From positions 21,756-85,755 of the IMG/VR virus record IMGVR_UViG_3300025789_000031: a DNA stretch of 64,000 nucleotides, one strand, 5' to 3'. The DNA is from a virus. Below, one piece after another: positions 1 through 64,000 of the stretch. Position numbers and translations under genes: made by a program. The notes below the pieces were generated by a model. It did no database searches, was not told the DNA's origin, and saw nothing but the letters and a program-made list of their open reading frames with translations. The stretch's first letter is position 1, and every line of letters starts with the position of its first letter.

Positions 1-2
1 TA

Positions 3-947
3 AATAGCCTACAGGCGCAACTTGGCGGTAATATAAAGAATGATTCGAATACAGCATTCTACCAAGTTCCTAATGTTAGCCCGCTACAATATTGGCTTAC
101 GTCATCGGATGCGCCAGAGACAATATTAGAAATAAACAAAAAGGCAGAAGAAGAGTCTCTTGCAGTTGAAATTGAATCCGATTCCACTGATGTGAGTGCC
201 GATGATGATGCTATTGGCTATACAGAGAAGGACATTCATCCATTCTTAGTATGGTATGCCGAAACATACATGAAAATTAAATGCAAAACTATAGATCATA
301 CAAAAAGCAAAAAGAACATAACTACGTCTGAATGGAAGCACCCTGATATAGTCGGGTGCTATTCTCCATTTAGCAAATATAAAACCGGAAAGGTTAAGCA
401 ATTTGGTCGCGTAAATAGCGCAGACATAATGCTACTTTGCTCATTTGAGCTGAAGACATATATAACAAAAAATGATATAGCCCAGTATTTTTTTCAAGCC
501 GTATCAAATTCTTCTTGGGCTAATGAAGGTTATCTTGTCGCTGCTGAAATAGATGAGGATGTTCGTGATGAATTGATCGTTTTGTCACGATCATTTGGTA
601 TCGGCATTATGCTAATTGATATGAAATCACCCGGAGACTCAGAAATTATTTCTCCAGCAAGGAGAAAATCAGAAATTGACTGGGATCGCCTTGATGAAAT
701 TTCCGCTATCAACGTGGATGTTGAGCGATTTGTTGAAGCCTGCCATGAAATAATGACGGTTGATGAGAGGCTTCTTAATGCTCAGTGGTATAGAGAGCAC
801 TTTGATGAAGTGAAGCCATCTTCCGAGGCGCTTGTGAAGGGGTGGGAAGATGCACATAATGAGCGCATAAAGAACGGAAAGGTGGTTGTTGGGCGCAAGT
901 CAAAGCGAACCAAGAAAGGTGCCAAAGATGATCCTGATCAAAGATAG
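3..947 (+). CDS. HrgA-like protein with PD-(D/E)xK-type core, 5' partial
   Basis: The frame is open from the left edge to TAG at 945-947, so the N-terminus lies outside the window and 314 residues are visible. The sequence resembles the HrgA/COG2958 family: HPDIVG near visible residue 113, FELK near 148, and a following block containing AVSNSSWANEGYLVAAEI. HPD plus ELK fits a degenerate PD-(D/E)xK nuclease core. Family members occur near restriction systems and in mobile DNA, but their function is unknown. The tail is Lys/Arg rich. It converges on the next minus-strand gene with a 10-bp overlap. An internal ATG at 192 is possible, but conservation appears to start upstream of it. Confidence 0.7.
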   Translation, partial: NSLQAQLGGNIKNDSNTAFYQVPNVSPLQYWLTSSDAPETILEINKKAEEESLAVEIESDSTDVSADDDAIGYTEKDIHPFLVWYAETYMKIKCKTIDHTKSKKNITTSEWKHPDIVGCYSPFSKYKTGKVKQFGRVNSADIMLLCSFELKTYITKNDIAQYFFQAVSNSSWANEGYLVAAEIDEDVRDELIVLSRSFGIGIMLIDMKSPGDSEIISPARRKSEIDWDRLDEISAINVDVERFVEACHEIMTVDERLLNAQWYREHFDEVKPSSEALVKGWEDAHNERIKNGKVVVGRKSKRTKKGAKDDPDQR

Positions 948-1285
948 CGCTTGTAGCGACCAGTCGTCCACAATTTCCTAATGGAAAAGCGCAGAGGTTC
1001 GTAATTTCCGTGATGATCAAACACCATCATATACGGGTTGAGGCTTATTTGCTTCAGTAGCGCCTCTATGTATTCCTCATCATTATCGCCAAGAACTATA
1101 TCATCATTTTGTAAAGCATCGTCTAATTGTTCAAATATTTTTTTTATTTCAGGATATTTACCGATAAGATCAGTTATACGCCAAGTGCCATCATCGTCGC
1201 CATCATCCCACCCATCATCTTCGGGCGGTTCCAAAAACTCATTAAGCCCTGATAATTTCCTAATTCTATTCAATTCATCTGACAT
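938..1285 (-). CDS. Small acidic protein with capsid-targeting-like N-terminus
   Basis: The product is 115 aa and acidic, with an Asp-rich run at residues 23-33. The N-terminus MSDELNRIRKLSGLNE ends in L-N-E, the L/I-x-E pattern cut by T4 prohead protease gp21, and similar leaders occur on proteins of marine T4-like phages. I infer that it may be packaged in the capsid. The start ATG is preceded by AAGGAG, which sits in a hairpin loop, and by a late promoter-like box. No enzymatic motif is visible. Confidence 0.7.
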   Translation of the reverse strand: MSDELNRIRKLSGLNEFLEPPEDDGWDDGDDDGTWRITDLIGKYPEIKKIFEQLDDALQNDDIVLGDNDEEYIEALLKQISLNPYMMVFDHHGNYEPLRFSIRKLWTTGRYKRYL

Positions 1286-1286
1286 G

Positions 1287-1315
1287 ATAAACGTATCTCC
1301 TTATGATACGTTTAT
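1287..1315 (-). promoter_or_regulatory. Hairpin presenting the Shine-Dalgarno sequence in its loop
   Basis: An 11-bp perfect inverted repeat (1287-1297 with 1305-1315) encloses a 7-nt loop. On the minus strand the loop and first stem base read ATAAGGAG, so the ribosome binding site of the gene starting at 1285 lies at the loop while the stem abuts its start codon. It probably tunes translation or protects the 5' end of the mRNA. There is no U-tract, so a terminator is unlikely. Confidence 0.55.
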
Positions 1316-1320
1316 TTATG
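1312..1320 (-). promoter_or_regulatory. Late promoter-like box
   Basis: The minus strand reads CATAAATAA, close to the T4 late promoter box TATAAATA, about 27 nt upstream of the gene starting at 1285 and overlapping the foot of the SD hairpin. Confidence 0.45.
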
Positions 1321-1324
1321 CTTA

Positions 1325-2290
1325 TCAGAACGAAAGCGCGTTTTTCAGAACCGCTTCGCCATTGACGCTTTGAGCGATGGCACGAACCCAGCCCATGTAG
1401 TTTGCAAGGTATTTGCTGGAAACACCGCGACAGCGGATGTTGATCAGAGCCTTCGCCTGCCCGTGATATGCGTTCACGCGACCAAGCCCGATAGCACCCT
1501 TGTTGATGGGCTTGTCACAGAAGCCCTTGCGAGGGGCAATGACGCGATGCTCTGCACCAGCCGCTACCGCGACATTGTGGTAGGCAGGAAGCCCGTCAGA
1601 GCAGAGCAGCGATCCCTCAGCAATGGTCCCCGCCAGTGCCGCTTCAATCTGACTCCGATTACGCAGGACCGATTGAACAATGGTGCCGGTGTTATCCAGA
1701 GCCGTCACAACCGGCACCTGTTCATTTGACAACCCGCGCTTACTGACGCCACCACGGACACGAGCCTTGCGACCAGCAATTGACCTCTTGCCCTTCTGGC
1801 TGTCACGGAAGAAGGTTTCGTCGGCTTCAATGATGCCAGAGAGGCTCGCGCCTGCATTGCCCGTCATTGCCGACAGGAAGCGATGACGCCAGCGGAATGC
1901 CGTTTGATGGGCGATCTTGATCTTCTTGGTGATCTTTGCAAGCGGAGCATGACCAGCCAGAAACTGGATATACGACATCCAATGCTCCGATTTACGGGCA
2001 CGAGCCATCGGAGTTTTAGTCAAGACATTGAATGACTTACGGCAATCCATGTTGCGGCAGCGGAAACGCTGGCGCTTGTTCTTGTCATAGCCATTCTTGA
2101 CGATATCATCAATGTTGCAATGCGGGCAATGGCGATCAGAAGCGGTCTTCTCGGTGCGCTTAGCTAGAAGAACCGAAACGGCATTGACGGACGAAGCCTT
2201 CTTGATGGCGGATTCCAACTCAAGGAGTTCTGCGCCATTAAGTTCGCAATCAATAAGTTTGATCAGTTCTTGAAGTGATACGGCTTTCAT
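1325..2290 (-). CDS. IS1595-family-like transposase
   Basis: The product is 321 aa. An N-terminal zinc ribbon (Cys 55, 58, 78, 83) is followed by a helix-turn-helix-like segment and an ISXO2/DDE-type domain with EADETFF near 155-161, SDGLPAY further on and a C-terminal GVSSKYLANYMGW block typical of IS1595 transposases. The third acidic residue is not obvious. The coding sequence is clearly more GC-rich than its AT-rich neighbours, which indicates recent transfer from a bacterial genome. I see no terminal inverted repeats or target duplication, so this may be a remnant or a domesticated copy. Confidence 0.88.
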   Translation of the reverse strand: MKAVSLQELIKLIDCELNGAELLELESAIKKASSVNAVSVLLAKRTEKTASDRHCPHCNIDDIVKNGYDKNKRQRFRCRNMDCRKSFNVLTKTPMARARKSEHWMSYIQFLAGHAPLAKITKKIKIAHQTAFRWRHRFLSAMTGNAGASLSGIIEADETFFRDSQKGKRSIAGRKARVRGGVSKRGLSNEQVPVVTALDNTGTIVQSVLRNRSQIEAALAGTIAEGSLLCSDGLPAYHNVAVAAGAEHRVIAPRKGFCDKPINKGAIGLGRVNAYHGQAKALINIRCRGVSSKYLANYMGWVRAIAQSVNGEAVLKNALSF

Positions 2291-2364
2291 GCCGTATTAT
2301 ATAGATCAATACTTCAGGTATTGCAAGTAGTATTTCAATTAAATGTGATTATTATGGAGGATGT

Positions 2365-2571
2365 ATGCCAATTCCTGTAGTATCAGATGCATTCATCATT
2401 GGTAATTTGGTAATGAAGGCGGAAAATGCCGTAAACAAAATGACTTATGAGTCAGTCATAATCGTAACGATATACGACATGGAAAAGCAATCCATTGTCA
2501 ATGTATATCAATTCCATGATCTGCAAGAATACGAAGAGTTTGTTGAAGGTATATTGCGGGGTCCAGAATGA
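2365..2571 (+). CDS. Small hypothetical protein (68 aa)
   Basis: A short plus-strand gene with a good ribosome site (ATGGAGGATGT ATG). It is predicted to be a compact alpha/beta protein with the C-terminal segment YEEFVEGILRGPE. No family is recognised. Its 3' part overlaps the convergent small gene ending at 2498. Confidence 0.55.
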   Translation: MPIPVVSDAFIIGNLVMKAENAVNKMTYESVIIVTIYDMEKQSIVNVYQFHDLQEYEEFVEGILRGPE

Positions 2572-2656
2572 ATATCCGCTTCCGTAGCCCACCAAGCGCT
2601 TCAATTTCATCCTCTGTCAGCGCGCGCCATTCTTCATTAAATTCATCAAGTGTCAT
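2498..2656 (-). CDS. Small hypothetical protein (52 aa), probable late gene
   Basis: The product is 52 aa starting MTLDEFNEEWRALTEDEIEA, with TAGGAGAC before ATG and a CATAAATAC box further upstream. The segment ALTEDEIEALG resembles a motif found near the C-termini of the genes ending at 9934, 10275 and 39578. The 3' end overlaps the facing gene by 74 bp, so one of the two termini may be fortuitous. Confidence 0.5.
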   Translation of the reverse strand: MTLDEFNEEWRALTEDEIEALGGLRKRIFILDPAIYLQQTLRILADHGIDIH

Positions 2657-2673
2657 CTTAGTCTCCTATCACG

Positions 2674-2680
2674 TATTTAT
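2674..2680 (-). promoter_or_regulatory. Late promoter-like box
   Basis: ATAAATA followed by CGTGA on the minus strand, 18 nt upstream of the start codon at 2656. The 240 bases between 2680 and 2925 hold no other recognisable feature. Confidence 0.45.
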
Positions 2681-2924
2681 GATGGGGGACTAAGATGCTG
2701 ATTTTTATGACTTACACACCTAAGTAGATTAGCGCGTAAAATTTTCTCCAGTAAACGAAATATTTCTATAGAATATTCCGCCAAGGAGAGACAAAAAATA
2801 CTTGACTTAAAAGCAAAAATCAGTAAGTATCTAGGATGCCGAGCTAGTTGGCGCGATGTTGTAGAATATTGAAAAAAAAATTAAATGACAGGATTTGGTT
2901 GAAAACTTTACACAAAGGTGATCT

Positions 2925-3137
2925 ATGACAGACAATAGACCAGTTAGAATCGGAGATACTGTTCGGTTGATTGCAGAGCGAAAGGCTTTTGCTGTTGGAA
3001 CTCTTTGCAAAGTTACTGGTATTGATGTACTCAGCAACAAAGTAACGATGACCAACAAAAAAGGTTATCCTTGCAATGTAAAGTTTGAGGATATTGAAAT
3101 TGTTAGTAGTCTAGAATGGCAACTTAAACTACTTTAA
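2925..3137 (+). CDS. Small KOW/SH3-like hypothetical protein
   Basis: The product is 70 aa. The pattern VRIGDTVRLIAERKAFAVGTLCKVTGID resembles a small SH3/KOW barrel, as in nucleic-acid or ribosome-associated proteins. The start has AAGGTGATCT ATG. It lies directly before the tRNA cluster on the same strand. The function is unknown. Confidence 0.6.
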   Translation: MTDNRPVRIGDTVRLIAERKAFAVGTLCKVTGIDVLSNKVTMTNKKGYPCNVKFEDIEIVSSLEWQLKLL

Positions 3138-3146
3138 ATTAGATTG

Positions 3147-3222
3147 GCCCTTATAGCTTAACTGGATAGAGCAAGACACTCCTAAGGTCGAGGCCCCTGT
3201 TCGAGTCGGGGTGAGGGCACCA
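3147..3222 (+). tRNA. tRNA-Arg (anticodon CCU)
   Basis: A 76-nt cloverleaf. The acceptor gccctta pairs with tgagggc, the D stem is gctt/gagc, the anticodon loop is ctCCTaa, and the T arm has a 5-bp stem with loop ttcgagt. CCA is encoded at 3220-3222. The anticodon stem has mismatches at both ends. It reads AGG, a rare Arg codon in many alphaproteobacteria. Confidence 0.85.
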
Positions 3223-3231
3223 AAATTTCGG

Positions 3232-3260
3232 TTGACATTGGTTTAAACTTGTAGTATAGA
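3232..3260 (+). promoter_or_regulatory. Sigma70-like promoter
   Basis: TTGACA at 3232-3237, a 17-nt spacer and TATAGA at 3255-3260. The predicted start near 3267 is 15 nt before the CAU tRNA-like gene. Confidence 0.7.
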
Positions 3261-3281
3261 ATAAAAATGGCAGTATAGCTC

Positions 3282-3357
3282 AGTTGGCTGGGGGTCAAGT
3301 GACCGGACTTCTCTCATAAGGAAGTTTAGATGGGGGCAGTACCCATACCAGCTACCA
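3282..3357 (+). tRNA. Non-canonical tRNA-like RNA, anticodon CAU
   Basis: Exactly 76 nt fit a tRNA layout. The acceptor agttggc pairs at 6 of 7 positions with accagct, and A73-CCA is encoded. The anticodon stem cttct/ggaag has loop ctCATaa. The variable region is 5 nt, and a T-position stem atggg/cccat has a 7-nt loop. The T loop reads ggcagta instead of TTCRANY and the D arm lacks the GG pair, so the normal elbow contacts are missing. The anticodon suggests elongator Met or Ile2. It could be a degenerate gene or a tRNA mimic. Confidence 0.5.
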
Positions 3358-3358
3358 G

Positions 3359-3490
3359 ATTTAAACAGTATGTTAGGCTAATCGCAACAAAAGACTGTGG
3401 GTTAAGCACTAAGTTCCCCGCCCATAGATTGAGAACCCATTCGGGAGAATCTGATTCTCATGATTAGAATTGGGGTGTGCTGTTTAATAA
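3359..3490 (+). other. Structured non-coding segment
   Basis: No ORF is credible here. Nested inverted repeats are visible: aaacag near 3363 can pair with ctgttt near 3480, tgtggg pairs with cccata, and gagaat pairs with attctc. The segment probably folds as part of the tRNA-cluster transcript. I cannot assign a family. Confidence 0.35.
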
Positions 3491-3495
3491 AGTGC

Positions 3496-3524
3496 TTGAC
3501 ATGCACTTTGATATAGAGTATAAG
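3496..3524 (+). promoter_or_regulatory. Sigma70-like promoter
   Basis: TTGACA at 3496-3501, a 17-nt spacer and TATAAG at 3519-3524, 21 nt before tRNA-Asp. Confidence 0.7.
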
Positions 3525-3544
3525 AAGATATACAAATAGTTTTC

Positions 3545-3619
3545 GGAGGTGTAGCTCAAAGGAAGAGCACTGGTCTGTCTAACCAGAGGTTGCGATGTCA
3601 GGATTCGTCATCTCCGCCA
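3545..3619 (+). tRNA. tRNA-Asp (anticodon GUC), unusual T arm
   Basis: The acceptor ggaggtg pairs with catctcc, G73 and CCA are encoded, the D stem is gctc/gagc, and the anticodon stem ctggt/accag has loop ctGTCta. The T arm reads gcgat-gtcagga-ttcgt, so four of five pairs form but the TTC consensus is absent. Confidence 0.75.
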
Positions 3620-3688
3620 TACTATTTCTGTGAGGATTTCTTTGATTTTCATGAGATTATTTATCACAATTTAAAATGAAAATAGTTC

Positions 3689-3717
3689 TTGACACCATGT
3701 TTGGTCTTTGATATAAG
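3689..3717 (+). promoter_or_regulatory. Sigma70-like promoter
   Basis: TTGACA at 3689-3694, a 17-nt spacer and TATAAG at 3712-3717. The flanks (AGTTC before and CTTTGA inside) match the promoter at 4079, which suggests duplication. Confidence 0.75.
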
Positions 3718-3743
3718 GGGACATAAGCAAAGAGGATAACAAA

Positions 3744-3950
3744 ATGTCTACTGAACTTAAAGGAACGAACTCACTCAATGGTGAAGTTCTGCTGAATCGC
3801 TACTTTGGTGGTTCAGAGAATGGAACTTGCATTCAGGTTACTCCAATGGGCGGAAATCCATATTTGTCTCTGAGCAAGACGCAAGCACTTGAATTGGCTG
3901 CTGCATTGATTGAATTTGTCAATGGAACTCGCGAAGAGAAGGGAGATTGA
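3744..3950 (+). CDS. Small hypothetical protein (68 aa)
   Basis: The product is 68 aa with the core NPYLSLSKTQALELAAALIEFVNG, a predicted strand-helix pair common in small phage early proteins. AGAGGATAACAAA precedes ATG. It is the first gene after the promoter at 3689 and is followed 3 nt later by a membrane microprotein, so the two are probably co-transcribed. The function is unknown. Confidence 0.65.
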   Translation: MSTELKGTNSLNGEVLLNRYFGGSENGTCIQVTPMGGNPYLSLSKTQALELAAALIEFVNGTREEKGD

Positions 3951-3953
3951 GAG

Positions 3954-4070
3954 ATGATTATTGGTATTAACTTTTCAACACTGATTGAAATCTTCTTTTG
4001 GGGATGGATCAGTGGCATTATCACTGTTGGTGCAGTGTGGTATCGCTTTCATAAAAAGAAGATTAAGTAA
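3954..4070 (+). CDS. Single-pass membrane microprotein (38 aa)
   Basis: The sequence has one hydrophobic helix (about residues 4-26, including IEIFFWGWISGIITVGAVW) followed by a basic tail RFHKKKIK, so an N-out/C-in topology is likely. The SD GGGAG lies inside the end of the preceding gene. It may be an accessory or superinfection-related membrane peptide, but there is no direct evidence. Confidence 0.55.
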   Translation: MIIGINFSTLIEIFFWGWISGIITVGAVWYRFHKKKIK

Positions 4071-4078
4071 AAAAGTTC

Positions 4079-4107
4079 TTGACAACGGTTACGAACTTTG
4101 ATATACT
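4079..4107 (+). promoter_or_regulatory. Sigma70-like promoter upstream of the structured RNA
   Basis: TTGACA at 4079-4084, a 17-nt spacer and TATACT at 4102-4107. The transcript would carry the 55-aa ORF at 4137 and continue into the long structured RNA. Confidence 0.75.
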
Positions 4108-4136
4108 GAGTTTATCAAGACAGGAGAAAGAGATTA

Positions 4137-4303
4137 TGAATAATATGTTCAATATGTTTCCAGCGAATCTTTCTAACAAGCAGATGCTTGAAGAACTGGC
4201 TAAGCGGACCGGTGGGATTCCTGACTTTGCGAAGGAAGCACTCAAGAAAGCAGGTGTTAACGCCAAAGACGTTGACGATGCTGATACTCTTGGTCGCAAG
4301 TAA
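4137..4303 (+). CDS. Small helical protein (55 aa) leading the structured RNA transcript
   Basis: The start is ATG at 4137, behind AGGAGAAAGAGATT. The product is amphipathic and Lys/Asp rich, with KQMLEELAKRTGG and PDFAKEALKKAGV, suggesting two short helices. It ends at TAA 4301-4303, five bases before the first helix of the RNA segment, so coding and structured RNA share one transcript. No family is recognised. Confidence 0.55.
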
Positions 4304-4307
4304 TAAC

Positions 4308-4884
4308 GGGCGAAAGACTGCCCCGGTATATGTTTAAAGGTGCTTAATGCCGCACTCGCAAGAGAATGTGGTTCAGGGATGCTCGCAAGGCAGACGAAGG
4401 ATAGATGGTCGAGTAGACATATGCGACGAGTCAACCGTGCACTCATCTGATAAGTATAAAAGAATTGGGGGCATAGCCTCATTATAGGGTAAGACCGAGC
4501 AATCGGTCCCAAAGCAAGGTTTCCTATAAACTTGCGCCAGTAAAATGGTCCATCTATGCAAGCACGAACTACCCGAAAGGGCTGTCTGTAGAATGGCAGT
4601 AGGTAGTAAGTCAGGTGTATCGTCCTGAAAGGGATAGTCTACAGAGCCACATCGGTGAGTAGGCAAGAGGGTTGGCGCTCTCGCGGTATACAGCCAAACT
4701 GACGAATACTGAAGGTTAACGTGTAGTTATTGAGTCTGACCCTGCAAGGAAAGGCAAGATAGCAATACAAGTGAGGAAGGGATAACCGGAATCGTGAAGT
4801 ATGATTGAGTATCCCGCAAGGAGAAAGATACTAGGTGTGTGGTATTCCGTATCTAACAAGGTATGGAGCAACTGGAGCAGCACA
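4308..4884 (+). ncRNA. Long structured non-coding RNA, copy 1
   Basis: About 577 nt with no credible ORF and many local helices. GNRA-capped stems include ctcGCAAgag inside ccgca/tgtgg (4340-4362), tgct/ggca hairpins around CGCAA, and cccGAAAggg. The helix actacc/ggtagt encloses two hairpins, a three-way junction. Its first 128 nt recur at 4973-5160. Size, tRNA adjacency, phage location and GNRA richness resemble the ornate large RNAs ROOL and GOLLD, but membership is inference and the borders are approximate. Confidence 0.55.
4310..4437 (+). repeat. RNA repeat module, copy 1
   Basis: Block A (4310-4391) matches 4973-5054 at 80 of 82 positions. Block B (4381-4437) is identical to 5104-5160. 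The 11-nt sequence gctcgcaaggc shared by both blocks is the junction. Confidence 0.9.
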
Positions 4885-4895
4885 TCTTCGTAGGT

Positions 4896-4966
4896 TCGCA
4901 AATAACTCAGCGGTAGAGTAATCCACTTCTAATGGATCGGCTTAGGTTCAAATCCTAATTTGATAA
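4896..4966 (+). tRNA. tRNA-Arg (anticodon UCU)
   Basis: The D stem is actc/gagt, the anticodon stem atcca/tggat has loop ctTCTaa, and the T arm ttagg/cctaa has the canonical loop ttcaaat. The acceptor tcgcaaa/tttgata has two adjacent mismatches and no CCA is encoded, so CCA must be added. It lies exactly between the two structured RNA copies, with only six bases between its 3' end and the repeat module. Confidence 0.7.
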
Positions 4967-4972
4967 ACAAAA

Positions 4973-5160
4973 GCGAAAGACTGCTCCGGTATATGTTTAA
5001 AGGTGCTTAATACCGCACTCGCAAGAGAATGTGGTTCAGGGATGCTCGCAAGGCGGAACTGATTGATCGGAAAGATAGCGTAGGTTCTTAGCGGAACCGA
5101 ACTGCTCGCAAGGCAGACGAAGGATAGATGGTCGAGTAGACATATGCGACGAGTCAACCG
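4973..5160 (+). repeat. RNA repeat module, copy 2 (with 60-nt insertion)
   Basis: Same blocks as 4310-4437, but blocks A and B are separated here by an extra segment bounded by two gctcgcaaggc repeats (5044-5054 and 5104-5114), consistent with slippage between 11-bp direct repeats. Confidence 0.9.
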
Positions 5161-5484
5161 CCAGACTCTAAAAATGGCAGCATTGAGTGATACTAGATGA
5201 CTGTAAAAGGCTCTAGTGGATAACGGTAGAACGCTCCTCGCAAGGGACGCGGTAATGACCAAAGGCACTCGTTCAATCCCGTAATCTCAGGGTTGGTATA
5301 ACTAGACTAAATAATATTAGACTATTTTGATGAATAATGATCTATTACGAACTAGACGTAAGGCGCTAGATGGTATGAAAATCAGGCCCAGAACTTGAAC
5401 GATCATTGTTCATCTAAATAGTTTAGCAGTCCCTTAGCGGGGGAGCCAGTTGGAGCGGATCATTCTTCGGTAACCAACAAACGG

Positions 5485-5521
5485 TCACATAGCCCAAGAG
5501 TAAGAGAATGTGAGGGGCTAT
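5485..5521 (+). other. H-type RNA pseudoknot
   Basis: Stem 1 is tcacat (5485-5490) with atgtga (5508-5513). Stem 2 is agccc (5491-5495), inside the stem 1 loop, with gggct (5515-5519). Perfect pairing in both stems and direct abutment allow coaxial stacking. It forms the 3' end of the second structured RNA. Confidence 0.6.
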
Positions 5522-5539
5522 ACTGTTAAAAAGTTTAAT

Positions 5540-5614
5540 GCGTCGGTGGCAGAGTATTCATGCACTTGCCTGCAAAGTAAGGGGACGTTGGTGAAAATCC
5601 AACTCGGCGCTCCA
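5540..5614 (+). tRNA. tRNA-Cys (anticodon GCA)
   Basis: The acceptor gcgtcgg pairs with tcggcgc, U73-CCA is encoded, the anticodon stem cttgc/gtaag has loop ctGCAaa, and the T arm gttgg/ccaac has loop tgaaaat. The D stem is short (gca/tgc). Confidence 0.88.
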
Positions 5615-5625
5615 AAGTTTAATAT

Positions 5626-5704
5626 CGTGGGGTAGAGGAGTCTGGTCGTCCTCGCTGGTCTCATAAGCCGGAAATCGTCGGTTCAAATCCGACCCCCGCA
5701 ACCA
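5626..5704 (+). tRNA. Initiator tRNA-fMet (anticodon CAU)
   Basis: 79 nt. The acceptor cgtgggg/ccccgca has the C1-A72 mismatch that marks bacterial initiators, the anticodon loop is ctCATaa, the T arm is gtcgg/ccgac with ttcaaat, and A73-CCA is encoded. A phage-borne initiator tRNA sits well with the phage-borne IF-1 at 25237. Confidence 0.9.
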
Positions 5705-5796
5705 GTTTCTTAGGTGGCTACTGACCTCCTACTGATGCTTCGGGTCAGAGGTGACTTGCACAACTCGCAAGTCTGATAAATGAGTAGCAAAATAGT

Positions 5797-5870
5797 GCGG
5801 GTATGGTATAGGGGTTGTGCCTCAGCCTTCCAAGCTGAAGAGACCGGTTCGAACCCGGTTACCCGCTCCA
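5797..5870 (+). tRNA. tRNA-Gly (anticodon UCC)
   Basis: The acceptor gcgggta pairs with tacccgc, U73-CCA is encoded, the anticodon stem tcagc/gctga has loop ctTCCaa, and the T loop is ttcgaac. The preceding stretch 5705-5796 holds two hairpins (ctgacc/ggtcag and acttgc/gcaagt) but no gene. Confidence 0.92.
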
Positions 5871-6031
5871 TCCCTTAAACAAATTCACATACTCAGCAAT
5901 GAGCGAAAAAATAGACGAAAAAATGTGGGCGTTATGTGAATTGTGCATTGTGAACTGCTGTCAAAGACGATAAATGATGGACCCAATCTATTGCAGGACA
6001 CATGCGTTTAAACTCTAAAATAGGAACTCTA

Positions 6032-6685
6032 ATGAAAAATTTGATTATTCTTTTTGCAACATTGTTTGTATCTACTCCTGCATATGCGGACACTATTCAA
6101 GGTGCGGCGGGCGGGACCATTCTGAATGGGAGCAACACTGTAATCAATGCAACATTAGATTATGCATCAAAAACTCCAGACAGCAATTGGCAACGCTATC
6201 TAGATGTTGGGTATATATACAACGAGACTCACGGAATCCTACTAAAGGATCAGGTGGATGCTGACGCTAAATTGGATTACAATTTGGACAAGCATAATTA
6301 TCTCCAAGGTGAAGTTCGTTATGCATTTAATCAACTTGGATTTAATAAGAATAAGGCGGTGTTTGCTATAGGAAATGGCTACCGTCTCATTCATACCAAG
6401 AAAATGAAGTTGAGTTTTGAAACGTCAATTGGTATGGCAGAAGCAACGCACTTAAACGAATTTGTCGTTCGCGAAAGCGTATGGGCAAGTTATAATTTGA
6501 ATTCAAAGACTCATATTGATGAAAAGTTTTTGATTGAGCATGGCTCTGTCCATGACTATATTCACAACACTGCCTCTGTTGTTTTTGATATTACTAATCA
6601 TGTAAATTTAAGTGTAACTAATATTTACATTGATGATTATTCAATCACAAAACTTACCACTTTTAATATTGGTGTCAAGTTTTAA
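6032..6685 (+). CDS. Secreted DUF481-like outer-membrane beta-barrel protein
   Basis: The start is ATG at 6032 behind AGGA, giving a clean signal peptide MKNLIILFATLFVSTPAYA. The mature part is a run of alternating strands (YLQGEVRYAF, GNGYRLIH, LSFETSIGMA and others) ending in aromatic F, the usual C-terminal signal for outer-membrane insertion. The pattern fits the DUF481/YdiY family. It sits between two tRNA-Gly genes, a typical cargo slot. A role in altering the host surface or blocking superinfection is inference. Confidence 0.7.
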   Translation: MKNLIILFATLFVSTPAYADTIQGAAGGTILNGSNTVINATLDYASKTPDSNWQRYLDVGYIYNETHGILLKDQVDADAKLDYNLDKHNYLQGEVRYAFNQLGFNKNKAVFAIGNGYRLIHTKKMKLSFETSIGMAEATHLNEFVVRESVWASYNLNSKTHIDEKFLIEHGSVHDYIHNTASVVFDITNHVNLSVTNIYIDDYSITKLTTFNIGVKF

Positions 6686-6702
6686 GAATAAATAAAGTTA
6701 AT

Positions 6703-6778
6703 GCGGGTGTCGTATATAGGTATTACAGAACATTGCCAATGTTCAGAAATGGGATCGTCTGGCCCATCACCCGCTCCA
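6703..6778 (+). tRNA. tRNA-Gly (anticodon GCC)
   Basis: The acceptor gcgggtg pairs with cacccgc, U73-CCA is encoded, and the anticodon stem gaaca/tgttc has loop ttGCCaa. The T arm atggg/cccat encloses a 9-nt loop atcgtctgg instead of the normal 7-nt TTC loop. The inverted endonuclease gene begins at the next base, and the last 10 bases recur beyond that gene. Confidence 0.75.
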
Positions 6779-7639
6779 TCAAGAGCGATGGTTATCTACT
6801 AATAACATTGTTTGAACATGATACCATTGCAACAATCTCTTGTCAGTAATTACTAAACATCTGGTGTTAAATTCCGACTCAAATAGTTCTATCTTGAGTA
6901 TAGATTTTCTATAATAATTTGGGCGTTTAGCTTTAGGATCAATGTATACATTGTATTCTGGTAGGTAAAAATCCGGAGTATATGATCGACCGTTAGATAG
7001 TAAAAATTTATCCGGTCGTGCCCATTTTATACCGTTCTCATCAAAAGATTTAGATAATAATATCTCCCAATTAGAATCAAAATAAAAATGTTTGCCAAAC
7101 GAGTCGATGCCGGGAAGATTGCAGTCCCTGTTGCCTCCATTTTTCCCCCTCACGACATTTGATACATGGGATGCCATGCATTTTGATGAGCAAGTTTTGC
7201 CTTGTCTAATGTGTCTGGTATTGCATATTACACACACTTTAATCTCTTTAGGGGTTTTTGGATAGTTATATATTTTTCTGTTTGACAGGGTAACAATTAG
7301 TGATGCTGCTTGTTGCGATCTCCCTTCATCCGTGATGAGATGTTTATTGGTGTATACACCTGAGCATTTACGTGAACAGAAGATGTTTTCTCGCTGTTCA
7401 TATTCAATAGTAATATTACACTCTTTGCATTTTTGAGGGGAAATCATGTATTTTTCAATATTTGTTTCCTTATTAAGATTTGCTAATGCCACGGATGCTT
7501 GTGTTGCTCTCTGTTGAGAACTTCTCGCCCCATCTCCCGCTTTTTTGGCATAATCCGGCTTGTGCCAGTTTTTGTGGCTACGTAGACTTCGTTCAGTCTT
7601 GAAAGATTTTGCACACTCGGTGCAGGTATAAATATTCAT
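6779..7639 (-). CDS. Zinc-finger PD-(D/E)xK homing-type endonuclease
   Basis: The product is 286 aa. An N-terminal C2H2 finger (CTECAKSFKTERSLRSHKNWH) is followed by two Cys-pair ribbons (residues about 70-95 and 135-160) and a C-terminal nuclease core with YFDSNWE, YTPDFYLPEY and IDPKA, the usual PD-(D/E)xK layout of phage homing endonucleases. It is opposite in strand to the tRNA operon that contains it, its stop codon touches the tRNA-Gly 3' end, and a 10-bp copy of that end lies beyond its start. This indicates insertion of a mobile gene into the tRNA array. Confidence 0.75.
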   Translation of the reverse strand: MNIYTCTECAKSFKTERSLRSHKNWHKPDYAKKAGDGARSSQQRATQASVALANLNKETNIEKYMISPQKCKECNITIEYEQRENIFCSRKCSGVYTNKHLITDEGRSQQAASLIVTLSNRKIYNYPKTPKEIKVCVICNTRHIRQGKTCSSKCMASHVSNVVRGKNGGNRDCNLPGIDSFGKHFYFDSNWEILLSKSFDENGIKWARPDKFLLSNGRSYTPDFYLPEYNVYIDPKAKRPNYYRKSILKIELFESEFNTRCLVITDKRLLQWYHVQTMLLVDNHRS

Positions 7640-7737
7640 GCTGATTGCTCCTTCTAAGCGTTAGAGTAGTTGGAGACGCCAATCTCGTGAACTACACTTG
7701 TATTTATCAAAAAATATTAAAAGTATTTTTTTCCGCT

Positions 7738-7747
7738 ACCCGCTCCA
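7738..7747 (+). repeat. Direct repeat of a tRNA-Gly 3' end flanking the endonuclease
   Basis: acccgctcca at 7738-7747 repeats 6769-6778 (end of tRNA-Gly GCC) and also 5861-5870 (end of tRNA-Gly UCC). No complete tRNA body precedes this copy. It is an att-like scar or displaced tRNA tail. Confidence 0.7.
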
Positions 7748-7759
7748 AAATAACAAATT

Positions 7760-7791
7760 ACCGTCATCAGTTTTCTGATGACGGTTTTTTT
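7760..7791 (+). terminator. Rho-independent terminator of the tRNA region
   Basis: An 11-bp perfect stem (7760-7770 with 7775-7785), TTTT loop, followed by seven or more T residues. It lies downstream of the tRNA tail and upstream of the next promoter. Confidence 0.92.
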
Positions 7792-7803
7792 GTGCCTAAA
7801 ATC

Positions 7804-7832
7804 TTGACATTACTTATGGGCTATGGTATAAC
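7804..7832 (+). promoter_or_regulatory. Sigma70-like promoter giving a nearly leaderless mRNA
   Basis: TTGACA at 7804-7809, a 17-nt spacer and TATAAC at 7827-7832. The ATG of the next gene begins at 7838, where transcription should start. Confidence 0.75.
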
Positions 7833-7837
7833 AAAGT

Positions 7838-8329
7838 ATGAAAAACGAAAATGAATTTGATAAAATCACTGAAACTTGGGATGAGCGTAAGCGAAGAGAC
7901 CTTGCTCCAGAAGTTATCACGGGCAACACGGTGATTAAACACACAGTTGAACTTTGTGATAGATGTAAGGGCTTTGGGTTTATAGAACGAGAAGAACTCG
8001 TTGACTATCACAAACGAGATTATGCTACTTTTCGCGAAAAGTGTAAAACGTGCGAAGGCGATGGAAAAATGATATTTATTCAGGAATATCTCACTTTCAA
8101 TCACAGCGAAAAAAAGTATGATAGACGAATCCCTTATATTTCTGGGAAAAATGATATTGATCCTCACTTACATGAATCGCGTTGGTTTCGTCTGAGACCA
8201 GACCGGCGCGATACCCAACTGGAAGCAAAATATCCAGAATTGGCAGCAATGTCGTATGACAAGTATGATGATCTTGTTGAGAAATATCGTCTATTAGAGA
8301 TATTGAAAAAGGAAGAAAATAGAGATTGA
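7838..8329 (+). CDS. DnaJ-type zinc-finger protein
   Basis: The product is 163 aa with two CxxCxGxG motifs: CDRCKGFGF near residue 41 and CKTCEGDGK near 68, a single DnaJ-like zinc unit. No J domain is present, so it is not a full co-chaperone. The C-terminal half is charged and helical. ATG at 7838 has no Shine-Dalgarno and sits at the predicted transcription start. It is probably an early protein of unknown role. Confidence 0.7.
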   Translation: MKNENEFDKITETWDERKRRDLAPEVITGNTVIKHTVELCDRCKGFGFIEREELVDYHKRDYATFREKCKTCEGDGKMIFIQEYLTFNHSEKKYDRRIPYISGKNDIDPHLHESRWFRLRPDRRDTQLEAKYPELAAMSYDKYDDLVEKYRLLEILKKEENRD

Positions 8330-8354
8330 CAATGTGTTTTTATCTATGTATTCA
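8326..8354 (+). promoter_or_regulatory. Sigma70-like promoter
   Basis: TTGACA at 8326-8331 overlaps the stop codon of the previous gene. After a 17-nt spacer comes TATTCA at 8349-8354, 23 nt before the next start. Confidence 0.6.
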
Positions 8355-8376
8355 ACTGAATTGAAGGAGAAAGAAT

Positions 8377-8997
8377 ATGGGTAATCGTTTCGTAATCAGT
8401 GATACACATTTTGGTCACACCAACTCGTGGGAAAAGTTCAAGCTGCCTAACGGTGATCCATTGCGCCCGTTCACTTCCACTGAGGAAATGGATGAAGCTA
8501 TGGTTGAGCGTTGGAACGCTAAGGTCGGTCCCAATGACACCGTGTATCATCTGGGTGATGTCGTCATCAACAAGAAGTCGCTGCATCATGTCAAGCGCCT
8601 GAACGGTAAGAAGCGTCTGGTTCGTGGCAACCATGATATCTTCAAAGATCAGGACTATCGTGATGTTGGTTTTGATTCGCTGTATGGTGTTCGCGTGTTT
8701 GTTGATCAGTGGATTCTGAGCCATATTCCGCTGCATCCTGACTGTGTTACCGAACGTTTCCGTGTCAACGTTCATGGGCATCTTCATGCGAATGAGGTGC
8801 AGTGGCGTCCACTAAATGCCATGAATACGCTGGCGCGTGAACCTGATCCCCGCTATCTGTGTGTCTCGGTTGAACACACTAACTATGAACCGCTGTCTTT
8901 TGAAGAAGTGGAAGCACGTATTCAGAAGCGTTGGGAAGAAACTGGTTATACTCCACCTGTGAAGTCAGGTTGGGGTAATGGAAGTGGACCCAACTGA
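8377..8997 (+). CDS. Calcineurin-like metallophosphoesterase
   Basis: The product is 206 aa with the full metal-binding set: SDTHFGH (residues 8-14), HLGDVV (59-64), RGNHD (84-88), SHIPLH and HGHLH. The two-metal phosphoesterase fold hydrolyses phosphomonoesters or diesters, possibly nucleotides. The start has GAAGGAGAAAGAAT ATG and its own promoter. Close relatives are common in T4-like phages, but the substrate is unknown. Confidence 0.88.
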   Translation: MGNRFVISDTHFGHTNSWEKFKLPNGDPLRPFTSTEEMDEAMVERWNAKVGPNDTVYHLGDVVINKKSLHHVKRLNGKKRLVRGNHDIFKDQDYRDVGFDSLYGVRVFVDQWILSHIPLHPDCVTERFRVNVHGHLHANEVQWRPLNAMNTLAREPDPRYLCVSVEHTNYEPLSFEEVEARIQKRWEETGYTPPVKSGWGNGSGPN

Positions 8998-9005
8998 AAA
9001 AGTTG

Positions 9006-9037
9006 TTGACATGGGTTTGTGACTCTGTTACTATAAT
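9006..9037 (+). promoter_or_regulatory. Sigma70-like promoter
   Basis: TTGACA at 9006-9011 and TATAAT at 9032-9037 with a long 20-nt spacer. TACTAT at 17 nt is the alternative -10. Confidence 0.55.
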
Positions 9038-9061
9038 CAGATGAAACAAAAGGAACAGAAT

Positions 9062-9508
9062 ATGAAAAAGGGCACAATGCTTGCTAACATGCTGCATATC
9101 GCTACTACCGCTCATCACGGTCAGTTCGATAAAGGCGGAGCACCTTATATTCTGCATCCTCTTGCCGTTATGCAAATGACCAAGAGCAATGACGAAGAGA
9201 TTCAGTGCATTGCTCTTGGTCATGATGTAATTGAAGATACTAAGATTACGTTCCAAGACCTTCGTGAACAAGGAATGTCTGAGCGTATCATTGAAGGTAT
9301 CCGGGCGCTTACTAAGATGCCGGGTCAGACCTACGATGAATACAAGCAGGTGGTGTTCGCTAATCGCGATGCGATGATCGTTAAGATGGCTGATCTTCGT
9401 CACAATACTGATATTCGCCGCCTTAAGGGAGTCACTGAAAAGGACCTTACTCGTATGGCAAAGTATCAGATGTTTTACCTTGAATTGAAAGAACGGTTGG
9501 AGGCATGA
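9062..9508 (+). CDS. RelA/SpoT-type HD-domain hydrolase
   Basis: The start is ATG at 9062 behind AAAGGAACAGAAT, not the upstream ATG at 9041, giving 148 aa. The HD-domain pattern is clear: YILHPLAV near 29, GHDVIEDT (HD at 54-55), KMADLRHN near 119. This is the single-domain (Mesh1-like) layout that hydrolyses (p)ppGpp or related nucleotides. A phage enzyme that lowers host stringent-response nucleotides is a reasonable inference. The activity is not proven. Confidence 0.8.
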   Translation: MKKGTMLANMLHIATTAHHGQFDKGGAPYILHPLAVMQMTKSNDEEIQCIALGHDVIEDTKITFQDLREQGMSERIIEGIRALTKMPGQTYDEYKQVVFANRDAMIVKMADLRHNTDIRRLKGVTEKDLTRMAKYQMFYLELKERLEA

Positions 9509-9934
9509 ATGTACGATGATATTGATTGGTTAAGCATTGATTCCTTCATTTGGGAAAATGATTTTCTTAAAGACATCAAAAACGCAGTTAAAATTACAAA
9601 AGCGAAGGACAAGAAGATGACATATGGGTGGCATAATCCAGAAGAACTTGACAGAGCAAACAAAGTTGCTGAAATAGCTTTGGATGCCCTCGAAAAAGGA
9701 ATTACTGCTGAGCAGCTTCTCAAGCGAAACCCAGCGGTTCGCGCATTCTACGCCGATATGAAGGTTCGCAGAGAAAATGCGGCAAAGGAAGCACTGCGCG
9801 AGGCTGAACGCAAACAGAAAGCACTGGAACAGAAGGCTGCTAAAGAAGCAGCAAAGGCTGAAATCATGTCCAGACTGACTCCGGAAGAATTGGAAGCATT
9901 TGGACTCAATAAACCAACTCGGAAAAGAAAATAA
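9509..9934 (+). CDS. Lys/Ala-rich helical protein with LTPEELEAFGL tail motif
   Basis: The product is 141 aa. The second half is a long charged helix (residues about 85-120), a possible coiled coil, followed by RLTPEELEAFGLNKPTRKRK. The tail motif is shared with the next gene and with the gene ending at 39578. ATG at 9509 follows the stop of the HD gene after one base and has TTGGAGGC as ribosome site, so the genes are co-transcribed. The function is unknown. Confidence 0.75.
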   Translation: MYDDIDWLSIDSFIWENDFLKDIKNAVKITKAKDKKMTYGWHNPEELDRANKVAEIALDALEKGITAEQLLKRNPAVRAFYADMKVRRENAAKEALREAERKQKALEQKAAKEAAKAEIMSRLTPEELEAFGLNKPTRKRK

Positions 9935-9936
9935 TA

Positions 9937-10275
9937 ATGCGTGACGAAGAAGGCGAAACCCTCATTTCACAGGATGTATATGATGAAATCCTGAAGGGCA
10001 CCGATAGAAAAGCAACATATTATGTCAAGAGTGAACACATGGCCAAAAAGGCTATGGTTGAACTTGTCAAATCTGGCTATGCATCCTTTTTCTTCCTCCG
10101 CGACGAGGAAGCACGTGACTGGTGGAGTAAATTGGTAAAGGATGCCACTACCAAGGTTGAAGAACGCAAGCAGAAAATAGCAGAATATGAAATCAAAATG
10201 CGTGTTTGGAATAGATTGTCTATTGATGAACGCAAAACTCTTGGTATTCGTAAACCGGCAAAACCAAAGCCATGA
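9937..10275 (+). CDS. Hypothetical protein, tail-motif paralogue
   Basis: The product is 112 aa, mixed alpha/beta then a charged helix, ending RLSIDERKTLGIRKPAKPKP, which parallels the preceding protein. It starts three bases after the stop of that gene and overlaps the next gene by 4 bp, so it is part of the same operon. No domain is recognised. Confidence 0.75.
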   Translation: MRDEEGETLISQDVYDEILKGTDRKATYYVKSEHMAKKAMVELVKSGYASFFFLRDEEARDWWSKLVKDATTKVEERKQKIAEYEIKMRVWNRLSIDERKTLGIRKPAKPKP

Positions 10276-10508
10276 GTAATGTGAAGAAGGAACACGCGAT
10301 TCCGGAACACCGTGACATACTCGGAGACCTGCTTTCAGTGGGTGATTATGTGGCCTATCCAGATGCGAATCATCTTAGGATTGGAGTAATTGAAAAACTC
10401 AACCCTAAGATGATTCGGATCAAGGGAAAGTACGTTTTACAAAAATATCCAGATGACGTTGTAAAACTGGATGGTCCTATGTTAACCGCTTACTTACTAA
10501 AAAGATAA
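10272..10508 (+). CDS. Small SH3-like T4-type hypothetical protein
   Basis: The product is 78 aa. ILGDLLSVGDYVAYPDANHLRIGVIEKLNPKMIRI is a pattern found in many T4-like phages and suggests a small beta barrel. It overlaps the previous gene at ATGA. The function is unknown. Confidence 0.7.
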   Translation: MSNVKKEHAIPEHRDILGDLLSVGDYVAYPDANHLRIGVIEKLNPKMIRIKGKYVLQKYPDDVVKLDGPMLTAYLLKR

Positions 10509-10517
10509 GGAATTAAT

Positions 10518-10979
10518 ATGAATATTATGAATACTGTAGTATTAGAGGAAGACCCAGCCAGTGGTGAAATTTTTCTACCATTGACCAATGATATGCTTTC
10601 TGTTCTGAACTGCAAAGAAAATGATACGGTAAACATCGTTGACAATGGGGACGGGTCATTCAATATTTCTAAGGCGTCTACGGATATTACTATGCCATCA
10701 GAAGATTGGTCGGATATTCAACGCGAATGTTTTAAGAACTGGTTAAATAATGTTCTTATTAATAATGTGATCACTGTTATCTTTACCAAAAAAGATGGAA
10801 CAGAGCGCGTAATGAAATGCACCCTCAAGTCAAGTCTTCTTCCTAAAAAAGAAGTAAAGGAAGCAAAAGTAGTGCGCAAACAATCTGATAATATTCTTTC
10901 TGTATATGATCTAGAAGCACATGACTGGCGTAGTTTTACGGTAAGTTCGGTGAAGAGTGTATCATTTACGTTAGACTGA
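10518..10979 (+). CDS. AbrB-like plus SH3 (DUF2693-like) protein
   Basis: The product is 153 aa. Residues 6-45 look like an AbrB/MazE swapped-hairpin strand set (GEIFLPLTNDMLSVLNCKENDTVNI). Residues 85-150 match the phage SH3 family DUF2693 (ITVIFTKKDGTERVMKC and a final DWRSF). The two parts together suggest a small nucleic-acid or regulator-binding protein. AAGGAATTAAT precedes ATG. Confidence 0.7.
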   Translation: MNIMNTVVLEEDPASGEIFLPLTNDMLSVLNCKENDTVNIVDNGDGSFNISKASTDITMPSEDWSDIQRECFKNWLNNVLINNVITVIFTKKDGTERVMKCTLKSSLLPKKEVKEAKVVRKQSDNILSVYDLEAHDWRSFTVSSVKSVSFTLD

Positions 10980-11115
10980 GTTGAAATACTCATATAGAAG
11001 CAGTTTAATCTGAATTATGTGCTTTAAATAGTATAGTCAGTTTCATGACTGACTATAATGAAAGTATAATATGCTTTCATAAATGCTGAGCGATAGCATA
11101 GAATTGATATTATGG

Positions 11116-11149
11116 GTTGTATATAGCAATATATACAACTTTTCTTTTC
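11116..11149 (+). terminator. AT-rich hairpin terminator
   Basis: A 9-bp stem gttgtatat/atatacaac with a 6-nt loop, then TTTTCTTTT. The 274-bp gap 10980-11253 also holds hairpins near 11030 (atagtcag/ctgactat) and 11060 (tgaaag/ctttca), and a leader before the next gene. Confidence 0.6.
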
Positions 11150-11253
11150 TGATTATCGGCGGAAGTGCTACTTTTGGCAGATTACCAAGCGTTTTACTTA
11201 GTAAGACCGAGTGTTCTTGGAGAATCGTAAAGCGGCCCTAATAAGGAAATACG

Positions 11254-11877
11254 ATGTATAGTTCACCATCAAAAATGATGAACAAAAATTGGAAATTAAT
11301 TGTTGCCATATTTTCCATGATATTTATTTGGCAATCGCTATCCCTGCAACCATTCATTGGGACTGTCAAGGCACAGTCGGTAGCAGGAACTCCACCCACG
11401 GTTAAACCGATTATAACAAAAGAACAAAAAACTTATACTGAATATCAGCAGGCAAAGTTCTTGGCGGTGGTGAATACTAATGAAAAAATCCCACATGATA
11501 AGATGGACCTATTTTGTCTTGCAAAAAATATATATCATGAAGCGGGTAATCAACCTGCTGTAGGTAAACTTGCTGTGGCACAGGTAACCATTAATCGCAC
11601 CAAAGACCCCAAATTTGCTGGTCACGTATGCGATGTTGTTTTTGCAAACAAACAATTTTCATGGGCAAATAATCACCATATAAGATGGAAACGTCCATCT
11701 GGAGAACAATGGGAAGAATGTGTGAGAATCGCACAAGCAACTCTTGAAAGGGGCACACGTATCAAAGGCATGGAGCATGTCTTGTATTATCATGCAAATT
11801 ATGTGAATCCTCATTGGCACAATGTTCACCGCCTTGCTCAAATAGGCGCGCATATTTTTTATGTTAGAAATGTATAA
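11254..11877 (+). CDS. SleB/CwlJ-type cell-wall hydrolase (endolysin candidate)
   Basis: The product is 207 aa. An N-terminal hydrophobic helix (about residues 14-32) followed by VKAQS can act as signal peptide or signal-anchor. The C-terminal domain matches SleB Hydrolase_2: LAKNIYHEAGNQPAVGKLAV, then VTINR, CDVVF and QFSW. E in YHEA is the presumed catalytic residue. Such enzymes cut peptidoglycan glycan strands. No holin is evident beside it, so export by the N-terminal helix (SAR or Sec type) would explain lysis. AAGGAAATACG precedes ATG. Confidence 0.85.
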   Translation: MYSSPSKMMNKNWKLIVAIFSMIFIWQSLSLQPFIGTVKAQSVAGTPPTVKPIITKEQKTYTEYQQAKFLAVVNTNEKIPHDKMDLFCLAKNIYHEAGNQPAVGKLAVAQVTINRTKDPKFAGHVCDVVFANKQFSWANNHHIRWKRPSGEQWEECVRIAQATLERGTRIKGMEHVLYYHANYVNPHWHNVHRLAQIGAHIFYVRNV

Positions 11878-11893
11878 TTTTTAAATTTAAGTG

Positions 11894-11922
11894 TTGACAT
11901 CCCTTCGTTTCTGACTTATATA
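11894..11922 (+). promoter_or_regulatory. Sigma70-like promoter
   Basis: TTGACA at 11894-11899, a 17-nt spacer and TATATA at 11917-11922. The 12-bp sequence atcccttcgttt in the spacer recurs inverted at 11938-11949 (aaacgaagggat), placing a hairpin in the leader. Confidence 0.75.
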
Positions 11923-11957
11923 AGGTTCATCAAGACGGAAACGAAGGGATTTATATC

Positions 11958-12344
11958 ATGGCTTACGTATCGCAGACTATGAAAGCAGAACTCGCTCCCA
12001 ACATTAAGGCTATTCTGAAGAAGTATGGCATTAAGGGATCGCTGGCAGTTCAAAATCATTCCACTCTGGTTCTCAATATTAAGTCGGGCCAGATTAACTT
12101 CATCAAGAACTATAACGAAACACAGGGCACTCATGTTGCTAAGGATAGCATTGATGTGAACCCTTACTGGTTTCATGAACATTTCAGCGGTAAAGCAAAG
12201 TCGTTTCTGACCGAAATTATCGCTGCAATGAAGGGTCCGAAATATTTTGATCATTCGGACGCTCAATCGGATTATTTTCACTGTTCACATTACATTGATG
12301 TGAACATCGGCAAGTGGAATAAGCCGTATGTATTTGGCGTGTAA
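11958..12344 (+). CDS. Conserved hypothetical protein (phage/plasmid family)
   Basis: The product is 128 aa. The N-terminal pattern MAYVSQTMKAELAPNIKAIL...KGSLAVQNHSTLVLNIKSG is a family found in phages and conjugative plasmids. It probably has an alpha/beta fold with two conserved His-containing segments (NHST, HCSHY). The function is unknown. It is driven by the promoter at 11894. Confidence 0.75.
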   Translation: MAYVSQTMKAELAPNIKAILKKYGIKGSLAVQNHSTLVLNIKSGQINFIKNYNETQGTHVAKDSIDVNPYWFHEHFSGKAKSFLTEIIAAMKGPKYFDHSDAQSDYFHCSHYIDVNIGKWNKPYVFGV

Positions 12345-12367
12345 CTTTAACTGGAAAGAAAAATGCA

Positions 12368-12520
12368 ATGAATAAATATTGGTTTCACGTTCGTGATTCT
12401 CGTGGATACATGATTAAAATCGTGGTTGAGGCACCAACACCGTACATCGCAACTGAACAGGTTCGTGCAATGTGGGGTAGCCAAAATATGATTTCAGAAT
12501 ACGGAGCATTAGTGCCATAA
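12368..12520 (+). CDS. Small protein of the W-x-x-VR-x-x-x-G-x-MI family (50 aa)
   Basis: The sequence begins MNKYWFHVRDSRGYMIKIVV. It is a paralogue of the next gene, sharing the W-VR-G-MI-V skeleton and a Y/Q-A-rich helix. The start codon follows AGAAAAATGCA. It may be an accessory early protein, but the role is unknown. Confidence 0.6.
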   Translation: MNKYWFHVRDSRGYMIKIVVEAPTPYIATEQVRAMWGSQNMISEYGALVP

Positions 12521-12559
12521 TACCAAGAGAAATTATCCTCAAAATTGATGAGAAATAAT

Positions 12560-12706
12560 ATGCGTACTTGGTGGCTTTTGGTTCGTAACGATGGTGGTGC
12601 AATGATTCGCGTTACGGTGCAGGCAAATGACGGGCATTCTGCCCATCAGATTGCTAAACGTTTGTATGGTCCTGCACTCTTCTCTGAGAGCGCAAATCTT
12701 TGTTAA
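12560..12706 (+). CDS. Small protein, paralogue of the 12368 gene (48 aa)
   Basis: It starts MRTWWLLVRNDGGAMIRVTV and continues with a helix HSAHQIAKRLYG. It shares spacing of W, VR, G, MI and the following helix with the upstream gene, indicating tandem duplication. The ribosome site is weak. Confidence 0.6.
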   Translation: MRTWWLLVRNDGGAMIRVTVQANDGHSAHQIAKRLYGPALFSESANLC

Positions 12707-12728
12707 ACATGTTTAACTGATATTGGTG

Positions 12729-12756
12729 AAAAAGGGCTTGACTTCAGGCCCTTTTT
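12729..12756 (+). terminator. Terminator hairpin carrying a -35 box in its loop
   Basis: A 9-bp stem aaaaagggc/gccctttttt with a 10-nt loop (12738-12747). The 3' T-run makes it a good terminator on the plus strand, and the 5' A-run makes it usable on the minus strand too. Confidence 0.75.
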
Positions 12757-12765
12757 TGCTATAGT
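12738..12765 (+). promoter_or_regulatory. Promoter overlapping the terminator
   Basis: TTGACT at 12738-12743 lies inside the terminator loop. TATAGT at 12760-12765 follows a 16-nt spacer. It would serve the gene at 12810. Confidence 0.55.
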
Positions 12766-12791
12766 GGTGTTGTGTTACACAAGTTTCAACT

Positions 12792-12799
12792 TATAAATA
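12792..12799 (+). promoter_or_regulatory. Late promoter box (exact TATAAATA)
   Basis: An exact T4-type late box 11 nt before the start codon at 12810. With the sigma70-like promoter at 12738 this gene may be expressed both early and late. Confidence 0.6.
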
Positions 12800-12809
12800 T
12801 GGATAATTA

Positions 12810-13145
12810 ATGACTTCACAAACATTTAGTGTGATCGGTATCACTGACTATAAAAATGGATATAAAGTTAGATTCACCAATAATATGTGCAGACGATTAA
12901 AGCGATATGCAAAAGATGGTGCTACCCGTTTAGACTTTATTGATCTTCCTCAACCAATGACAAAGGTTGATGCGCTCAAATATATGCTTGCACACCCTCT
13001 ATTTAAAAGTGATCATGCAATCATTGAAGATGCACTAGCGAGTAGAGAAACACGAAATGATGAAATTAAAGTAAGGAAACGACCGGGACGAAAACCTCGT
13101 CCCATTACAACAATCAAAGATATTTTGGAGGCTATTAATGACTAA
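12810..13145 (+). CDS. Conserved T4-like hypothetical protein
   Basis: The product is 111 aa. MTSQTFSVIGITDYKNGYKVRFTN begins a beta-rich half, and a basic hinge KVRKRPGRKPRP precedes the C-terminal helix. The KR-PGRKPRP segment resembles an AT-hook and could bind DNA. It overlaps the next gene by 8 bp. Confidence 0.65.
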   Translation: MTSQTFSVIGITDYKNGYKVRFTNNMCRRLKRYAKDGATRLDFIDLPQPMTKVDALKYMLAHPLFKSDHAIIEDALASRETRNDEIKVRKRPGRKPRPITTIKDILEAIND

Positions 13146-13344
13146 GCAAATTTTAAAAATTTCTGATAAACTCAAAAAAGTAAGCGAAAACGCATCAGTA
13201 TACTTTTATGACAACGGATACATGGTTGAAATCGGTGGACGCAATCACGATGATGATTGGGCGACGGTAAAGTTGATGTGTAAATCACTTGACGAAGTTT
13301 ACACGGTCCTTAATGAAATTGATGGACTTCCACGAGACAATTAA
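13138..13344 (+). CDS. Small hypothetical protein (68 aa)
   Basis: The product is 68 aa with VYFYDNGYMVEIGGRNHDDDWATVKLMCKSLDEVYTVL, a common small phage alpha/beta fold. TTGGAGGCTATTA precedes ATG, inside the end of the previous gene. It is the last plus-strand gene before the convergent virion block. Confidence 0.65.
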   Translation: MTKQILKISDKLKKVSENASVYFYDNGYMVEIGGRNHDDDWATVKLMCKSLDEVYTVLNEIDGLPRDN

Positions 13345-13350
13345 ATTGGG

Positions 13351-14187
13351 TTAAGGATTACTAACTAAGTTGATAGTCCAAAAATCACTACTCATGTTAG
13401 TATCCCGAATTACTTGATATGGCATATAAAAATATCCATGATCACCCCAATTTGGTCCCCAACTATTTCTGGCGATAAACCAGTTGTGTGCGTCATCATA
13501 GCCAACCAAACAGACAGCATGACCACCTAGTAACTGTTCTTTAGCAACATTTGGATATGGCATAATTCCAGTTCTTGCTACTGCTACAGACTCAAAACTA
13601 GAGTAAACTTGGAATCCTACTACAACTGGTGTTCCAGCCGCCAATGCATTCTTTACAGCATTAAAGTCTTCACATTTTGCATAACTTACCACTTTGCGTT
13701 TGGCAGCATCTGCATACGCCACTGAACTTGGAGTTCGTGAGAACTTAGTTATGTCATATGGCCAAGTGCTTTCTAGTGGCGCACCAACAGTATAACATGC
13801 TTTGATGCCATCTCGAATATAAGCACCTCTGTCTTGTGATATAGTCCCTTCAAGAAGCCGTTCTTGATAATAGATAAACAAACGGCTTACGCGCAACGAT
13901 CTGTTTTGGTTCTTTTTGTCTATTAAGTCAATCGCTCCCGCAATGGCATTTCCTGTACAGGACCCAAGGTTACCCTGATCATCAATAGGACTTGCATATG
14001 GTCGCAAATCAACTTTAGATGGCATACTGGGAATGCTTGATAATTGATATACGAAATCGCGATTATCAAACGGGTCTGCTACCCAATGATAGCGCGGTAG
14101 AGGCTTTGGTAGGTTTGTTTTCGTAATGCTTTTTGGTGGATTGAATGCAGGGTCTTGACTGGTGTCAACTATTGGTTGTTTCATCAT
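13351..14187 (-). CDS. Papain-like C1 cysteine protease next to tail fibres
   Basis: The product is 278 aa. It has the papain triad context: oxyanion Gln and Cys in QGNLGSCTGNA (residues about 71-81), His in GGHAVCLVGYD and Asn in ARNSWGPNWGDHGY. There is no signal peptide and only a short proline-rich N-terminal region. It is the last gene of the fibre operon, so it may mature fibres or be virion-borne and act on host surface proteins; both are inference. Start ATG at 14187 or the next codon. Confidence 0.88.
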   Translation of the reverse strand: MMKQPIVDTSQDPAFNPPKSITKTNLPKPLPRYHWVADPFDNRDFVYQLSSIPSMPSKVDLRPYASPIDDQGNLGSCTGNAIAGAIDLIDKKNQNRSLRVSRLFIYYQERLLEGTISQDRGAYIRDGIKACYTVGAPLESTWPYDITKFSRTPSSVAYADAAKRKVVSYAKCEDFNAVKNALAAGTPVVVGFQVYSSFESVAVARTGIMPYPNVAKEQLLGGHAVCLVGYDDAHNWFIARNSWGPNWGDHGYFYMPYQVIRDTNMSSDFWTINLVSNP

Positions 14188-14213
14188 ATCTTAATCTTTC
14201 TTTCATTCAAATT

Positions 14214-15536
14214 TTAAATGGGAATTCCATATAATCGGAATCTTCCACCATTGATGTTTCCAGTTCGTGATAATAAACGAACGGCATTATATGGGGTAGT
14301 GCTTCTATAGCGACCTGCTCCCACTTGAGCATAATTATTTCCATCTACCGATGAACATGATCCTGTGTAGTCTACTTGTTTATAATTTATGGAACTGTTT
14401 GGATCATATAAATTAATTGTAGCCCCAAATGCACTTGGTGATGTGGAACCACCTGCTGGAAGTTGAATAGATACGGCGTTATTGCCGTGGACGGTATTAT
14501 TATACCCACCTGAACCAAATACGGTTTCAGACCAATCATAATTTCCACCAGTATCATATGTAGCACCACCATTGGTTGACATTTGAATTTGAAATTCTGC
14601 ATCGGAAAGTCCACCAGTAATAACAATAATGTAATTTAGATAGATTGAGTTATTAAATGCAGTTAGCGGAACGGCTGATTGCGTCGATGAAACAGTTACA
14701 TCTTGAAGTAAAACGCGATCACTAGTAATAGTAACTGTAACATTCCCCGTGCCAGTAACGTTAACGGTTGCACCATTGAATTTAATAGAATTAATATTAG
14801 TATAAGTATTAGTAGAATCTGCTACCGTAAGATGGCTATTAACATTTGAAATGTTACTACCATCTCCATATAAATAGTTTCCAGTAACTATGTTGGAAAC
14901 TACTGATCCAGATGCGATAAGATTTCCGCCGCGAATATTACCCGTTACTGATAGAGAAGTCAATGTGCCAAGAGAAGTGATGTTTGGTTGGGCATTTGAT
15001 GTTAAGTTTCCACTTAATATTGTGGCACTAATGTTACTTGCAAAAATATTACTGGTAGTAAGAGTATTTGATGTAGAATTAAATGTGAGTCCAGCCGACC
15101 CCGCAAAAGTCCCTGCATTATTATATTGAATTTGTGTATTTAAGCCTCCCGGAGAAGTGTTACCGCCGCTTCCCGCAGCAGCCCACGAAACATTCCCATT
15201 ACCGTTGGTACGTAAATAATACCCATTGCTTCCACCGGGAATATTCAAAACACTTACATCGGTGACACTAAGGTTGTTTAAAACTCCGACACTTGTAATG
15301 TTCGGTTGTGCAGCATTGGTTACTGTCTGGGCAAGAAAGGCTTGAGCAACAGGCGGGAAATATGTGCCGCCAGCACCATTAAGAATTAAATTACCCACAA
15401 TTTGTAAATTGGCCTTGTCGGTAATTGGATTGCTAAGGTTGCTCGTATCAACAATAGGAATCAACGATGTAGCAGAAATATTTGCTCCTATATCGCTAAG
15501 TTGCGTAATCTTAATTGCTGTTAAATTTCCACTCAT
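14214..15536 (-). CDS. Tail-fibre-type structural protein
   Basis: The product is 440 aa, Gly/Ser/Asn/Thr rich with no Cys-rich motifs. Repeats of the form PNITSLGTLTSLSVTGNI and GDGSNISNV are typical of long, thin phage fibre shafts. The C-terminal 150 residues form a beta-rich, Gly/Asn-rich tip. It ends 27 bp before the protease gene. A late box precedes it. Confidence 0.78.
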   Translation of the reverse strand: MSGNLTAIKITQLSDIGANISATSLIPIVDTSNLSNPITDKANLQIVGNLILNGAGGTYFPPVAQAFLAQTVTNAAQPNITSVGVLNNLSVTDVSVLNIPGGSNGYYLRTNGNGNVSWAAAGSGGNTSPGGLNTQIQYNNAGTFAGSAGLTFNSTSNTLTTSNIFASNISATILSGNLTSNAQPNITSLGTLTSLSVTGNIRGGNLIASGSVVSNIVTGNYLYGDGSNISNVNSHLTVADSTNTYTNINSIKFNGATVNVTGTGNVTVTITSDRVLLQDVTVSSTQSAVPLTAFNNSIYLNYIIVITGGLSDAEFQIQMSTNGGATYDTGGNYDWSETVFGSGGYNNTVHGNNAVSIQLPAGGSTSPSAFGATINLYDPNSSINYKQVDYTGSCSSVDGNNYAQVGAGRYRSTTPYNAVRLLSRTGNINGGRFRLYGIPI

Positions 15537-15554
15537 TTGTTTTTCCCGTGATGT

Positions 15555-15561
15555 TATTTAT
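15555..15561 (-). promoter_or_regulatory. Late promoter-like box
   Basis: The minus strand reads CATAAATAACATC, 19 nt upstream of the start at 15536, overlapping the end of the previous fibre gene. Confidence 0.45.
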
Positions 15562-17645
15562 GATGTTGGTAGTCCTAAAACGGCTGCAAGAACTTGATTG
15601 TACGAACTGGTTAATGGTCCACCTGCTGATCCATAATCTCTCCAAACTACCATTCCGGCCATTCCTCTTTGCATGTAATTGTTGATGATCGCACATTCTG
15701 ATGGGGTGAATTGTCCCGGATTTTTGAAAGTTATATTTTTATGTTCATAAGTTGGAAATCCAATTCCCACGGTCATCAGAATATTTGCATAATTTATTGG
15801 ATTATTTTCGGTACCGGATGGTCCTTTTGTTATTAATGCCAATTGGTTATCTAAGGACTGAGTTATATTCTGTTCAGCATTACCTTTCCATGCAACAAGG
15901 CATAACTTTAAATTCGGAGTATTGTTCAGTTCCAATAAAATGTCACTGACTGTTCCATATGAGTATCCTGTATTTTGTGCACCACTGCCATTCCATGCAT
16001 TTGGGTACGCAACAAACTCTAAACCGACACTAGCACAAAGTGCCGCATATAATTGAAGTTGTTGTAACAAATCACTGGAACTTCTTCCATCCTGTGCCTC
16101 AGAATCTAATATAACTCCGGTTGCCACATTAGAGTCAATTAATCGTGCAGAAGAAAGTATAATCTGATCAATGCCAACATAATATGGCCCACCCAATACC
16201 CCAGTCAAGTAGGTAGGAAATACTGTGTTTATATTATCATATGCATCCTGAAAAAACATAACAGAACTATCAGGTATTCCAGCATTATTGGCAACATCTA
16301 AATATCCATACTGCATTGGGTCTGTGCTATCACTATGTGCTGGAAATCCTAAAGTATATCTCAGTAACGTCTCAGTTGCCGCATTGGCAGTTTCTAAACT
16401 GCTATACTGCATTCTACATTGTAGCATAGGGCTTCCAGATACAGTTGGATCATTGCGCACGAGAGTATACGATGTTGTTGTTCCTGCGAGATAGTCAGGT
16501 GCCAAATTGTTAGGACGAGTATTATAGGGTGCTGATGCCAATGCTCTCATCTGCCAAATCCAATGATGACCGCCTATTGTAGTTTCTGAAGTTACAGAAG
16601 GCTGTAAACTTGCCACTACCTGTGTTCCAGAATCTGATTCCGGATAATATGCATATCCCGGATTGGTTGGTGGGTTGTTGATCTGATTAGTTTGGTTGTC
16701 AACAACCGGGGGTGGAATATTCTGATATACACGAAAATCAGGGCCGTTAATTGTGCGTACTTGTGTTATGCTATTTGGAGAAAAATAAGCAGGAAATGTG
16801 GGAGCATCAATAGGATAATCATTATTAATAGTCCCACATGCGCTCAAATAAGCCAAGCATGCCCCATACAATGAATCCAGTTGTGCTTGCGTTAATCCGC
16901 CACCGAACCCAAATAATGGACATTGAATGCTAGAAAACCCTTCCTGTACATATGGTTGATTTACGTTTAAATTAAACATTGTTAACTGATTTACGTAAGG
17001 TACACCTACCGCAGTGCTAGGAAAACTTACTGCACCGCCAGAGTTATATCCAATAACATTGTTAAAATCATTATTTCGGCTCCAAGCAAAAAACCCACCT
17101 TGGGAGGCTGCACCAACAGTCATATTGACAGCATAAGTACTATTTGCATAGAACGAAAATGTGTTTTTATTGTGGCAACAGATTGCCGCTCTAGTCAAAG
17201 GATTATTGCTCTGACATCCCATGTCATAAGTGGTGCTGGAGTAATTTTGTGACAATGACCACATAAACATAGATGCACTGGAAAGAGTATATTTAGTAGT
17301 ATCCGTAAATAAATTACAGTTAGTATTCAATTTCACATTTGTGCCATTTCCCTGAAATCCCACATTAGGAAGAAATCCGGAAACGCCGTATGGTATATAT
17401 AAATCAAATTGTGGCTGTATTAAATTATAAGGCGTTGTTCCATAATCATTTTGGTTTAATAGATATAATGCCTCTAGCTGCTGCCATACACCAGATGATT
17501 TTAATTCAGAAATTAAATTATCAGTATATGTTACATAATTATATGGTGGTTTAACTGCACATCGGGAATACCAAGTTACTGTTTCTGGTTGTAATATGCC
17601 TTGAGGTAACCCCTGCTGTAAAGATGTTCCTGTGTATAAACCCAT
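15558..17645 (-). CDS. Large adhesin/fibre protein with glycosidase-like C-terminal domain
   Basis: The start at 17645 (MGLYTGTSLQQG) is chosen because it lies next to the stop of the previous gene with GGGGATATTAAG as ribosome site. The longer reading would overlap that gene by 80 bp. The product is 695 aa. The first two thirds are Asn/Tyr/Ser rich. The C-terminal 230 residues (IILSS...GVILDSEAQDG, LCLVAWKG, MTVGIGFPTYEH, GMAGMVVWRDYGSAGG) look like successive strands of a TIM-barrel glycoside hydrolase, possibly GH18-like. It may degrade capsule or polysaccharide. Confidence 0.7.
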   Translation of the reverse strand: MGLYTGTSLQQGLPQGILQPETVTWYSRCAVKPPYNYVTYTDNLISELKSSGVWQQLEALYLLNQNDYGTTPYNLIQPQFDLYIPYGVSGFLPNVGFQGNGTNVKLNTNCNLFTDTTKYTLSSASMFMWSLSQNYSSTTYDMGCQSNNPLTRAAICCHNKNTFSFYANSTYAVNMTVGAASQGGFFAWSRNNDFNNVIGYNSGGAVSFPSTAVGVPYVNQLTMFNLNVNQPYVQEGFSSIQCPLFGFGGGLTQAQLDSLYGACLAYLSACGTINNDYPIDAPTFPAYFSPNSITQVRTINGPDFRVYQNIPPPVVDNQTNQINNPPTNPGYAYYPESDSGTQVVASLQPSVTSETTIGGHHWIWQMRALASAPYNTRPNNLAPDYLAGTTTSYTLVRNDPTVSGSPMLQCRMQYSSLETANAATETLLRYTLGFPAHSDSTDPMQYGYLDVANNAGIPDSSVMFFQDAYDNINTVFPTYLTGVLGGPYYVGIDQIILSSARLIDSNVATGVILDSEAQDGRSSSDLLQQLQLYAALCASVGLEFVAYPNAWNGSGAQNTGYSYGTVSDILLELNNTPNLKLCLVAWKGNAEQNITQSLDNQLALITKGPSGTENNPINYANILMTVGIGFPTYEHKNITFKNPGQFTPSECAIINNYMQRGMAGMVVWRDYGSAGGPLTSSYNQVLAAVLGLPTS

Positions 17646-17646
17646 C

Positions 17647-19743
17647 TTAATATCCCCAATATAATCCTGAATCTTCCCATCCCATTGTCCAACATGACAG
17701 TGTTCCACCACCAATTCCGGAAACAAACTGAATTTGTCCGCTTGTGTTGGTAAGTAAATATCTTGATAATGAGGTTGCAGAAGTTGCTATATCAAATCCA
17801 GCAGTTCCAGTAACATTAAACGATCCCGCAGGAGCACAAGTTTCATCTGTTGATGCCACGGTTGTATAATATGCCGATCCATTGAATCTGCTTATAGGCT
17901 TAACTCTGATACCGGTAGGAACACTTAATGTTAGTAGTTGCGGAACAGTTGATGTAATTACTTGGTTTGCATCATGTGCTGCGTTAGTTAAATAAAATAT
18001 ATTTCCGACACGGTGAGTAAAATTAACAAATTGTGTGCTGGCATTTACTGGAATTGATGCAATTCTTATATAATATCCACCAATATAACTACTTGGTAGA
18101 GTTGGGGAAGACGCCGATATAGACCCAATATAATCGCCTCCAGTTCCATCACTCTTACAGATAGCATAAATGTGATAGGTTCTGGAAGAACCAACTGTTC
18201 CGGTATCCAATAGCCCACCATTAGAACCTGCTGTCCAACTTGATGCGATTGATTTATTGGTTATAGCACCCGCTACAATTGTAAATGATCCTGTGCTATC
18301 TGGCATGGTATATGCAGTAAAACTAAGTGCTGGTGAAGATGTCGCATAATTACTAATTGTTCCCGGTCTCGGAGCACTTGCCCCACCTGCAGGTCCTCTT
18401 GACCCAGTTGCACCCGTAACACCAGAAAATGTAACATTAGCACCAGAATTCAACTGAGTCCCGGTTGCAGTTGCAACGTTTACGGATAATGAGGTTGTTC
18501 CCCCACCAGAAGTAATTCTTCCCTGAATTGAATTTCCACTATCAGTTGCAAATACATATGAACCGTTTGGAAATGCGGTTCCGTTAGATACTGGCAATAC
18601 AGTTGTGCTGGCAATGGTAGCATTAGCTGTGGTGGTAGTGGCACCTGGCCCTATAGGACCTGCTCCACCTTTTATGTTTGCAATCTGGTTCCAATAATCA
18701 TTATCACTGTTCTGTGTCCACTGAAACACATTTGAGGTTGTGGTATTAAGATACAAGTCCCCATAATTTCCATAATATGGTGTGGTAGGATTGGAACTGC
18801 CAGTTGTCCATATGGTGCCGGGTGTTCCTGTTGGAATTAAATACGTTCCACTAAAAGCCGTTACGGCATATGGCGATAAATTAATTACTTCAAGTACGCC
18901 GGAAGATGGGTTACTAAGAATTTTTACCAAGAGATTTAAACCACCATCAACAACAATACCATAACTTCCAGCAGGAAACTGACTAGAATTGGCAACATTC
19001 ATTGTTGATATGTTATAAAAGTAGCCAGAAGACCACGTGGAAGTCAATGTAGTATATGCATTAATTCCCGGAACACCAGCAACTATAATTGATGAATTTA
19101 CTGCCGCTATTTGTCCATATGTATTATTAGAATATAAATTTTGGAGGGTTAAGGTATTGGTTCCACCACCAGCAGTAATTAATCCATACATTGGTGGGGA
19201 ACTATTTAATAACACACATGTTCCATTTGTATACTGACTGCCATTTGCAACAACCACATTTGCGGTATTATTCAATACTGGAACGGTAAATGATGATGTC
19301 AATGTTGTAGCGCCGGGTGGAGATAAATTCACCCCATTACTGACGCGAACTACAGCAAGAGTATTACTTAATACCGCAATTGAAACAATGTCCACTGCTC
19401 CAGTTATTGAACTTAAAGAAGAGCCGGGTGGAACCGTATAATAGGTATCAAACACGAGATTATACCCGCCGCCTTGAGTTATGAATAAGTCAATTTGCAC
19501 GCCCGGTGTAAAAGATGAACCCCAATTTGGAAGGGTAATATTACCACTTGTAGTAAGTTCATATCTTCCATTAGTAGTGAATGAAATTGCACTCAATAGA
19601 CCACTAACTGTGCCAAGATTAATCGGAGTTATAGTTCCGAGAGCGTTTTGTGCGATAGTGGCAGAAGTATTAGCACTCGTGTTTGCAGAAATTGCCAGTT
19701 GTTCTGCCGCAACTGCCAGTGATTGGGCAATAATATCTGACAT
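17647..19743 (-). CDS. Tail-fibre protein with short collagen-like segments
   Basis: The product is 698 aa. The N-terminal helical part is rich in ASANTSANTSA. A Thr/Ser/Val-rich shaft has repeated NGTxFPNGSYV-type units, collagen-like GPIGPG and GVTGATGSRGPAG segments occur near residues 355 and 445, and the tip is beta-rich with conserved aromatics at its end (CWTMGWEDSGLYWGY). This fits a trimeric fibre. Its start overlaps the stop of the upstream gene by one base. Confidence 0.75.
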   Translation of the reverse strand: MSDIIAQSLAVAAEQLAISANTSANTSATIAQNALGTITPINLGTVSGLLSAISFTTNGRYELTTSGNITLPNWGSSFTPGVQIDLFITQGGGYNLVFDTYYTVPPGSSLSSITGAVDIVSIAVLSNTLAVVRVSNGVNLSPPGATTLTSSFTVPVLNNTANVVVANGSQYTNGTCVLLNSSPPMYGLITAGGGTNTLTLQNLYSNNTYGQIAAVNSSIIVAGVPGINAYTTLTSTWSSGYFYNISTMNVANSSQFPAGSYGIVVDGGLNLLVKILSNPSSGVLEVINLSPYAVTAFSGTYLIPTGTPGTIWTTGSSNPTTPYYGNYGDLYLNTTTSNVFQWTQNSDNDYWNQIANIKGGAGPIGPGATTTTANATIASTTVLPVSNGTAFPNGSYVFATDSGNSIQGRITSGGGTTSLSVNVATATGTQLNSGANVTFSGVTGATGSRGPAGGASAPRPGTISNYATSSPALSFTAYTMPDSTGSFTIVAGAITNKSIASSWTAGSNGGLLDTGTVGSSRTYHIYAICKSDGTGGDYIGSISASSPTLPSSYIGGYYIRIASIPVNASTQFVNFTHRVGNIFYLTNAAHDANQVITSTVPQLLTLSVPTGIRVKPISRFNGSAYYTTVASTDETCAPAGSFNVTGTAGFDIATSATSLSRYLLTNTSGQIQFVSGIGGGTLSCWTMGWEDSGLYWGY

Positions 19744-20297
19744 TATTGACCTCCAGCAATGAAAAATGTTCCAGTTGAACCACCGGTCAATTGAACAAAT
19801 TGACGACCAGAAAGAGAAAACGTGCCAGTAGTGCTGATTGTATTCGTAGTAGTGATTCCTGATGAATTGTTAACCACTACAGTTTGTGGAATAAAGTCTG
19901 AATTATTGTCTGGGCTTACAGTAATCTGATATGGAGTAGCAGGAGCAACGGTGCAAGTAATAATTACAGTTGAATATTTTCGCATGTCATATGCGGTGAT
20001 CCCATTCCACGATAAAGGCGCTAAGTAATACGGAGTAACTATTCCAATATTGTTTGTTCCAGCGCCTAATACTGGATTGTTTGTTACAGAAACATTTGGT
20101 GTTCCTGTTATAGTTACACTTAAAGTTGATGCGAGTCTGGAATAGATTCCAGAAAGGAATCCTAAAATTCCAGAACCACCAGAAGGAGGTGAAATTCCGG
20201 TTCCGCCCGTTCCGAGTCCTGAAGCAATCGCAGCAAGATTTCCGCCACTTTCCTGTGCAGCATTTGTTGGAAGATTAGGTGTTTCAATATATGCCAT
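19743..20297 (-). CDS. Small fibre-associated structural protein
   Basis: The product is 184 aa, Gly/Thr/Asn rich, with GLGTGGTGISPPSGGSG then beta-strand repeats ending FVQLTGGSTGTFFIAGGQ. It probably forms a fibre connector or tip subunit. The gene lies in tight order between two fibre genes. Confidence 0.65.
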   Translation of the reverse strand: MAYIETPNLPTNAAQESGGNLAAIASGLGTGGTGISPPSGGSGILGFLSGIYSRLASTLSVTITGTPNVSVTNNPVLGAGTNNIGIVTPYYLAPLSWNGITAYDMRKYSTVIITCTVAPATPYQITVSPDNNSDFIPQTVVVNNSSGITTTNTISTTGTFSLSGRQFVQLTGGSTGTFFIAGGQ

Positions 20298-20311
20298 TTA
20301 ATTAGTTCCTA

Positions 20312-21091
20312 TTAAAAAATAACCCATGATGTGCCAGTGGACAAAAATCCAAACAAACTATTTTTGTTAGTAAAAATAACATTAGCATATCCATTTATTA
20401 AGTCTGTTCCGGATGGTAATACAGTTACCGTAACACCAGTTCCATTATTTTGTATTTGAATGGGCACACCTACCATAGTGCTTGCTGATGGTAGAAAAAT
20501 AGTTGATGTGCTATTTACCATTATTAAATTATCAGTAGGAGTGACAGTAGTATTGCCAATAATAGTTCTAACAGCAAGTGATGGAGCCTGTGCTCTTGGT
20601 AATGATCCGGAAGTGACATTACTTGCATTAATTGAACTAATATTATAACCGTTTCCGATTAGGTTAGTCGCTAAAACATTTCCAGTTATTGTAAGATTTC
20701 CGGTTGATTGGTTAAACGTAAAATTTGGAGACCCTCCAAATAATCCAGCATTATTAAATTGAACCTGTGCATTGGAACCACCGGGTATACCGTTGCCACT
20801 ACCACCCCCAGTTGAGGAAATAGTAACATTTCCGTTTGATTGGTCAATGGTAATATTGGTTCCAGCAATAATATTTGTGACACCCGTATTCGTTATTGTT
20901 GCAATTCCAGTGGTTGTATTGGAGGTAACGTTAATGCCGTTACCAGAAACAAATCCAGTAGAAGAGAACGAACATGCAAACAGAGTGTTAAAATTTTGCT
21001 GCGTTTTTGTAAATGCAGTGTATAATGAGTCGCTTCCAGCAGACTCATTTGGCAAGCCAATGTTGATGTTTTGTTGTCCGGATATACTCAT
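20312..21091 (-). CDS. Tail-fibre-type structural protein, first of the fibre operon
   Basis: The product is 259 aa. MSISGQQNINIGLPNESAGS begins a fibre head common in T4-like phages. The shaft has NITIDQSNGNVTIS and GNLTITGNV repeats. ATAAGGACTAAAG precedes ATG, with a late box 18 nt upstream. This box may control all genes down to the protease. Confidence 0.75.
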   Translation of the reverse strand: MSISGQQNINIGLPNESAGSDSLYTAFTKTQQNFNTLFACSFSSTGFVSGNGINVTSNTTTGIATITNTGVTNIIAGTNITIDQSNGNVTISSTGGGSGNGIPGGSNAQVQFNNAGLFGGSPNFTFNQSTGNLTITGNVLATNLIGNGYNISSINASNVTSGSLPRAQAPSLAVRTIIGNTTVTPTDNLIMVNSTSTIFLPSASTMVGVPIQIQNNGTGVTVTVLPSGTDLINGYANVIFTNKNSLFGFLSTGTSWVIF

Positions 21092-21108
21092 CTTTAGTCC
21101 TTATGATG

Positions 21109-21115
21109 TATTTAT
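21109..21115 (-). promoter_or_regulatory. Late promoter-like box for the fibre operon
   Basis: The minus strand re­ads GATAAATACATC, followed by AAGGA and the start codon at 21091. Confidence 0.55.
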
Positions 21116-21124
21116 CAATAAGAA

Positions 21125-22849
21125 TTAGGATTTATTGATCGCATTCCATTTTTCAGCCATGGCATTAACAAACTCTGCGATATTAGACAATTTGTGTTGC
21201 TTCATATAATTGATTATCTTGATTGCATTTTTTCTGTCAGGTCCGGAACTTGGTTTTCTGGCGTTGGATAAATCATTTGCCAATCCTTGCGTCGTTTCTT
21301 TTTGGTAGTAATTGCTATCAAGATTACGAATAATATCTTTGGCTTTTGAACTTAGCTGAGACCGATCTGTAACCTGCATTACTTCAAGCCAAGGAATAAG
21401 CCAACCACGGTGTCTACTGAATGATCTACTAAACGATTGTTGTCCAGTAAGTGCGTTAACTTGAGATGTTTTGGATGTATCAAGATTTCTCCAAGCAGAT
21501 AGATCATTATAATAGTAAGCGGGAATATTACGCTTTTTTGCTTCTAATAGAGTTTTTCTTGCATGTGCCTTAGTATTTGGTTCTGCATCATCATTGATAA
21601 ACACATGAATAGCAGTAACGCCATTAATAGGAATAGATGGTTCTTTGCTAAACAACCTATCTTCTGCCTCATGTCTTCTATGATGAGATTTTGCTGGATC
21701 GCGGTTTTGCCAATAGTCTACTGGCTTTGATGGATATTTGCTGTTATAATAATTACCATCTAACACAAACATAACAGCAGATGAACCAACGTAATCATGA
21801 TATCCACCTTTTGAAGTTCGGGTAGTGCTTAAAAAGTAGTGATATCCTTTTGGCATATATTGTTGTTCAATGCTGCCCAATGCACTGCTCAGTTCAAAGT
21901 TTCCAGTTGCAAGAATATTTGAAGCAGCATATATGTTGGTATAGTGATATACGATTCTGCTTAGACTCTCATCAAGTTGCTGTGTATTTTCAGTATCCTT
22001 AGTGATGAGATATCGTTCACCGACTTCCTTCATGCTATAGCCGGGTATCGCCGCGAGTTTTTTCCATACCTCCTGCATCGCCTCAGATTGTATTTTATCT
22101 GACATGAGATTATATTGACTTAATAGCATCTTATAAAATGCCATAGCAAGCCCCTGTCTTCTATATTCAGAATTTAAATAAAACATAGTAACGGTTCTAT
22201 ATTCTGGGGCATGTTTTTTGGATACCATTACCAACCCAACTGGCTTATCACCATCCATAAAGAAATATGCATCACTATACCCAAATGGACCAACCAAAAG
22301 ATTTAAATTTCCCAACGATCCCGCTTCACTAAGTTTTCCAGCATCACTGAGCGACTTGAATTTATTTTGCATTTGTTCTTGCCAAAACTTGTCATCATCT
22401 TTACTGTGGGAAATTGTCTGCACTTCATTAACGGGTTCCCAGTGCATATTTTTGGATTTACCGATGTGATGGAATCCGTGTTTTTTGTAAAACTTGATCA
22501 GCTTGGCTTGTGATACTGCACCTTTATCCCAAGGGAACAGCGTAAGTGTAATATCATCTTGTTGTGCTAAATTCTGCAATATCTTCATCGCCTTTGAGCC
22601 CGCGCCAGAACGCAGCGGAGTTGCCTGAATCCATTTTAGTTCTACTTTGTTTCCCTGTTTAGGGGTAAGTTCAAACTGCACAATCTGCATGTCATCGCCC
22701 TTACCAAAAGTCATCAGACGATTACTACGACTGAGGGGACTTTCAGGAAACTTTTCATAGACCTTAACAACCCATTCTTTAGTCTTCTCTGAAGGCCCAA
22801 AGCCACTGAGTTTGATTGACTCTTCGGTTATGAATTCTGCTGCCCTCAA
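21125..22849 (-). CDS. Capsid-targeted GNAT-GNAT-ART-like fusion protein
   Basis: The product is 574 aa. The leader MRAAEFITE ends in I-T-E, the T4 prohead protease cleavage pattern. Residues about 30-136 look like a GNAT acetyltransferase (RSGAGSKAM near 80, FYKKHGF near 120). Residues about 150-283 look like a second GNAT (MFYLNSEYRRQGLAMAFYKML near 222). From 298, YHYTNIYAASNIL, FLSTTRTSKGGY and RRHEAEDRLF give a Y-H-Y / S-T-T / E pattern like ADP-ribosyltransferase folds. T4 Alt is a packaged ART, so delivery of a host-modifying enzyme is plausible. The activities are inferred. Confidence 0.7.
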   Translation of the reverse strand: MRAAEFITEESIKLSGFGPSEKTKEWVVKVYEKFPESPLSRSNRLMTFGKGDDMQIVQFELTPKQGNKVELKWIQATPLRSGAGSKAMKILQNLAQQDDITLTLFPWDKGAVSQAKLIKFYKKHGFHHIGKSKNMHWEPVNEVQTISHSKDDDKFWQEQMQNKFKSLSDAGKLSEAGSLGNLNLLVGPFGYSDAYFFMDGDKPVGLVMVSKKHAPEYRTVTMFYLNSEYRRQGLAMAFYKMLLSQYNLMSDKIQSEAMQEVWKKLAAIPGYSMKEVGERYLITKDTENTQQLDESLSRIVYHYTNIYAASNILATGNFELSSALGSIEQQYMPKGYHYFLSTTRTSKGGYHDYVGSSAVMFVLDGNYYNSKYPSKPVDYWQNRDPAKSHHRRHEAEDRLFSKEPSIPINGVTAIHVFINDDAEPNTKAHARKTLLEAKKRNIPAYYYNDLSAWRNLDTSKTSQVNALTGQQSFSRSFSRHRGWLIPWLEVMQVTDRSQLSSKAKDIIRNLDSNYYQKETTQGLANDLSNARKPSSGPDRKNAIKIINYMKQHKLSNIAEFVNAMAEKWNAINKS

Positions 22850-23256
22850 CGTTTGTATCCCTTGAACGGTCTGATGGGAGAGACATATTCAACATCCGAT
22901 TCTTCTTGACTGACCGGAGTGCTTACTGATTTCTTACCTTTTAAGTGAACTAACTTTAGTGCTTTGTCTATTACTGCACCAATATCGGGATCAAAAGAGG
23001 ATACTACTTCATGTTCGCCCCATTCACTTTCTGCTTCAAATGGTTCTTGATATTTGAGATTTTGAACCCCATCTTCTCTGCCACCATCTCCTCTGACAGC
23101 AGCAATACTTAAACCAAATCTATAAATTTTATAGAAATCTTGGTTAGTTAACTCGGGGATAATATAAGTATGCGGAAGTGGACGCCTTGCCAACTGTAAA
23201 CCATTTTCTCTATCATCTGGATCAAATGATTCAGTTATGAATTCGTGTGCTCTCAC
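22846..23256 (-). CDS. Small protein with capsid-targeting-like leader
   Basis: The product is 136 aa with a GTG start at 23256, AAAGGA upstream and a late box. MRAHEFITE is nearly identical to the leader of the next gene, which it overlaps by 4 bp. After the predicted I-T-E cut, the protein is soluble, mixed alpha/beta, with a basic tail. No enzyme motif is seen. It is probably an internal head protein. Confidence 0.7.
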   Translation of the reverse strand: MRAHEFITESFDPDDRENGLQLARRPLPHTYIIPELTNQDFYKIYRFGLSIAAVRGDGGREDGVQNLKYQEPFEAESEWGEHEVVSSFDPDIGAVIDKALKLVHLKGKKSVSTPVSQEESDVEYVSPIRPFKGYKR

Positions 23257-23276
23257 TATTTTTCCTTTATCTGTTG

Positions 23277-23283
23277 TATTTAT
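23277..23283 (-). promoter_or_regulatory. Late promoter-like box
   Basis: The minus strand reads GAATAAATACAAC, 20 nt before the GTG start at 23256. Confidence 0.55.
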
Positions 23284-23289
23284 TCCACA

Positions 23290-24627
23290 TCACATCACAA
23301 AAATTTTGCCAACAGAATTTGACAAGACATCATCAAACATATATTCCATATCCCTCGCCAATACTGAAGTAGCCTCTGTCCTATCGCTATCGTCACGATA
23401 TTCTGGCTTAAGATTTAGATATTTGCTTGGATTCCCCCAATTTTGGCGACCGTATCCCAAATTAGTTGGTAGTGGATTAAGTGTTACTTGTCCGGTCCCT
23501 AAATACTGAGCAAACAATTCATACAGGAATTCATATGGACGACGAATTTGGCCAGTCCGACTGCTACGTTGAGTGCCAATTGCGTTAAACAAGGCATTAT
23601 ATTCTGGTGTCATGTCCCACTTAACTGCTGAGCGGTTTGCAAAATCAAGATTTTTGTTACGAAGTTTTCCATAATATTGTTCAAGCATGTTATTAACGGA
23701 ACTAAAGAAGTGCTTTTCCGCTTCAGTCCAAACGTTCCAGTTTCTATTATTTCTGCTTCCTGCCTGAACAGCATGCCCGAATCTATGTGCCATAATCCAT
23801 GGTGTCATCATTACTTTCGCATCACCACTGTTACCTACAAACACCACAGTGATAGCATCAACACTCCCATCTAAGATTGGTTGCGCTTGGTCGCCAAACA
23901 TTTTCTTTAGCTGTTCGGGGCTTACTGAGCCAATTTCAGCATATTTACCAGTTCCGGGAATATTACTAAAGAATAGTCTGAAATCATAAGGAGTTTTCTC
24001 AAAAAACTTAACAGCTTTCAATTGATTTTTTGGATGAGGAACTAAACGCTTATCAACGCCTCTGAATGGTCCCGGCTTTTCAAAGTCACCTAACGGAGTA
24101 AACTGCTGTAACGCCATTTCATCAAGCTCTGGCGATTCTTTAATAAAGTCATTTTTGTTTTTCAAAAATATTTCTGAAATCCTCATACAAATTTCCCTGA
24201 TTTTTCTGTTTCCAGTTTCTAACTGTGTAAATTTACGTTGATTTTTAGTTTGTGTTGGATCAGTGTATCCACAGTATACTTTTTTAACAGGACTCGCATT
24301 AATTAGATCAGTGCAACTTTCACTATATCTATCATGCATAGTATCATTGCATGGGCTTAATGTGGTAACAATAATGCTACCTTCTGGAACTTTGCCATAT
24401 TTGGCTTCATATTTATTTAAGGCTTCACGTTCAGCATGAATCCACTTGTCATCTGATTTAGTGCTTATGCCAGTGACGATGTTGTTTTTTGGATCAAGGA
24501 CGGCTGCACCAACAAGACCATCCATCTCGGGATTATCATGGTGTTCCTCTATGACCATCTCACACAATTTGAGAAGGATTTTGTCCAGCTTTTTGTAGTT
24601 GTGGATTTCAAAGTCGGATGCTCTCAT
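23290..24627 (-). CDS. Deaminase-like plus HRxGH peptidase-like fusion protein
   Basis: The product is 445 aa. Residues 15-125 carry a cytidine-deaminase-type zinc site: HAE at 64-66 and PC at 92-93 with a second Cys at 105, giving the long Cys spacing seen in RibD-like members. The C-terminal part (about 170-445) belongs to a T4-like virion protein family with AHRFGHA at 280-286, which resembles a metallopeptidase helix but has Arg where HExxH has Glu. MRASDF begins like the capsid-targeting leaders but has no close L/I-x-E. It is probably virion-associated, and its activity is unknown. Confidence 0.68.
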   Translation of the reverse strand: MRASDFEIHNYKKLDKILLKLCEMVIEEHHDNPEMDGLVGAAVLDPKNNIVTGISTKSDDKWIHAEREALNKYEAKYGKVPEGSIIVTTLSPCNDTMHDRYSESCTDLINASPVKKVYCGYTDPTQTKNQRKFTQLETGNRKIREICMRISEIFLKNKNDFIKESPELDEMALQQFTPLGDFEKPGPFRGVDKRLVPHPKNQLKAVKFFEKTPYDFRLFFSNIPGTGKYAEIGSVSPEQLKKMFGDQAQPILDGSVDAITVVFVGNSGDAKVMMTPWIMAHRFGHAVQAGSRNNRNWNVWTEAEKHFFSSVNNMLEQYYGKLRNKNLDFANRSAVKWDMTPEYNALFNAIGTQRSSRTGQIRRPYEFLYELFAQYLGTGQVTLNPLPTNLGYGRQNWGNPSKYLNLKPEYRDDSDRTEATSVLARDMEYMFDDVLSNSVGKIFVM

Positions 24628-24630
24628 TGT

Positions 24631-25191
24631 TTATGAACTCCAAGACTTTCCAAGCCTTGTTGACATCACATTCCAGTTGATAATCTTCCAAAGTTCTTTG
24701 AGATATTTCTTCTTATCTGACCCATAATCTAATAAAAATGCGTGTTCCCACCAGTCAACAAGAAGCAGTATATCGTCTCGGACTTCATGGTTTTTGATTG
24801 TTTTAATTTTGCCGTCATAGGCAAGATATACCCAGCCTGACCCCTGAACCTTCATTGCTTCTTCAAGAAAATCATTTTTGAATTTATCAAAATTACCAAA
24901 GTGCTTATTTATAAAGGTATACATTGGTCCATTTGGTTTGTTGTTTTCTCTGACTTCTCTAAATTGTGGAAACCACATATTATGCAGGAATGCACCAGCA
25001 TAGTTAAAGTCAGGATCACCTTCACCATCATTGTAGCGTTGTGCATATCCTTTTGCTAACTTATTATAGTGAAGATCAAGCGTATCTTTACCCATAACAG
25101 GATTAACTTCACGTTCAGTGAAGTTAAGTGGGATGATTTCAATGTCTTGAGGCTTTGATTTTGCCTCCAAAAGGTTTATTATTTCGCGCAT
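24631..25191 (-). CDS. Fe/Mn superoxide dismutase with capsid-targeting-like leader
   Basis: The start is placed at ATG 25191, because the upstream TTG (25206) overlaps a late promoter box. The product is 186 aa. The leader MREIINLLE ends in L-L-E. The metal ligands of the Fe/Mn SOD family are all present: His41 (LHYNKLAKGY), His70 (FLHNMWF), Asp146 and His150 (DWWEHAF). A His (135) lies near where the second-sphere Gln sits in many SODs. It would convert superoxide to peroxide, protecting DNA in the capsid or the newly infected cell. The gene stops 3 bp before the next start. Confidence 0.88.
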   Translation of the reverse strand: MREIINLLEAKSKPQDIEIIPLNFTEREVNPVMGKDTLDLHYNKLAKGYAQRYNDGEGDPDFNYAGAFLHNMWFPQFREVRENNKPNGPMYTFINKHFGNFDKFKNDFLEEAMKVQGSGWVYLAYDGKIKTIKNHEVRDDILLLVDWWEHAFLLDYGSDKKKYLKELWKIINWNVMSTRLGKSWSS

Positions 25192-25195
25192 ACTG

Positions 25196-25202
25196 TATTT
25201 AT
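25196..25202 (-). promoter_or_regulatory. Late promoter-like box abutting the SOD start codon
   Basis: The minus strand reads GAATAAATACAGT followed directly by ATG. Spacing to the start codon is only 4 nt, so a transcript from this box would be leaderless or would lack the first codon. Confidence 0.45.
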
Positions 25203-25236
25203 TCAAGCATGCACAAATGTGTTTTGAAATATATCT

Positions 25237-25452
25237 TTACAGTCTTCTGACTATTCGTCCTTTTGAAACATCATAGGCGCTGATTTCAATTGATACCTTA
25301 TCACCCATAAGAATACGAATCTCATGTTGACGCATCTTACCGGCAAGATATGCTAAAATAGTCATATCATTTTCGAGTTTAACTTTGAAGGTAGTATTTG
25401 GCAAAACATCAATGATTTCGCCCTCTACTTTAATTGTGTCTTCTTTAGACAT
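25237..25452 (-). CDS. infA: Translation initiation factor IF-1
   Basis: The product is 71 aa, the normal size of bacterial IF-1. It has the S1/OB fold pattern through its whole length: [19 protein letters not shown], then [25 protein letters not shown] and a final [11 protein letters not shown]-1 binds the 30S A site during initiation. A phage copy could redirect initiation to late mRNAs, and the initiator tRNA at 5626 fits with that. It lies within the late virion gene block. Confidence 0.92.
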
Positions 25453-25464
25453 ATTAATTCTTAA

Positions 25465-26037
25465 TCACTTTTTTAGCAAATCCCATATTTCTTCTTTTTC
25501 TTTAATTTCTTTTTCAAGTTCGCGATATCTATCACCAAGTTCTTTTAATTCATCCCAGCGTTCTTCTAACTTAGTGTTTGGTCTCAGAATACCAAGACGT
25601 TCTTCAATTTTGTCCAACCTATCAGATAGTTTAACGCCCTTGACGGTAAGTTCTCCATTAATTGTTGTATCACCAGACACATTTAATGATGAACCGATTT
25701 GCGCAATAGATGGTGTGGACCAAATTGGACTGTTATAAGGAGAAGCTGCAGTTATTGCATGATTTGCCCATGTTGCGGAACTGCCAACGCCACCGCTATA
25801 TCCACCGCCACTTCCAACAGTATAAACAGTGCCCCCACCTCCAGAAAGAATTCCATTGCTTATACCATAAGATGTCTGGTGATTATATATGCTGTTTGAA
25901 ATGCTCATGCTATTTGCCAAACCGCTAATGACATTCCAGTCAATAGAATTCTGTTCTGTTTTGTCTTCTTCTTTAATATCACCATCATCATTTGTCATAT
26001 AAATTTCTTCGTCATCAATAATAATAGAATCAATCAT
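25465..26037 (-). CDS. T4-like virion protein with glycine-rich region and coiled-coil tail
   Basis: The product is 190 aa. The N-terminal part is acidic, and a Gly/Ser-rich stretch follows (about 67-95). A GDTTINGELTVKGVKLSDRL segment precedes the C-terminal coiled coil (about 130-190, rich in KELEE). This family is widespread in T4-like marine phages and is probably structural. It overlaps the next gene by one base. Confidence 0.7.
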   Translation of the reverse strand: MIDSIIIDDEEIYMTNDDGDIKEEDKTEQNSIDWNVISGLANSMSISNSIYNHQTSYGISNGILSGGGGTVYTVGSGGGYSGGVGSSATWANHAITAASPYNSPIWSTPSIAQIGSSLNVSGDTTINGELTVKGVKLSDRLDKIEERLGILRPNTKLEERWDELKELGDRYRELEKEIKEKEEIWDLLKK

Positions 26038-26219
26038 TAATTTGCCTTTTTTAAAAATAATTCACCATGCTCATCAATGCCTATTTCAACGGCATCACCC
26101 TCTTTCCAGCCTAAATATTTTAGAAGTGGAATGGGCACAGGTATGATCATGTCACCATTGGAATCTTCCTGAGTGATGACCTCATATCTCGTTTTGCTTC
26201 TTTTGGATTTGGATGACAT
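26037..26219 (-). CDS. AbrB/MazE-like small protein
   Basis: The product is 60 aa. DMIIPVPIPLLKYLGWKEGDAVEIGIDEHGELFLKK is the swapped-hairpin AbrB/SpoVT DNA-binding pattern. The N-terminus is basic. There is no toxin gene beside it, so it is more likely a phage regulator than an antitoxin. Confidence 0.75.
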   Translation of the reverse strand: MSSKSKRSKTRYEVITQEDSNGDMIIPVPIPLLKYLGWKEGDAVEIGIDEHGELFLKKAN

Positions 26220-26256
26220 ATTAATATTTAGTTAGAATACTAATCACCGATTTGTT

Positions 26257-27342
26257 TTACCAAGCACGGCATGACCAATAGCGCGCTTTCCATTTAGGTC
26301 CAGGATTTTCACAGTGATGTCTTGCTCTGAATGATTTACGATGACCTGGGCTATTTTTCTTTATACGCATATTTGGATCGCCAAAATTGACCTTTACTAC
26401 TTTACCGTTTGGCTTTTTAACATAGACTTTACTTTTGGCGACATCACCTGCCATTGGCTTATTAAGCGTAACTTTACGTCCTTGATACTCTGCTTCATAC
26501 ATGGGATCAACAGGTTTTCCGGTTTCGTCACGAATTTCATCGCCAGTGGTTGAATAATGATCATATGTTTTTTGTAGACGATCTTTTAGTTCTTTGATTT
26601 TATATTCGTCGCCGCTTTTAATTGCACGTTCCAAATACGAATTGAGTTTAGCTAACTGCGGATCAGATTTAATAGCATTTTCATATTCCATGTGACTAAT
26701 GCCAAGCATTGCTGCAATTGCTGCAGCACCACCGAGTGCCCAAGTCTTCCAGCCTTCTTCCAACTCTTCTTCATTTTTTCCATGAGCAAGTTTTTTAATT
26801 TCATTAAGTTCATCGTTATCAGCATCGGAGTCTAAATGATCATAGTTACCAGATTCAAGGGCATGAACAACTTCTTTCACCCAACCACTAACATCTGAAC
26901 TTCCAATTTCTTCAACGTCACCCACCTCATGTGCTACGTCTTCAATTGCTGCCATAATTCTTACCGGACCATACTTACCAACTAATTCTGGGTGCTGACG
27001 AAGAATTCTCCAACGAATAGCGCCTTCTGCAGGATGACTGTCATTACTGTCTTCACCCATCATGTATGAACCGGCAGATGATGCATCGGAGTCTGCACCC
27101 ATTTTCATGTATTCATCAACATTTTCTGATTCATTCAAAATACCATGGAAACCAAGAAACTCAGCAGCGTCTTCATCTAGATGAAGAATGATTCCATCTT
27201 CTGTAAAGCCCACTACTCCCGTTTCAATGACAAAATTTTCATTGAGTTCAATATCAACACGGTCATGAAGCTGAATAGTATCACTCTCATGGTTTTCTTC
27301 CATGCTGCGGATAAGTCTGTATAGGTCTCTGGTATCAGTCAT
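26257..27342 (-). CDS. Acidic T4-like protein with Cys/Trp C-terminal tail
   Basis: The start is ATG at 27342 behind CGGAGATTACA, with a late box upstream. The longer ORF has no ribosome site. The product is 361 aa. A strongly acidic central region follows an N-terminal AbrB-like strand set. A hydrophobic helix (about 195-210, LGGAAAIAAMLGISH) and a basic C-terminus ending with HHCENPGPKWKARYWSCRAW complete it. This tail recurs in marine T4-like phage proteins. It may be a head or scaffold-associated protein. Confidence 0.65.
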   Translation of the reverse strand: MTDTRDLYRLIRSMEENHESDTIQLHDRVDIELNENFVIETGVVGFTEDGIILHLDEDAAEFLGFHGILNESENVDEYMKMGADSDASSAGSYMMGEDSNDSHPAEGAIRWRILRQHPELVGKYGPVRIMAAIEDVAHEVGDVEEIGSSDVSGWVKEVVHALESGNYDHLDSDADNDELNEIKKLAHGKNEEELEEGWKTWALGGAAAIAAMLGISHMEYENAIKSDPQLAKLNSYLERAIKSGDEYKIKELKDRLQKTYDHYSTTGDEIRDETGKPVDPMYEAEYQGRKVTLNKPMAGDVAKSKVYVKKPNGKVVKVNFGDPNMRIKKNSPGHRKSFRARHHCENPGPKWKARYWSCRAW

Positions 27343-27364
27343 TGTAATCTCCGAAATATATCTA

Positions 27365-27907
27365 TTATTTATCACAGAAAACATTTTGTAACACATTCGT
27401 TACTTTATCCAGAGAATCCTCATCCGCTTGATATTTGATAGCAACACCACCGTGATTGCTCCAAGGAATAGTATTTCCCTTCCAATCATCAATTAAGACA
27501 TTTGGTGTTCCGTCAGGCTGAACTGCGTATTTGTATTTTTCGCGCTCAAAAATAACATTATCAGGCTTGATGATCACATGTTTTTGTAGCCATTCACGCT
27601 TACCTTTGATGCTTCCGCCTTCATCAAATCTTAGAGGGCTGCTTAAAATGGTATATCCACCAGCATATTTCTTCACGAGTTGGATAAGTGCGTTCGCTGT
27701 GGAAAAGGGCTTTACATCGCGAAACAAATGATACGCATCTGAATCCTTAAAGAAGCGTTCCCATTGATCATTAGTCATATCATTATAGTGTTCCACATCA
27801 CTAAATTCTGCGGCATCAGAATACAAATCTGCAAGAACGCCATCCATATCAACATAGCAAATAGGCTTGCCTATTTGTTCGGATTCTATTAAATCGTTTA
27901 TTTTCAT
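27365..27907 (-). CDS. HAD-family 5'(3')-nucleotidase-like enzyme
   Basis: The product is 180 aa. The HAD motif I YVDMDGVLAD places Asp at 20 and 22. Motif II is TILSSP and motif III/IV is NVLIDDWKGN, as in 5'(3')-deoxyribonucleotidases and related phage phosphatases. MKINDLIE|SEQ could be a capsid-targeting leader (L-I-E), so the enzyme may be packaged. ATG at 27907 coincides with the predicted start of transcription and has no Shine-Dalgarno. Confidence 0.8.
   Translation of the reverse strand: MKINDLIESEQIGKPICYVDMDGVLADLYSDAAEFSDVEHYNDMTNDQWERFFKDSDAYHLFRDVKPFSTANALIQLVKKYAGGYTILSSPLRFDEGGSIKGKREWLQKHVIIKPDNVIFEREKYKYAVQPDGTPNVLIDDWKGNTIPWSNHGGVAIKYQADEDSLDKVTNVLQNVFCDK
27366..27372 (-). 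promoter_or_regulatory. Late promoter-like box
   Basis: The minus strand reads GATAAATAATAG, 24 nt before the start at 27342 and overlapping the end of the upstream gene. Confidence 0.5.
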
Positions 27908-27913
27908 AAGATT

Positions 27914-27942
27914 ATTATATCAAAAAACGTCGCTATTGTCAA
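27914..27942 (-). promoter_or_regulatory. Consensus sigma70-like promoter, leaderless start
   Basis: TTGACA (27942-27937), a 17-nt spacer and TATAAT (27919-27914). The ATG follows 6 nt after the -10 box. Confidence 0.82.
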
Positions 27943-28208
27943 GATTTGCGGCGACGGTTAGTCATTTTTTTGACAGGAATATAATCTTTGTTCATAACGG
28001 GACTGCGATCAGGAATGATATGACTAAAATTAATCATATCATCGCCATATTTCAGTGTGAATAGTGACTGCATATCATCTTTGTTGTTCTCAAAACCGAC
28101 AATCAAATGGTTATGAAACCGTATTTTATAACCAATTTTATTGGTCTTGATGTCCTGTAGGATGTCATCAAAGTTGTTTGATTCACGATTAAAAATTAAA
28201 AACTTCAT
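27939..28208 (-). CDS. Hypothetical protein (89 aa)
   Basis: The product is 89 aa with a beta-strand-rich N-terminal half and basic tail KKMTNRRRKS. No family is recognised. It is tightly packed before the next minus-strand promoter, and its 3' end overlaps the -35 box of that promoter. Confidence 0.65.
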   Translation of the reverse strand: MKFLIFNRESNNFDDILQDIKTNKIGYKIRFHNHLIVGFENNKDDMQSLFTLKYGDDMINFSHIIPDRSPVMNKDYIPVKKMTNRRRKS

Positions 28209-28209
28209 A

Positions 28210-28410
28210 TCATTTGTTCCAGATTAAAAATGCTACGTAGTCACGTTCGGATTCAAATAGAAAATCAAAACCGTTAAATTGATCTTCAACGTTTTCCATA
28301 AACCGCCAGTCTCCAGTGCAATTACGTTCACACCATTCTACAATGGGCTGTAATTGTCCGTAAGGGAGAGTAATGTTGGCTCTATGGGCAGTCGGTATAC
28401 TTATGGACAT
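28210..28410 (-). CDS. Small protein with terminal Y-V-A-F-L-I-W motif
   Basis: The product is 66 aa ending ERDYVAFLIWNK, a variant of the C-terminal aromatic motif seen in many small proteins of this genome. It starts inside the end of the deaminase gene (29-bp overlap). The function is unknown. Confidence 0.65.
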   Translation of the reverse strand: MSISIPTAHRANITLPYGQLQPIVEWCERNCTGDWRFMENVEDQFNGFDFLFESERDYVAFLIWNK

Positions 28411-28903
28411 TAATCCCCCCTTGTGTCAAAAATCGCAATCCAGCATCGTCGCGATACTGTTCTTGGTAATATACTGTTGAGATTCCTGCTTGATAGATAA
28501 GTTTGGCACAGTCAATGCATGGTGCATGAGTGCAAAACAAAGTAGCACCTTCGGATGACTCCGTGCTTTTTGCCACCTTCATAAGTGCGTTACTTTCTGC
28601 ATGTAGCACCTCGGGGCGAGTCTTTAATCCATATCTAACATTACATCTGGATTGCTCATTCCACATTTCATATGGATATTGGGATTCAAACTCTTCAACA
28701 GAAAGCCATCCTCCTGCCCCATTGTCCCAAACTTTAAACTCACAGTCATTATCCCATCCACTCGGCATTCCATTATAGCCAGTGGCGATAATCTGAGTAT
28801 CATTTTTTACAATAACTGCTCCAACTTTCAATCGTTTTGCATAACTAAGTGTGCTAGTAAGTGCAGCAAATTTCATAAAGTAATCAATAAATTTAGGCTT
28901 CAT
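28382..28903 (-). CDS. cd: dCMP deaminase
   Basis: The product is 173 aa, near T4 cd in size. Zinc-site motifs are HAESNAL (HAE near residue 101) and PCIDCAK (near 128). An N-terminal VGAVIVKNDTQIIATGYNG block is typical of the family. It deaminates dCMP to dUMP, feeding dTMP synthesis. The stop codon is TAG, which shows amber is used as a genuine stop in this genome. Confidence 0.93.
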   Translation of the reverse strand: MKPKFIDYFMKFAALTSTLSYAKRLKVGAVIVKNDTQIIATGYNGMPSGWDNDCEFKVWDNGAGGWLSVEEFESQYPYEMWNEQSRCNVRYGLKTRPEVLHAESNALMKVAKSTESSEGATLFCTHAPCIDCAKLIYQAGISTVYYQEQYRDDAGLRFLTQGGINVHKYTDCP

Positions 28904-28906
28904 TAA

Positions 28907-29446
28907 TTAATCCCATAAACTTCGGAAATAACGACCAAACAATTCAAGCCCTTCTTGGATACGTTCTTCATGTAATCTATGTCCCACATAATCATACCAG
29001 TGACCGTTTGGATTTTCATCCACCATTTCATAAGTCTCTTCATCCTTTCCTGTAATAGGATTAGGATATACTATCTCAGATTTTTTCCAATGAAGAACAA
29101 ATTCACCATGGTGATAACGACTATCATAATCACCATCAACAATTTGCTGAAATGACCAAATCATCTTGTCAAACGTTTCTTCCCATTTTTCACAGTTTTT
29201 ATCAAATACTGCGCGCTCATCCTCGTGTATGAAATCAAAAACATAATTTCTATCCATGTCTCCGCCAATTGCAGATACAAATTCGCTTGGAACACCATGT
29301 TTAGATTGCTTAAGTTGAATGAGTGCAGGGAGAATGATCAGCGCAAGCGTGTTGTCCAAGCTCCATGTATCAAACTTCTCAATATTAATGTCTATCTTAC
29401 GTTGGATACCGAATCCACTGGGATATCGTCCTAAATTAATCTTCAT
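28907..29446 (-). CDS. Conserved T4-like hypothetical protein
   Basis: The product is 179 aa. The block FDTWSLDNTLALIILPALIQ followed by KHGVPS and a His-rich region YHHGEF is conserved among T4-like phages. The function is unknown. It ends 4 bp before the deaminase gene, which suggests one transcript. Confidence 0.75.
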   Translation of the reverse strand: MKINLGRYPSGFGIQRKIDINIEKFDTWSLDNTLALIILPALIQLKQSKHGVPSEFVSAIGGDMDRNYVFDFIHEDERAVFDKNCEKWEETFDKMIWSFQQIVDGDYDSRYHHGEFVLHWKKSEIVYPNPITGKDEETYEMVDENPNGHWYDYVGHRLHEERIQEGLELFGRYFRSLWD

Positions 29447-29454
29447 CTTTTTCC

Positions 29455-29817
29455 TTAATTATTAATTTTTGGCAACATGGAGTTAGGTGAGGTAGGAGTT
29501 GCCTCTCCATCAGCAAACCAGAACATTTCAGTTTTAACGTCTTTGGATACGACAAAAGCCAATGAAATGTGCTTGTTATTCTTCAGGGTCTTGGCCAACT
29601 CTTCAATGGTGGGAGCTTGGCACAAAAAAGTTTGAGGCTTTTCTGTGTAGAGATAATAGTTGCCCTCCATATATTCTGCAATACATACAGGAAACATTTG
29701 TCTCTGCTTATCTTTACTGACCTGCTTGACCGCGTTCCCATAAAGGAAACGGGAAGCGATCATAAAGCCCAAACCAAAACTTAACAGATTAGTGATTAAC
29801 ACTGTGAGTTGGTGCAT
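29455..29817 (-). CDS. Membrane-anchored hypothetical protein
   Basis: The product is 120 aa. One N-terminal transmembrane helix (about residues 5-23) is followed by a basic segment and a soluble alpha/beta domain. The anchor suggests an N-out, cytoplasmic-domain topology. No family is recognised. Confidence 0.6.
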   Translation of the reverse strand: MHQLTVLITNLLSFGLGFMIASRFLYGNAVKQVSKDKQRQMFPVCIAEYMEGNYYLYTEKPQTFLCQAPTIEELAKTLKNNKHISLAFVVSKDVKTEMFWFADGEATPTSPNSMLPKINN

Positions 29818-29841
29818 AATTAAATCCTTTTATATTAATTA

Positions 29842-30723
29842 TCAAATATCCAAAAACTTCAATTGAAACAGATCAGCATTGGGATCGTGCCCTTTATACC
29901 CACGCGGATTACACACAACACGAGTATCACCCATCATATAATCAAATGGGTTATGAACATGTCCATGGAACCAATGAGTAATCTGAGGACGATCAAGAAT
30001 AAATTCAGACAGATCACTATGATATCCACCATTCATATAGTAATCGTTTTTGTAGTTTGCATGAATGCTCAAGGGAGTAGGAGCCATATGTCCTATTACG
30101 ACATATTGCTTGCTCGGATCAGCATCAACCGTCTGTCTGATATATCCCAAAGTAGACGCATGATGTGCTACCGCGTCCACAGGAAGAAACTTTCGGTAGT
30201 TCTGCTGACTATTACGAATAATGTGAAAGTCATTCATCATGCCTTCAATCAACTGCAGCGTAGATGGATCGCGCTTGTTCATGTCGGTCCAAAGTGTGCC
30301 GCCAAGGAAAGTGATACCATCAATTTCAACTTTATCGTGATCAAGAAAATGAATGTTTGGATAGTTTTTCATTTCTTCACGAAGCCAGTCATATGCATCG
30401 GGATATTTACCATGATAAAACTCATGATTTCCAGCAACGTAAACTACATGTTCATATTCAGCACTTACATGGTTAAAGAATTCACGAAAACGCATAGCCA
30501 ATTGTTGGCCTTTACTTGGCTTCCAGATGACATGTTCTGCTGGAGGAATGATAGGGTGTGGGTTCTCATGAAGTGCATATGCAGTCACGATATCACCTGC
30601 AAGGATAAGAACCTTTGCTCCTTCTGTGTTTGGAAGAGTAATGGTTTCAAATTCCAAGTGGAGCTAAAGGTCGGAAGCAATTGCAACACGCAAACTTCCG
30701 ACACCTTTTCCTTTCTGATTCAT
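29842..30723 (-). pseudogene. Calcineurin-like metallophosphoesterase interrupted by an in-frame amber codon
   Basis: Reading from ATG at 30723 (AAAGGA upstream, strong promoter) gives MNQKGKGVGSLRVAIASDL, then TAG at 30664-30666, then LHLEFETITLPNTEG in the same frame. The downstream 271 codons keep the phosphoesterase motifs GDIV, AGNHEFYHG, GHMAP and HGHVH. The normal motif SDLHLEF is split by TAG-CTC. Without readthrough only a TTG start at 30657 could make the domain, missing the first metal ligand. It may be a pseudogene, a readthrough gene or a sequence variant. Confidence 0.75.
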
Positions 30724-30754
30724 AATTATGATTCCTTTGTTAAATGATAGATTG

Positions 30755-30783
30755 ATTATAACATCAAAATTAATTGATGTCAA
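30755..30783 (-). promoter_or_regulatory. Consensus sigma70-like promoter
   Basis: TTGACA (30783-30778), a 17-nt spacer and TATAAT (30760-30755), 32 nt before ATG at 30723. Confidence 0.82.
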
Positions 30784-30860
30784 CGAAAAAGATAAATAAA
30801 AGTGAGGATCGCGGCACTCGCAATGCCCATCCCCTCTAATACTGTTAAGGAGTATCAGCA

Positions 30861-31508
30861 ATGACTATTTATTTGTACAAGAAGACCCATAACAAAACCG
30901 GTCTCAATTACCTCGGAAAAACTACACAAGACCCACATAAATATAAAGGTTCCGGCAAAAGATGGCAAAACCATATAAAAAAACATGGATATGATGTCAC
31001 TACGGAAATCCTGCGAGAATGTCAAACTAACGAAGAAGTTAGGGAATGGGGGCTATATTACAGTGCTTTGTGGAATGTAGTAGAAAGTAAAGAGTGGGCT
31101 AATCTTAAAGAAGAATACGGCGACGGTGGTGGCGCGCGAGGGGAGGGCAACGGTATGTACGGAAAAACTCACACAGATGAGGTGAAAGCGGCACAAGGAA
31201 AAGTTGCTACAGATAGGTTTAAAGGTAAATCATACGAAGAACTATATGGTAAAGAAAAAGCCGATGAACTTAAGAAGAAACGATCTGCAAACTTTAAAGG
31301 TAAAGATAACTCTGGAAAAAATAATCCCAGAGCAAGACGGATACTTATTGTTGATCCTTTAGGCAAAAAAATAGAATGTTTTGGGAATCTTAGACATACT
31401 TGTAAAGAATTGGGATTACCATTTCATCTAATATATGGTGTGTTGCGTGATGGAACAACATCCAAGCATCCTAAAATCAAAGGATATTCTGCGACATATG
31501 TCGGATAG
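30861..31508 (+). CDS. GIY-YIG homing endonuclease
   Basis: The product is 215 aa. The N-terminal GIY-YIG-type block IYLYKKTHNKTGLNYLGKTT lacks the exact GIY but keeps the Y and Y-x-G residues. NUMOD3-like DNA-contact segments (GNGMYGKTHTDEVKAA, GKDNSGKNNP) and a C-terminal helix-turn-helix-like part follow. It is a plus-strand gene alone in a minus-strand block, with its own AAGGAG, as expected for a free-standing Seg-type mobile gene. It ends with TAG. Confidence 0.88.
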   Translation: MTIYLYKKTHNKTGLNYLGKTTQDPHKYKGSGKRWQNHIKKHGYDVTTEILRECQTNEEVREWGLYYSALWNVVESKEWANLKEEYGDGGGARGEGNGMYGKTHTDEVKAAQGKVATDRFKGKSYEELYGKEKADELKKKRSANFKGKDNSGKNNPRARRILIVDPLGKKIECFGNLRHTCKELGLPFHLIYGVLRDGTTSKHPKIKGYSATYVG

Positions 31509-31543
31509 CGATACGGGTCATGTTATATCCTTTCTAAAGAACA

Positions 31544-31572
31544 AATATAACAAATAACCGATCTATTGTCAA
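31544..31572 (-). promoter_or_regulatory. Orphan sigma70-like promoter facing the GIY-YIG gene
   Basis: TTGACA (31572-31567), a 17-nt spacer and TATATT (31549-31544). It reads antisense into the homing endonuclease, so it may be the original promoter of the downstream minus-strand genes, displaced by the insertion. Confidence 0.6.
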
Positions 31573-31578
31573 GCAGAT

Positions 31579-31770
31579 TCAATACCACTTTTCACAGATG
31601 ACATGCTTATAAAATGACTTCCATAATTCTCTAACAAGAAGAATTGGCCACCAGACACCCATAAGAGGATGAATGTCCTCACCGGCATTTGTCAGTGTTG
31701 TAGAAAATGCTATGAATAAATAGACTACAACACTAATCACAACCATGATAAATTTTTGATCTTCTGCCAT
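31579..31770 (-). CDS. Small membrane protein (63 aa)
   Basis: Two hydrophobic segments (about residues 8-26 and 38-48) with a basic C-terminus. It begins one base before the stop of the upstream membrane gene. The function is unknown. Confidence 0.6.
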   Translation of the reverse strand: MAEDQKFIMVVISVVVYLFIAFSTTLTNAGEDIHPLMGVWWPILLVRELWKSFYKHVICEKWY

Positions 31771-32061
31771 TTACTTGTCCTTAATTTTTTGGAGATTATT
31801 TTGGTATCTGTTCATTACTGTATCACCGAACATAATCCACAAAAACCACGATATGCCCAAAACGTATACGAATACATTTGTGACATAACTACCCAAAAAG
31901 AAAGTAATAAGGTAACAAATACCAAGGAAGGCGGTCCCTACAGCAAGTATAACCGGGAGTGCGATCACCATCATGGCTATGCATAAAAGTGAAACTTGTC
32001 CAGCAAACTTAATATCTCGTTTTGATGGGATTAATGCTTTAAGTAGTACTCGTAAATTCAT
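31771..32061 (-). CDS. Membrane protein with two to three helices
   Basis: The start is ATG at 32061 (AAGGA upstream) rather than the longer frame that overlaps its neighbour by 59 bp. The product is 96 aa with hydrophobic helices near residues 18-45 and 50-80. It is paired with the next small membrane gene, a possible holin/antiholin-like or transport pair, but this is only a guess. Confidence 0.6.
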   Translation of the reverse strand: MNLRVLLKALIPSKRDIKFAGQVSLLCIAMMVIALPVILAVGTAFLGICYLITFFLGSYVTNVFVYVLGISWFLWIMFGDTVMNRYQNNLQKIKDK

Positions 32062-32539
32062 CTTGAATAAATCCTTGTTCTTCTGCATGTTTGTCACAAA
32101 GTGTCAAAAACCAATGTTTTCTATTTCGTTTTTTACCGGGATGTCCACATTCTTCACATGTTAAGGCACTCATTGCTTCTGCCATACTGACGATCCCGCG
32201 AATATAATCGTCGCCACCCTGATAATAGAAACGAAAATTGCCAAATTTTTCTTTGATCTGTGTGGCAACAACTTGTTCAACCGGCTCTGGAACTTTTCGT
32301 TCTTCTCTCTTGGTAAAAGAGCCTTTGTGTGCATCCCAATCAAAATCAGGATCGTTCACTTGATTATTCCAATGAATAGCCATTACAATCAGTTGTTCAG
32401 TATAATCAATATGAGTTTGAATGCCACCACATGCATTGTCTACAATGTCAAACCAGCCATCACCGATGCTCATTTCACATGAGTTCTGAAAGATAAGTGG
32501 ATACTTCTCTCTAATATGTTGATCAAGTTCAGGACTCAT
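32039..32539 (-). CDS. Conserved phage zinc-ribbon protein
   Basis: The start is ATG at 32539 (MSPELDQHIREKYP). The product is 166 aa. VVATQIKEKFGNFRFYYQGGDD and the zinc site CEECGHPGKKRNR...TLCDKH define a family found in very many phages. The role is unknown. It overlaps both neighbours slightly. Confidence 0.78.
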   Translation of the reverse strand: MSPELDQHIREKYPLIFQNSCEMSIGDGWFDIVDNACGGIQTHIDYTEQLIVMAIHWNNQVNDPDFDWDAHKGSFTKREERKVPEPVEQVVATQIKEKFGNFRFYYQGGDDYIRGIVSMAEAMSALTCEECGHPGKKRNRKHWFLTLCDKHAEEQGFIQDEFTSTT

Positions 32540-32723
32540 AATCATCAATACCTAACAAAACATTACGTGCATCTTCTACTGCCATAGCAGGAACACGATT
32601 GATAAAGGTTCTACGCATCTGTGCTTCAATGGACATTCCACCTGCCCCAGATTCAAATTGAGGGCAACGGTCAAGAACTGAAATCAGTTTTTCCAGTGCA
32701 ACTTTGTATTTGTCTTCGTTCAT
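32529..32723 (-). CDS. Small helical hypothetical protein
   Basis: The start is taken as ATG at 32723, overlapping the stop of the previous gene at ATGA. The product is 64 aa, mostly helical, with LEKLISVLDRC and VEDARNVLLGID. No family is recognised. The longer frame to 32753 lacks a better ribosome site. Confidence 0.55.
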   Translation of the reverse strand: MNEDKYKVALEKLISVLDRCPQFESGAGGMSIEAQMRRTFINRVPAMAVEDARNVLLGIDDYES

Positions 32724-32830
32724 TTCATCGTGCTCTTTCCGCAGTTTTTGCATCGGTAGGGATTGGTCATGCCAACACTATCAAGTATCACCCAACTATG
32801 AAATCCAATACGGCAAAGTATATTATACAT
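32720..32830 (-). CDS. Tiny zinc-knuckle protein (36 aa)
   Basis: The pattern CRIGFHSW followed by RCKNCGKS gives a C/H...C-x-x-C site typical of miniature phage zinc proteins. GGAG precedes the ATG by six bases. The gene at 34545 has the same layout (CRVNWHRW ... RNCDCCG), so the two are probably distant paralogues. Confidence 0.6.
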   Translation of the reverse strand: MYNILCRIGFHSWVILDSVGMTNPYRCKNCGKSTMK

Positions 32831-33017
32831 CATCATCTCCATCCAAGTCAAGTTTAATAATATTATTCTCGTGAAGTTCACGCAGGACATCGGCAGCATT
32901 ACGCATAAGACGGGCAGCATTAAGCCACCCGTCTTTTTCAACATTTTGAGCCTGTTTTTCAAGACGGTTAGGAAGGTCTTTATATGCACTTCCATTTAAA
33001 TCATATGGTTTATTCAT
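32823..33017 (-). CDS. Small helical hypothetical protein (64 aa)
   Basis: The start is ATG at 33017 (MNKPYDLNGSAYKD) with GGAAAATAATC upstream. It is helical with an acidic tail KLDLDGDDDV. It overlaps the previous gene by 8 bp. The function is unknown. Confidence 0.6.
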   Translation of the reverse strand: MNKPYDLNGSAYKDLPNRLEKQAQNVEKDGWLNAARLMRNAADVLRELHENNIIKLDLDGDDDV

Positions 33018-33234
33018 GATTATTTTCCAAAGAGGGAGGCTCGGGCATCGGCATCCAATGTGTGGGTTTCCAATATCCATTGTGATGTCCTACCGCAAGA
33101 TCATACCAACATGGTCCACCCCTCGTATTCAACCATGCGCCCATTACGGAAGAATTGTTTTTTCTTAAACCGGGCCAGCAGATTATTTCTGTCCCATCTT
33201 TTGGTGCAGTATCAATAAGTTGCCACTCAGACAT
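33010..33234 (-). CDS. DUF551-like small protein
   Basis: The product is 74 aa. The opening WQLIDTAPKDGTEIICW and the closing THWMPMPEPPSL are the signature of the phage DUF551 family. The function is unknown. Confidence 0.8.
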   Translation of the reverse strand: MSEWQLIDTAPKDGTEIICWPGLRKNNSSVMGAWLNTRGGPCWYDLAVGHHNGYWKPTHWMPMPEPPSLENNHE

Positions 33235-33236
33235 AA

Positions 33237-33500
33237 TTATTTCTTCAACATGTTGATAAGTTGCTCGGGCTTGATAACTTCATGAACACCCTTGACACTA
33301 TTTTCAGTGATTTCATACTCAATAATGTCCCAAAGCGCAACATGACCACGGGTATGATCATATCTTAGTATGTTGGCTAAAAAGGTACGAAGATTGCCAA
33401 TAGTCGGAAAAATACGACCGTCCTTATCATAGCTGTGATATGTAGGAGTCCCCTTCAAAAACTTTCCAGTTTCTTTGTGGCGAATTTTATAGATAATCAT
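33237..33500 (-). CDS. Hypothetical protein (87 aa)
   Basis: The product is 87 aa. It starts MIIYKIRHKETGKFLKGTPTY, a pattern found in several phage proteins of unknown role. It overlaps the upstream gene by 4 bp. Confidence 0.65.
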   Translation of the reverse strand: MIIYKIRHKETGKFLKGTPTYHSYDKDGRIFPTIGNLRTFLANILRYDHTRGHVALWDIIEYEITENSVKGVHEVIKPEQLINMLKK

Positions 33501-33730
33501 ACCAAATATCCCATAATAAATGTAGTGGCTTCATAGCCCTTGTCAAAGATAAAATCGTAATCCCATTCATAAACGGACCGACCAGACCAGTGCTGTTTAA
33601 TGTGATAGCTCATATTACGCTCATGACAGAAACCGAATGAATCGGTGGTATTCACCAATCCCTTGACGCGAACACACCACTTTTCACCACGGCGAACAAG
33701 TTTGTATTTTAGTATGATTTGTTTTGTCAT
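33497..33730 (-). CDS. Small protein of the C-terminal aromatic motif family
   Basis: The start is ATG at 33730, sharing ATGA with the previous stop. The product is 77 aa ending ATTFIMGYLV, a loose version of the motif that closes its two neighbours. It is beta rich. The function is unknown. Confidence 0.6.
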   Translation of the reverse strand: MTKQIILKYKLVRRGEKWCVRVKGLVNTTDSFGFCHERNMSYHIKQHWSGRSVYEWDYDFIFDKGYEATTFIMGYLV

Positions 33731-33906
33731 AAATACCTCAATTGGAACCAAATTGCATCTTGTTCATTTTTAAACACCAATATAATTACGGCAATATTGG
33801 GTGATAATTTTGGGTATGCATTAAACTTTTTTTCAAATTCATCTGTGTCAAGGCTTGCATCGGCAAGACTAAAATATTTTGCCAGAGAAATATGAACCTC
33901 TATCAT
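33727..33906 (-). CDS. Small protein ending in FQLRYL
   Basis: The start is ATG at 33906, sharing ATGA with the previous stop. The product is 59 aa ending NEQDAIWFQLRYL. It is a member of the C-terminal aromatic motif family. Confidence 0.65.
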   Translation of the reverse strand: MIEVHISLAKYFSLADASLDTDEFEKKFNAYPKLSPNIAVIILVFKNEQDAIWFQLRYL

Positions 33907-34109
33907 AGATACTTCAAAACCCACATGATTGCATCTTTTTCAGTTTCAAACACAAGATAGTGATCGGTTCCGTCAGTGTTCAAACATTTGATTTCATCAG
34001 TCTCACAGTTATAATACTTATCAAATCCAGTATGTTGATTGTGTTCTGGAATACGATAATACATTTCATGCCACTGTTCAGAAGTAAGGCGAACGTGATA
34101 TTTCATCAT
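33903..34109 (-). CDS. Small protein ending in WVLKYL
   Basis: The product is 68 aa with VRLTSEQWHEMYYRIP at the start and ETEKDAIMWVLKYL at the end. It is a member of the same family as its downstream neighbour, with a 4-bp overlap on each side. Confidence 0.68.
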   Translation of the reverse strand: MMKYHVRLTSEQWHEMYYRIPEHNQHTGFDKYYNCETDEIKCLNTDGTDHYLVFETEKDAIMWVLKYL

Positions 34110-34489
34110 ACAATCATTCCGACAGCGCGAAGATGAAAAATGGCGTCATGAACTTTCTTAGGGTCACACGAGATAGTAACACCATACCCGCGCTCAGCAT
34201 CTTCATAGGCAGTTTTTGCTTCATGAAGACCAAGACCGGAAATGGCACGAATCTCTTTGATGGCGGGAATTTTTTGAGTATTAAGTCCGACGCCTTTGAG
34301 AACGATACTATTTTGATAATCACCTCGCAGCATTGCGAAAAAGATTTCGCCCTTTACCGAAGGATCAATGGTATCGATAATAGCATCCCACAGTTTCATA
34401 CCATCTTCACTGCCATAACATTCCGTAATAGAACGCATGAAAGAAATGCCACTTGTAATGATAGCTGCTTTATGCTCTTCAGGAATCAT
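34106..34489 (-). CDS. Protein with ribosomal L7/L12-like C-terminal domain
   Basis: The product is 127 aa. Residues about 75-127 (IPAIKEIRAISGLGLHEAKTAYEDA...CDPKKVHDAIFHLRAVG) follow the L7/L12 C-terminal domain, the part that recruits translation GTPases. The N-terminal 70 residues are helical and unrelated to the L12 dimerisation domain. It is probably a phage adaptor that could touch the host translation machinery. It has its own promoter at 34520. Confidence 0.72.
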   Translation of the reverse strand: MIPEEHKAAIITSGISFMRSITECYGSEDGMKLWDAIIDTIDPSVKGEIFFAMLRGDYQNSIVLKGVGLNTQKIPAIKEIRAISGLGLHEAKTAYEDAERGYGVTISCDPKKVHDAIFHLRAVGMIV

Positions 34490-34519
34490 ATTTCACCTAT
34501 ATTAAAAATCAATAAAGAG

Positions 34520-34548
34520 ACTATGGGGATGGTTTGAGTGAATGTCAA
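34520..34548 (-). promoter_or_regulatory. Sigma70-like promoter
   Basis: TTGACA (34548-34543), a 17-nt spacer and CATAGT (34525-34520), 31 nt before the start at 34489. Confidence 0.65.
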
Positions 34549-34757
34549 TTCTTATGTATGATGTTTTGTGCAATTATTCCGCAACAATCACAGTTGCGAT
34601 ATTGAACAAGATAGTCGTATGGAGTTCTTCGCTCTCTGCGAAGTTCACTATACTTGGTCCACCGATGCCAATTGACCCTACATAAGAAACGTGTAGCCAG
34701 CATAGGCTCATCCTTTAATGCTCTGAATGTATTTTCTTTTTCCGCCGCGTTAGCCAC
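34545..34757 (-). CDS. Small zinc-site protein (70 aa)
   Basis: CRVNWHRWTKY and RNCDCCGIIA give a C/H...C-x-x-C layout like the 36-aa gene at 32720. The N-terminal 25 residues are helical. Its end overlaps the -35 box of the promoter that serves the next gene. Confidence 0.62.
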   Translation of the reverse strand: MANAAEKENTFRALKDEPMLATRFLCRVNWHRWTKYSELRRERRTPYDYLVQYRNCDCCGIIAQNIIHKN

Positions 34758-34760
34758 AAA

Positions 34761-35048
34761 TTACTCTCCATGATATTGCCAAAGCACAGCATTACATCTA
34801 CTATGAACAGCACCTATTGTCAAGCCTGTTTTGTGATCATGATGTAAATGAATGGGGAATTTTAGAAAACCGATTCCACCCGGAAATAGGCTGAAATTAA
34901 TTTTCATTTTTTGAATGAAATCGGCTGCATCTTCCATCAAATTATTGTTACAATGACTGCACTTCCAGTCTTGTAGTTGGCAATACTGTTCTCTAACTGC
35001 CTTTCGTTGCTGAGGAGTTAGGTTATTGTAGTTAACTGGAAGTTTCAT
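34761..35048 (-). CDS. HNH endonuclease-like protein
   Basis: The product is 95 aa. CSHCNNNL, IHLHHDHKTG and HSRCNAVLW give the HNH core with two CxxC-type zinc half-sites. The size fits free-standing phage HNH nucleases. It overlaps the next gene by 4 bp, so it is embedded in the operon and not obviously mobile. Confidence 0.82.
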   Translation of the reverse strand: MKLPVNYNNLTPQQRKAVREQYCQLQDWKCSHCNNNLMEDAADFIQKMKINFSLFPGGIGFLKFPIHLHHDHKTGLTIGAVHSRCNAVLWQYHGE

Positions 35049-35236
35049 GTATTGGAATGGTCAATCAACAATCCGCCTATTACTCCTGCTGCCACAAATA
35101 ACAATGCGACACCAAAATAAAGGAAAATTGCGGTTCCTTCCGAATAATTTACAAACATCCATTTTCCGGGCTGGGCAACAACCGTGAAAACGAGAAACAA
35201 AATACTTCCTGTTACTGCACCAATCAAAGCATTCAT
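35045..35236 (-). CDS. Small membrane protein with two helices
   Basis: The product is 63 aa with hydrophobic segments near residues 4-21 and 36-58 (IFLYFGVALLFVAAGVIGGL). No family is recognised. Confidence 0.62.
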   Translation of the reverse strand: MNALIGAVTGSILFLVFTVVAQPGKWMFVNYSEGTAIFLYFGVALLFVAAGVIGGLLIDHSNT

Positions 35237-35237
35237 A

Positions 35238-35651
35238 TTAATTTCTCCTCATCTTAGCGATATCTTCAGCATCACTTTGTTCAAAAATAGGGATCGAATT
35301 GGACTTGTGCATCGTCCCAATACCAATCAGCTTTCGTTCACCGGAATACGACATTGCGGGTTTAGCAGGAATATGTCCTACTTGATCACCAGATGATGGG
35401 ACAACTGGACTCGGACGAATATATGTAGCCGCTTTCATTGGTTCTTTGATCATCTTGGGTTCGGTTTTAGATTTTCCTTGACGATACGAAACATATTCAG
35501 CAATAGTTTTTGTCTTAAGCCCAAGACGTTTCATTTGCTTATTGTAAGCATTGAACTCTTGTGTAAACTTAGCATTGACGTTTATGTTTTTTTTCTTTTG
35601 TTTCTTGTTGGAAATTGTAGAGAAAGCGGGGCCAAGAAGATGCATAGTCAT
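35238..35651 (-). CDS. Basic T4-like hypothetical protein
   Basis: The product is 137 aa. The N-terminus is Lys rich. The C-terminal block SYSGERKLIGIGTMHKSNSIPIFEQSDAEDIAKMRR is conserved in several T4-like phages. The role is unknown. Confidence 0.7.
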   Translation of the reverse strand: MTMHLLGPAFSTISNKKQKKKNINVNAKFTQEFNAYNKQMKRLGLKTKTIAEYVSYRQGKSKTEPKMIKEPMKAATYIRPSPVVPSSGDQVGHIPAKPAMSYSGERKLIGIGTMHKSNSIPIFEQSDAEDIAKMRRN

Positions 35652-35911
35652 GACACTTCCTCCATTCGCTCTTTAGTAGTAACCCAGAAAACCAATTGAT
35701 CTATTTCTTTGCCATTTAGATACCAGAACTTGGAACCATCTGCACGTTCAACAGCAGGACCATCTTCGCGATGGCGTTTGTCATTTAGGTACCATTCCTT
35801 GGTGCCATTTGCATATTCAATAGCAGGCCCATCTTCGCGATGAATTTTTCCATTTAAATACCAACGCTTGTTGCCATCGTCGCGTTCATGCATAATTGGC
35901 TGTTCAGACAT
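35648..35911 (-). CDS. YLNGK-HREDGPA repeat protein, two-repeat version
   Basis: The product is 87 aa built from about 22-residue repeats WYLNxKxHREDGPAxExAxGxK (two HREDGPA units), closed by the cap IDQLVFWVTTKER. The repeats resemble MORN/YwqK beta-hairpins, which stack into elongated sheets. Paralogues with one and four units lie at 43431 and 48874. The role is unknown. Confidence 0.8.
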   Translation of the reverse strand: MSEQPIMHERDDGNKRWYLNGKIHREDGPAIEYANGTKEWYLNDKRHREDGPAVERADGSKFWYLNGKEIDQLVFWVTTKERMEEVS

Positions 35912-35922
35912 TTACAAAATCC

Positions 35923-36108
35923 TCAAAGTTTTCCAGCGAGACCGCAGTAACCATGTTCACTTGGTGTTACTACTGTCTTACCATTGGCGATGAAACTTGT
36001 CAACTCATCATGAACGAATCTATACGCAGCACAATCTGAGCCAATACACCTTGCTTCACGGTTTGGAATCTGTGGGCACCATTTTTTTCGTGCTTCATCT
36101 TCGGTCAT
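35923..36108 (-). CDS. Small Cys-rich conserved phage protein
   Basis: The product is 61 aa. KKWCPQ, CIGSDCAAYRF and GYCGLAGK are a known pattern of short phage proteins with probable zinc binding. The function is unknown. Confidence 0.72.
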   Translation of the reverse strand: MTEDEARKKWCPQIPNREARCIGSDCAAYRFVHDELTSFIANGKTVVTPSEHGYCGLAGKL

Positions 36109-36111
36109 GAT

Positions 36112-36369
36112 TTATCGCCGCAACGTATCAACAATCTTCTTTCGTTCCTCCATGAATTCTTTATGGTAATCAGAATAAAACTGACTAGTCAGTACTATAA
36201 CAAAACAGACAAAAGCCCATACTGGAATCATCAATGGTCCAATATTAAATGCTGACCAAATGATTGCAAAAATAATACCGACAATAGCGGCAATCGCCAA
36301 AAAAATAGAACCTACTATTAAGATTGCCTGCAGCAACGCCTTACGAAGTAAATGATACTCAATTTTCAT
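36112..36369 (-). CDS. Small membrane protein with two helices
   Basis: The product is 85 aa with hydrophobic segments at about 12-40 and 43-62. The C-terminus is basic. It overlaps the upstream gene by 11 bp. Confidence 0.62.
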   Translation of the reverse strand: MKIEYHLLRKALLQAILIVGSIFLAIAAIVGIIFAIIWSAFNIGPLMIPVWAFVCFVIVLTSQFYSDYHKEFMEERKKIVDTLRR

Positions 36370-36610
36370 ATTCTCTTGCTTCCTTAAAAGTCATTTCATC
36401 AATAAGTTGAAGTTCTGCATCAGTTTCAAGCCAAGCACGAGCACCACAACTCAAATGAGTGCTATTATACACTAAACGAGAAGGTCCGTCAATTACAACT
36501 TCTAGGGCATAACGGGTTTTGCCGCTATCCTTAATGGTATAGACAGGACGATTCCCACCATCTTTGGCATTCATGGCAACATGTTGCCTATTAACATGAA
36601 TAATTTTCAT
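36359..36610 (-). CDS. Hypothetical protein (83 aa)
   Basis: The start is taken at ATG 36610 (MKIIHVNRQHVAMN), which avoids overlap with the upstream membrane gene. The protein is beta rich with GARAWLETDAELQLID near the end. It may be a small nucleic-acid-associated protein, but no family is recognised. Confidence 0.6.
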   Translation of the reverse strand: MKIIHVNRQHVAMNAKDGGNRPVYTIKDSGKTRYALEVVIDGPSRLVYNSTHLSCGARAWLETDAELQLIDEMTFKEAREYEN

Positions 36611-36615
36611 TTTGC

Positions 36616-36783
36616 TTAATGCAGTAACAGAGCAGAGAATGCGGTAGACAAACAAAAACCAGCGGCCAAACCATTAATAAATCCCGCAATTTTTCCACCC
36701 CGTGTCGGAGTCTGTGGCAGGGTGAAAAATACAAAACAAATGGTATTAATTGCTGCGAGAAACAGATTAAAAAAAATAAGCAT
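36616..36783 (-). CDS. Small membrane protein with two helices
   Basis: The start is ATG at 36783 behind GAGGAG. The product is 55 aa. Two hydrophobic helices are separated by a PTRGGK loop and end LSTAFSALLLH. The function is unknown. Confidence 0.6.
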   Translation of the reverse strand: MLIFFNLFLAAINTICFVFFTLPQTPTRGGKIAGFINGLAAGFCLSTAFSALLLH

Positions 36784-36798
36784 AATAAAACTCCTCAA

Positions 36799-37131
36799 TC
36801 AAAACGGAATATCATCCGATTCTTCATCATCATTTTTTTCCAATACGGGGGCAACATACTGATCAGGCCGCATCATTACATATTCGGGATCGTCAATTTG
36901 TTCCTGAATCCAAGGTATAGCATGATTGTAGTTACTGGGAGCATTGCCAACCCACACAAGCATACCAGGATAAGTAGCCTTGGTATATTCTACGTAGATT
37001 TCACCGTTATTGTATCTACCTCTCCAAGCACCGTTGAAAACATAGAAGTCAATTGAACCATCTTCGTTGATACCAGTAACGTCACACCAAAGGCTAACCT
37101 TTCCATCTGGCGTTGCGATTGCAATTTGCAT
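36799..37131 (-). CDS. Hypothetical protein (110 aa)
   Basis: The start is ATG at 37131 (MQIAIATPDGKVSLW) with GAGGTGTAAC upstream, which is better than the longer frame. It is beta rich with Trp and Gly and an acidic tail NDDEESDDIPF resembling the C-termini of ssDNA-binding proteins. No OB fold is clear. Confidence 0.62.
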   Translation of the reverse strand: MQIAIATPDGKVSLWCDVTGINEDGSIDFYVFNGAWRGRYNNGEIYVEYTKATYPGMLVWVGNAPSNYNHAIPWIQEQIDDPEYVMMRPDQYVAPVLEKNDDEESDDIPF

Positions 37132-37132
37132 G

Positions 37133-37444
37133 TTACACCTCAATCCAATAATCATCTTCGGAAAACACGATAGTTTCTGCACCACCGCATTCATTAATAC
37201 GAAACACCGATCCTTCCGGAACCATTTCTACTTGCAGATCAGAAATGCCACATTCAGAAATATCAGCGCCCGGATATGCACGAGACACATACGACTTGAT
37301 TTCATCGCGACGATCATTGCGAACCATCTCAACAAGCACAGGATCAAAAATAAGGTCATCAATTCCGTGCCAAGAAAACCAACCAGTCCCGAATTCCGTG
37401 GAAATCAGAACTGCAACTTTTCCATTTTCAACAACGCGATCCAT
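37133..37444 (-). CDS. Hypothetical protein (103 aa)
   Basis: The product is 103 aa. The opening MDRVVENGKVAVLISTEFGTGW is a known phage pattern (FGTGW block), followed by a helical middle and EVEM strands. The function is unknown. The stop lies one base before the start of the next gene. Confidence 0.65.
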   Translation of the reverse strand: MDRVVENGKVAVLISTEFGTGWFSWHGIDDLIFDPVLVEMVRNDRRDEIKSYVSRAYPGADISECGISDLQVEMVPEGSVFRINECGGAETIVFSEDDYWIEV

Positions 37445-37502
37445 CTTATTACTCCTTTTGGAAATTTCCGATGATTCACAATGCTTGATATTGAATGAAA
37501 AG

Positions 37503-37673
37503 TCAACTCTTTTTTTCGGAGTCGGTATCTACGATGTGAATAAGATGTGGCGCTGTGGTGGCAGATAATGCTCTATCATATTGTGCGTTAATTGAATTAA
37601 AATCATCAGAGCACTGTCTGACCACAAATTCTGTTTTAGCTTCATCAGTCCACCGTCTCAGTTCATATCTCAT
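37503..37673 (-). CDS. Small hypothetical protein (56 aa)
   Basis: Starts MRYELRRWTDEAKTEFVVRQ, with its ATG overlapping the TAA of the glycosyltransferase gene. It looks like a small alpha/beta protein with an acidic/basic tail. The overlapping start and charged composition support a real gene. Confidence 0.58.
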   Translation of the reverse strand: MRYELRRWTDEAKTEFVVRQCSDDFNSINAQYDRALSATTAPHLIHIVDTDSEKKS

Positions 37674-38467
37674 TAATGAGCACCATGACTTTGTGTAGAA
37701 ACTTTCTGAACTTCCTTAAGCGTATCAATAGGCAAATAACGCATGTTTCCGCCCAACTCAGTATTGATATAATGAATGAGTTTATTCGTTGATGTTAACA
37801 CTGCAGTAAATGATGGCTGGTAATCATCTGAACATGGATTATCGGGTTGACCTTCGTTATAGCTTGTTATTGCTCTTTGAAAGGTCTCGTCATTGTTGTT
37901 TCCAGTAATGTCATAGCGATCATGTAATACATTGACAGGGACATCAACTACCCACAGATGCTTATTTTGCCAATCTATATTGCTGTTTACATTGTAAATA
38001 AAGCGATCAATATGTGAATATGAACTAAGAGTTCCAACAGTTTCAAACCACTTACGCTTCACAATTGGAAACAATGCAAATGGATGGCTCATTTTTTCTA
38101 CCTGCATACGTAAGAGTGGCATAGGATGATTATCATACTTATCAATGACAGTATCCCAATGTGGAGTCCGAATGAAGGCATCATCATTCCACAGCATAAT
38201 CCAGTTTCCGACACTAAGCGCAGCAAGTGAATTGGCATATATATTCAGTTTTCCATAACCATATGATGGAAACATATATAACTTAATATTAGAATATCTC
38301 GGAAGAATTACTGACTTGACATACTCTACTGAATCTGTATCATCATTGTCCATTCCCAAAAGAACTTCAATTTGGTCAGGGGTATCTGCTTGTTCAAGTA
38401 GACTTTGAATGGATTTTAATAGTAATTCTTTTCTACCACGCGTCGGTAATAGTACGCTAAATTTCAT
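37673..38467 (-). CDS. GT2-like glycosyltransferase
   Basis: The start is ATG at 38467 behind AGGAATGTT. The product is 264 aa. The N-terminal nucleotide-sugar fold has FSVLLPTRGRKELLLKSI and VLLGMDNDD, and the metal/diphosphate region reads IMLWNDDAFI (N-D-D in place of D-x-D). It may modify phage DNA bases, virion proteins or the host surface. The substrate cannot be read from the sequence. Confidence 0.78.
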   Translation of the reverse strand: MKFSVLLPTRGRKELLLKSIQSLLEQADTPDQIEVLLGMDNDDTDSVEYVKSVILPRYSNIKLYMFPSYGYGKLNIYANSLAALSVGNWIMLWNDDAFIRTPHWDTVIDKYDNHPMPLLRMQVEKMSHPFALFPIVKRKWFETVGTLSSYSHIDRFIYNVNSNIDWQNKHLWVVDVPVNVLHDRYDITGNNNDETFQRAITSYNEGQPDNPCSDDYQPSFTAVLTSTNKLIHYINTELGGNMRYLPIDTLKEVQKVSTQSHGAH

Positions 38468-38490
38468 AACATTCCTCATTAAATAGCAAT

Positions 38491-38514
38491 AGGGATGTGA
38501 TTAATCACATCCCT
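38491..38514 (-). other. Perfect intergenic hairpin
   Basis: The 10-bp palindrome agggatgtga/tcacatccct has a TTAA loop, between the glycosyltransferase start and the upstream gene end. Without a U-tract it is probably an mRNA-end stabiliser or weak terminator. Confidence 0.55.
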
Positions 38515-38554
38515 TATGCATACTTATTCGCCAAAAAGTGAGAGAAAATAAACT

Positions 38555-38776
38555 TTACGCCTCTGTCTTTTGCGAAATGCTCTTATTGAAAAGAACACCA
38601 AACAGAATGTTCAAACCCCATGCCTGAAACAATCCAATCTGATGAAGGCCAGATACAGCATCCACAAGACAACTATTCCACAGAAAATATACAGGCAATG
38701 CGAACATTAGACCGGCAAGAGTAATGACAAAAATGCCGACCACAATCTCACTAAAAACATTAACAATTTTATCCAT
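38555..38776 (-). CDS. Small membrane protein (73 aa)
   Basis: The start is ATG at 38776 behind AAAGGATAATCAA. Two hydrophobic helices lie at about residues 8-35 and 48-66. The function is unknown. Confidence 0.6.
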   Translation of the reverse strand: MDKIVNVFSEIVVGIFVITLAGLMFALPVYFLWNSCLVDAVSGLHQIGLFQAWGLNILFGVLFNKSISQKTEA

Positions 38777-38823
38777 TTGATTATCCTTTTGATTAGATGG
38801 GTTGTCGGGAATTATATAATTCA

Positions 38824-39054
38824 CTATACTTCAAATTCTTCCATAAAAGTTTCAATTAAATCATTCCCACTCATGGTAGGGTAAACCTCACCTGATGGAA
38901 TGAAATACCAATGAACCCAGTCCGGATCGTCTGGATCAACCGTGACGCCAAGAATATCATTTTGATCGTTTTTGTAGACCGAAGAAGTATAGGGACCATC
39001 TTCATGGGTCTTTTCTTCTGTGTAATCAAGTGTCCATCCAGAAAGAAGAGTCAC
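38824..39054 (-). CDS. Hypothetical protein (76 aa)
   Basis: A GTG start at 39054 overlaps the TGA of the upstream gene. The protein is acidic and Trp rich (WTLDYTEEKTHEDGPYTSS, DPDWVHWYFIPSGEV). The function is unknown. Confidence 0.62.
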   Translation of the reverse strand: MTLLSGWTLDYTEEKTHEDGPYTSSVYKNDQNDILGVTVDPDDPDWVHWYFIPSGEVYPTMSGNDLIETFMEEFEV

Positions 39055-39284
39055 CGATTTTCCTCCAAAGCAAATTTGACTACTTTCTGAATTAGGCGAA
39101 GGTGATGAATTAGGCAGTCTGCTGCCGCGCCTTCAAGCCATTCACCCTTCCAATGAACCCGATTAATGGGATTCTCGGTGTGAATAATATTGTTATCAAT
39201 CACCTCATCAAGAAAACGTAACCCGTCTTCCATTCTCTTAATGCGGCTGGCGGTTCCAATAGGATGAACTTCAAAATCAGACAT
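39051..39284 (-). CDS. Hypothetical protein (77 aa)
   Basis: The start is ATG at 39284 behind AAGGAG. It begins MSDFEVHPIGTASRIKRMED and is mostly helical after that. No family is recognised. Confidence 0.62.
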   Translation of the reverse strand: MSDFEVHPIGTASRIKRMEDGLRFLDEVIDNNIIHTENPINRVHWKGEWLEGAAADCLIHHLRLIQKVVKFALEENR

Positions 39285-39303
39285 TATTAAACTCCTTCTA
39301 TGT

Positions 39304-39594
39304 TCATTTGAATAGCTTGCGCCACCAAGGAAGCATGGCGCGTTGGGCATCCCACGCTGCTTGACGCTTCTTCACATCATCTTCTTGCTCTTGCGGGTCC
39401 GTGTGTCCGTCCCAATCTTCTGGTCCGTAAAAATCTCTTGGTCTATCGTGCATATGCAACCAATCCTCTTCCAAATCACCATCCTACCAAGAATCATTTT
39501 CCATTCCAGAGGTATGTTCTTTTGCCCATGCCAAATACGTCTCTGCACCTTGCTGATGATAGCCGCTTATAGCAGCATCATTTGATATGGTCAA
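39304..39594 (-). pseudogene. Small Trp-rich gene interrupted by an in-frame amber codon
   Basis: A continuous frame runs from a possible TTG at 39594 (MTISNDAAISGYHQQ) to TGA at 39304, broken only by TAG at 39484-39486. Downstream codons read DGDLEEDWLHMHDRPRDFYG and end AMLPWWRKLFK, with strong coding character on both sides. A 49-aa product could alternatively start at ATG 39453. It may be a nonsense mutation, readthrough or two tiny genes. Confidence 0.5.
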
Positions 39595-39985
39595 GTCCCA
39601 ATGCAATTTTTTCTTCGGAAGTGAGTTTATTCAATGCCCGTTCGCGAAGTTTTTCCCGAGTGTTGTTCTCATAGTCTTCCACGGTGTCAAAGATGGTGGT
39701 GGATTTCTTCCACACACCTCGATACATGCTCCCGCCTGCCAGTTTCTTGGCCTCCTCCTCATTGGTGAAGTTGGCGATAGCAGTCATGTCCCGGTCATAG
39801 GACTCGTTGACTTCCCAGTATTCAATGGTGTTCATCCCCGTGCTCTTGTATGCGGGATGTTCAAGGGCATCATGGGCAATCCGCCTTACCTTTGAGATTG
39901 ACATGATGAGATTATGATTAACAGTCTTGTCTTTGATTTCATCAAGAATGTCCGCCAGAGCCTGCCGAGCAATATCGGTCATCAT
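39578..39985 (-). CDS. Hypothetical protein with LTSEEKIALGL tail motif
   Basis: The start is ATG at 39985 (MMTDIARQAL) behind GGAGAAACG. The product is 135 aa. A helical N-terminal half is followed by a WEVNESYDRDMTAIANF strand region and a C-terminal motif LTSEEKIALGLDHIK, related to those at 9934 and 10275. The function is unknown. Confidence 0.66.
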   Translation of the reverse strand: MMTDIARQALADILDEIKDKTVNHNLIMSISKVRRIAHDALEHPAYKSTGMNTIEYWEVNESYDRDMTAIANFTNEEEAKKLAGGSMYRGVWKKSTTIFDTVEDYENNTREKLRERALNKLTSEEKIALGLDHIK

Positions 39986-40137
39986 CGTTTCTCCATGGTC
40001 ATACTGAACAGTGCATAGAATACCAGGATGTAGGCAAAGATAAACGCTGCAAACGGATAGTGGAGGATAGGGGCTGGCCAAATATTCAGCCAGGCGCCCA
40101 CAGCCACTCCGAACAGAAATGTGTTACGTTTGCTCAT
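39982..40137 (-). CDS. Small membrane protein (51 aa)
   Basis: MSKRNTFLFGVAVGAWLNIW leads into two hydrophobic helices. The start has GGAGATCGATA. The stop overlaps the start of the next gene. Confidence 0.6.
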   Translation of the reverse strand: MSKRNTFLFGVAVGAWLNIWPAPILHYPFAAFIFAYILVFYALFSMTMEKR

Positions 40138-40151
40138 TATCGATCTCCATT

Positions 40152-40409
40152 TTACTTAATAATACGTCGAGTGATTACAAAATAGTTGGTGTAATCAGAC
40201 GAGTCATAGCGATCATAACCAACAGCCTCAGTATGGATATACTCAATACCAACACGATAATCGTCAATTGTCAGTTCCAAACCAAAATGCTCATTAGCAG
40301 CATCAACGAGTTCGGTAAAGGTGTATTCTCCATATGCAGGAAAATAGAACACGCTTTCCGTGTTGTCGGGTTTGAAGTTACGGATTCCGTCTTGTACATA
40401 ATAACCCAT
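40152..40409 (-). CDS. Hypothetical protein (85 aa)
   Basis: The product is 85 aa with MGYYVQDGIRNFKPDN at the start and a Tyr/Asp-rich second half. It resembles in style the MGYYTNY protein at 41854. The function is unknown. Confidence 0.65.
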   Translation of the reverse strand: MGYYVQDGIRNFKPDNTESVFYFPAYGEYTFTELVDAANEHFGLELTIDDYRVGIEYIHTEAVGYDRYDSSDYTNYFVITRRIIK

Positions 40410-40411
40410 GA

Positions 40412-40588
40412 TCAGTTCCCTTCAAGATTATCAATCAACATCTTACATGCAGTATTTTCATCTGGCCAGAAATGCGAGCATTCACCGCCAACCTGATACT
40501 TGTTAAATTCAGCAAGAACCTTGTCAACGGTAGAAAACCGTTCCCTTACCATCTTATTGACGATGCGAGTTGCGCGGTCAAGGTCCAT
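40412..40588 (-). CDS. Small hypothetical protein (58 aa)
   Basis: It starts MDLDRATRIVNKMVRERF with AAGGATATAAGTT upstream. A helix is followed by a Cys-containing segment (GGECSHFWPDENTACKMLID) that could hold a metal or disulphide. It ends 3 bp before the next gene. Confidence 0.6.
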   Translation of the reverse strand: MDLDRATRIVNKMVRERFSTVDKVLAEFNKYQVGGECSHFWPDENTACKMLIDNLEGN

Positions 40589-40603
40589 AACTTATATCCT
40601 TAT

Positions 40604-40726
40604 TCAAATGCAATGAACAATAGTAACACCAAATACAATCGCTGTCAAACAAATAAGAAAGACAGGAGTGATACCATAGTTATTTGTGTTACCTTCAATA
40701 GGAGGAAACTGGTCGTCGCTATGCAT
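40604..40726 (-). CDS. Single-pass membrane microprotein (40 aa)
   Basis: A soluble MHSDDQFPPIEGNTNN head and one transmembrane helix (about residues 19-38). AAGGACCGTTAAA precedes the ATG, which touches the stop of the upstream gene. Confidence 0.55.
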   Translation of the reverse strand: MHSDDQFPPIEGNTNNYGITPVFLICLTAIVFGVTIVHCI

Positions 40727-40727
40727 T

Positions 40728-40997
40728 TTAACGGTCCTTATCGTAGTTCAAGACGTATTCTTTGGCCTCGTCCTTGCTGACATACTTTCCATCCCAGTCA
40801 AGATAGATTTGATCAGTATCAACGGCATCAATGATTTTAAGAATCAGACGCTTTTGGTTTTCAGTATCGCGTTGAAACATTGCCGACATTGAGGACCCTT
40901 CATTGAGATACTGTTCCATAAGAACATGCACGGGACCACCCTCATTGAGATTCCATCCCTTAATCGTTCCCCACTTCAATTCAAGTTCTTCCGACAT
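40728..40997 (-). CDS. Hypothetical protein (89 aa)
   Basis: The start is ATG at 40997 (MSEELELKWGTIKGWNL) behind GGAAATTAAC. It has a beta/alpha pattern with ILKIIDAVDTDQIYLDWDGKYV. The 41047 gene lies 49 bp upstream. The function is unknown. Confidence 0.64.
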   Translation of the reverse strand: MSEELELKWGTIKGWNLNEGGPVHVLMEQYLNEGSSMSAMFQRDTENQKRLILKIIDAVDTDQIYLDWDGKYVSKDEAKEYVLNYDKDR

Positions 40998-41046
40998 GTT
41001 AATTTCCAATCTATCTGCGTATAGTTTCAAAAAGAATGCCAGCCGT

Positions 41047-41307
41047 TTACGCGCTCCAATAAGACTCACTCGAGGGCGAGCAGTAGTAGGGGGTGTTCAC
41101 GCTCTCCATAAAGGTCTTGCCAGTCATGAGGTTCGTGCGTTCAACCATCTGCTCAATTCCAGCGTAATAGACATCACTCGGGGCAATTGCAAACTTAACT
41201 TCGCCAGCCTTGTTGTTCAGGCGAGTGCGAGTCCGCTTTGCAGCGGTTTCATTTTCATAAGTTTCTTCAATACGAGTCGTTGCGATGTTGTAAACGATGT
41301 AAGCCAT
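41047..41307 (-). CDS. Conserved T4-like hypothetical protein (86 aa)
   Basis: MAYIVYNIATTRIEETYENETAAKRTRTRLNNK belongs to a pattern seen in several large phages (a strand then a helix of alternating Arg and Lys). It has a strong promoter directly upstream. The function is unknown. Confidence 0.7.
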   Translation of the reverse strand: MAYIVYNIATTRIEETYENETAAKRTRTRLNNKAGEVKFAIAPSDVYYAGIEQMVERTNLMTGKTFMESVNTPYYCSPSSESYWSA

Positions 41308-41336
41308 TTGAAGTCTCCTGTTCGTCTTGGTGTCCT

Positions 41337-41365
41337 CTTATACCGAGGCATAAAGATACTGTCAA
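41337..41365 (-). promoter_or_regulatory. Sigma70-like promoter
   Basis: TTGACA (41365-41360), a 17-nt spacer and TATAAG (41342-41337), 30 nt before the start at 41307. Confidence 0.78.
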
Positions 41366-41392
41366 CAAGAAAAACACCTTCATCAAAAAAAA

Positions 41393-41842
41393 TTACCAAG
41401 AAGATCGGTAAGTAAAATCCCAGCTACCGGGAAGAGAAAGTGCATTGTCAATAATTTTGATGGTATCATCAAGATCAGCAAAGTACCATTGATTATAATC
41501 TTTTCCGCCAAAGAAAAACCCATCAGTGGTAGGAAGCAGGAGTGGTGCTTTCGTATTGTCGGACAGCACTTCCCGACACGCCTCGCGCAGATCGACCAAG
41601 TTACCGCGCGCTACAGGACATTCTTGGCACTCATCCTTTCCATTCTGAACGTTGTCAACAAACCATTTATGAATGTGGTTTGCCTTTCTCCAGCGACCAG
41701 CTTCAAGACGAATGGTCTTAATTGGCATTGCAGTATTATTAACACCAATCAACTGAGCAATGTCAATAGCCAGTGCTTTGTCGGCCTCTTCGCCAAAATT
41801 CCAGAAATAACGTTCAGCATAAAGCTGCATGTCGAGTCCCAT
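41393..41842 (-). CDS. Conserved phage protein (MGLDMxLYAERY family)
   Basis: The product is 149 aa. MGLDMQLYAERYFW and the block GRWRKANHIHKWFVDNVQNG define a family shared by many large phages. Cys pairs (ECQEC) hint at a metal site. The function is unknown. Confidence 0.75.
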   Translation of the reverse strand: MGLDMQLYAERYFWNFGEEADKALAIDIAQLIGVNNTAMPIKTIRLEAGRWRKANHIHKWFVDNVQNGKDECQECPVARGNLVDLREACREVLSDNTKAPLLLPTTDGFFFGGKDYNQWYFADLDDTIKIIDNALSLPGSWDFTYRSSW

Positions 41843-41853
41843 GCTAAATTCCT

Positions 41854-42231
41854 TTAAATAAGTTTTTCTTCATCAAATGGATCAAAGGAAACGATTGCCT
41901 TGCATTTCTGCATCTTTCCATTCTTGAAATATGCGCGCCAGATATCCTCATTATCTTCTCCCTCTCCAGAAAGAATAAACAAGACATCAGGATACTTCTT
42001 GGAAAACTCCCGCATATCTTTTTCATGTTCATACCATTTGACACCATCGCCAAACAGAGTGCCACGTTCATAGCCACAATCATTTGCCAATTCCCGCTGC
42101 ATTTGATCCAGATCAATTGTACGCTTGACATACACCGTGGCTGGATTTCCATTTTCATCTACTCCAGTCACGGGAGTAAATTCAGTGGCAGACTTGTCAA
42201 TATCCAAAGAATAGTTCGTGTAATATCCCAT
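41854..42231 (-). CDS. Conserved phage protein (MGYYTNYSL family)
   Basis: The product is 125 aa. MGYYTNYSLDI, the middle KWYEHEKDMREFSKKYPDVLFIL and GEGEDNEDIWRAYFKNGKMQ are a recurring phage family of unknown function. Confidence 0.75.
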   Translation of the reverse strand: MGYYTNYSLDIDKSATEFTPVTGVDENGNPATVYVKRTIDLDQMQRELANDCGYERGTLFGDGVKWYEHEKDMREFSKKYPDVLFILSGEGEDNEDIWRAYFKNGKMQKCKAIVSFDPFDEEKLI

Positions 42232-42242
42232 TTTAAATTTCC

Positions 42243-42317
42243 TTATTTGTTAAACATGTTAATGATAGTTCCGAGAGCAAAACATGCACTCCCGGCAAGA
42301 TATAGCCAGTTACTCAT
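42243..42317 (-). CDS. Membrane microprotein MSNWLYL, copy A (24 aa)
   Basis: MSNWLYLAGSACFALGTIIN followed by MFNK. A 20-residue hydrophobic helix with small-residue spacing (G-S-A...A-L-G) could dimerise. A second gene at 43153 encodes almost the same peptide with mostly synonymous DNA changes, which supports real coding. Confidence 0.65.
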   Translation of the reverse strand: MSNWLYLAGSACFALGTIINMFNK

Positions 42318-42579
42318 TTGGTGTCACAACCTTATGAACATATTCAAATGCCTTTTCAGGACCCCAATTTTCCAAGTATGGGTGGTCTTCAAAAAACAAC
42401 TTCGGAATCTCATCGTCAGTAACTTCACGACACCCGATGATGTTTTCATCAATGTGCTTCTGACCGAATTCTTCGGCCTCGTTCATTACCACGGTGTCTT
42501 GAGCAAACTCTGGGTTCTCAGTATCAATGAGATACCGAATGCGAAAAATAGAAACAGTTTCCACCAAATACTTAGGCAT
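42310..42579 (-). CDS. Hypothetical protein (89 aa)
   Basis: The start is ATG at 42579 (MPKYLVETVSIFRIRYLID) behind GAGGAAAACGAAA. VETVSxFRxRYxI...AQDTV is a known small phage fold (DpnD/PcfM-like pattern). The C-terminus is charged. It overlaps the microprotein gene by 8 bp. Confidence 0.66.
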   Translation of the reverse strand: MPKYLVETVSIFRIRYLIDTENPEFAQDTVVMNEAEEFGQKHIDENIIGCREVTDDEIPKLFFEDHPYLENWGPEKAFEYVHKVVTPNE

Positions 42580-42739
42580 TTTCGTTTTCCTCTTCTTCAT
42601 TTTTAATAGGACTGAAACCCAGTGCATAAATGATCCATTCACCCTTCCACTTCATGGAACAATAAATGTCACCAGTTTCGCTGGAAAGACGTCGCGCCTC
42701 TGCCTTGGCTTGCTCCATAGTTTTACAGTTCTTAATCAC
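42572..42739 (-). CDS. Small hypothetical protein (55 aa, GTG start)
   Basis: A GTG start at 42739 behind AAGGAAGATTGTT gives M-I-K-N-C-K-T-M-E-Q-A-K-A-E-A-R-R-L. The frame is the only one here with a ribosome site. It has a helix, then a strand-turn-strand (MKWKGEWIIYALG) and an acidic tail. The function is unknown. Confidence 0.58.
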   Translation of the reverse strand: MIKNCKTMEQAKAEARRLSSETGDIYCSMKWKGEWIIYALGFSPIKNEEEENENA

Positions 42740-42753
42740 AACAATCTTCCTTG

Positions 42754-42972
42754 TTAAATTCCAAATTCAGCGGCATACTCGTCATCAATTTCTATACCAG
42801 CATAACCATTTGCCGGACCTCGTTCACGAAGGCGTTGACGAACCTGATCAGCAGTGCATGTAAATTCGTCAAGATGCCAATGATTCCCCCACTTTGTTCC
42901 ACGACTAGTGATTCGGGTGCCATTGACGAATACTGCACGTTTGCTAGACACGAATACATTAAGAAGTTCCAT
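42754..42972 (-). CDS. Small hypothetical protein (72 aa)
   Basis: MELLNVFVSSKRAVFVNGTRIT begins a strand-rich half, and DEFTCTADQVRQRLRERG follows as a helix. AAGGAAAGTAAT precedes ATG. The pattern is widespread in phages; the function is unknown. Confidence 0.68.
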   Translation of the reverse strand: MELLNVFVSSKRAVFVNGTRITSRGTKWGNHWHLDEFTCTADQVRQRLRERGPANGYAGIEIDDEYAAEFGI

Positions 42973-42983
42973 ATTACTTTCCT

Positions 42984-43151
42984 TTAAAGTTGTACGCAGT
43001 TAATTAATGTGGCAATCGCAGTAAGTACAGCAGCAAACCCACTGGTAATGAGTATGAGCGGAAACTTGCGAAAGTAATATACGATAGCTACAATATTCGC
43101 CACGCAAAGCGAGCTACAGGAAATGGCAAAAAATAGATGAAGGTAATGCAT
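42984..43151 (-). CDS. Membrane protein with two helices (55 aa)
   Basis: MHYLHLFFAISCSSLCVANI and a second hydrophobic segment are separated by a YYFRKF turn. Its start is one base after the stop of the copy B microprotein. Confidence 0.58.
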   Translation of the reverse strand: MHYLHLFFAISCSSLCVANIVAIVYYFRKFPLILITSGFAAVLTAIATLINCVQL

Positions 43152-43152
43152 A

Positions 43153-43224
43153 TCACTTCAACATGTTGAGAATAGTGCCGAGTGCGAAGCAGGCACTCCC
43201 TGCAAGATAAAGCCAGTTGCTCAT
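43153..43224 (-). CDS. Membrane microprotein MSNWLYL, copy B (23 aa)
   Basis: MSNWLYLAGSACFALGTILN followed by MLK. Relative to copy A about eight codons carry third-position (synonymous) changes and only one early residue differs (I to L). Confidence 0.65.
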   Translation of the reverse strand: MSNWLYLAGSACFALGTILNMLK

Positions 43225-43225
43225 A

Positions 43226-43438
43226 TTATCCCCAGTCCTTGAAATCGCCATCATCATTGTTATCGTCATAACCAGCAGTATAGGCTGCGATTTCCTCGGG
43301 AGTCATGTCTTCCCGTTCAATCTTCTTACCAAACCCAGTGGCACCAGTATAATAGTGGGGAGTAAATCCCCGGCGATAATAACTATCTGCGGAGCCTCGA
43401 TCCCATGGACCGCCATGTCGCGTGTCATAATTAGACAT
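43226..43438 (-). CDS. Conserved small phage protein (MSNYDTRHGGPWDRGSADSY)
   Basis: The product is 70 aa. The opening residues plus RGFTPHYYTG and MTPEEIAAYTAGYDDN are a highly conserved phage family of unknown role. It is probably disordered at both ends. Confidence 0.75.
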   Translation of the reverse strand: MSNYDTRHGGPWDRGSADSYYRRGFTPHYYTGATGFGKKIEREDMTPEEIAAYTAGYDDNNDDGDFKDWG

Positions 43439-43631
43439 TATGATATTCCTTCATTCGTTCCTTGGTAGTAACCCAGAAAACCAGTTGATCTACTTCCTTG
43501 CCATTCAGATACCATTTCTTAGTACCATTTGCATATTCAATAGCAGGTCCATCTTCGCGATGGCGTTTGTCATTCAGATACCATTCCTTGGCTCCGTTCG
43601 ACCTAATATGCATAGTTGAGGTTTTAGTCAT
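43431..43631 (-). CDS. YLNGK-HREDGPA repeat protein, one-repeat version
   Basis: The product is 66 aa with one HREDGPA unit and the shared cap VDQLVFWVTTKERM. It is the shortest of the three paralogues. It overlaps both neighbours by 8 bp. Confidence 0.78.
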   Translation of the reverse strand: MTKTSTMHIRSNGAKEWYLNDKRHREDGPAIEYANGTKKWYLNGKEVDQLVFWVTTKERMKEYHNV

Positions 43632-43812
43632 TTGTAAATTCTTTAAAACCAGAAATCGGAGAATATGATGCGATCAACTTACCGTCAAGCAAAATGTTAC
43701 ATTCAAAGCCAGAGTTCTCAGCAATGCCAAATGCAATATCCTCCATAAAACCACTATAAATGGTCATACCCGCAACATTGACGAGAACAACTTGATAGAT
43801 ATTGGGAAGCAT
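43624..43812 (-). CDS. Small hypothetical protein (62 aa)
   Basis: ATG at 43812 is preferred over 43818, because AAGGAG is then 8 nt upstream. The sequence MLPNIYQVVLVNVAGMTIYSG suggests a small alpha/beta fold. It is driven by the promoter at 43841. Confidence 0.6.
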   Translation of the reverse strand: MLPNIYQVVLVNVAGMTIYSGFMEDIAFGIAENSGFECNILLDGKLIASYSPISGFKEFTND

Positions 43813-43840
43813 TTTCATATCTCCTTAGTGACTATGCAAT

Positions 43841-43869
43841 CACTATATCAATTTCTGAATTGATGTCAA
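43841..43869 (-). promoter_or_regulatory. Sigma70-like promoter
   Basis: TTGACA (43869-43864) and TATAGT (43847-43842) with a 16-nt spacer, 30 nt before the start at 43812. Confidence 0.72.
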
Positions 43870-43887
43870 CGGGCAATTTATAAATTT

Positions 43888-43995
43888 TTACCAGAATTTA
43901 CTGAGGAAATGTAGCGCAATGTAGGCAACTCCAATCCAAAATCTGAGATAGATCAAAACAGGAAGACAGCCGATAGAAAGAATCAAAGTACGCAT
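43888..43995 (-). CDS. Membrane microprotein (35 aa)
   Basis: MRTLILSIGCLPVLIYLRFW continues as a mostly hydrophobic chain to FLSKFW. AAGGGAAATTAAA precedes ATG. It is the last gene of the operon led by the 44022 gene. Confidence 0.55.
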   Translation of the reverse strand: MRTLILSIGCLPVLIYLRFWIGVAYIALHFLSKFW

Positions 43996-44021
43996 TTTAA
44001 TTTCCCTTCATATTATAAAAA

Positions 44022-44747
44022 TTAAGCAGTAATTTGCAAAACTTTACCCACAGTCCCATTAACAGGGCGCGAGAGATTAACGCGATCACCAGCAGACTGT
44101 CCATTGCGATATGCGGTGCCATCGGTAATAGAGGTCTTATTGTAGTTTTTCTTCAAGCGGAGTGCAAGTTCACCGTAGGCATTTGCAACAATCTGGTTCT
44201 TCAATACCACCAGCGCATTACTCCCACCGCGAGCAGCAGCAACTTCACCATCATTTTCCTTTTTCATCTGCATGAGACGAACAGAGATACGCGACCCCAT
44301 GCCAATGGTAAAAGAACTCGTCGCACCCTTTTTAGAAAGGGACATTTGATATTCAGGCGTCTTTTTGAATTTTGAGGTTTCGGTATCAATCGCGCAGGTG
44401 ATGACATCATAAAGATACTTTGCCATCAAAAGATCACTTTCTTGACCAAAGAAGCAATACGTCAGATTTCCGGCACGACTAACCCAAACTTTGCAGCCAG
44501 TAAAGGCCCCGATAGCCGAAGCAGCAAAGTAAACACCTCCACGCATCTTGCTTCCACTATCGATCTTGAGAGTAGCACATTTTTCAGCACGAAGCTCAAC
44601 TTCATCCATGGACAAGTTATACTGTTGCAACAACTTGCCAACCATCGTGATAGCAGCCATGGCTTCTTCTTCGGTGCACCCATTTTGAATGGTCTTTGCT
44701 GAGAGAGCAAGGATACGTGCTTTGATCTTCGTAAGGTCGATGTTCAT
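44022..44747 (-). CDS. DUF2786-type protein
   Basis: The product is 241 aa. Residues 1-52 (KIKARILALSAKTIQNGCTEEEAMAAI...LLQQYNLSMDEVEL) match the helical DUF2786 domain. The rest matches the region that usually follows it in phage and plasmid proteins. The function is unknown; it is probably an early protein. TTGAAATCTCCGTG-type spacing upstream gives GGAGATTTCAA before ATG. Confidence 0.82.
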   Translation of the reverse strand: MNIDLTKIKARILALSAKTIQNGCTEEEAMAAITMVGKLLQQYNLSMDEVELRAEKCATLKIDSGSKMRGGVYFAASAIGAFTGCKVWVSRAGNLTYCFFGQESDLLMAKYLYDVITCAIDTETSKFKKTPEYQMSLSKKGATSSFTIGMGSRISVRLMQMKKENDGEVAAARGGSNALVVLKNQIVANAYGELALRLKKNYNKTSITDGTAYRNGQSAGDRVNLSRPVNGTVGKVLQITA

Positions 44748-44782
44748 TTGAAATCTCCGTGACTAATCGGTTGCGATGACTT

Positions 44783-44811
44783 GTCTTAGGCGTATCAAAA
44801 TGTGCTGTCAA
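44783..44811 (-). promoter_or_regulatory. Sigma70-like promoter
   Basis: TTGACA (44811-44806), a 17-nt spacer and TAAGAC (44788-44783), 36 nt before the start at 44747. Confidence 0.6.
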
Positions 44812-44820
44812 CATAAAAAA

Positions 44821-45036
44821 TCAATGAGTCAGCAAATAATATGTCATCATTTGATCGTCTTCAACTGTCAGCACCCAATCTTTTTTGGACCATGGGTTAT
44901 CTGACAAAAGGGTAAAGCGCCACCCCTCGCCACCGATGTTGTATTTTGTATAATGAGTACGAGGCCCAATGTTCTTCGCAAACCATTCAAGGTCTTTTTC
45001 TCCGGGCACCCTTCCAAAGTTAATGGTTTTAGCCAT
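44821..45036 (-). CDS. Hypothetical protein (71 aa)
   Basis: ATG at 45036 shares its A with the TGA of the previous gene (TGATG). MAKTINFGRVPGEKDLEWFA and GEGWRFTLLSDNPWSKKDWVL give a small alpha/beta protein. The longer frame overlaps the upstream gene by 85 bp and is not preferred. Confidence 0.6.
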   Translation of the reverse strand: MAKTINFGRVPGEKDLEWFAKNIGPRTHYTKYNIGGEGWRFTLLSDNPWSKKDWVLTVEDDQMMTYYLLTH

Positions 45037-45266
45037 CAGCTTCTCAGCTTCCAAATAATAAACTGCGGCATCAAGCCCTGCGACTCTGCCATGACTGGCG
45101 TAAGACCGTAAGCAAGACATCCTCCTCGGGTATGATCGTCAATGTAGTCTTTACCCTTCACCTTAGTATTATCGTTAATACCAAGCAATACTATTCCATC
45201 AGGAACTTCGGTAAATTCCTCGGGAGTCAGCAACCAAAGATTAGATTCATTATCCCATAGTTTCAT
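45036..45266 (-). CDS. Hypothetical protein (76 aa)
   Basis: The product is 76 aa. MKLWDNESNLWLLTPEEFTEVPDG and DYIDDHTRGGCLAYGLTP are patterns seen in other phage proteins of unknown role. GGAAAGTACAAA precedes ATG. Confidence 0.66.
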   Translation of the reverse strand: MKLWDNESNLWLLTPEEFTEVPDGIVLLGINDNTKVKGKDYIDDHTRGGCLAYGLTPVMAESQGLMPQFIIWKLRS

Positions 45267-45450
45267 TTTGTACTTTCCTTAGTAGACAGTCATAATTAAA
45301 CAAACAATTAGCCATCCAAGCAATTACAGCATCTCCATCGCATACGCCATGAATTGATACGCCATCACGGTGAATAGCATAAGTACCATCATCATCCTTT
45401 ACGATGCTATAATTACCCGCAATAAGCTCAAGTTCGGATAGGGTTTTCAC
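45250..45450 (-). CDS. Hypothetical protein (66 aa)
   Basis: A GTG start at 45450 overlaps the stop of the TOPRIM gene (GTGA), giving M-K-T-L-S-E-L-E-L. An upstream start at 45474 would overlap more. It is strand rich, then a helix with CDGDAVIAWMANCLFN. The function is unknown. Confidence 0.55.
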   Translation of the reverse strand: MKTLSELELIAGNYSIVKDDDGTYAIHRDGVSIHGVCDGDAVIAWMANCLFNYDCLLRKVQNETMG

Positions 45451-45971
45451 TGACCATACTCTTTCAACAACCAATCAACATAAGAATCATCTGCATCACC
45501 TAAGTCTTTGTCTTTGGTGACCACGGCAACATCACCAAACTTAGCAAGGCGACGACCTGCATTATCATTATCACACACTGCTATAACACGACGACCAAGA
45601 AAATGCAACCAGTTTTTGAAGTCTGGCTGTGGATCGTTAGAAAGTGTTGCAAGTGCGCTATACCCGTGCTCTGTCAGACGGGCCGCGTCAAAGATACCTT
45701 CGGTAAGAAAAACCACATGCGGGGTCAGCGAAAGGCTTTCTACACCCCATGGAGCGTAACCCTTACGCCAAGTGAAATATTTACCACTCTTGAAATCGTT
45801 GGGTAGTTTCTTCTCGCCTTCCGGACGATATTGATGATAGCCGACTGCACGGCCAGTAAGGTCATACAGATAAAAGGTCGCCACCCGCCCAACTTCATCA
45901 ATCATGGGACGATGAAGATCAACGTTTAGGTGACGACCTTTGAGATGTTCAAATACGGTTTCCATGCCCAT
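45447..45971 (-). CDS. TOPRIM-domain protein
   Basis: The product is 174 aa. The TOPRIM motif pair is clear: FLTEGIFDAARL (Glu near residue 92) and VIAVCDNDNAGRRLA (D-x-D near 135). The short N-terminal part lacks a zinc ribbon, so this is not a full primase. Size and content resemble single-domain TOPRIM proteins of large phages. The start may be the second Met (45965), which would coincide with the promoter start point. Confidence 0.78.
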   Translation of the reverse strand: MGMETVFEHLKGRHLNVDLHRPMIDEVGRVATFYLYDLTGRAVGYHQYRPEGEKKLPNDFKSGKYFTWRKGYAPWGVESLSLTPHVVFLTEGIFDAARLTEHGYSALATLSNDPQPDFKNWLHFLGRRVIAVCDNDNAGRRLAKFGDVAVVTKDKDLGDADDSYVDWLLKEYGQ

Positions 45972-46000
45972 TACATACTACAGTGATGAAAGCACGTCAA
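45972..46000 (-). promoter_or_regulatory. Sigma70-like promoter
   Basis: TTGACG (46000-45995), a 17-nt spacer and TATGTA (45977-45972). Transcription should start close to the second Met codon of the TOPRIM gene, with no room for a ribosome site. Confidence 0.6.
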
Positions 46001-46006
46001 CATATA

Positions 46007-46627
46007 TTAAGGACGCTTAGTGAGTACCTCGTCGGCAAGCCCATATTCAACCGCCTGCTCAGCAGATAGGAAAGTATCAAACTTCATGTCCTCAAACATT
46101 TCTTCATAAGTCTTTCCAGCAGTGTTATGTTGTACATACAACTGAGTCAGGCGTTCATTGAGGCGCTTTGATTCTTCCAAGTGGCGACGAGCATCTTCAA
46201 ACTCAAGTTCCTGAACATGAACAGAACCACTGGTTCCACGAGTTCCAGAACTTACACGATGGATCATTGTACGTGCTTCACTAAGAACATAACGCTTACC
46301 GGCAGCACCTGCCTGAGCAAGGAACGATCCCATTGATGCAGCCTGTCCGGTAACGATAGTGGATACATCAGGTTTGATGAAAGACATGGTATTGTATATG
46401 GACATTCCTGCGGTCACTGATCCACCATTTGAGTTAATATACAATGAGATGTCAGCATTAGGGTCTTCAGACTCAAGAAAGAGTAATTGCGCGACAATGA
46501 TATTTGCCATATGATCATGGACTTCGCCATCAAGCATAATTACTCTATCGCGTAGGAGTCGTGAAAAAATATCATACGACCTCTCACCACGAGAAGTTTG
46601 TTCAAGAACGATAGGAACGAGACTCAT
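46007..46627 (-). CDS. clpP: ClpP serine protease subunit
   Basis: The product is 206 aa. The ClpP fold is clear: [21 protein letters not shown] opening, [15 protein letters not shown], and the catalytic Ser98 (GQAASMG), His123 (MIHR) and Asp184 (KFDTFLSAE). Between His and Asp it is about a dozen residues longer than E. coli ClpP, in the handle region ([20 protein letters not shown]). It forms the tetradecameric chamber for ClpX-fed substrates. The phage also has ClpX, ClpS and Hsp20 within 4.5 kb. Confidence 0.95.
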
Positions 46628-46738
46628 TAAATTTCCTTTTATTGTTAGAGAGAGTTTAACTCTATATCAGATTGATATAAAATGCAAGATGTTTTTGTAA
46701 CAAAATTATGGGTTTATTGTGTATATGTTTAATATCTC

Positions 46739-46745
46739 ATAAATA
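46739..46745 (+). promoter_or_regulatory. Late promoter-like box
   Basis: CATAAATAATAATG on the plus strand, 33 nt before ATG 46778. It serves the two plus-strand genes inserted between clpP and clpS. Confidence 0.5.
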
Positions 46746-46777
46746 ATAATGAAAAACCAAACACATAGGAGAAAAGT

Positions 46778-47218
46778 ATGGAATTTCTAATTATAGCGAC
46801 GAGCGCAGTAGCATTATATGGCGTATATCTTGTATATACCAAACTTGGAAAGAGCACAATTGATACTGCAATTAATGAAGTAAACACGATTGAACCAGAA
46901 GCCACCACAATAGTTTCTGATGTAGAAACCAACATTGCTGATGTAACAAAAACCGTTTCCGAAGCAGAGATAGCACCATTAAATGTTGTAGCGGACATCG
47001 CCAATGTAGAGAAGACTGTTACCGATGCCGAGAAGACTATCGCTGATATTGAAACTGTTGTACCAGTGGTAAAGGCTACCGTATCAAAGGCAAAAAAAGC
47101 CGCAGTTAAAATTGAAGAAGAAGTGACTGCTGATGCTGACACCATAATAGAGGAAGTAAAAAAAGAAGTTAAAAAAGTGCGCGCACCTCGCAAACCAAAG
47201 TTAAATGTAGCAAAATAA
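46778..47218 (+). CDS. Membrane-anchored coiled-coil protein with Lys-rich tail
   Basis: The product is 146 aa. An N-terminal transmembrane helix (residues 2-20, FLIIATSAVALYGVYLVY) leads to degenerate repeats such as ADVTKTVSEAE and ADIANVEKTVTDAEK, a long helix, and a basic tail KKVRAPRKPKL. TAGGAGAAAAGT precedes ATG with a late box upstream. It may line the inner membrane or bind DNA late in infection; this is speculative. Confidence 0.7.
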   Translation: MEFLIIATSAVALYGVYLVYTKLGKSTIDTAINEVNTIEPEATTIVSDVETNIADVTKTVSEAEIAPLNVVADIANVEKTVTDAEKTIADIETVVPVVKATVSKAKKAAVKIEEEVTADADTIIEEVKKEVKKVRAPRKPKLNVAK

Positions 47219-47223
47219 TTTAA

Positions 47224-47925
47224 ATGAAAACAGAAATTGGCTTTGATTTAATTAGCGATCTTTTTCTTTCTCCCGATGAAAGCTTCAATTGGGAAAACAA
47301 AGCAACAAGTTTGTATTGCCTTGTGGCAGGAAACATAAGTTCTAATCTAAATACCGTTTTTCAAACACTGGCACATCTTAGTAGGTTTTACCAAGGTGTG
47401 TTTTATGTTCCCGGCTATTTAGAATATGAAACTGCAGATAAAATAACAGAAAGAACTGATGAAATTTCTGAAATGTTACAAAATATAAAAAATGTATGCT
47501 TCCTTCATCAAAATGTGGCAGTCATTGATGGCATTGCAGTTATAGGAATAAATGGGTGGAGCACGGTGGGTGATACCTTTACCATGGAAAATTTGTTTGA
47601 AACTGCATCCAGACATGACGATTTTAACTATCTGTATAATTCATTGGGAAAACTGCAAAAGCACATGGATATAACAAAAGTTATTATAATGTCAAATGCA
47701 GTCCCACGCGAAGAACTATACTTTGGAGAACGCCCAATCATTTCGGATGATCAGACCCCAATGTGCGTTACTTTAGCAAATGATACTGAAAATAAAGTAA
47801 CGCACTGGGCATTTGGGACTTATGAAAAAATGGTTGATACCTGTATTGAAGAAATCAACTATATCAACAACCCATATTTACACCAAAAGCCATATTGGGC
47901 TAAAAGGATCACTATATCAGTATAA
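47224..47925 (+). CDS. Degenerate metallophosphoesterase-fold protein
   Basis: The product is 233 aa. The order of motifs follows calcineurin-like phosphoesterases, but most metal-site residues differ: SDLF (from SDLH), AGNI (from AGDI), PGYLEYE (from GNHEFY), MSNAVP (from the His motif) and FGTYE (from HGHxH). Only the first Asp (residue 12) remains. It is 5 bp downstream of the coiled-coil gene and probably co-transcribed. It is likely a binding or structural pseudo-enzyme. Confidence 0.7.
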   Translation: MKTEIGFDLISDLFLSPDESFNWENKATSLYCLVAGNISSNLNTVFQTLAHLSRFYQGVFYVPGYLEYETADKITERTDEISEMLQNIKNVCFLHQNVAVIDGIAVIGINGWSTVGDTFTMENLFETASRHDDFNYLYNSLGKLQKHMDITKVIIMSNAVPREELYFGERPIISDDQTPMCVTLANDTENKVTHWAFGTYEKMVDTCIEEINYINNPYLHQKPYWAKRITISV

Positions 47926-47926
47926 A

Positions 47927-48232
47927 TTAATCGTCTGCTTCAACCTTGATCTGAAGCGGAAATCCACGTGCACGTGCATCAAGAGTTACTTCAATCCCAC
48001 GCTGCTCAGCAATCTCGTAGGGAAGAACGGCGACAACGGCACTTCCCTGTTCATGAACGTCAACCGTAATCTTGGTTGCCGTATCGTCATTATAATTGAA
48101 GTATTCAATCAGCGAACTAACCACAAACTCCATTGGAGTAAAGTCATCATTCATGTAAATAACCCGAAACATTGAGGGTTCCTTCAAAGCCAAGTTAGGC
48201 TTGATCTTATTGGTTGGTTCTGCATTTGCCAT
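47927..48232 (-). CDS. clpS: ClpS adaptor
   Basis: The start is ATG at 48232 (MANAEPTNKI). The product is 101 aa. The ClpS core is clear: FRVIYMNDDFTPMEFVVSSL and VHEQGSAVVAVLPYEIAEQR. It includes the N-degron pocket residues (the D-D after N in MNDD, and the His of VHEQG). ClpS normally delivers N-end-rule substrates to ClpAP. No ClpA is seen here, so it would work with host ClpA or redirect it. Confidence 0.92.
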   Translation of the reverse strand: MANAEPTNKIKPNLALKEPSMFRVIYMNDDFTPMEFVVSSLIEYFNYNDDTATKITVDVHEQGSAVVAVLPYEIAEQRGIEVTLDARARGFPLQIKVEADD

Positions 48233-48254
48233 TATATAATTAATCCTTGTTTGG

Positions 48255-48284
48255 ATGCTTGCGGGCACCATTACCCGCAAGCAT
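48255..48284 (-). other. Strong 11-bp hairpin between hsp20 and clpS
   Basis: 48255-48265 pairs perfectly with 48274-48284 around an 8-nt loop. It has no U-tract on either strand, so it is probably an RNA processing or stability element, or a weak terminator. Confidence 0.6.
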
Positions 48285-48298
48285 TAGTTCTACCTATA

Positions 48299-48772
48299 TT
48301 ACTTTTTGTATGAAATGTCAATCTTTTTTGGCTTAGATTCCTCGGGAACGTTCCGAACGAGTTCAATCTTTAGGATGCCATTTTCTGAATATGCCTTGGC
48401 AACTTCCACATGATCCGCAAGAGTAAAGTTGCGAGTAAAACTGCGCGCAGAAATGCCACGATGTAAATACTCAACTTCCTTATCAAGTTCATCAAGCGTT
48501 TGTGTTTGTTCACCCGCAATAGTAAGAATGTTTTTTTCAAGCGTGATATTAATATCACCATCATTGAAACCTGCAACCGCAAGTTCAATGGTAAAATTAT
48601 CATCATCATATTTTACAATATTGTATGGTGGATAATTTGGACCAGATGCTTGTTGGGAATTTACTCGCATTAATTCGTCAAAGACGTTATCAAACCCTAC
48701 CGAGAAACGATGCAGTGACGGAATGTCAAGGGCGCGAAGTGTTAGGTTACCGTTAGTAGTTAATTTAGTCAT
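48299..48772 (-). CDS. Hsp20/IbpA-type small heat-shock protein
   Basis: The product is 157 aa. The alpha-crystallin domain (about residues 45-140) has YNIVKYDDDNFTIELAVAGF, LHRGISARSFTRNFTLADHV and ENGILKIELVRNVPE (the I-x-L-x-R strand), then a tail ending PKKIDISYKK. It follows a disordered N-terminal arm. It holds unfolding proteins for refolding or proteolysis. A late box lies upstream, so it may assist virion assembly. Confidence 0.93.
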   Translation of the reverse strand: MTKLTTNGNLTLRALDIPSLHRFSVGFDNVFDELMRVNSQQASGPNYPPYNIVKYDDDNFTIELAVAGFNDGDINITLEKNILTIAGEQTQTLDELDKEVEYLHRGISARSFTRNFTLADHVEVAKAYSENGILKIELVRNVPEESKPKKIDISYKK

Positions 48773-48830
48773 GTTTTATCTCCTTTATAGCAAGACTATT
48801 ATTGTAGACCTGTATAAGCATCTACAATAA

Positions 48831-48837
48831 TATTTAT
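48831..48837 (-). promoter_or_regulatory. Late promoter-like box
   Basis: The minus strand reads GATAAATATTATTG, about 60 nt before the hsp20 start. Confidence 0.45.
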
Positions 48838-48873
48838 CATACACTATTGCGTAAAAAAATCAAGTATTTTGTG

Positions 48874-49275
48874 TCAAAAACATTCTTTTTGACGTTCTTT
48901 AGTGGTAACCCAGAAAACAAGTTGGTCTATTTCCATATTATTCAGATACCAATATTTAGTACCATCTGCACGTTCAATAGCAGGTCCATCTTCGCGATGG
49001 CGTTGATCATTCAGAAACCAGTGCTTGGTGCCATTTGCATATTCAATAGCAGGTCCATCTTCGCGATGGCGTTTGTCATTTAGATACCAGAACTTGGAAC
49101 CATCCGCACGTTCAATAGCAGGTCCATCTTCGCGATGGAGTTTACCATTCAGATACCAATAATTGTCGCCAGCCGCGATGACGACCGCAGGTCCATCTTC
49201 GCGATGAATTTTTCCATTTAAATACCAATACTTGGTACCATTTGCACGTTCATGCATAATTGGCTGTTCAGACAT
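48874..49275 (-). CDS. YLNGK-HREDGPA repeat protein, four-repeat version
   Basis: The product is 133 aa. Four HREDGPA units of about 22 residues (YWYLNGKIHREDGPAV-type) sit between the shared head MSEQPIMHER and cap IDQLVFWVTTKER. The repeats are near-identical at the DNA level, favouring copy-number change by recombination. It belongs to the MORN/YwqK-like class. Confidence 0.85.
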   Translation of the reverse strand: MSEQPIMHERANGTKYWYLNGKIHREDGPAVVIAAGDNYWYLNGKLHREDGPAIERADGSKFWYLNDKRHREDGPAIEYANGTKHWFLNDQRHREDGPAIERADGTKYWYLNNMEIDQLVFWVTTKERQKECF

Positions 49276-49297
49276 TTACAAAATCCTTTCTAACGTT

Positions 49298-49326
49298 AGA
49301 ATAATGATGTGTGATGAAAATGTCAA
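49298..49326 (-). promoter_or_regulatory. Sigma70-like promoter
   Basis: TTGACA (49326-49321), a 17-nt spacer and TATTCT (49303-49298), 23 nt before the start at 49275. Confidence 0.72.
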
Positions 49327-49328
49327 TC

Positions 49329-50528
49329 TTAAATTAAAGGTTCTGGTTTATCAATTTGATCAACGTCAATGATCAGTTCCACTATATCATTTTCTTTGTA
49401 ACGATTAATGTGAAACATATGACACATCAGCACTCGTTCAATTTCAGTATGTAATCCCCGCGCGCCCGTCTTTAAATCAATACAGTTTTGAGCAATTTTA
49501 TGAATGGCGTCATCAGTAAAGGTAAGTTTTATCTCGTCAATTTCAAAAAGATATTGATACTGCTGAATGAAACTGTTTTTGATTTCGGTTAGAATTTTAA
49601 TCAATTCTGTCAAGGTAAGTTCTTCAAGCGCAATTGTGGTTGTAAAACGCCCGATAAATTCTGGAATCATTCCAAAACGTGTCAAATCTTCTGGTGTTAT
49701 TTTTTTCAAATCAATTGGATCGTTTTTGGATCGCACCACTGATCCAAATCCAATGGCTGACACTCCAGTTCTGTTGCGAATTATTTCCTCTAATCCAACA
49801 AAAGCACCGCCCGCAATGAACAGTATGTTTTTTGTGTCAACCTCAATAAATTCACCTTGTGGGTGCTTACGCTTGCCCGCTGGACTCACGCGACATTTAG
49901 TGCCTTCTACTAACTTAAGCAATGCTTGCTGCACACCTTCTCCGGACACATCTCGCGTAATACTGGCACTTTCACTTTTTCTGGCAATTTTGTCTACTTC
50001 ATCAATAAACACAATCCCTCTTTCTGCAAGGCTAACATCATAATCGGCATTTGCAAGAAGCAATCCGATCATGGATTCAACGTCTTCACCAACGTATCCT
50101 GCTTCGGTTAAGTTAGTTGCATCAGCCACTACGAATGGGACATTAAGGTATTTGGCAACTGATTTTGCAAGCAAAGTTTTTCCTGAACCTGTCGGTCCAA
50201 CGAGCAACACATTCCCTTTTTGAATTTCTAAATTTTTAGGTGGATGATTGATTCTTTTGTAATGATTAGAAATTGCTACAGCAAGAACTTCTTTTGCAGC
50301 ACTCTGTCCAATAACATATTTGTCCAAATGTTCCTTGATGGCATATGCATCAAACTTTGGATTCTGTTGATTAGCCTCGGGTTCTATTATCTTTTCCTTT
50401 ACGATAAGTTGATTGCACAAATCAACGCATTCGCTACAAATAGCGACATCTTCGCCAACTATTAATTTGGTTACCTGATCCTTGTGGTTACCGCAAAATG
50501 AGCAGGTGTGTAGTTTCTTATCGGACAT
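49329..50528 (-). CDS. clpX: ClpX ATPase
   Basis: The product is 399 aa, close to bacterial ClpX. N-terminal zinc finger C9/C12/C31/C34; Walker A GPTGSGKT 112-119; pore loop GYVGEDVE 145-152; Walker B IVFIDE 173-178; RKH loop 221-223; ClpP-docking IGF 260-262; sensor Arg295 (PEFIGR); sensor 2 GARG 356-359. All parts needed for unfolding and ClpP binding are intact. It probably drives phage ClpP or takes over host ClpP. Confidence 0.96.
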   Translation of the reverse strand: MSDKKLHTCSFCGNHKDQVTKLIVGEDVAICSECVDLCNQLIVKEKIIEPEANQQNPKFDAYAIKEHLDKYVIGQSAAKEVLAVAISNHYKRINHPPKNLEIQKGNVLLVGPTGSGKTLLAKSVAKYLNVPFVVADATNLTEAGYVGEDVESMIGLLLANADYDVSLAERGIVFIDEVDKIARKSESASITRDVSGEGVQQALLKLVEGTKCRVSPAGKRKHPQGEFIEVDTKNILFIAGGAFVGLEEIIRNRTGVSAIGFGSVVRSKNDPIDLKKITPEDLTRFGMIPEFIGRFTTTIALEELTLTELIKILTEIKNSFIQQYQYLFEIDEIKLTFTDDAIHKIAQNCIDLKTGARGLHTEIERVLMCHMFHINRYKENDIVELIIDVDQIDKPEPLI

Positions 50529-50529
50529 G

Positions 50530-52020
50530 TTAGTTACTCACATTACTTATACTTTGAAGATAATCTTCTATTTGCGATCTTTCGTTCTCAGACAAAAGTT
50601 CAACATCATATTCTCCTGATTCCAGTTTGGATACCAAGTGTCTTAAATATTCCTCATCATACAGATAAGAATCAGATATATCCTTATTAATTTCCATCCA
50701 TCTGCTGCCATCAAACTTGTAGACGCGGTTTGGAAGAGTATCAACTCTCACAAAAACATCTCCCTTTGCAGCAAATACAGGAAATGATGTGCCAAAATTT
50801 GGACCAGTTTTTTCATTATCTGGTGTTGCTGCGAAAACATGAGGATGCTGGCTCAAGAATGCCGTTTTGCTGATTTGCTTACCTTCGTGCTCAATATATC
50901 CATGCTCCATTTCATGAATTGTTACACCTTCGGTTTCAATATGTGATTTTTCTTCCGGAGAGTGAGGCTCAGGAGCAAAATTGATATCACCCTCAACCAT
51001 TTCACGCACATTTGATGTTGCCTGTTCTGGTATATATTCTTGTAATTGACGTTCAACCGAATCATCAATTACAACGTCAATTTTTTCATCAAGTTGTTCT
51101 TTGGGAACATCATTTTCTTCGGAAGCACTGTCAAGTATTTCTGTTACTGCACATGGATGGTCATGGATACAAAACAGGTCTCCCTTTTCTGCACAATAAG
51201 AATTGTCAGTAGACTTTTTCTTCTCTTCTTCTTCCTTGAGGTCTTCTTCAAGCCACTTATAACTACTTTGTGCAGCCAAAACGAGCATAAGAGCAAGAGG
51301 ATCAAACACAAGAACAATAATAATAATTACCCAACGAACAGCACGTTCTAACAGGTTGTTATCTGGATTATCACCGTAAATCAATGCAGCAATATATTTA
51401 ATAGGACCAACTTCTGCCTCAACCTTGCGAACTTGCGCTCTGGTAGGAGCAGCATCTTCATTAAGTTTACTAATAGTAGCCTGTCGTGTCATTATTTCTT
51501 GATTAAGTCTATTTCTTTCGGAGGCTTGTGCTTTACGAATATTTACAGATTGTTGAGCACCCTTGACATCATTTGAACGTCCCATAACTTGATCAACAGC
51601 AGAATCCATCTGCTGAAGTGCTTTGCGGTCAGCATCAATACTGTCTTTTGCTATCTGAATTTTTTGATCGTATAATGCAATCTTTGCTTGAACATCACCG
51701 CTAACAAGAGATTGATCACTGTGTGCCTTTGAAAGATAGCCGTATGTGCCCATTGATGTTATTAGCATTAACGCAATAACCGCAGGAACAAGATATAATT
51801 TAAGTTTCCATCCGGCACGACTCCAGTATTTGTGCAGCCAGACTGTAGTAACTACTTTTGCAAATTCAAGTGAGCAGCCCATAATCATAATTGGAACGAC
51901 CGCAGCAGAAAAAATAGCGGTCAGTCCTAGAATGGAATACCACGCAGAAATACTACTTAAAATGAGTGCAACAAATAAAGTAAGAGTTGCAAAACTGAAT
52001 ATTTTTTTGATATTTAACAT
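50530..52020 (-). CDS. Multi-pass membrane protein with long coiled coil (T4-like)
   Basis: The product is 496 aa. Four hydrophobic segments: about 10-27, 32-50, 76-97 and 228-252. A coiled coil at about 105-215 lies between the third and fourth. The soluble tail has acidic and Gly/Pro-rich parts and a conserved end motif DGSRWMEI. It matches a membrane protein family of marine and rhizobial T4-like phages. It stops one base before the clpX start. A role in membrane attachment of phage machinery is speculative. Confidence 0.75.
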   Translation of the reverse strand: MLNIKKIFSFATLTLFVALILSSISAWYSILGLTAIFSAAVVPIMIMGCSLEFAKVVTTVWLHKYWSRAGWKLKLYLVPAVIALMLITSMGTYGYLSKAHSDQSLVSGDVQAKIALYDQKIQIAKDSIDADRKALQQMDSAVDQVMGRSNDVKGAQQSVNIRKAQASERNRLNQEIMTRQATISKLNEDAAPTRAQVRKVEAEVGPIKYIAALIYGDNPDNNLLERAVRWVIIIIVLVFDPLALMLVLAAQSSYKWLEEDLKEEEEKKKSTDNSYCAEKGDLFCIHDHPCAVTEILDSASEENDVPKEQLDEKIDVVIDDSVERQLQEYIPEQATSNVREMVEGDINFAPEPHSPEEKSHIETEGVTIHEMEHGYIEHEGKQISKTAFLSQHPHVFAATPDNEKTGPNFGTSFPVFAAKGDVFVRVDTLPNRVYKFDGSRWMEINKDISDSYLYDEEYLRHLVSKLESGEYDVELLSENERSQIEDYLQSISNVSN

Positions 52021-52037
52021 TTATCTATTTAGCCAAA

Positions 52038-52268
52038 TTAATCACGTTTGAACAGATGTCCATAGGCAGAGTTAAACTCTTCCAGTGAGAGCAAAAGCTT
52101 ACGGGGAATACCCGGCCCTTGTTTAATGTGGAAAGTCACCCATGGTCCAGTCTCTCTGCGTTTAATTTGGATAACTTCAATGCTATCACCATCTGGGAAA
52201 ACGCAAGTTTTCCCAACAATCCACATGAAGTCTGCTATCTTAGGACCATCATCGTCATCGCTATACAT
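52038..52268 (-). CDS. Hypothetical protein (76 aa)
   Basis: MYSDDDDGPKIADFMWIVGK opens a strand-rich protein with VIQIKRRETGPWVTFHIKQGPGIPRKLLLSLEEF, an SH3-like pattern. It overlaps the next gene by one base. The function is unknown. Confidence 0.65.
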   Translation of the reverse strand: MYSDDDDGPKIADFMWIVGKTCVFPDGDSIEVIQIKRRETGPWVTFHIKQGPGIPRKLLLSLEEFNSAYGHLFKRD

Positions 52269-52453
52269 TACTGATCAGTGTCCGAAATATAAATACATTC
52301 CTTCATACGGATTATGGTAACGGCTTCATCCATCTTTGCACATTCAAGGCAGATTTCCTCATGATTAAGACCATAGGGACGAGTGCTTTCAATAATACCA
52401 CACAGTTCGCACCGCTGGATATCGTGTTCTTCATTCATATCATATATATTCAT
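52268..52453 (-). CDS. Small zinc-ribbon protein (61 aa)
   Basis: The start is ATG at 52453 (MNIYDMNEEHD). The zinc ribbon RCELCGIIES...EICLECAKM has two C-x-x-C pairs about 20 residues apart. GGAG lies 11 nt upstream. The function is unknown. Confidence 0.65.
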   Translation of the reverse strand: MNIYDMNEEHDIQRCELCGIIESTRPYGLNHEEICLECAKMDEAVTIIRMKECIYISDTDQ

Positions 52454-52455
52454 GT

Positions 52456-52656
52456 TTAAAAATTCTCCAATATAGCAGTGTCTGTAGTGATCCAATCGCC
52501 TTTGATGAGTTCGTCAACCTCGGGTTTCTGCCAAAACCATTTCTTCTTGAACTTCTGTTCAATATGACGATATTGCAGATAATAATTGCTGCCGCGCCTT
52601 GCAAGTCTAAACTCAGTCTTCATCTTAGTAACGCGACCAAACATAGCATTTATCAT
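52456..52656 (-). CDS. Hypothetical protein (66 aa)
   Basis: ATG at 52656 overlaps the TAA of the upstream gene. The protein is basic and Trp rich (FRLARRGSNYYLQYRH, FKKKWFWQKP). It ends 2 bp before the next gene's start. The function is unknown. Confidence 0.6.
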   Translation of the reverse strand: MINAMFGRVTKMKTEFRLARRGSNYYLQYRHIEQKFKKKWFWQKPEVDELIKGDWITTDTAILENF

Positions 52657-52892
52657 TAGTTTTCATCCCGTATTTTACGAACTTTGCTGCGAAAATATGC
52701 AACATATTGAGTGTATATGTTAATTTTGTTTCTATCATATGCACATTTGCATCCACCGTTAGTGTGCATACCTTTTGGTTTGTGAATGACACAGTTTCCG
52801 TCAGAGCATCCACCTAGTGCTGCTGCACGTTCTTCAAGCCAATTGAATAATTCCAAGATTTGTTCTTCTTTGGAGGGTGTATCTTCGCTCAT
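52656..52892 (-). CDS. Cys-containing hypothetical protein (78 aa)
   Basis: The start is ATG at 52892, overlapping the ligase stop (TGATG). GGCSDGNCVIHKPKGMHTNGGCKCAY holds four Cys and two His, a probable zinc or disulphide site. The C-terminus is helical and basic. Confidence 0.65.
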   Translation of the reverse strand: MSEDTPSKEEQILELFNWLEERAAALGGCSDGNCVIHKPKGMHTNGGCKCAYDRNKINIYTQYVAYFRSKVRKIRDEN

Positions 52893-54226
52893 CACTTATC
52901 ATCCCTAAAACGAACAAAACGTGGAAACCGCAGTGAGTAAGTCCCATCCTTGTTCTGAGTTACAGCATCTGCGAGAATCTCAGCCGTGCTACCAATCACC
53001 AATTCTCTGTCAGCCCAAAGGCTATCACGCTCCGAATCGCTAAACCCACTACCAACGTTAACGGTAATTTCCTTATCATTATCAACACCATTACAGATAA
53101 GTGCACCCAAACGCCCTTTGTTGCGTCCAGTGCCAGCTTCAACACCAATAACTTGCAAATCAACCGTGATGGTTGGCTTATACTTTAACCAGAACTTATT
53201 GCGCTTGCATTCGTAGGGTGCATCAAGTTCTTTGATCATTGCGCCTTCGAAGCCTGCCTCAACCATGTCATTGCAATACTTATTAAACTCAGCAACGCCG
53301 GTAGAATTATCAAGGTCTACCATAATGTGAGGAAGAAGCTCTACATTTTGCAAATTATCAATAATTGGACTCAGCTTGTTTAGAAAGTGAATACGCTTAA
53401 CGAGTTGAGCATTCCAGTATCCCCGCTTGAAATCATCAAGAGGAAGAATATCAAAGATATGGAATACACTATCGTCGTTCTGGACATCAGTCTTACGACG
53501 AGCCTGACGCATCAATTCCTGAAAGGAATTTCCCACCACTTCACCATCAAACACAATACCAGAAGAAAATTCTTTCCCAAGATATTTCAGGATATGTTCA
53601 ACCTTATTCAGTAATTGATGTTCTATGTGTGGAAAATTTTCAAAAATTTTGCCGTTGCGACTAAACGAAGCCACACTGCTAGTCATGCCACCGTTGTTGT
53701 CAATGATCATCAGCACACGAACGCCATCCAACTTTGGTTCAAGTCTCTTAATACCACGCATTTCGGGACGATCTTCGCAGTTGGTGGCAAGTTGGCAACC
53801 AAAAGTTGGAACTTCATATTTTGTATTTTTGACAATCTTATTGATGGTCTTCTCACTGATTCCAGAACGCATGTCGCGCCGAAGGATAGGGGCGATAAAG
53901 TCATTCCATTCATCGCTGGCAAACCGCCACATCATATCCTGAATGGCATCACGTGCGGCATGGCCAGTCAATTCGCGTTGCGTCAGTTTGACAAACAAAT
54001 TGGAAAGTTCTTCCCAAGGATTCTCAGCATTAGCAATGCCCGCCGACTCTGGAATCTGCTTGATTCCAAAGGTCAGAAATGGGTTGTAACATACACGAAG
54101 ACCAATAAGAAACCTATCGGAAATTACATTTCCAAGAATAGCAGCTTCATATGCTTGTCTGATAACATCCTCTTTGTGGAGACGCGACTCTGACTGATTT
54201 AGTAGTTTAATCCAACTTGCACTCAT
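52892..54226 (-). CDS. ATP-dependent DNA ligase (T4 gp30-like)
   Basis: The start is ATG at 54226 behind AAGGAGACATTAC. The product is 444 aa. A helical N-terminal domain leads to motif I EPKLDGVRVL (nucleotidylated Lys165), then VFDGEVVG (motif III), GFEGAMIKEL (motif IV) and LKYKP (motif V), and an OB-fold end. It seals nicks during replication and repair of phage DNA. Confidence 0.95.
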   Translation of the reverse strand: MSASWIKLLNQSESRLHKEDVIRQAYEAAILGNVISDRFLIGLRVCYNPFLTFGIKQIPESAGIANAENPWEELSNLFVKLTQRELTGHAARDAIQDMMWRFASDEWNDFIAPILRRDMRSGISEKTINKIVKNTKYEVPTFGCQLATNCEDRPEMRGIKRLEPKLDGVRVLMIIDNNGGMTSSVASFSRNGKIFENFPHIEHQLLNKVEHILKYLGKEFSSGIVFDGEVVGNSFQELMRQARRKTDVQNDDSVFHIFDILPLDDFKRGYWNAQLVKRIHFLNKLSPIIDNLQNVELLPHIMVDLDNSTGVAEFNKYCNDMVEAGFEGAMIKELDAPYECKRNKFWLKYKPTITVDLQVIGVEAGTGRNKGRLGALICNGVDNDKEITVNVGSGFSDSERDSLWADRELVIGSTAEILADAVTQNKDGTYSLRFPRFVRFRDDK

Positions 54227-54249
54227 GTAATGTCTCCTTAGTAAATTGG

Positions 54250-54278
54250 ACTCTACACCAATATGCCACAAATGTCAA
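54250..54278 (-). promoter_or_regulatory. Sigma70-like promoter for ligase
   Basis: TTGACA (54278-54273), a 17-nt spacer and TAGAGT (54255-54250), 24 nt before the ligase start. Confidence 0.68.
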
Positions 54279-54493
54279 TCCTGCTTGAGTAACATCCACA
54301 TATATTCTTGTTCGGAAATCCAAAACGATCTTGAATTCCCATAAGAATAGTTATCTATCGCTTTATATCCCCATTTAAACCATAGAGAGTTGTTGCTGCG
54401 ATAGGATTTTCTCGGGAAAAATGAAAATTTACGTTGCCAACGAATTGTCTTATAGTGATAATCACTATGATCGTGGTGATAATTAAAAAAACA
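54275..54493 (-). pseudogene. Protein-like frame without a start codon
   Basis: Open frame of 72 codons after a TAG at 54494-54496, with no ATG, GTG or TTG near its beginning. The reading YHYKTIRWQRKFSFFPRKSY...KWGYKAIDNYSY...ISEQEYMWMLLKQD looks coding (Trp/Arg rich, no stops). It is in frame with the gene ending at 54497, separated by TAA-TAG, so it may be the remnant of a fused or start-lost gene. Confidence 0.4.
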
Positions 54494-54496
54494 CTA

Positions 54497-54697
54497 TTAT
54501 GACCAATTCAAAACTACAAAAGTAACATTAGGATTATCAATGTCATAAATTTCAACAAAACTAGCAAATCCCATATCTTCAACATATGCGCTAGTAATTT
54601 GCCACGTGTCAGGACCAGCAGGGCCAAGCGAACGATTCAGCAAGCCACTGATCTCTCCGTAACGCATTTTAGTTTCTCTCATGAACAGCCTAATCAT
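54497..54697 (-). CDS. Small paralogue ending in FVVLNWS
   Basis: The product is 66 aa, with its ATG overlapping the previous stop. MRYGEISGLLNRSLGPAGPDTW and the C-terminus VTFVVLNWS recur in the gene at 55139 (YGQISDLMKTHIGPSGPDTW, FVVLKW), so these are duplicates separated by two other genes. The function is unknown. Confidence 0.7.
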   Translation of the reverse strand: MIRLFMRETKMRYGEISGLLNRSLGPAGPDTWQITSAYVEDMGFASFVEIYDIDNPNVTFVVLNWS

Positions 54698-54927
54698 AGA
54701 TATTTCAACAAAAATACCGTCAATTTATGTTCATCAATGATTTCATAAGGATAGCCCTTATCATCTTCTGAATTGGATGACAATGCCGATATTCCAGCTT
54801 TAATCCGCAACCACCTATCGACTGTCTGGTACTCTAAGAAAGAAGATCGTGATTTCTTTCTATTTTCGTCTAACCAGTCTCCAAGAGCATCAAAGTCCTC
54901 TAATGAAATATAATATTTTCCCATCAT
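54694..54927 (-). CDS. Small protein ending in FLLKYL
   Basis: ATG at 54927 shares ATGA with the upstream stop. The product is 77 aa, MMGKYYISLEDFDALGDWLD at the start and EHKLTVFLLKYL at the end. It is a member of the C-terminal aromatic motif family. Confidence 0.68.
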   Translation of the reverse strand: MMGKYYISLEDFDALGDWLDENRKKSRSSFLEYQTVDRWLRIKAGISALSSNSEDDKGYPYEIIDEHKLTVFLLKYL

Positions 54928-55145
54928 AGCCACCTCAATAAAAACAAAGTAAATTTTTCTTCGTCAGTAATTTTGTAGTTATATGCAAACGTAATGTGAG
55001 ATGTATACTGAAGACCGAAATCCGCATAAATACATTCATCAGTGAATTCGACAGGCTTTAGTCCCGTTTCGTCATAATGTTTGTCAATCTCAACCCACAA
55101 ATCTGATGACATGGTATATATTTTTGCTTCCACGTTATTCACCAT
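54924..55145 (-). CDS. Small protein ending in FLLRWL
   Basis: The product is 73 aa ending ITDEEKFTLFLLRWL. A strand-rich body. It overlaps both neighbours by 4-7 bp, indicating translational coupling. It belongs to the same motif family. Confidence 0.68.
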   Translation of the reverse strand: MVNNVEAKIYTMSSDLWVEIDKHYDETGLKPVEFTDECIYADFGLQYTSHITFAYNYKITDEEKFTLFLLRWL

Positions 55146-55339
55146 TTCAAGACCACAAACGGTAGATGGGGATGATTATCATCATAAATTTCAATATATC
55201 CAGCACCACTCATTCCCGTTTCAAATCCTATTTCAGTCCCATTTTCCCACGTATCAGGACCAGAAGGACCGATATGAGTTTTCATTAAATCACTTATCTG
55301 TCCATAGGATAGATTGGTATCTTTAAAATAAAGTTTCAT
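55139..55339 (-). CDS. Small paralogue ending in FVVLKW
   Basis: The start is ATG at 55339 overlapping the previous TGA. The product is 66 aa, paralogous to the gene at 54497 (shared YGxISxL, GPxGPDTW, IEIYD and FVVLxW). Confidence 0.68.
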   Translation of the reverse strand: MKLYFKDTNLSYGQISDLMKTHIGPSGPDTWENGTEIGFETGMSGAGYIEIYDDNHPHLPFVVLKW

Positions 55340-55554
55340 GACCACCTCAACAGAAACCATGCGGCATCTGCTTCTCTGTTCAGGAGTAGTTCGTTCTTGT
55401 CCTGTAGATTAAATCTCCATCGCCACATTTTTCTTCCTCTATCGTTATCCCATCCGCTATAAAAAGATAACCCATCAGTTGGAAAATTCTTGACACACCA
55501 TTCCCGCACCACAAGTCGATTGGCACTGAATCTAACGAGATATTCAGCAGTCAC
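55336..55554 (-). CDS. Small protein ending in FLLRWS
   Basis: A GTG start at 55554 is proposed because it overlaps the upstream TGA (GTGA), like its neighbours. About 72 aa with Trp/Arg-rich strands and DAAWFLLRWS at the end. Confidence 0.62.
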   Translation of the reverse strand: MTAEYLVRFSANRLVVREWCVKNFPTDGLSFYSGWDNDRGRKMWRWRFNLQDKNELLLNREADAAWFLLRWS

Positions 55555-55772
55555 GACCACATCATCCTAAAAAGCAATGCAACATCGTCATCGGGACAAG
55601 TTACCCAACCATAAGTTTTTGAAGGAACCTCACAGTTATATCGCTCAGCCCATTCAAGAATCTCTTCTTTATTAGCAGTGTAAAACTTTTCGTCAACCCA
55701 AAAAAAGGTTTTAACTGAAGGTTGGTAGGTGAAGCGAACCCCCTGTTTTTTCAGTGTCCAAACACAAGTCAT
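55551..55772 (-). CDS. Small protein ending in FRMMWS
   Basis: The product is 73 aa with MTCVWTLKKQGVRFTYQPSV at the start and PDDDVALLFRMMWS at the end. It is a member of the C-terminal aromatic motif family, with ATGA coupling to both neighbours. Confidence 0.66.
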   Translation of the reverse strand: MTCVWTLKKQGVRFTYQPSVKTFFWVDEKFYTANKEEILEWAERYNCEVPSKTYGWVTCPDDDVALLFRMMWS

Positions 55773-56173
55773 AGATACCTCAACGAAAATTCTACATATC
55801 GTTTCTTATCAACGATTGCAAACTGACGACTTGTCCAATCTACAAGATACAGACCGGCAGCAGGCACGAGGAAGTTGTTGATATACGTGTTACTGATACC
55901 AACTTTCTTCCAATCACATTTATTATCAAGCAACCAATCCTTCAGATTGTCAAATGCCTGATCTGACATATACATAAGGTGTCTCTGCCGCAGCTTTTTG
56001 GTATCTTGAATGAGCCAGTATGTCCACAAACCGAACATAATGATATTCAGTAGCACAGTATCCCAGCGAACAGAATGAATATAATCATATGCGATACAGC
56101 CGCCCGACATAAGCATAAAAATAGCGTCCGCGACTACAACTGCCCATGCATAAACCCTTCGTGTATCATTCAT
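55769..56173 (-). CDS. Membrane protein with the C-terminal aromatic motif
   Basis: The product is 134 aa. Two transmembrane helices (about residues 8-30 and 38-54) precede a soluble domain ending DKKRYVEFSLRYL. A membrane-anchored version of the family that surrounds it. The function is unknown. Confidence 0.68.
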   Translation of the reverse strand: MNDTRRVYAWAVVVADAIFMLMSGGCIAYDYIHSVRWDTVLLNIIMFGLWTYWLIQDTKKLRQRHLMYMSDQAFDNLKDWLLDNKCDWKKVGISNTYINNFLVPAAGLYLVDWTSRQFAIVDKKRYVEFSLRYL

Positions 56174-56414
56174 TTTCTGTTCCCTTCTCTAATATAGTAA
56201 ACAAATCACCATATTCATATTCCAGAACGCCTTCCTCATTAAACCTATAATAAATTGTTCTACGGTAGATTTTTTTAAGCCAAACGTATCTATTTTTAAT
56301 TTTAATAGGGAGCCAAGCAATTATTGGCTCCCATTTCATATATGTCTTCTCGGAGTCACCAATGCCAGCATTGCATATCTCTTTAATGAAGGCATTACGT
56401 GCTCCGAAGGTCAC
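56166..56414 (-). CDS. Hypothetical protein (82 aa, GTG start)
   Basis: A GTG start at 56414 lies 2 bp after the stop of the upstream gene. TFGARNAFIKEICNAG then strand-rich KIKNRYVWLKKIYRRTIYYRF. Basic. The function is unknown. Confidence 0.6.
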   Translation of the reverse strand: MTFGARNAFIKEICNAGIGDSEKTYMKWEPIIAWLPIKIKNRYVWLKKIYRRTIYYRFNEEGVLEYEYGDLFTILEKGTENE

Positions 56415-56415
56415 A

Positions 56416-57081
56416 TCAAATGCCCTTTACATAATTAAGTTGTGTCTGATTTTCTTTGTGTGCCTTGACCTTACCAGACAGGTTGACGATGGCCCCAACA
56501 TCAATATTGTTGCGGTAGGAAAAGAACACCGCCTTATTATCGGGTGTGATACCCGTAACAAAGTAGGTGTTCCAATTTTCAGAATAGCGGCAGCGCACAA
56601 TTTCAAAATCGTAAATATCAACCTTATCACCAACGTTACCGATATAACCGTCAGTGTCACGAAGACGAGAATCAGTGTCTTGACGAGCCTTGGCGCGAAT
56701 GTAACAAGAAGGAAGTGAAGAAATCACAGCGAGTTCAAAAACACCAACTTCTTCGCAAGTTGCGCATTCCATGGCCTTAGTCTCAAAATCACTGAGGACC
56801 TTGCCTTGAAGAATTTTGAAAGTCAGCCCCTGAAAATGGAGAATCACGTTTTCGGCTTGCGCACGGTCTTCTTCGCGAATGTCAAACTTACTGTCAATAA
56901 AATCGCGAGTAAGATGCTTATTGGCGATACGCACCCGATCACCTTGATGATCGGTTTCGGAAAGCTTGAGATAGTCACCGTTAACGCGCTGAGCAGCACA
57001 TGCAGCAGCAAACGCTTCGCGAGTGTTGAAGCGAGCAGTATCAGCGACCTTGCGAGCATAGTTATTGCGATAAGAACCCAT
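56416..57081 (-). CDS. Putative OB-fold protein (221 aa)
   Basis: The N-terminal half is helical and charged. The C-terminal 90 residues (VGDKVDIYDFEIVRCRYS, TGITPDNKAVFFSYR, VNLSGKVKAHKENQTQLNYV) look like an OB/SH3 nucleic-acid-binding barrel found in other phage and plasmid proteins. A strong promoter precedes it. The precise role is unknown. Confidence 0.66.
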   Translation of the reverse strand: MGSYRNNYARKVADTARFNTREAFAAACAAQRVNGDYLKLSETDHQGDRVRIANKHLTRDFIDSKFDIREEDRAQAENVILHFQGLTFKILQGKVLSDFETKAMECATCEEVGVFELAVISSLPSCYIRAKARQDTDSRLRDTDGYIGNVGDKVDIYDFEIVRCRYSENWNTYFVTGITPDNKAVFFSYRNNIDVGAIVNLSGKVKAHKENQTQLNYVKGI

Positions 57082-57112
57082 TTTGAAATCCTTTATTAGA
57101 ACCTATGAGCAA

Positions 57113-57141
57113 TGCATAGCTTTGTATGACCCGGCTGTCAA
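57113..57141 (-). promoter_or_regulatory. Sigma70-like promoter
   Basis: TTGACA (57141-57136), a 17-nt spacer and TATGCA (57118-57113), 32 nt before the start at 57081. Confidence 0.68.
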
Positions 57142-57440
57142 CTGCTTTTTACGAGATTTTTTATAATATCATATTCTTCTGCTACTTTTTTCAAAGCAGG
57201 ATATTCTTCTTCAAGAGTTTTTCGGTCAGATTTTGATCCACCAACAAACACCTTTCCGTCATTATTAACAGACAGCTTAAAATCATATCCTTTCATTCGT
57301 TCAATAATATGATTTAGACTTTGGCGCTTGACGGTGTAAATTTTTTCCAAAAAAATCTTATCATTTTTGGTTGCCCATATAATCAGATCATCAAGCAGCA
57401 CAATTTCATCTTGAATAGCGTCTTCAATGCCGTAGGGCAT
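57138..57440 (-). CDS. Helical hypothetical protein (100 aa)
   Basis: The product is 100 aa. LIIWATKNDKIFLEKIYTVKR and DRKTLEEEYPALKKVAEEYD are helical and charged, with a short VNNDGKVFVGGSK strand pair between. No family is recognised. Confidence 0.65.
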   Translation of the reverse strand: MPYGIEDAIQDEIVLLDDLIIWATKNDKIFLEKIYTVKRQSLNHIIERMKGYDFKLSVNNDGKVFVGGSKSDRKTLEEEYPALKKVAEEYDIIKNLVKSS

Positions 57441-57441
57441 G

Positions 57442-57846
57442 TTACTCTTCCTTCAATTTTGTGGTGACGTAATTTGTGCGCCAATCCTGCGTTGCAGAAT
57501 ACAACAAAGCGCGGCATTCATCAGACATATCATATTTCGCACCATTGGATATATCACTGCCAAGACCGATATTAAGCCCATAATCTTCGTTTGCCACCCA
57601 TATCTTAACGGCATTTCCATAACTCAAATTATATGAATCAGATGTCCATGATTGCGGGTCTGTGCGAAGAGAATAAACCACGGCAACTACTGTTTGATCA
57701 CTGCACTTATCAATTTGTTTTGGAATATGATCATTAATCAACGGTTTGTATATGACATATTTGTATATAACGTAACACGAAATAATTGCGGCAATAAGTG
57801 CTGCCCCGAGGATCAAAATTTTAAATTTGATGATTTTATCTTTCAT
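57442..57846 (-). CDS. Membrane-anchored protein with one helix (134 aa)
   Basis: The start is ATG at 57846 behind AAGGGGATTGGTAAC. One transmembrane helix at residues 7-28. The rest (DQTVVAVVYSLRTDPQSW...) is a probable periplasmic alpha/beta domain with Cys residues. The function is unknown. Confidence 0.64.
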   Translation of the reverse strand: MKDKIIKFKILILGAALIAAIISCYVIYKYVIYKPLINDHIPKQIDKCSDQTVVAVVYSLRTDPQSWTSDSYNLSYGNAVKIWVANEDYGLNIGLGSDISNGAKYDMSDECRALLYSATQDWRTNYVTTKLKEE

Positions 57847-57847
57847 G

Positions 57848-57997
57848 TTACCAATCCCCTTTCGGATGTTTAGGCTTACGCTTGTAGCGCGTCTTGTTTT
57901 CAACGATTTTAGGCTTAAACGGAGTATCACCGTACAACACATGGTGTGCACGAGTTTTGGGACGACCCGCCTGAAATTGAATTACTTCCTTCTTCAT
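57848..57997 (-). CDS. Basic small protein (49 aa)
   Basis: MKKEVIQFQAGRPKTRAHHV then LYGDTPFKPKIVENKTRYKR and KPKHPKGDW. Very basic, with a LYxxxxPFKPKxV pattern seen in other T4-like phages. It may bind nucleic acid. It has a strong promoter upstream. Confidence 0.65.
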   Translation of the reverse strand: MKKEVIQFQAGRPKTRAHHVLYGDTPFKPKIVENKTRYKRKPKHPKGDW

Positions 57998-58021
57998 GAC
58001 ACTTCTCCGTTGAATGCTTTA

Positions 58022-58050
58022 CTTATACCCACATTTATATATCCTGTCAA
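58022..58050 (-). promoter_or_regulatory. Sigma70-like promoter
   Basis: TTGACA (58050-58045), a 17-nt spacer and TATAAG (58027-58022), 25 nt before the start at 57997. Confidence 0.78.
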
Positions 58051-58052
58051 CA

Positions 58053-58081
58053 ACAAAATGCCCGAAGTTTCCTTCGGGCAA
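58053..58081 (-). terminator. Terminator-like hairpin
   Basis: An 8-bp perfect stem gcccgaag/cttcgggc with a GAAA loop on the minus strand, followed by ATTTTG. It separates the 58122 gene from the next promoter. Confidence 0.72.
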
Positions 58082-58121
58082 TCGTTGCTGGAATATTAAA
58101 AATTTTGTCCCAGTTAGATTG

Positions 58122-58184
58122 TTACAAACTCATGATTTTGACTTTAGAAATATATTCCCATTCTTCTTCTGTATATGGAAACAT
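58122..58184 (-). CDS. Microprotein (20 aa)
   Basis: MFPYTEEEWEYISKVKIMSL, preceded by AAGGAAGTTAGAT. The stop is 40 bp before the terminator. Acidic-aromatic. Coding is supported only by the ribosome site and position. Confidence 0.4.
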   Translation of the reverse strand: MFPYTEEEWEYISKVKIMSL

Positions 58185-58195
58185 ATCTAACTTCC

Positions 58196-58321
58196 TTATA
58201 GACCTAAAACGTTGTACAGTGTTGCCAAGCACAAACTTACAATAATTAGACCTGCTACTCTGGAAACCTTGATTACCATAGGAGTTTTGGTCAAATATGA
58301 TGCATTTGAGTAATTACTCAT
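58196..58321 (-). CDS. Small membrane protein (41 aa)
   Basis: MSNYSNASYLTKTPMVIKVS leads into a hydrophobic helix RVAGLIIVSLCLATLYNVLG. AAGGGAAAGTAAA precedes ATG. Together with the 20-aa gene it forms a tiny operon ended by the terminator at 58053. The stretch 58322-58394 holds nothing recognisable. Confidence 0.52.
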   Translation of the reverse strand: MSNYSNASYLTKTPMVIKVSRVAGLIIVSLCLATLYNVLGL

Positions 58322-58394
58322 TTTACTTTCCCTTTTGGTTGTAGTGGAAAACCCACGGTCATATTTATATTATGATGCTACACAAAAACACAAG

Positions 58395-58796
58395 TTACTT
58401 ACGAGATTCTAAATATTCTTTCAGATTTCCGTAGAGTGTCAACATCATTGCGATCTTATGGTCATATATTCTGATATAGGGACCCTTACTATCACCTTCT
58501 CTGTATACACCAAGATAGTAGGGACAGTCAAGCTTTTTTGTTAAATCTTTTATAAAAGAATCCCATATTTTTCTATCAAGGTCGCCCAAAGGAAATTCAT
58601 AGTGGGCTATTTTAGCAATTTCAAAGGCTCTCATACCTTCTTCTGACAGCCTGAGACCACTTCCACCTCTACCCGTAGTCCACCAACGAAATATGAGCTT
58701 ATCAATTGGTAACTCACCCCAGATATTTTCTTCAACATCAGAAAATTCTGAAAGGATTTTTTCTGTTATCTCTTTCTTAGTTTTATGATAAGTCAT
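58395..58796 (-). CDS. Hypothetical protein (133 aa)
   Basis: The product is 133 aa. RWWTTGRGGSGLRLSEEGMRAF in the middle and YIRIYDHKIAMMLTLYGNLKEYLESRK at the end recur in small phage proteins that have a winged-helix-like pattern. ATGA overlap with the upstream gene. The function is unknown. Confidence 0.66.
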   Translation of the reverse strand: MTYHKTKKEITEKILSEFSDVEENIWGELPIDKLIFRWWTTGRGGSGLRLSEEGMRAFEIAKIAHYEFPLGDLDRKIWDSFIKDLTKKLDCPYYLGVYREGDSKGPYIRIYDHKIAMMLTLYGNLKEYLESRK

Positions 58797-59082
58797 CTGG
58801 ATATACGGTGCGACCAGAATTTAGGAAAACAACAGTAAACTTATCAGTATGAAACTGTGCATTTAATTTGCGACATAAATTACGAGCATGTCCGGGATTA
58901 GAAAAACTGGTTTTCTTGTATTTCGGAGCAGCATCGTTTGCAAGATAATGTGACGATTTGAGATTGATGGGCTGATCATCATAAAATACAGCCCATATTC
59001 CGGCAGCTTCTACGATCTGATCATTTTTATATGTTTTTTTATCTACATGTTCCAATAAAATTTTTGGTTGTGTTCTGCTCAT
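58783..59082 (-). CDS. Hypothetical protein (99 aa)
   Basis: The product is 99 aa with AGIWAVFYDDQPINLK and ARNLCRKLNAQFHTDKFTVVFL. An alpha/beta pattern repeated in related phages. Part of a coupled run with 4-14 bp overlaps. The function is unknown. Confidence 0.64.
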   Translation of the reverse strand: MSRTQPKILLEHVDKKTYKNDQIVEAAGIWAVFYDDQPINLKSSHYLANDAAPKYKKTSFSNPGHARNLCRKLNAQFHTDKFTVVFLNSGRTVYPDDLS

Positions 59083-59294
59083 TTAAACGAACCGCCTTTA
59101 ATTTCTACCTGTATCACTTCATTTAATTTTTCGTTCGTCCTTGCATTACTCAACTCATACAAATCTGACAATAATTTTGAAATCTCATCGCGTAATCCAC
59201 GAGCATCAGCAGCAGATAAAACAACATCTCGTGATTGTTTTGTCTCCATGACTGCTAATTTATCTATAAATTTTTTGATGTGAATATGGTTCAT
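59079..59294 (-). CDS. Helical hypothetical protein (71 aa)
   Basis: MNHIHIKKFIDKLAVMETKQ followed by long helices with a DARGLRDEISKLLSDLYEL stretch typical of small phage replication-accessory helices. ATGA overlap. A late-type ATAAATAC sequence lies over the start region but is probably fortuitous. Confidence 0.62.
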   Translation of the reverse strand: MNHIHIKKFIDKLAVMETKQSRDVVLSAADARGLRDEISKLLSDLYELSNARTNEKLNEVIQVEIKGGSFK

Positions 59295-59749
59295 TGAGTA
59301 TTTATCATGCTCTGTGCTTCTTCTTGGGTTTTGTATGGACCATCATAAGAATAGCGTTGAATGAATATATATTTTGGACAAAAAACTACTTGTTTAACAT
59401 CATTTTGATTTATCGCAAACCATCCTGCGGCATGCAGACATTTGCTCTTTTTAGAAGTAGTAAATAAATGAAGCCCACGCTGAACATCAAAGATAGAATT
59501 ATAAATCTTTGGTGGCGTCGGATACTGTGGATATGGCATTGCCACTTTGGTATTATTTGACTTAAGTGGCTCAAACCGAATTTGAGTCGTCTTCTTCAAT
59601 TCGTTTGCATTATCAAACTGAAGGAAGTTACCATTAAGCTGTACACCGTAACCAGCATTATTGGCTTCAATGTTGCCAACTTTCTTTTCTCCGTCCGTGA
59701 CAATCCAGAATTGGTTCTTGATGATTGGTTTTGCTACTAATCCGGTCAT
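59291..59749 (-). CDS. Hypothetical protein (152 aa)
   Basis: The product is 152 aa. KNQFWIVTDGEKKVGNIEAN opens a beta-rich domain, and GLHLFTTSKKSKCLHAAGWFAI near the middle suggests a compact fold found in T4-like phages. The function is unknown. Confidence 0.67.
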   Translation of the reverse strand: MTGLVAKPIIKNQFWIVTDGEKKVGNIEANNAGYGVQLNGNFLQFDNANELKKTTQIRFEPLKSNNTKVAMPYPQYPTPPKIYNSIFDVQRGLHLFTTSKKSKCLHAAGWFAINQNDVKQVVFCPKYIFIQRYSYDGPYKTQEEAQSMINTQ

Positions 59750-60162
59750 GTAAATTTTGCCCCAAGATGCATAGGTTTTGCTTTCAGAATGATAAACAGA
59801 AATTCCTTTTCTTCCTCTTCATTAAGGACTCTTATACCAGTGCCAGCGCGATTCTTGGTGTACTCAAATGAGCCATCAGAATTCTGACGAACAACTGTGG
59901 TAGCTTCATATATGACGCTCATATTTGGCTTCTTAGGATATCTGTACCACTGTAGTTGATCAGATTCATTATACATTTCTACGTAATGTGGACGTAAAAC
60001 ATGCTCCCAATCAGTAAACGTGTCGGATTGTATGTCCATAATTACAGACTTGCCTTGTTGTCGGACACTAGTAACAAGTTTAACTTCCATTCCCGGACGA
60101 AAACCTCTGTTTCCACTTTGGAAATCGTTCAACCAGTCAGACATTTTAACCCAATTAGTCAT
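59746..60162 (-). CDS. Hypothetical protein (138 aa)
   Basis: The start is ATG at 60162 (MTNWVKMSDWLNDFQSGN), preferred over a longer frame that overlaps the upstream gene. Beta-rich body (MEVKLVTSVRQQGKSVIMDI) and tail with EEEEKEFLFIILK. The function is unknown. Confidence 0.64.
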   Translation of the reverse strand: MTNWVKMSDWLNDFQSGNRGFRPGMEVKLVTSVRQQGKSVIMDIQSDTFTDWEHVLRPHYVEMYNESDQLQWYRYPKKPNMSVIYEATTVVRQNSDGSFEYTKNRAGTGIRVLNEEEEKEFLFIILKAKPMHLGAKFT

Positions 60163-60361
60163 GATATTGATTAATCTCCCCGCGATTCCATGCTTCAACT
60201 GCCAGTTCAGACCCCTCTCTATACTCTCCGAAAATGAAACCATCTGTGTGCCGGTCACAATACTCGCACACTACCATAGTATCACTGTCATCTGCATAGT
60301 TAGGCTCGCACAAAATGGGAGTTTTACCGCAAACACATTTATTGAGTTCATAATCACCCAT
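60155..60361 (-). CDS. Lar-like restriction-alleviation type zinc protein
   Basis: The product is 68 aa. CVCGKTPILCEP, VVCEYCDR and a terminal AVEAWNRGE are the short Lar/zinc-finger signature of restriction-alleviation proteins. Real anti-restriction activity is only inferred. It overlaps the exonuclease gene by 8 bp. Confidence 0.72.
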   Translation of the reverse strand: MGDYELNKCVCGKTPILCEPNYADDSDTMVVCEYCDRHTDGFIFGEYREGSELAVEAWNRGEINQYHD

Positions 60362-61355
60362 GAAGCACCCCCTTATACGGAGAATTCAGCCATTTTGCAT
60401 AAATGTCTGCGGATTCTGAAATTTTATTAAGTTCATACTTTCCACAAAATTTCATCAAGTGAATTCCAACTTGAGGAGTTATTGTGGTCCTGATTTCTGA
60501 ACGAATGATATCATCAACTGCATCTTTAATTTCTTGTGGTTGCGCAGTCAGGTCAATCAGAGTGCGATTGCGTTCATAATCATCTTTGACTCGGTGTTCA
60601 ACATCATTGTGATCTACCCACTTTTGCAGCATCAAGTTATTCCAGTTGAACCCCTGTTTGGTCCGATCATCAAACGCCTCTTTGATACCAACAGAATTTT
60701 TAGTTCCTTTCTCGCGAACGCCGGGATAAGCACTGAACACATTGTCAGTAGCATCTCCCCTGATACACTTCTTAAACAGAAGATACTCAGGGTCCTCAAG
60801 CAACTTATGTTCCTTGGTTTTTTTGTCCTTTACCGGACGATCACGATCATCGTAATACCCATCAAGTTTGATCAACTGCCCAGCAACACCATTATATTGA
60901 TGGACGTTTTCACTGATCAATTGAACAAAATCAGTGTCAGAAGAGATAATAAAATGCTGGTCATGAGGATGTAAATGAATGAATCTTGCAATCAAATCAT
61001 CTGCTTCGGCGGTTGAGCAACGAAGAACAGATGCATTAGTCTTTTCACGAAGAAAAGTTACAAAATGTTCGTAGGTTTCCCAGAACATTTTGTCTTCTTC
61101 AATTTGGGCTTGAGTCAGCGTTTTAGGATCAACCGAGCGGTTAGCCTTATATGGCTTGTAGAATTCCTTACGCCAAGAACGTCCTTCAAGACAAAAAATC
61201 ACATGATCAATACCAAATTTACGCACCATCTGATTTACCGAAGATAACGTAAGGTGCATTGCCATGCCAATTTTTTCCCACGTGTCATGACTTTTAGAAG
61301 CGACATGTCGCGCACGGAAAAAAGTATTGGCAGTATCGATCAGGGCGTAGTTCAT
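60354..61355 (-). CDS. T4 RNase H/5'-3' exonuclease family
   Basis: The product is 333 aa. The FEN/T4 RNase H fold shows IDTANTFFRARH (first Asp), VIFCLEGRSWRKEFYKPYKANR, STAEADDLIARF (acid cluster) and ISSDTDFVQLI, then GDATDNVFSAYPGVREKG (H3TH region). It removes RNA primers and 5' flaps during lagging-strand synthesis. The promoter at 61381 serves it. AAGGAATCAT precedes ATG. Confidence 0.92.
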   Translation of the reverse strand: MNYALIDTANTFFRARHVASKSHDTWEKIGMAMHLTLSSVNQMVRKFGIDHVIFCLEGRSWRKEFYKPYKANRSVDPKTLTQAQIEEDKMFWETYEHFVTFLREKTNASVLRCSTAEADDLIARFIHLHPHDQHFIISSDTDFVQLISENVHQYNGVAGQLIKLDGYYDDRDRPVKDKKTKEHKLLEDPEYLLFKKCIRGDATDNVFSAYPGVREKGTKNSVGIKEAFDDRTKQGFNWNNLMLQKWVDHNDVEHRVKDDYERNRTLIDLTAQPQEIKDAVDDIIRSEIRTTITPQVGIHLMKFCGKYELNKISESADIYAKWLNSPYKGVLHG

Positions 61356-61380
61356 ATGATTCCTTCATTAATATACAAAC

Positions 61381-61409
61381 ATTATACACATAATATGCTT
61401 ATATGTCAA
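61381..61409 (-). promoter_or_regulatory. Consensus sigma70-like promoter
   Basis: TTGACA (61409-61404), a 17-nt spacer and TATAAT (61386-61381), 26 nt before the exonuclease gene. Confidence 0.85.
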
Positions 61410-61412
61410 GAT

Positions 61413-62168
61413 TTACGTTGAACTTTCATCAAACAATTCAGAGTTGAGGACGGGCGGCGGAAAAATACGAGATTTTGCAATCTCAAAATACTTTTCTTCC
61501 TTCTCTATCCCGATGAAGCTTCTTCCAAGATTTTTACAAGCAACTCCGGTTGTTCCGGAACCCATAGTATTGTCCAAAACAACATCGTTCGGATTGCTGT
61601 AGGTGTTGATTAGGTATTCCATAAGAGCAACTGGCTTTTGAGTGGGATGAAATCCCTTTTCCTGTTTAAAACGCAAGACCGTTTTGGGGTAACGTGTTCC
61701 ATCAGGGTTATCTCTATGCACAGAATTGGCGCTGCCGTATACCTCACCAATCTTAGAGCTATCGCTGGAAAATCCTTTGTATGGTGTTCCCTGTGTCATT
61801 TGTGGATTGTATATCGTTTTCTGCCTACAAAACACAACAATGTTTTCATGTGATTTAAGAGGCATAGACTTAGCACACATAGGATTTGTTCCCTGCGGCT
61901 TCTCCCAAATCCACTCATACTTGAAGTGCTTGAGATTGGAAGCTATCAGTGTAGTGGTAAATGGCTGTGCAGCGGTGAATACCATCGCTGCAGACTTTTT
62001 ACAGACTCGGTAGTATTCTTTCCACAATTCATCAAGAGGCAATACGCTATCCCACTTACAGGCAGTAGTTCCATACGGAAGATCAACAAGGAGCAAATCA
62101 ACCGAATCTTCGTCTAAAGTCTTTAGAATATCTAAGCAATCGCCTTGTCTTAGATCAAAGTTTACCAT
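61413..62168 (-). CDS. DNA adenine/cytosine-N4 methyltransferase
   Basis: The product is 251 aa. Motif IV DLPYGTT (about 29-35) precedes motif I LDNTMGSGTTGVA (about 205), the beta class order of N6-adenine/N4-cytosine enzymes. HPTQKPV lies before motif I. It overlaps by 7 bp the upstream gene that encodes a possible PD-(D/E)xK nuclease, so the two could form a restriction-modification pair or a phage self-protection unit. Confidence 0.9.
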   Translation of the reverse strand: MVNFDLRQGDCLDILKTLDEDSVDLLLVDLPYGTTACKWDSVLPLDELWKEYYRVCKKSAAMVFTAAQPFTTTLIASNLKHFKYEWIWEKPQGTNPMCAKSMPLKSHENIVVFCRQKTIYNPQMTQGTPYKGFSSDSSKIGEVYGSANSVHRDNPDGTRYPKTVLRFKQEKGFHPTQKPVALMEYLINTYSNPNDVVLDNTMGSGTTGVACKNLGRSFIGIEKEEKYFEIAKSRIFPPPVLNSELFDESST

Positions 62169-62713
62169 GTTGAGATATCTCTGGCCAATCCAGAATTTAA
62201 AAACTGCTTAAAGGTTTCAACTCCATTGAGCATATAATCATCATTTCCGCCATTTTTACCACCTTGCTGGGGAGTAAAATATTTTTGAAGTTCTCCTGAA
62301 TCACGAGCGCCAATAAAATCTTCTTTGGACATCCAAACAACATGCGAGTTGTCTAATTCCAAATTGATTCCGCAAAATATAATCCTATCCCAATCCTTAG
62401 AGATAGCAATATGATTAAATATGAAACTGTCTTCCTTACATCCGCCAGTTCCATGGTCCGTAAGCGCAACAGAAAACTTCATTTCAGTTTTATGGCCTTG
62501 AACAATCCGGTCATGGCTTGCATTTTGTGGTTTTTCTACAGTAAAACCATAATCCGTTTTGAGCATATCAGAAATGACGTATTCTCCATATCCGCCCTTT
62601 TGTTTTGGTCCTATCGCTTTGTAGCCTTCTAATACGGTTCCTTTAAATGGATCAACCGTAGCTTTCTTTAAAATCATTTGTGCTTCAGGACGAGAAAGTG
62701 CATTTTTAATCAT
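62162..62713 (-). CDS. Putative PD-(D/E)xK restriction-type endonuclease
   Basis: The product is 183 aa. GGYGEYVISDMLKTDYGF precedes SHDRIVQGHKTEMKFS, where Asp68, Glu77 and Lys79 fit the (P)D...E-x-K core. FIFNHIAIS and a strand-rich stretch follow. The single-domain size resembles type II enzymes. Coupling to the methyltransferase gene (ATG overlap) supports a functional pair. The nuclease assignment is inference. Confidence 0.62.
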   Translation of the reverse strand: MIKNALSRPEAQMILKKATVDPFKGTVLEGYKAIGPKQKGGYGEYVISDMLKTDYGFTVEKPQNASHDRIVQGHKTEMKFSVALTDHGTGGCKEDSFIFNHIAISKDWDRIIFCGINLELDNSHVVWMSKEDFIGARDSGELQKYFTPQQGGKNGGNDDYMLNGVETFKQFLNSGLARDISTW

Positions 62714-62736
62714 TAAATATTTTTTCCTTTATTGAT

Positions 62737-63189
62737 TTAACTTACTTCGGTGAACCCACCGCCCAAATCACGCTGCTGAATAATGCGAACATCATCGCGC
62801 TTGTCTGGATCGGCAATTTCTTGTTCATATACTTCAAGAGCGATATTACGACATACGGTTTGAAACCAACGATCAACGATCATTTGATCTGTATCGTTCT
62901 TGCTGTATTTGTATCCCTGTTTGATCAGATTGATTATGAACTTGTCATTCCAATCAAGATCAAACGACCCATTATTAATATCGGAAGGATCAAGGTCTAC
63001 ACTAAGGATGGCAATATAAGGCTCACCCTTTGATGTTGCAAGCTCCTTGGGTGTTAACTCTAGGGGAGCCGCTTTAGGCTTACGTGGAGCCTTTACCGGA
63101 GGCATTGGGGATTCAAGTTGGGTTTCAGGTACTACTTTCCCTGACAGAACATCTTCCATCGTTAACCATTTTATAAATTTCTTTAGCAT
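62737..63189 (-). CDS. Conserved T4-like hypothetical protein (150 aa)
   Basis: A Pro/Lys-rich linker (residues about 25-50) precedes the conserved block KGEPYIAILSVDLDPSDIN...FDLDWNDKFI and MIVDRWFQTVCRNIALEVYE, found in most T4-superfamily genomes. The function is unknown. Confidence 0.8.
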   Translation of the reverse strand: MLKKFIKWLTMEDVLSGKVVPETQLESPMPPVKAPRKPKAAPLELTPKELATSKGEPYIAILSVDLDPSDINNGSFDLDWNDKFIINLIKQGYKYSKNDTDQMIVDRWFQTVCRNIALEVYEQEIADPDKRDDVRIIQQRDLGGGFTEVS

Positions 63190-63192
63190 ATT

Positions 63193-63798
63193 TTACCTTT
63201 TAATTGTGTACACTATCCTGCTGCTTTCAGTATCGTCATCACGAGGAACAATAACGACTTCACCCTGCATCCACAGTGGAGGGAGACGATTAGACCACTG
63301 ATGCAGACTTGCCTTGCCTACAGCGTAATAGTTGCGATAATTCTCTATCGGATCGTCTCCGACCTTATACTTATCATCCATGCAAGATGGCATCAAAGTT
63401 ATAGGTGCAAAGGGTATATTAGATGGTGGTGATTTGAGGATAGATTCAAGTTTAATGCAGGACAGATGTTGTTTCCCGTAGCGATGAGTATACTCTGCAC
63501 CAAGAGCCACAAAATGATTATACAACCACAAATAGTTTTCACTAGTTGCTCGCGCCCAAATAGCACTAGGATGATTGATGTGAGTATTAGCGTAAAGTAA
63601 CTCATCACGAACATCATTGAATTTCCACTCTTTTTTCTTACGTCCAGTAGGAGATATGTTAGTCACTTCTACGCCATCAAGAACGCGATGAGCAGTTGAA
63701 AGCAATTGTGCCGATTCAACGCACATTTTAGTTACATGCTTATCTACCAGACCCATTGCTGATATTATGGGACATTGCTCAATCACAAAGATATTCAT
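63193..63798 (-). CDS. Conserved T4-like hypothetical protein (201 aa)
   Basis: MNIFVIEQCPIISAMGLVDKHVTKM, the His/Cys region and WARATSENYLWLYNHFVAL, TLMPSCMDDKYK and YRNYYAVGKASL match a T4-like family occurring in nearly every large myovirus. It is helix rich; no enzyme activity has been established. Confidence 0.82.
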   Translation of the reverse strand: MNIFVIEQCPIISAMGLVDKHVTKMCVESAQLLSTAHRVLDGVEVTNISPTGRKKKEWKFNDVRDELLYANTHINHPSAIWARATSENYLWLYNHFVALGAEYTHRYGKQHLSCIKLESILKSPPSNIPFAPITLMPSCMDDKYKVGDDPIENYRNYYAVGKASLHQWSNRLPPLWMQGEVVIVPRDDDTESSRIVYTIKR

Positions 63799-63873
63799 GG
63801 ATTACTCCTTAAGATATTTGAAAAATTCAGACAGATTGTTTAGTTCTTCTTCAGTTACTAACAAGAAATTATA

Positions 63874-63999
63874 TTACATTGCGCCTGCGTGATTTTTAGT
63901 ATGCACCAAATCAGTTATCCTGTCAAGTGGTTTTATTTCAATAATACAGTCATAATCTGGTAGATAGAAATCCGGATAATAATAATGTTGCTTCCCGTC
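63874..63999 (-). CDS. PD-(D/E)xK endonuclease, C-terminal part only
   Basis: The frame enters from beyond the right edge and stops at TAA 63874-63876. The visible end YYYPDFYLPDYDCIIEIKP is a PD-x-(D/E)-x-K core like that of the endonuclease at 6779 (YTPDFYLPEY...IDPKA). It is probably another homing-type gene. The start lies outside the window. Confidence 0.7.
   Translation of the reverse strand, partial: DGKQHYYYPDFYLPDYDCIIEIKPLDRITDLVHTKNHAGAM
63898..63926 (-). promoter_or_regulatory. Sigma70-like promoter
   Basis: TTGACA (63926-63921), a 17-nt spacer and CATACT (63903-63898). It lies within the end of the endonuclease gene and drives the 63798 gene. Confidence 0.68.
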
Positions 64000-64000
64000 A

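Follow-up and report, generated by a model that had tools for sequence, protein, structure and literature searches.

Short N-terminal leaders of the T4 capsid-targeting type begin several unrelated proteins encoded in the window, the 64,000-nucleotide stretch of IMG/VR virus record IMGVR_UViG_3300025789_000031 analysed here. It is likely, at roughly three chances in four, that this code packages an arsenal of enzymes, superoxide dismutase (SOD) included, into the heads of this phage lineage, as judged from sequence. The initial annotation had proposed such packaging; the form of the leader, its modularity, the presence of an S77 protease in the large relatives and the retention of the cleavage site on SOD all favour the proposal, whereas the lack of conservation of the leader on the HAD protein counts against that part of it.

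Leaders in the window

The four leaders claimed earlier are all present in the sequence at the genes named for them, all on the minus strand. MRAAEFITE (22823–22849) begins a 574-aa protein (21125–22849), MRAHEFITE (23230–23256) a 136-aa protein (22846–23256) and MREIINLLE (25165–25191) an Fe/Mn SOD (24631–25191), each with a predicted cut after E9; the candidate leader MKINDLIE (27884–27907), the weakest of the four, begins a HAD/NT5C 5'-nucleotidase-like protein (27365–27907). As IPII/IPIII-like N-terminal peptides ending in L/I-x-E, those of the 574-aa and 136-aa proteins are strong, that of SOD is fair and that of the HAD protein is weak. The EFITE leaders resemble the capsid-targeting sequence of T4 IPII and IPIII (MKTYQEFIAE/A in the T4 record, the slash marking the site), a likeness that bears out their description as T4-type.

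The 574-aa gene has a TTG start that overlaps the upstream stop, and AAGGGA ends 8 nt ahead of this TTG; its homologues start with ATG in the related genome G003 (MRAAEFITE) and with GTG at locus L297 (MRASEFITE). The 136-aa gene starts with GTG, AAAGGA ends 6 nt before this start, and a late-promoter-like TAAATA box (23277–23282, minus strand) ends 20 nt ahead of it. T4 late promoters read TATAAATA.

Enrichment and modularity of the leader

A search for other proteins with the same leader gave different results in the window's own fragment and in its relatives. Because both EFITE genes start with TTG or GTG, none of the 143 ATG-only ORFs of the fragment matched, whereas in three related jumbo phages (333–364 kb) the strict pattern M[RK]xx[ED][FILVMY][ILVM]xE was found at 24 of 1352 ATG-called N-termini compared with 2 of 6388 internal Met positions (p = 1.2e-16). 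These 24 starts fall in 12 cargo clusters, some of which match GNAT, ART-PolyVal, GH19 or kinase families. Across IMG/VR, a DNA pattern for MRAxEFIxE retrieved at least 120 stretches against 10 for a decoy with E and F swapped, and the matches listed comprise 138 ORFs in 31 blastp clusters. The suggestion of a modular tag is upheld in both data sets, in which cargo was counted as unrelated if blastp gave no link at E 1e-3 (three phages) or 1e-4 (IMG/VR ORFs). Chance seems to account for at least one of the 31 clusters, L277.

That the leaders arise by chance, or from a common composition of phage N-termini, is very improbable: neither CBB nor PA5oct is enriched for the leader patterns, as such an explanation would allow, but the internal-Met and decoy controls both contradict it. 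The 9-residue leader was likewise not enriched in Phosso (20 stretches, 381 of 469 kb scanned; the T4 scan covered ~160 of 169 kb). Loose patterns (any M...[LI]xE) carried little signal and were set aside. The preference at P1' is modest (61/135 against 445/1352, p = 0.006), and TAAATA boxes do not significantly mark leader genes (6/31 against 117/1321, p = 0.056).

Predicted cargo of the EFITE leaders

Behind its leader, the 574-aa protein is composed of a GNAT-like domain (~10–140), a GNAT domain (~150–290) and a conserved ART-like C-terminal domain (~286–574). Its earlier description as a GNAT-GNAT-ART-like fusion holds for one GNAT, residues 195–249 being over the Pfam cut-off (PF13673, PF00583), but the ART-like part could be tied to no ART family or fold by profile or structure: it matched nothing in Pfam, showed no profile similarity to an ART-PolyVal protein and had no convincing counterpart among solved structures. 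The predicted model was poor (pLDDT 51). Across 8 homologues this part has invariant H, R and E-x-E-x-R positions, and the ART label is unconfirmed. The first GNAT-like domain was recognised only indirectly, through phrog_10691, a family that a Pfam GNAT protein of the relative G028 matches too.

The domains are found in other arrangements. The first ~140 aa form a stand-alone leader-bearing protein at loci L299 and L035, and the middle domain is absent in L296 and L297. A leader-like start (MRAxEF-type, MRINELLTE or MKIEELLIE) exists in 19 of 20 members of the GNAT-like family (proteins of ~140–615 aa; L040 has no site), a count made with leader-matching start candidates listed first, which records that such a start exists rather than establishing the true one. 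A leader precedes the ART-like domain in 4 of the 5 sequences compared; the fifth, the fragment L249, was excluded from support because what looks like its leader, MRENEFIFE/DRIF, is the domain's own E-x-EDR stretch. The plasmids searched gave no match to the 574-aa protein. Profile searches gave no functional assignment for the 136-aa protein, with no Pfam match to E 0.1 and no PHROG or NCBIfam match to E 0.01.

An alternative is that the leaders place their cargo in the prohead core for assembly or DNA packing, and not for injection as effectors. This seems unlikely, though less so than chance: according to the accessible part of PMC9026906, heads of a T4 IPIII mutant assembled at about half the rate, in keeping with a role in assembly, but T4 internal proteins and Alt are injected (PMC9026906 and PMC12373910, as far as their accessible text goes) and some cargos here are effector-type enzymes, namely ART-PolyVal plus GNAT, GH19, a cell-wall hydrolase and a match to a host-transcription-inhibitor-family kinase.

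Superoxide dismutase

The SOD lies within an ORF spanning 24631–25206, in which the internal ATG at 25191, where most homologues start, is the most likely start; a TAAATA box (25196–25201, minus strand) stands 4 nt before this ATG, and the 'MNKYS' that would precede the protein is a translation of the box GAATAAATAC. PF02777 is matched over its cut-off (E = 5.6e-25) and PF00081 below cut-off. Among 61 distinct sequences from the best 80 of 306 homologues, H41, H70, D146 and H150, which we take to be the metal ligands, fall in near-invariant columns, and Glu9, the last residue of the leader, is retained in 60. The single leaderless sequence is that of Vibrio phage 2.275.O, although this phage has S77.

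It is possible, though doubtful, that the N-terminus of SOD (and of the HAD protein) is a mere conserved extension of the enzyme, that SOD works late, within the host cell, as the product of an ordinary auxiliary metabolic gene and that head cargo is confined to the MRAxEFIxE proteins. The SOD leader, MR[DE]xIxLLE, differs from the EFIxE form, the HAD homologues often have no site, and an auxiliary-metabolic role against oxygen radicals has been proposed for a viral Fe/Mn SOD in the available portion of PMC12542629. Against an enzyme extension, the leader lies outside the SOD fold, both in alignment to solved SODs and in the predicted model (pLDDT 87.8, residues 1–8 below 50); its letters change among homologues while hydrophobic-x-E persists; the enzyme of 2.275.O does without it; and in G028 the gene adjoining SOD carries MRAKEFLPE. 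The proposal of a leader on SOD is supported by the position of the peptide outside the enzyme domain and by the conserved Glu, and SOD is very probably packaged by it, to judge from these sequences.

Deaminase-like and HAD proteins

A 445-aa deaminase-like protein (23290–24627, minus strand; PF00383, E = 1.1e-11) starts MRASDFEIH, with no recognisable L/I-x-E cleavage site there. The HAD protein matches PF06941 (E = 1.2e-8) and phrog_2643, 5'-3' deoxyribonucleotidase (E = 6.4e-19). Its leader had also been read as a capsid tag, but the site is not conserved in the family, being found in 19 of 48 distinct N-termini (best 80 of 198 homologues) and absent from the HAD protein of G028; this protein may be packaged by its leader.

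A gp21-type protease in the relatives

The gp21-like protease sought to accompany the leaders was not found in the window's own 85.8-kb contig, which gave no match to S77 or gp23, but S77 is present in every leader or SOD contig of at least 150 kb that was searched. It was found in 10/10 SOD contigs of at least 200 kb (31 of 80 loci searched), which represent fewer independent cases since G017, G018 and G019 look like assemblies of one phage (SOD loci L049–L051, same match), and in 7/7 leader contigs no shorter than 150 kb (a search of 16 of the 120 loci, two shared with the SOD set). One of the genomes with S77 is that of the relative G003, in which the genes around SOD keep the same order and the SOD itself is 86% identical. 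The major capsid protein of the relatives bears its own QLLAE/S site. For the window phage itself, we infer the protease from these relatives.

Isolate phages

Fe/Mn SODs homologous to that of the window are also carried by the Pseudomonas jumbo phages PA5oct and MIJ3. The PA5oct copy (39% identity to the window SOD, marked ESI-MS/MS) has a leader-like MNDSIKKYISIAE/A with an ISIAE/A site, as the window SOD has its leader; unlike the window lineage, PA5oct has no ORF, of 388, with an MRAxxF[IL]xE start. Its MS-noted proteins are not richer in leader-type starts than the others (2/90 against 7/298; the set is the 90 of 93 noted proteins that the ORF caller recovered), two other leader patterns are likewise not significantly associated, and the loose pattern is found in 10/90 MS-noted and 39/298 other proteins. 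The MS note on the PA5oct SOD is an indirect hint of its presence in virions but no proof of packaging, because ribonucleotide reductase, FtsH and other enzymes are in the set as well and the sample is not named.

The 126-aa leader protein of G003 has no isolate match. The kinase-like cargo has one, distant, in EVB91_001 of Rhizobium phage RHph_I1_18, a phage with S77; EVB91_001 has no clear leader, while its neighbours EVB91_002 (TTG start) and EVB91_003 start MKSFSEHIAE/S and MISFKSHLNE/S.

Discussion

Our results suggest a lineage of uncultured T4-related jumbo phages, the window phage among them, that would use a T4-type capsid-targeting sequence. The window phage is a freshwater giant phage. 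In the proposed mechanism, the 9-residue peptide M[RK]xxE(F/L)(I/L)xE would bind the prohead core and a gp21-type S77 protease would cut it after Glu, after which the mature protein would lie free inside the head and exit with the DNA. Since the tag is close to the head-loading tag of T4, the enzymes probably travel in the particle and enter the bacterium by injection with the DNA. The GNAT/ART-like and 136-aa proteins would be packaged in this way, SOD very probably and the HAD protein possibly. Injected SOD could then clear superoxide during the opening minutes of an infection, ahead of phage gene expression. We infer this targeting, cutting, injection and role of SOD for the window lineage. 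With somewhat less confidence, we favour a general delivery code, in which a cleavable 9-residue address would put dozens of unrelated enzymes in the head, so that oxidative-defence and host-modifying enzymes (ART, GNAT, a host-transcription-inhibitor-family kinase, wall hydrolases and SOD) enter with the DNA.

With such a leader, proteins packaged in the head and injected can be recognised from sequence alone in phages still beyond cultivation, and a set of uncharacterised genes becomes a set of testable candidate effectors. If SOD is carried in the particle, this would point to a burst of superoxide, or to a defence that uses superoxide, as the DNA enters. In the mostly open-access literature searched, the combination of capsid targeting, superoxide dismutase and phage brought up one unrelated paper, and we met no report of such packaging, which does not prove that none exists.

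The mechanism is already known; the predicted cargo and the lineage are new. In T4, the capsid-targeting sequences of IPI, IPII and IPIII and the Alt propeptide are likewise short N-terminal peptides ending in L/I-x-E and are cut by gp21 (S77), the counterpart of the S77 protease in the large relatives of the window phage. The EFITE leaders share EFIxE with IPII and IPIII, and in both systems one tag stands on unrelated proteins. In the accessible text of PMC9026906, T4 IPIII needs no more than its first 10 residues to be packaged into the head, with positions 4 and 7 serving targeting and positions 8 and 10 cutting. The window lineage differs in having a leader of 9 residues instead of 10, in comprising uncultured jumbo phages, and in cargo that, in place of small restriction inhibitors, often consists of enzymes, including SOD, with packaging predicted. 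Polyvalent proteins and packaged ART/GNAT effectors likewise combine ART-PolyVal with GNAT, kinase-like and hydrolase domains, and domains of that sort are predicted to be injected, in the portions of PMC9503650 and PMC7824862 available; in the lineage described here the domains are not united in one giant multidomain protein but lie in separate, smaller proteins addressed by a leader predicted to be cleavable. A phage SOD borne in the particle would parallel that of chlorovirus PBCV-1, whose SOD (A245R) is a late gene product packaged in the virion, although PBCV-1 infects a eukaryote, its enzyme is of the Cu/Zn class and the accessible part of PMC7019647 reports no capsid-targeting leader.

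Leader sequences and gene starts

The four leaders named in the initial annotation are all found in the window, which covers 64 kb of an 85,755-base virus record, and lie on the minus strand: MRAAEFITE on a 574-aa protein (21125-22849), MRAHEFITE on a 136-aa protein (22846-23256), MREIINLLE on the superoxide dismutase (SOD) and MKINDLIE on the HAD protein (27365-27907). The 574-aa and 136-aa proteins start at TTG and GTG, respectively, with a sequence resembling a ribosome-binding site ahead of each; homologues of the former have ATG or GTG starts and a leader of the same type. The true SOD start is most likely the ATG inside its ORF (25191), with the five residues ahead of it being a late-promoter-like box, GAATAAATAC, in codon reading (TAAATA at 25196-25201).

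The leader is a tag beyond chance. In three large genomes of SOD-bearing relatives (G003, G026 and G028; 333-364 kb), the strict pattern M[RK]xx[ED][FILVMY][ILVM]xE is found at the start of 24 of the 1352 ATG-called proteins versus 2 of 6388 internal Met residues (p=1.2e-16), and these 24 proteins form 12 blastp clusters. Across IMG/VR, MRAxEFIxE is present in at least 120 stretches and a swapped decoy in 10; among the matches listed (120 stretches), 138 of 146 open ORFs of at least 60 aa, which group into 31 clusters (the largest of 77 members, 23 singletons). No significant excess of the strict pattern was observed in CBB (1/564), PA5oct (2/388), phiKZ (1/344), Phosso (1/493, 20 stretches) or T4 (0/231, ∼160 kb); in T4, an excess is seen with a looser leader pattern (10/231 vs 9/1019, p=0.00075). 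T4 IPII and IPIII begin MKTYQEFIAE/A in the GenBank record (slash, predicted cut). As described in a review, residues 1-10 of IPIII suffice for head packaging, with residues 4 and 7 serving targeting and 8 and 10 cutting (PMC9026906). T4 gp2, the DNA-end protector (NC_000866 76061-76885), starts MAIFQIINE/S, similar to the leaders described here.

That the tag is modular, as first proposed, is borne out by one GNAT-like domain found in several leader-bearing arrangements: by itself (loci L299, L035), fused to an ART-like domain (L296, L297) and, in the window protein, with a second GNAT between the two. A leader-like start is seen in 19 of 20 GNAT-like rows (exception, L040), and distant relatives carry different leaders, e.g. 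MRINELLTE and MKIEELLIE. At L170 the leader immediately precedes the ART-like domain. This domain is leaderless in JA13 and Lu11, both lacking S77; of two S77-bearing phages, the K566 protein begins MKKFNEFANELAE/A and that of SCTP-2 has no clear leader.

Prohead protease and candidate late promoters

The search for a gp21-like (S77) prohead protease suggested with the initial annotation was negative in the virus's own fragment (85,755 bases), where neither S77 nor gp23 was matched, and positive in large relatives. Of the SOD-bearing records, 31 were searched and 11 proved to carry S77, among them 10/10 of at least 200 kb. For leader-bearing records the figure was 7 of 16 searched, these being 7/7 of at least 150 kb; two of the seven also belong to the SOD-bearing set. 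PA5oct, 2.275.O, CBB, Phosso and T4 carry S77 as well, and phiKZ was searched and found to be without it. The major capsid protein of G003, G026 and G028 bears a QLLAE/S site.

In these three genomes (loci L104-L160), TAAATA lies 4 nt (23 genes) or 5 nt (42 genes) before ATG, over a background of 5.6 genes per distance (9-34 nt), and a Shine-Dalgarno-like 4-mer precedes 5/65 of these genes versus 577/1280 others (p=2e-10). The peak and the scarcity of such 4-mers together suggest late promoters of the T4 type, from which leaderless mRNAs would begin directly at the AUG. The peak is absent in T4, CBB, Phosso and PA5oct.

Superoxide dismutase and other candidate cargo

Pfam, NCBIfam and solved structures concur on an Fe/Mn SOD. 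The domain alignment begins at residue 18 of the true protein (ORF residue 23), leaving ∼17 residues ahead. Among 61 distinct sequences (best 80 of 306 homologues), Glu9 is retained in 60 and [LI]xE in 58, with M or V replacing L/I in two, while positions 3, 4, 6 and 10 vary; only 2.275.O is leaderless. The structural model (22 sequences) has a pLDDT of 87.8, falling below 50 at residues 1-8, and a TAAATA box sits 4-6 nt ahead of the SOD start codon in 43 of the 59 distinct upstream sequences. PA5oct SOD (39% identity to the window SOD) begins MNDSIKKYISIAE/A and is annotated ESI-MS/MS, which is only a hint of packaging since the annotation does not name the sample and covers 93 proteins, including ribonucleotide reductase, thymidylate synthase and FtsH; leader-like starts are no commoner in the marked PA5oct set (2/90 vs 7/298). 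An IF-1 homologue (PF01176, E=1.2e-21; 25237-25452, minus strand) lies immediately upstream of the window SOD, and an IF-1-like protein, judged by eye, holds this place in G003 and G028; IF-3 and S21 genes lie near SOD in 2.275.O, and S21, ClpX and ClpS in PA5oct.

MKINDLIE of the HAD protein is the weakest of the four leaders: a hydrophobic-x-Glu site occurs in 19 of 48 distinct N-termini and is missing from 29 (best 80 of 198 homologues), the G028 homologue starting MKITELAKSKP. Many Glu-less homologues nonetheless begin M[RK]A-x-[ED]-L, which, speculatively, might reflect targeting without cutting.

Leader proteins of relatives match GNAT plus ART-PolyVal, GNAT, GH19 (two), cell-wall hydrolase and DUF6267 families, as well as GP88 and amidoligase, the last two with leaders beyond the strict pattern (MKIRHLLE, MRAKHFLDLYE); about half of those scanned have no Pfam match over cut-off. 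A kinase-like leader family matches phrog_15752 (annotated protein kinase, inhibitor of host transcription). Three kinase-like genes stand in tandem in G028 (L152, G028:C1:174187-175903; MRINELLNE, MRITEIITE, MRINEIINE; family scan of the middle gene only), with one gene between them and the major capsid gene. A ∼450-aa protein beginning MQIKHLLE/A, without a Pfam match, is a candidate further packaged protein; it occurs in G003 (G003:C1:248687, TAAATA 4 nt ahead of ATG) and on the virus's own contig outside the window (18133-19551). A deaminase-like protein (23290-24627, minus strand) has an additional C-terminal part, without a convincing Pfam match, in which MAHRFGHAVQ resembles by eye a metallopeptidase-type H-x-x-x-H motif. 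The last residues of the 26257-27396 product (minus strand) are basic and include Cys (KSFRARHHCENPGPKWKARYWSCRAW); this tail lies inside a phrog_7595-matching stretch and may resemble tails in marine T4-like phages.

Proposed mechanism and comparison with known systems

By analogy with T4, we infer that leader proteins are targeted, cut and injected: the leader would dock its protein in the prohead core, S77 would cleave docked cargo after L/I-x-E, and the cut cargo would exit the head along with the DNA. The likely benefit of SOD would be the removal of superoxide as DNA enters. The SOD of chlorovirus PBCV-1 is a virion-packaged late gene product, and cells infected by a SOD-less chlorovirus contained more superoxide (PMC7019647); GNAT and ART domains of other phages are regarded as injected (PMC9503650, PMC7824862). 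In T-even phages, the injection of proteins addressed by a capsid-targeting sequence is established, the leader having led to many ip genes (PMC12373910), and a review suggests that this sequence allows T4-like phages to load various proteins in heads (PMC9026906). Relative to the T-even system, the lineage, the predicted enzyme cargo and the SOD are new.
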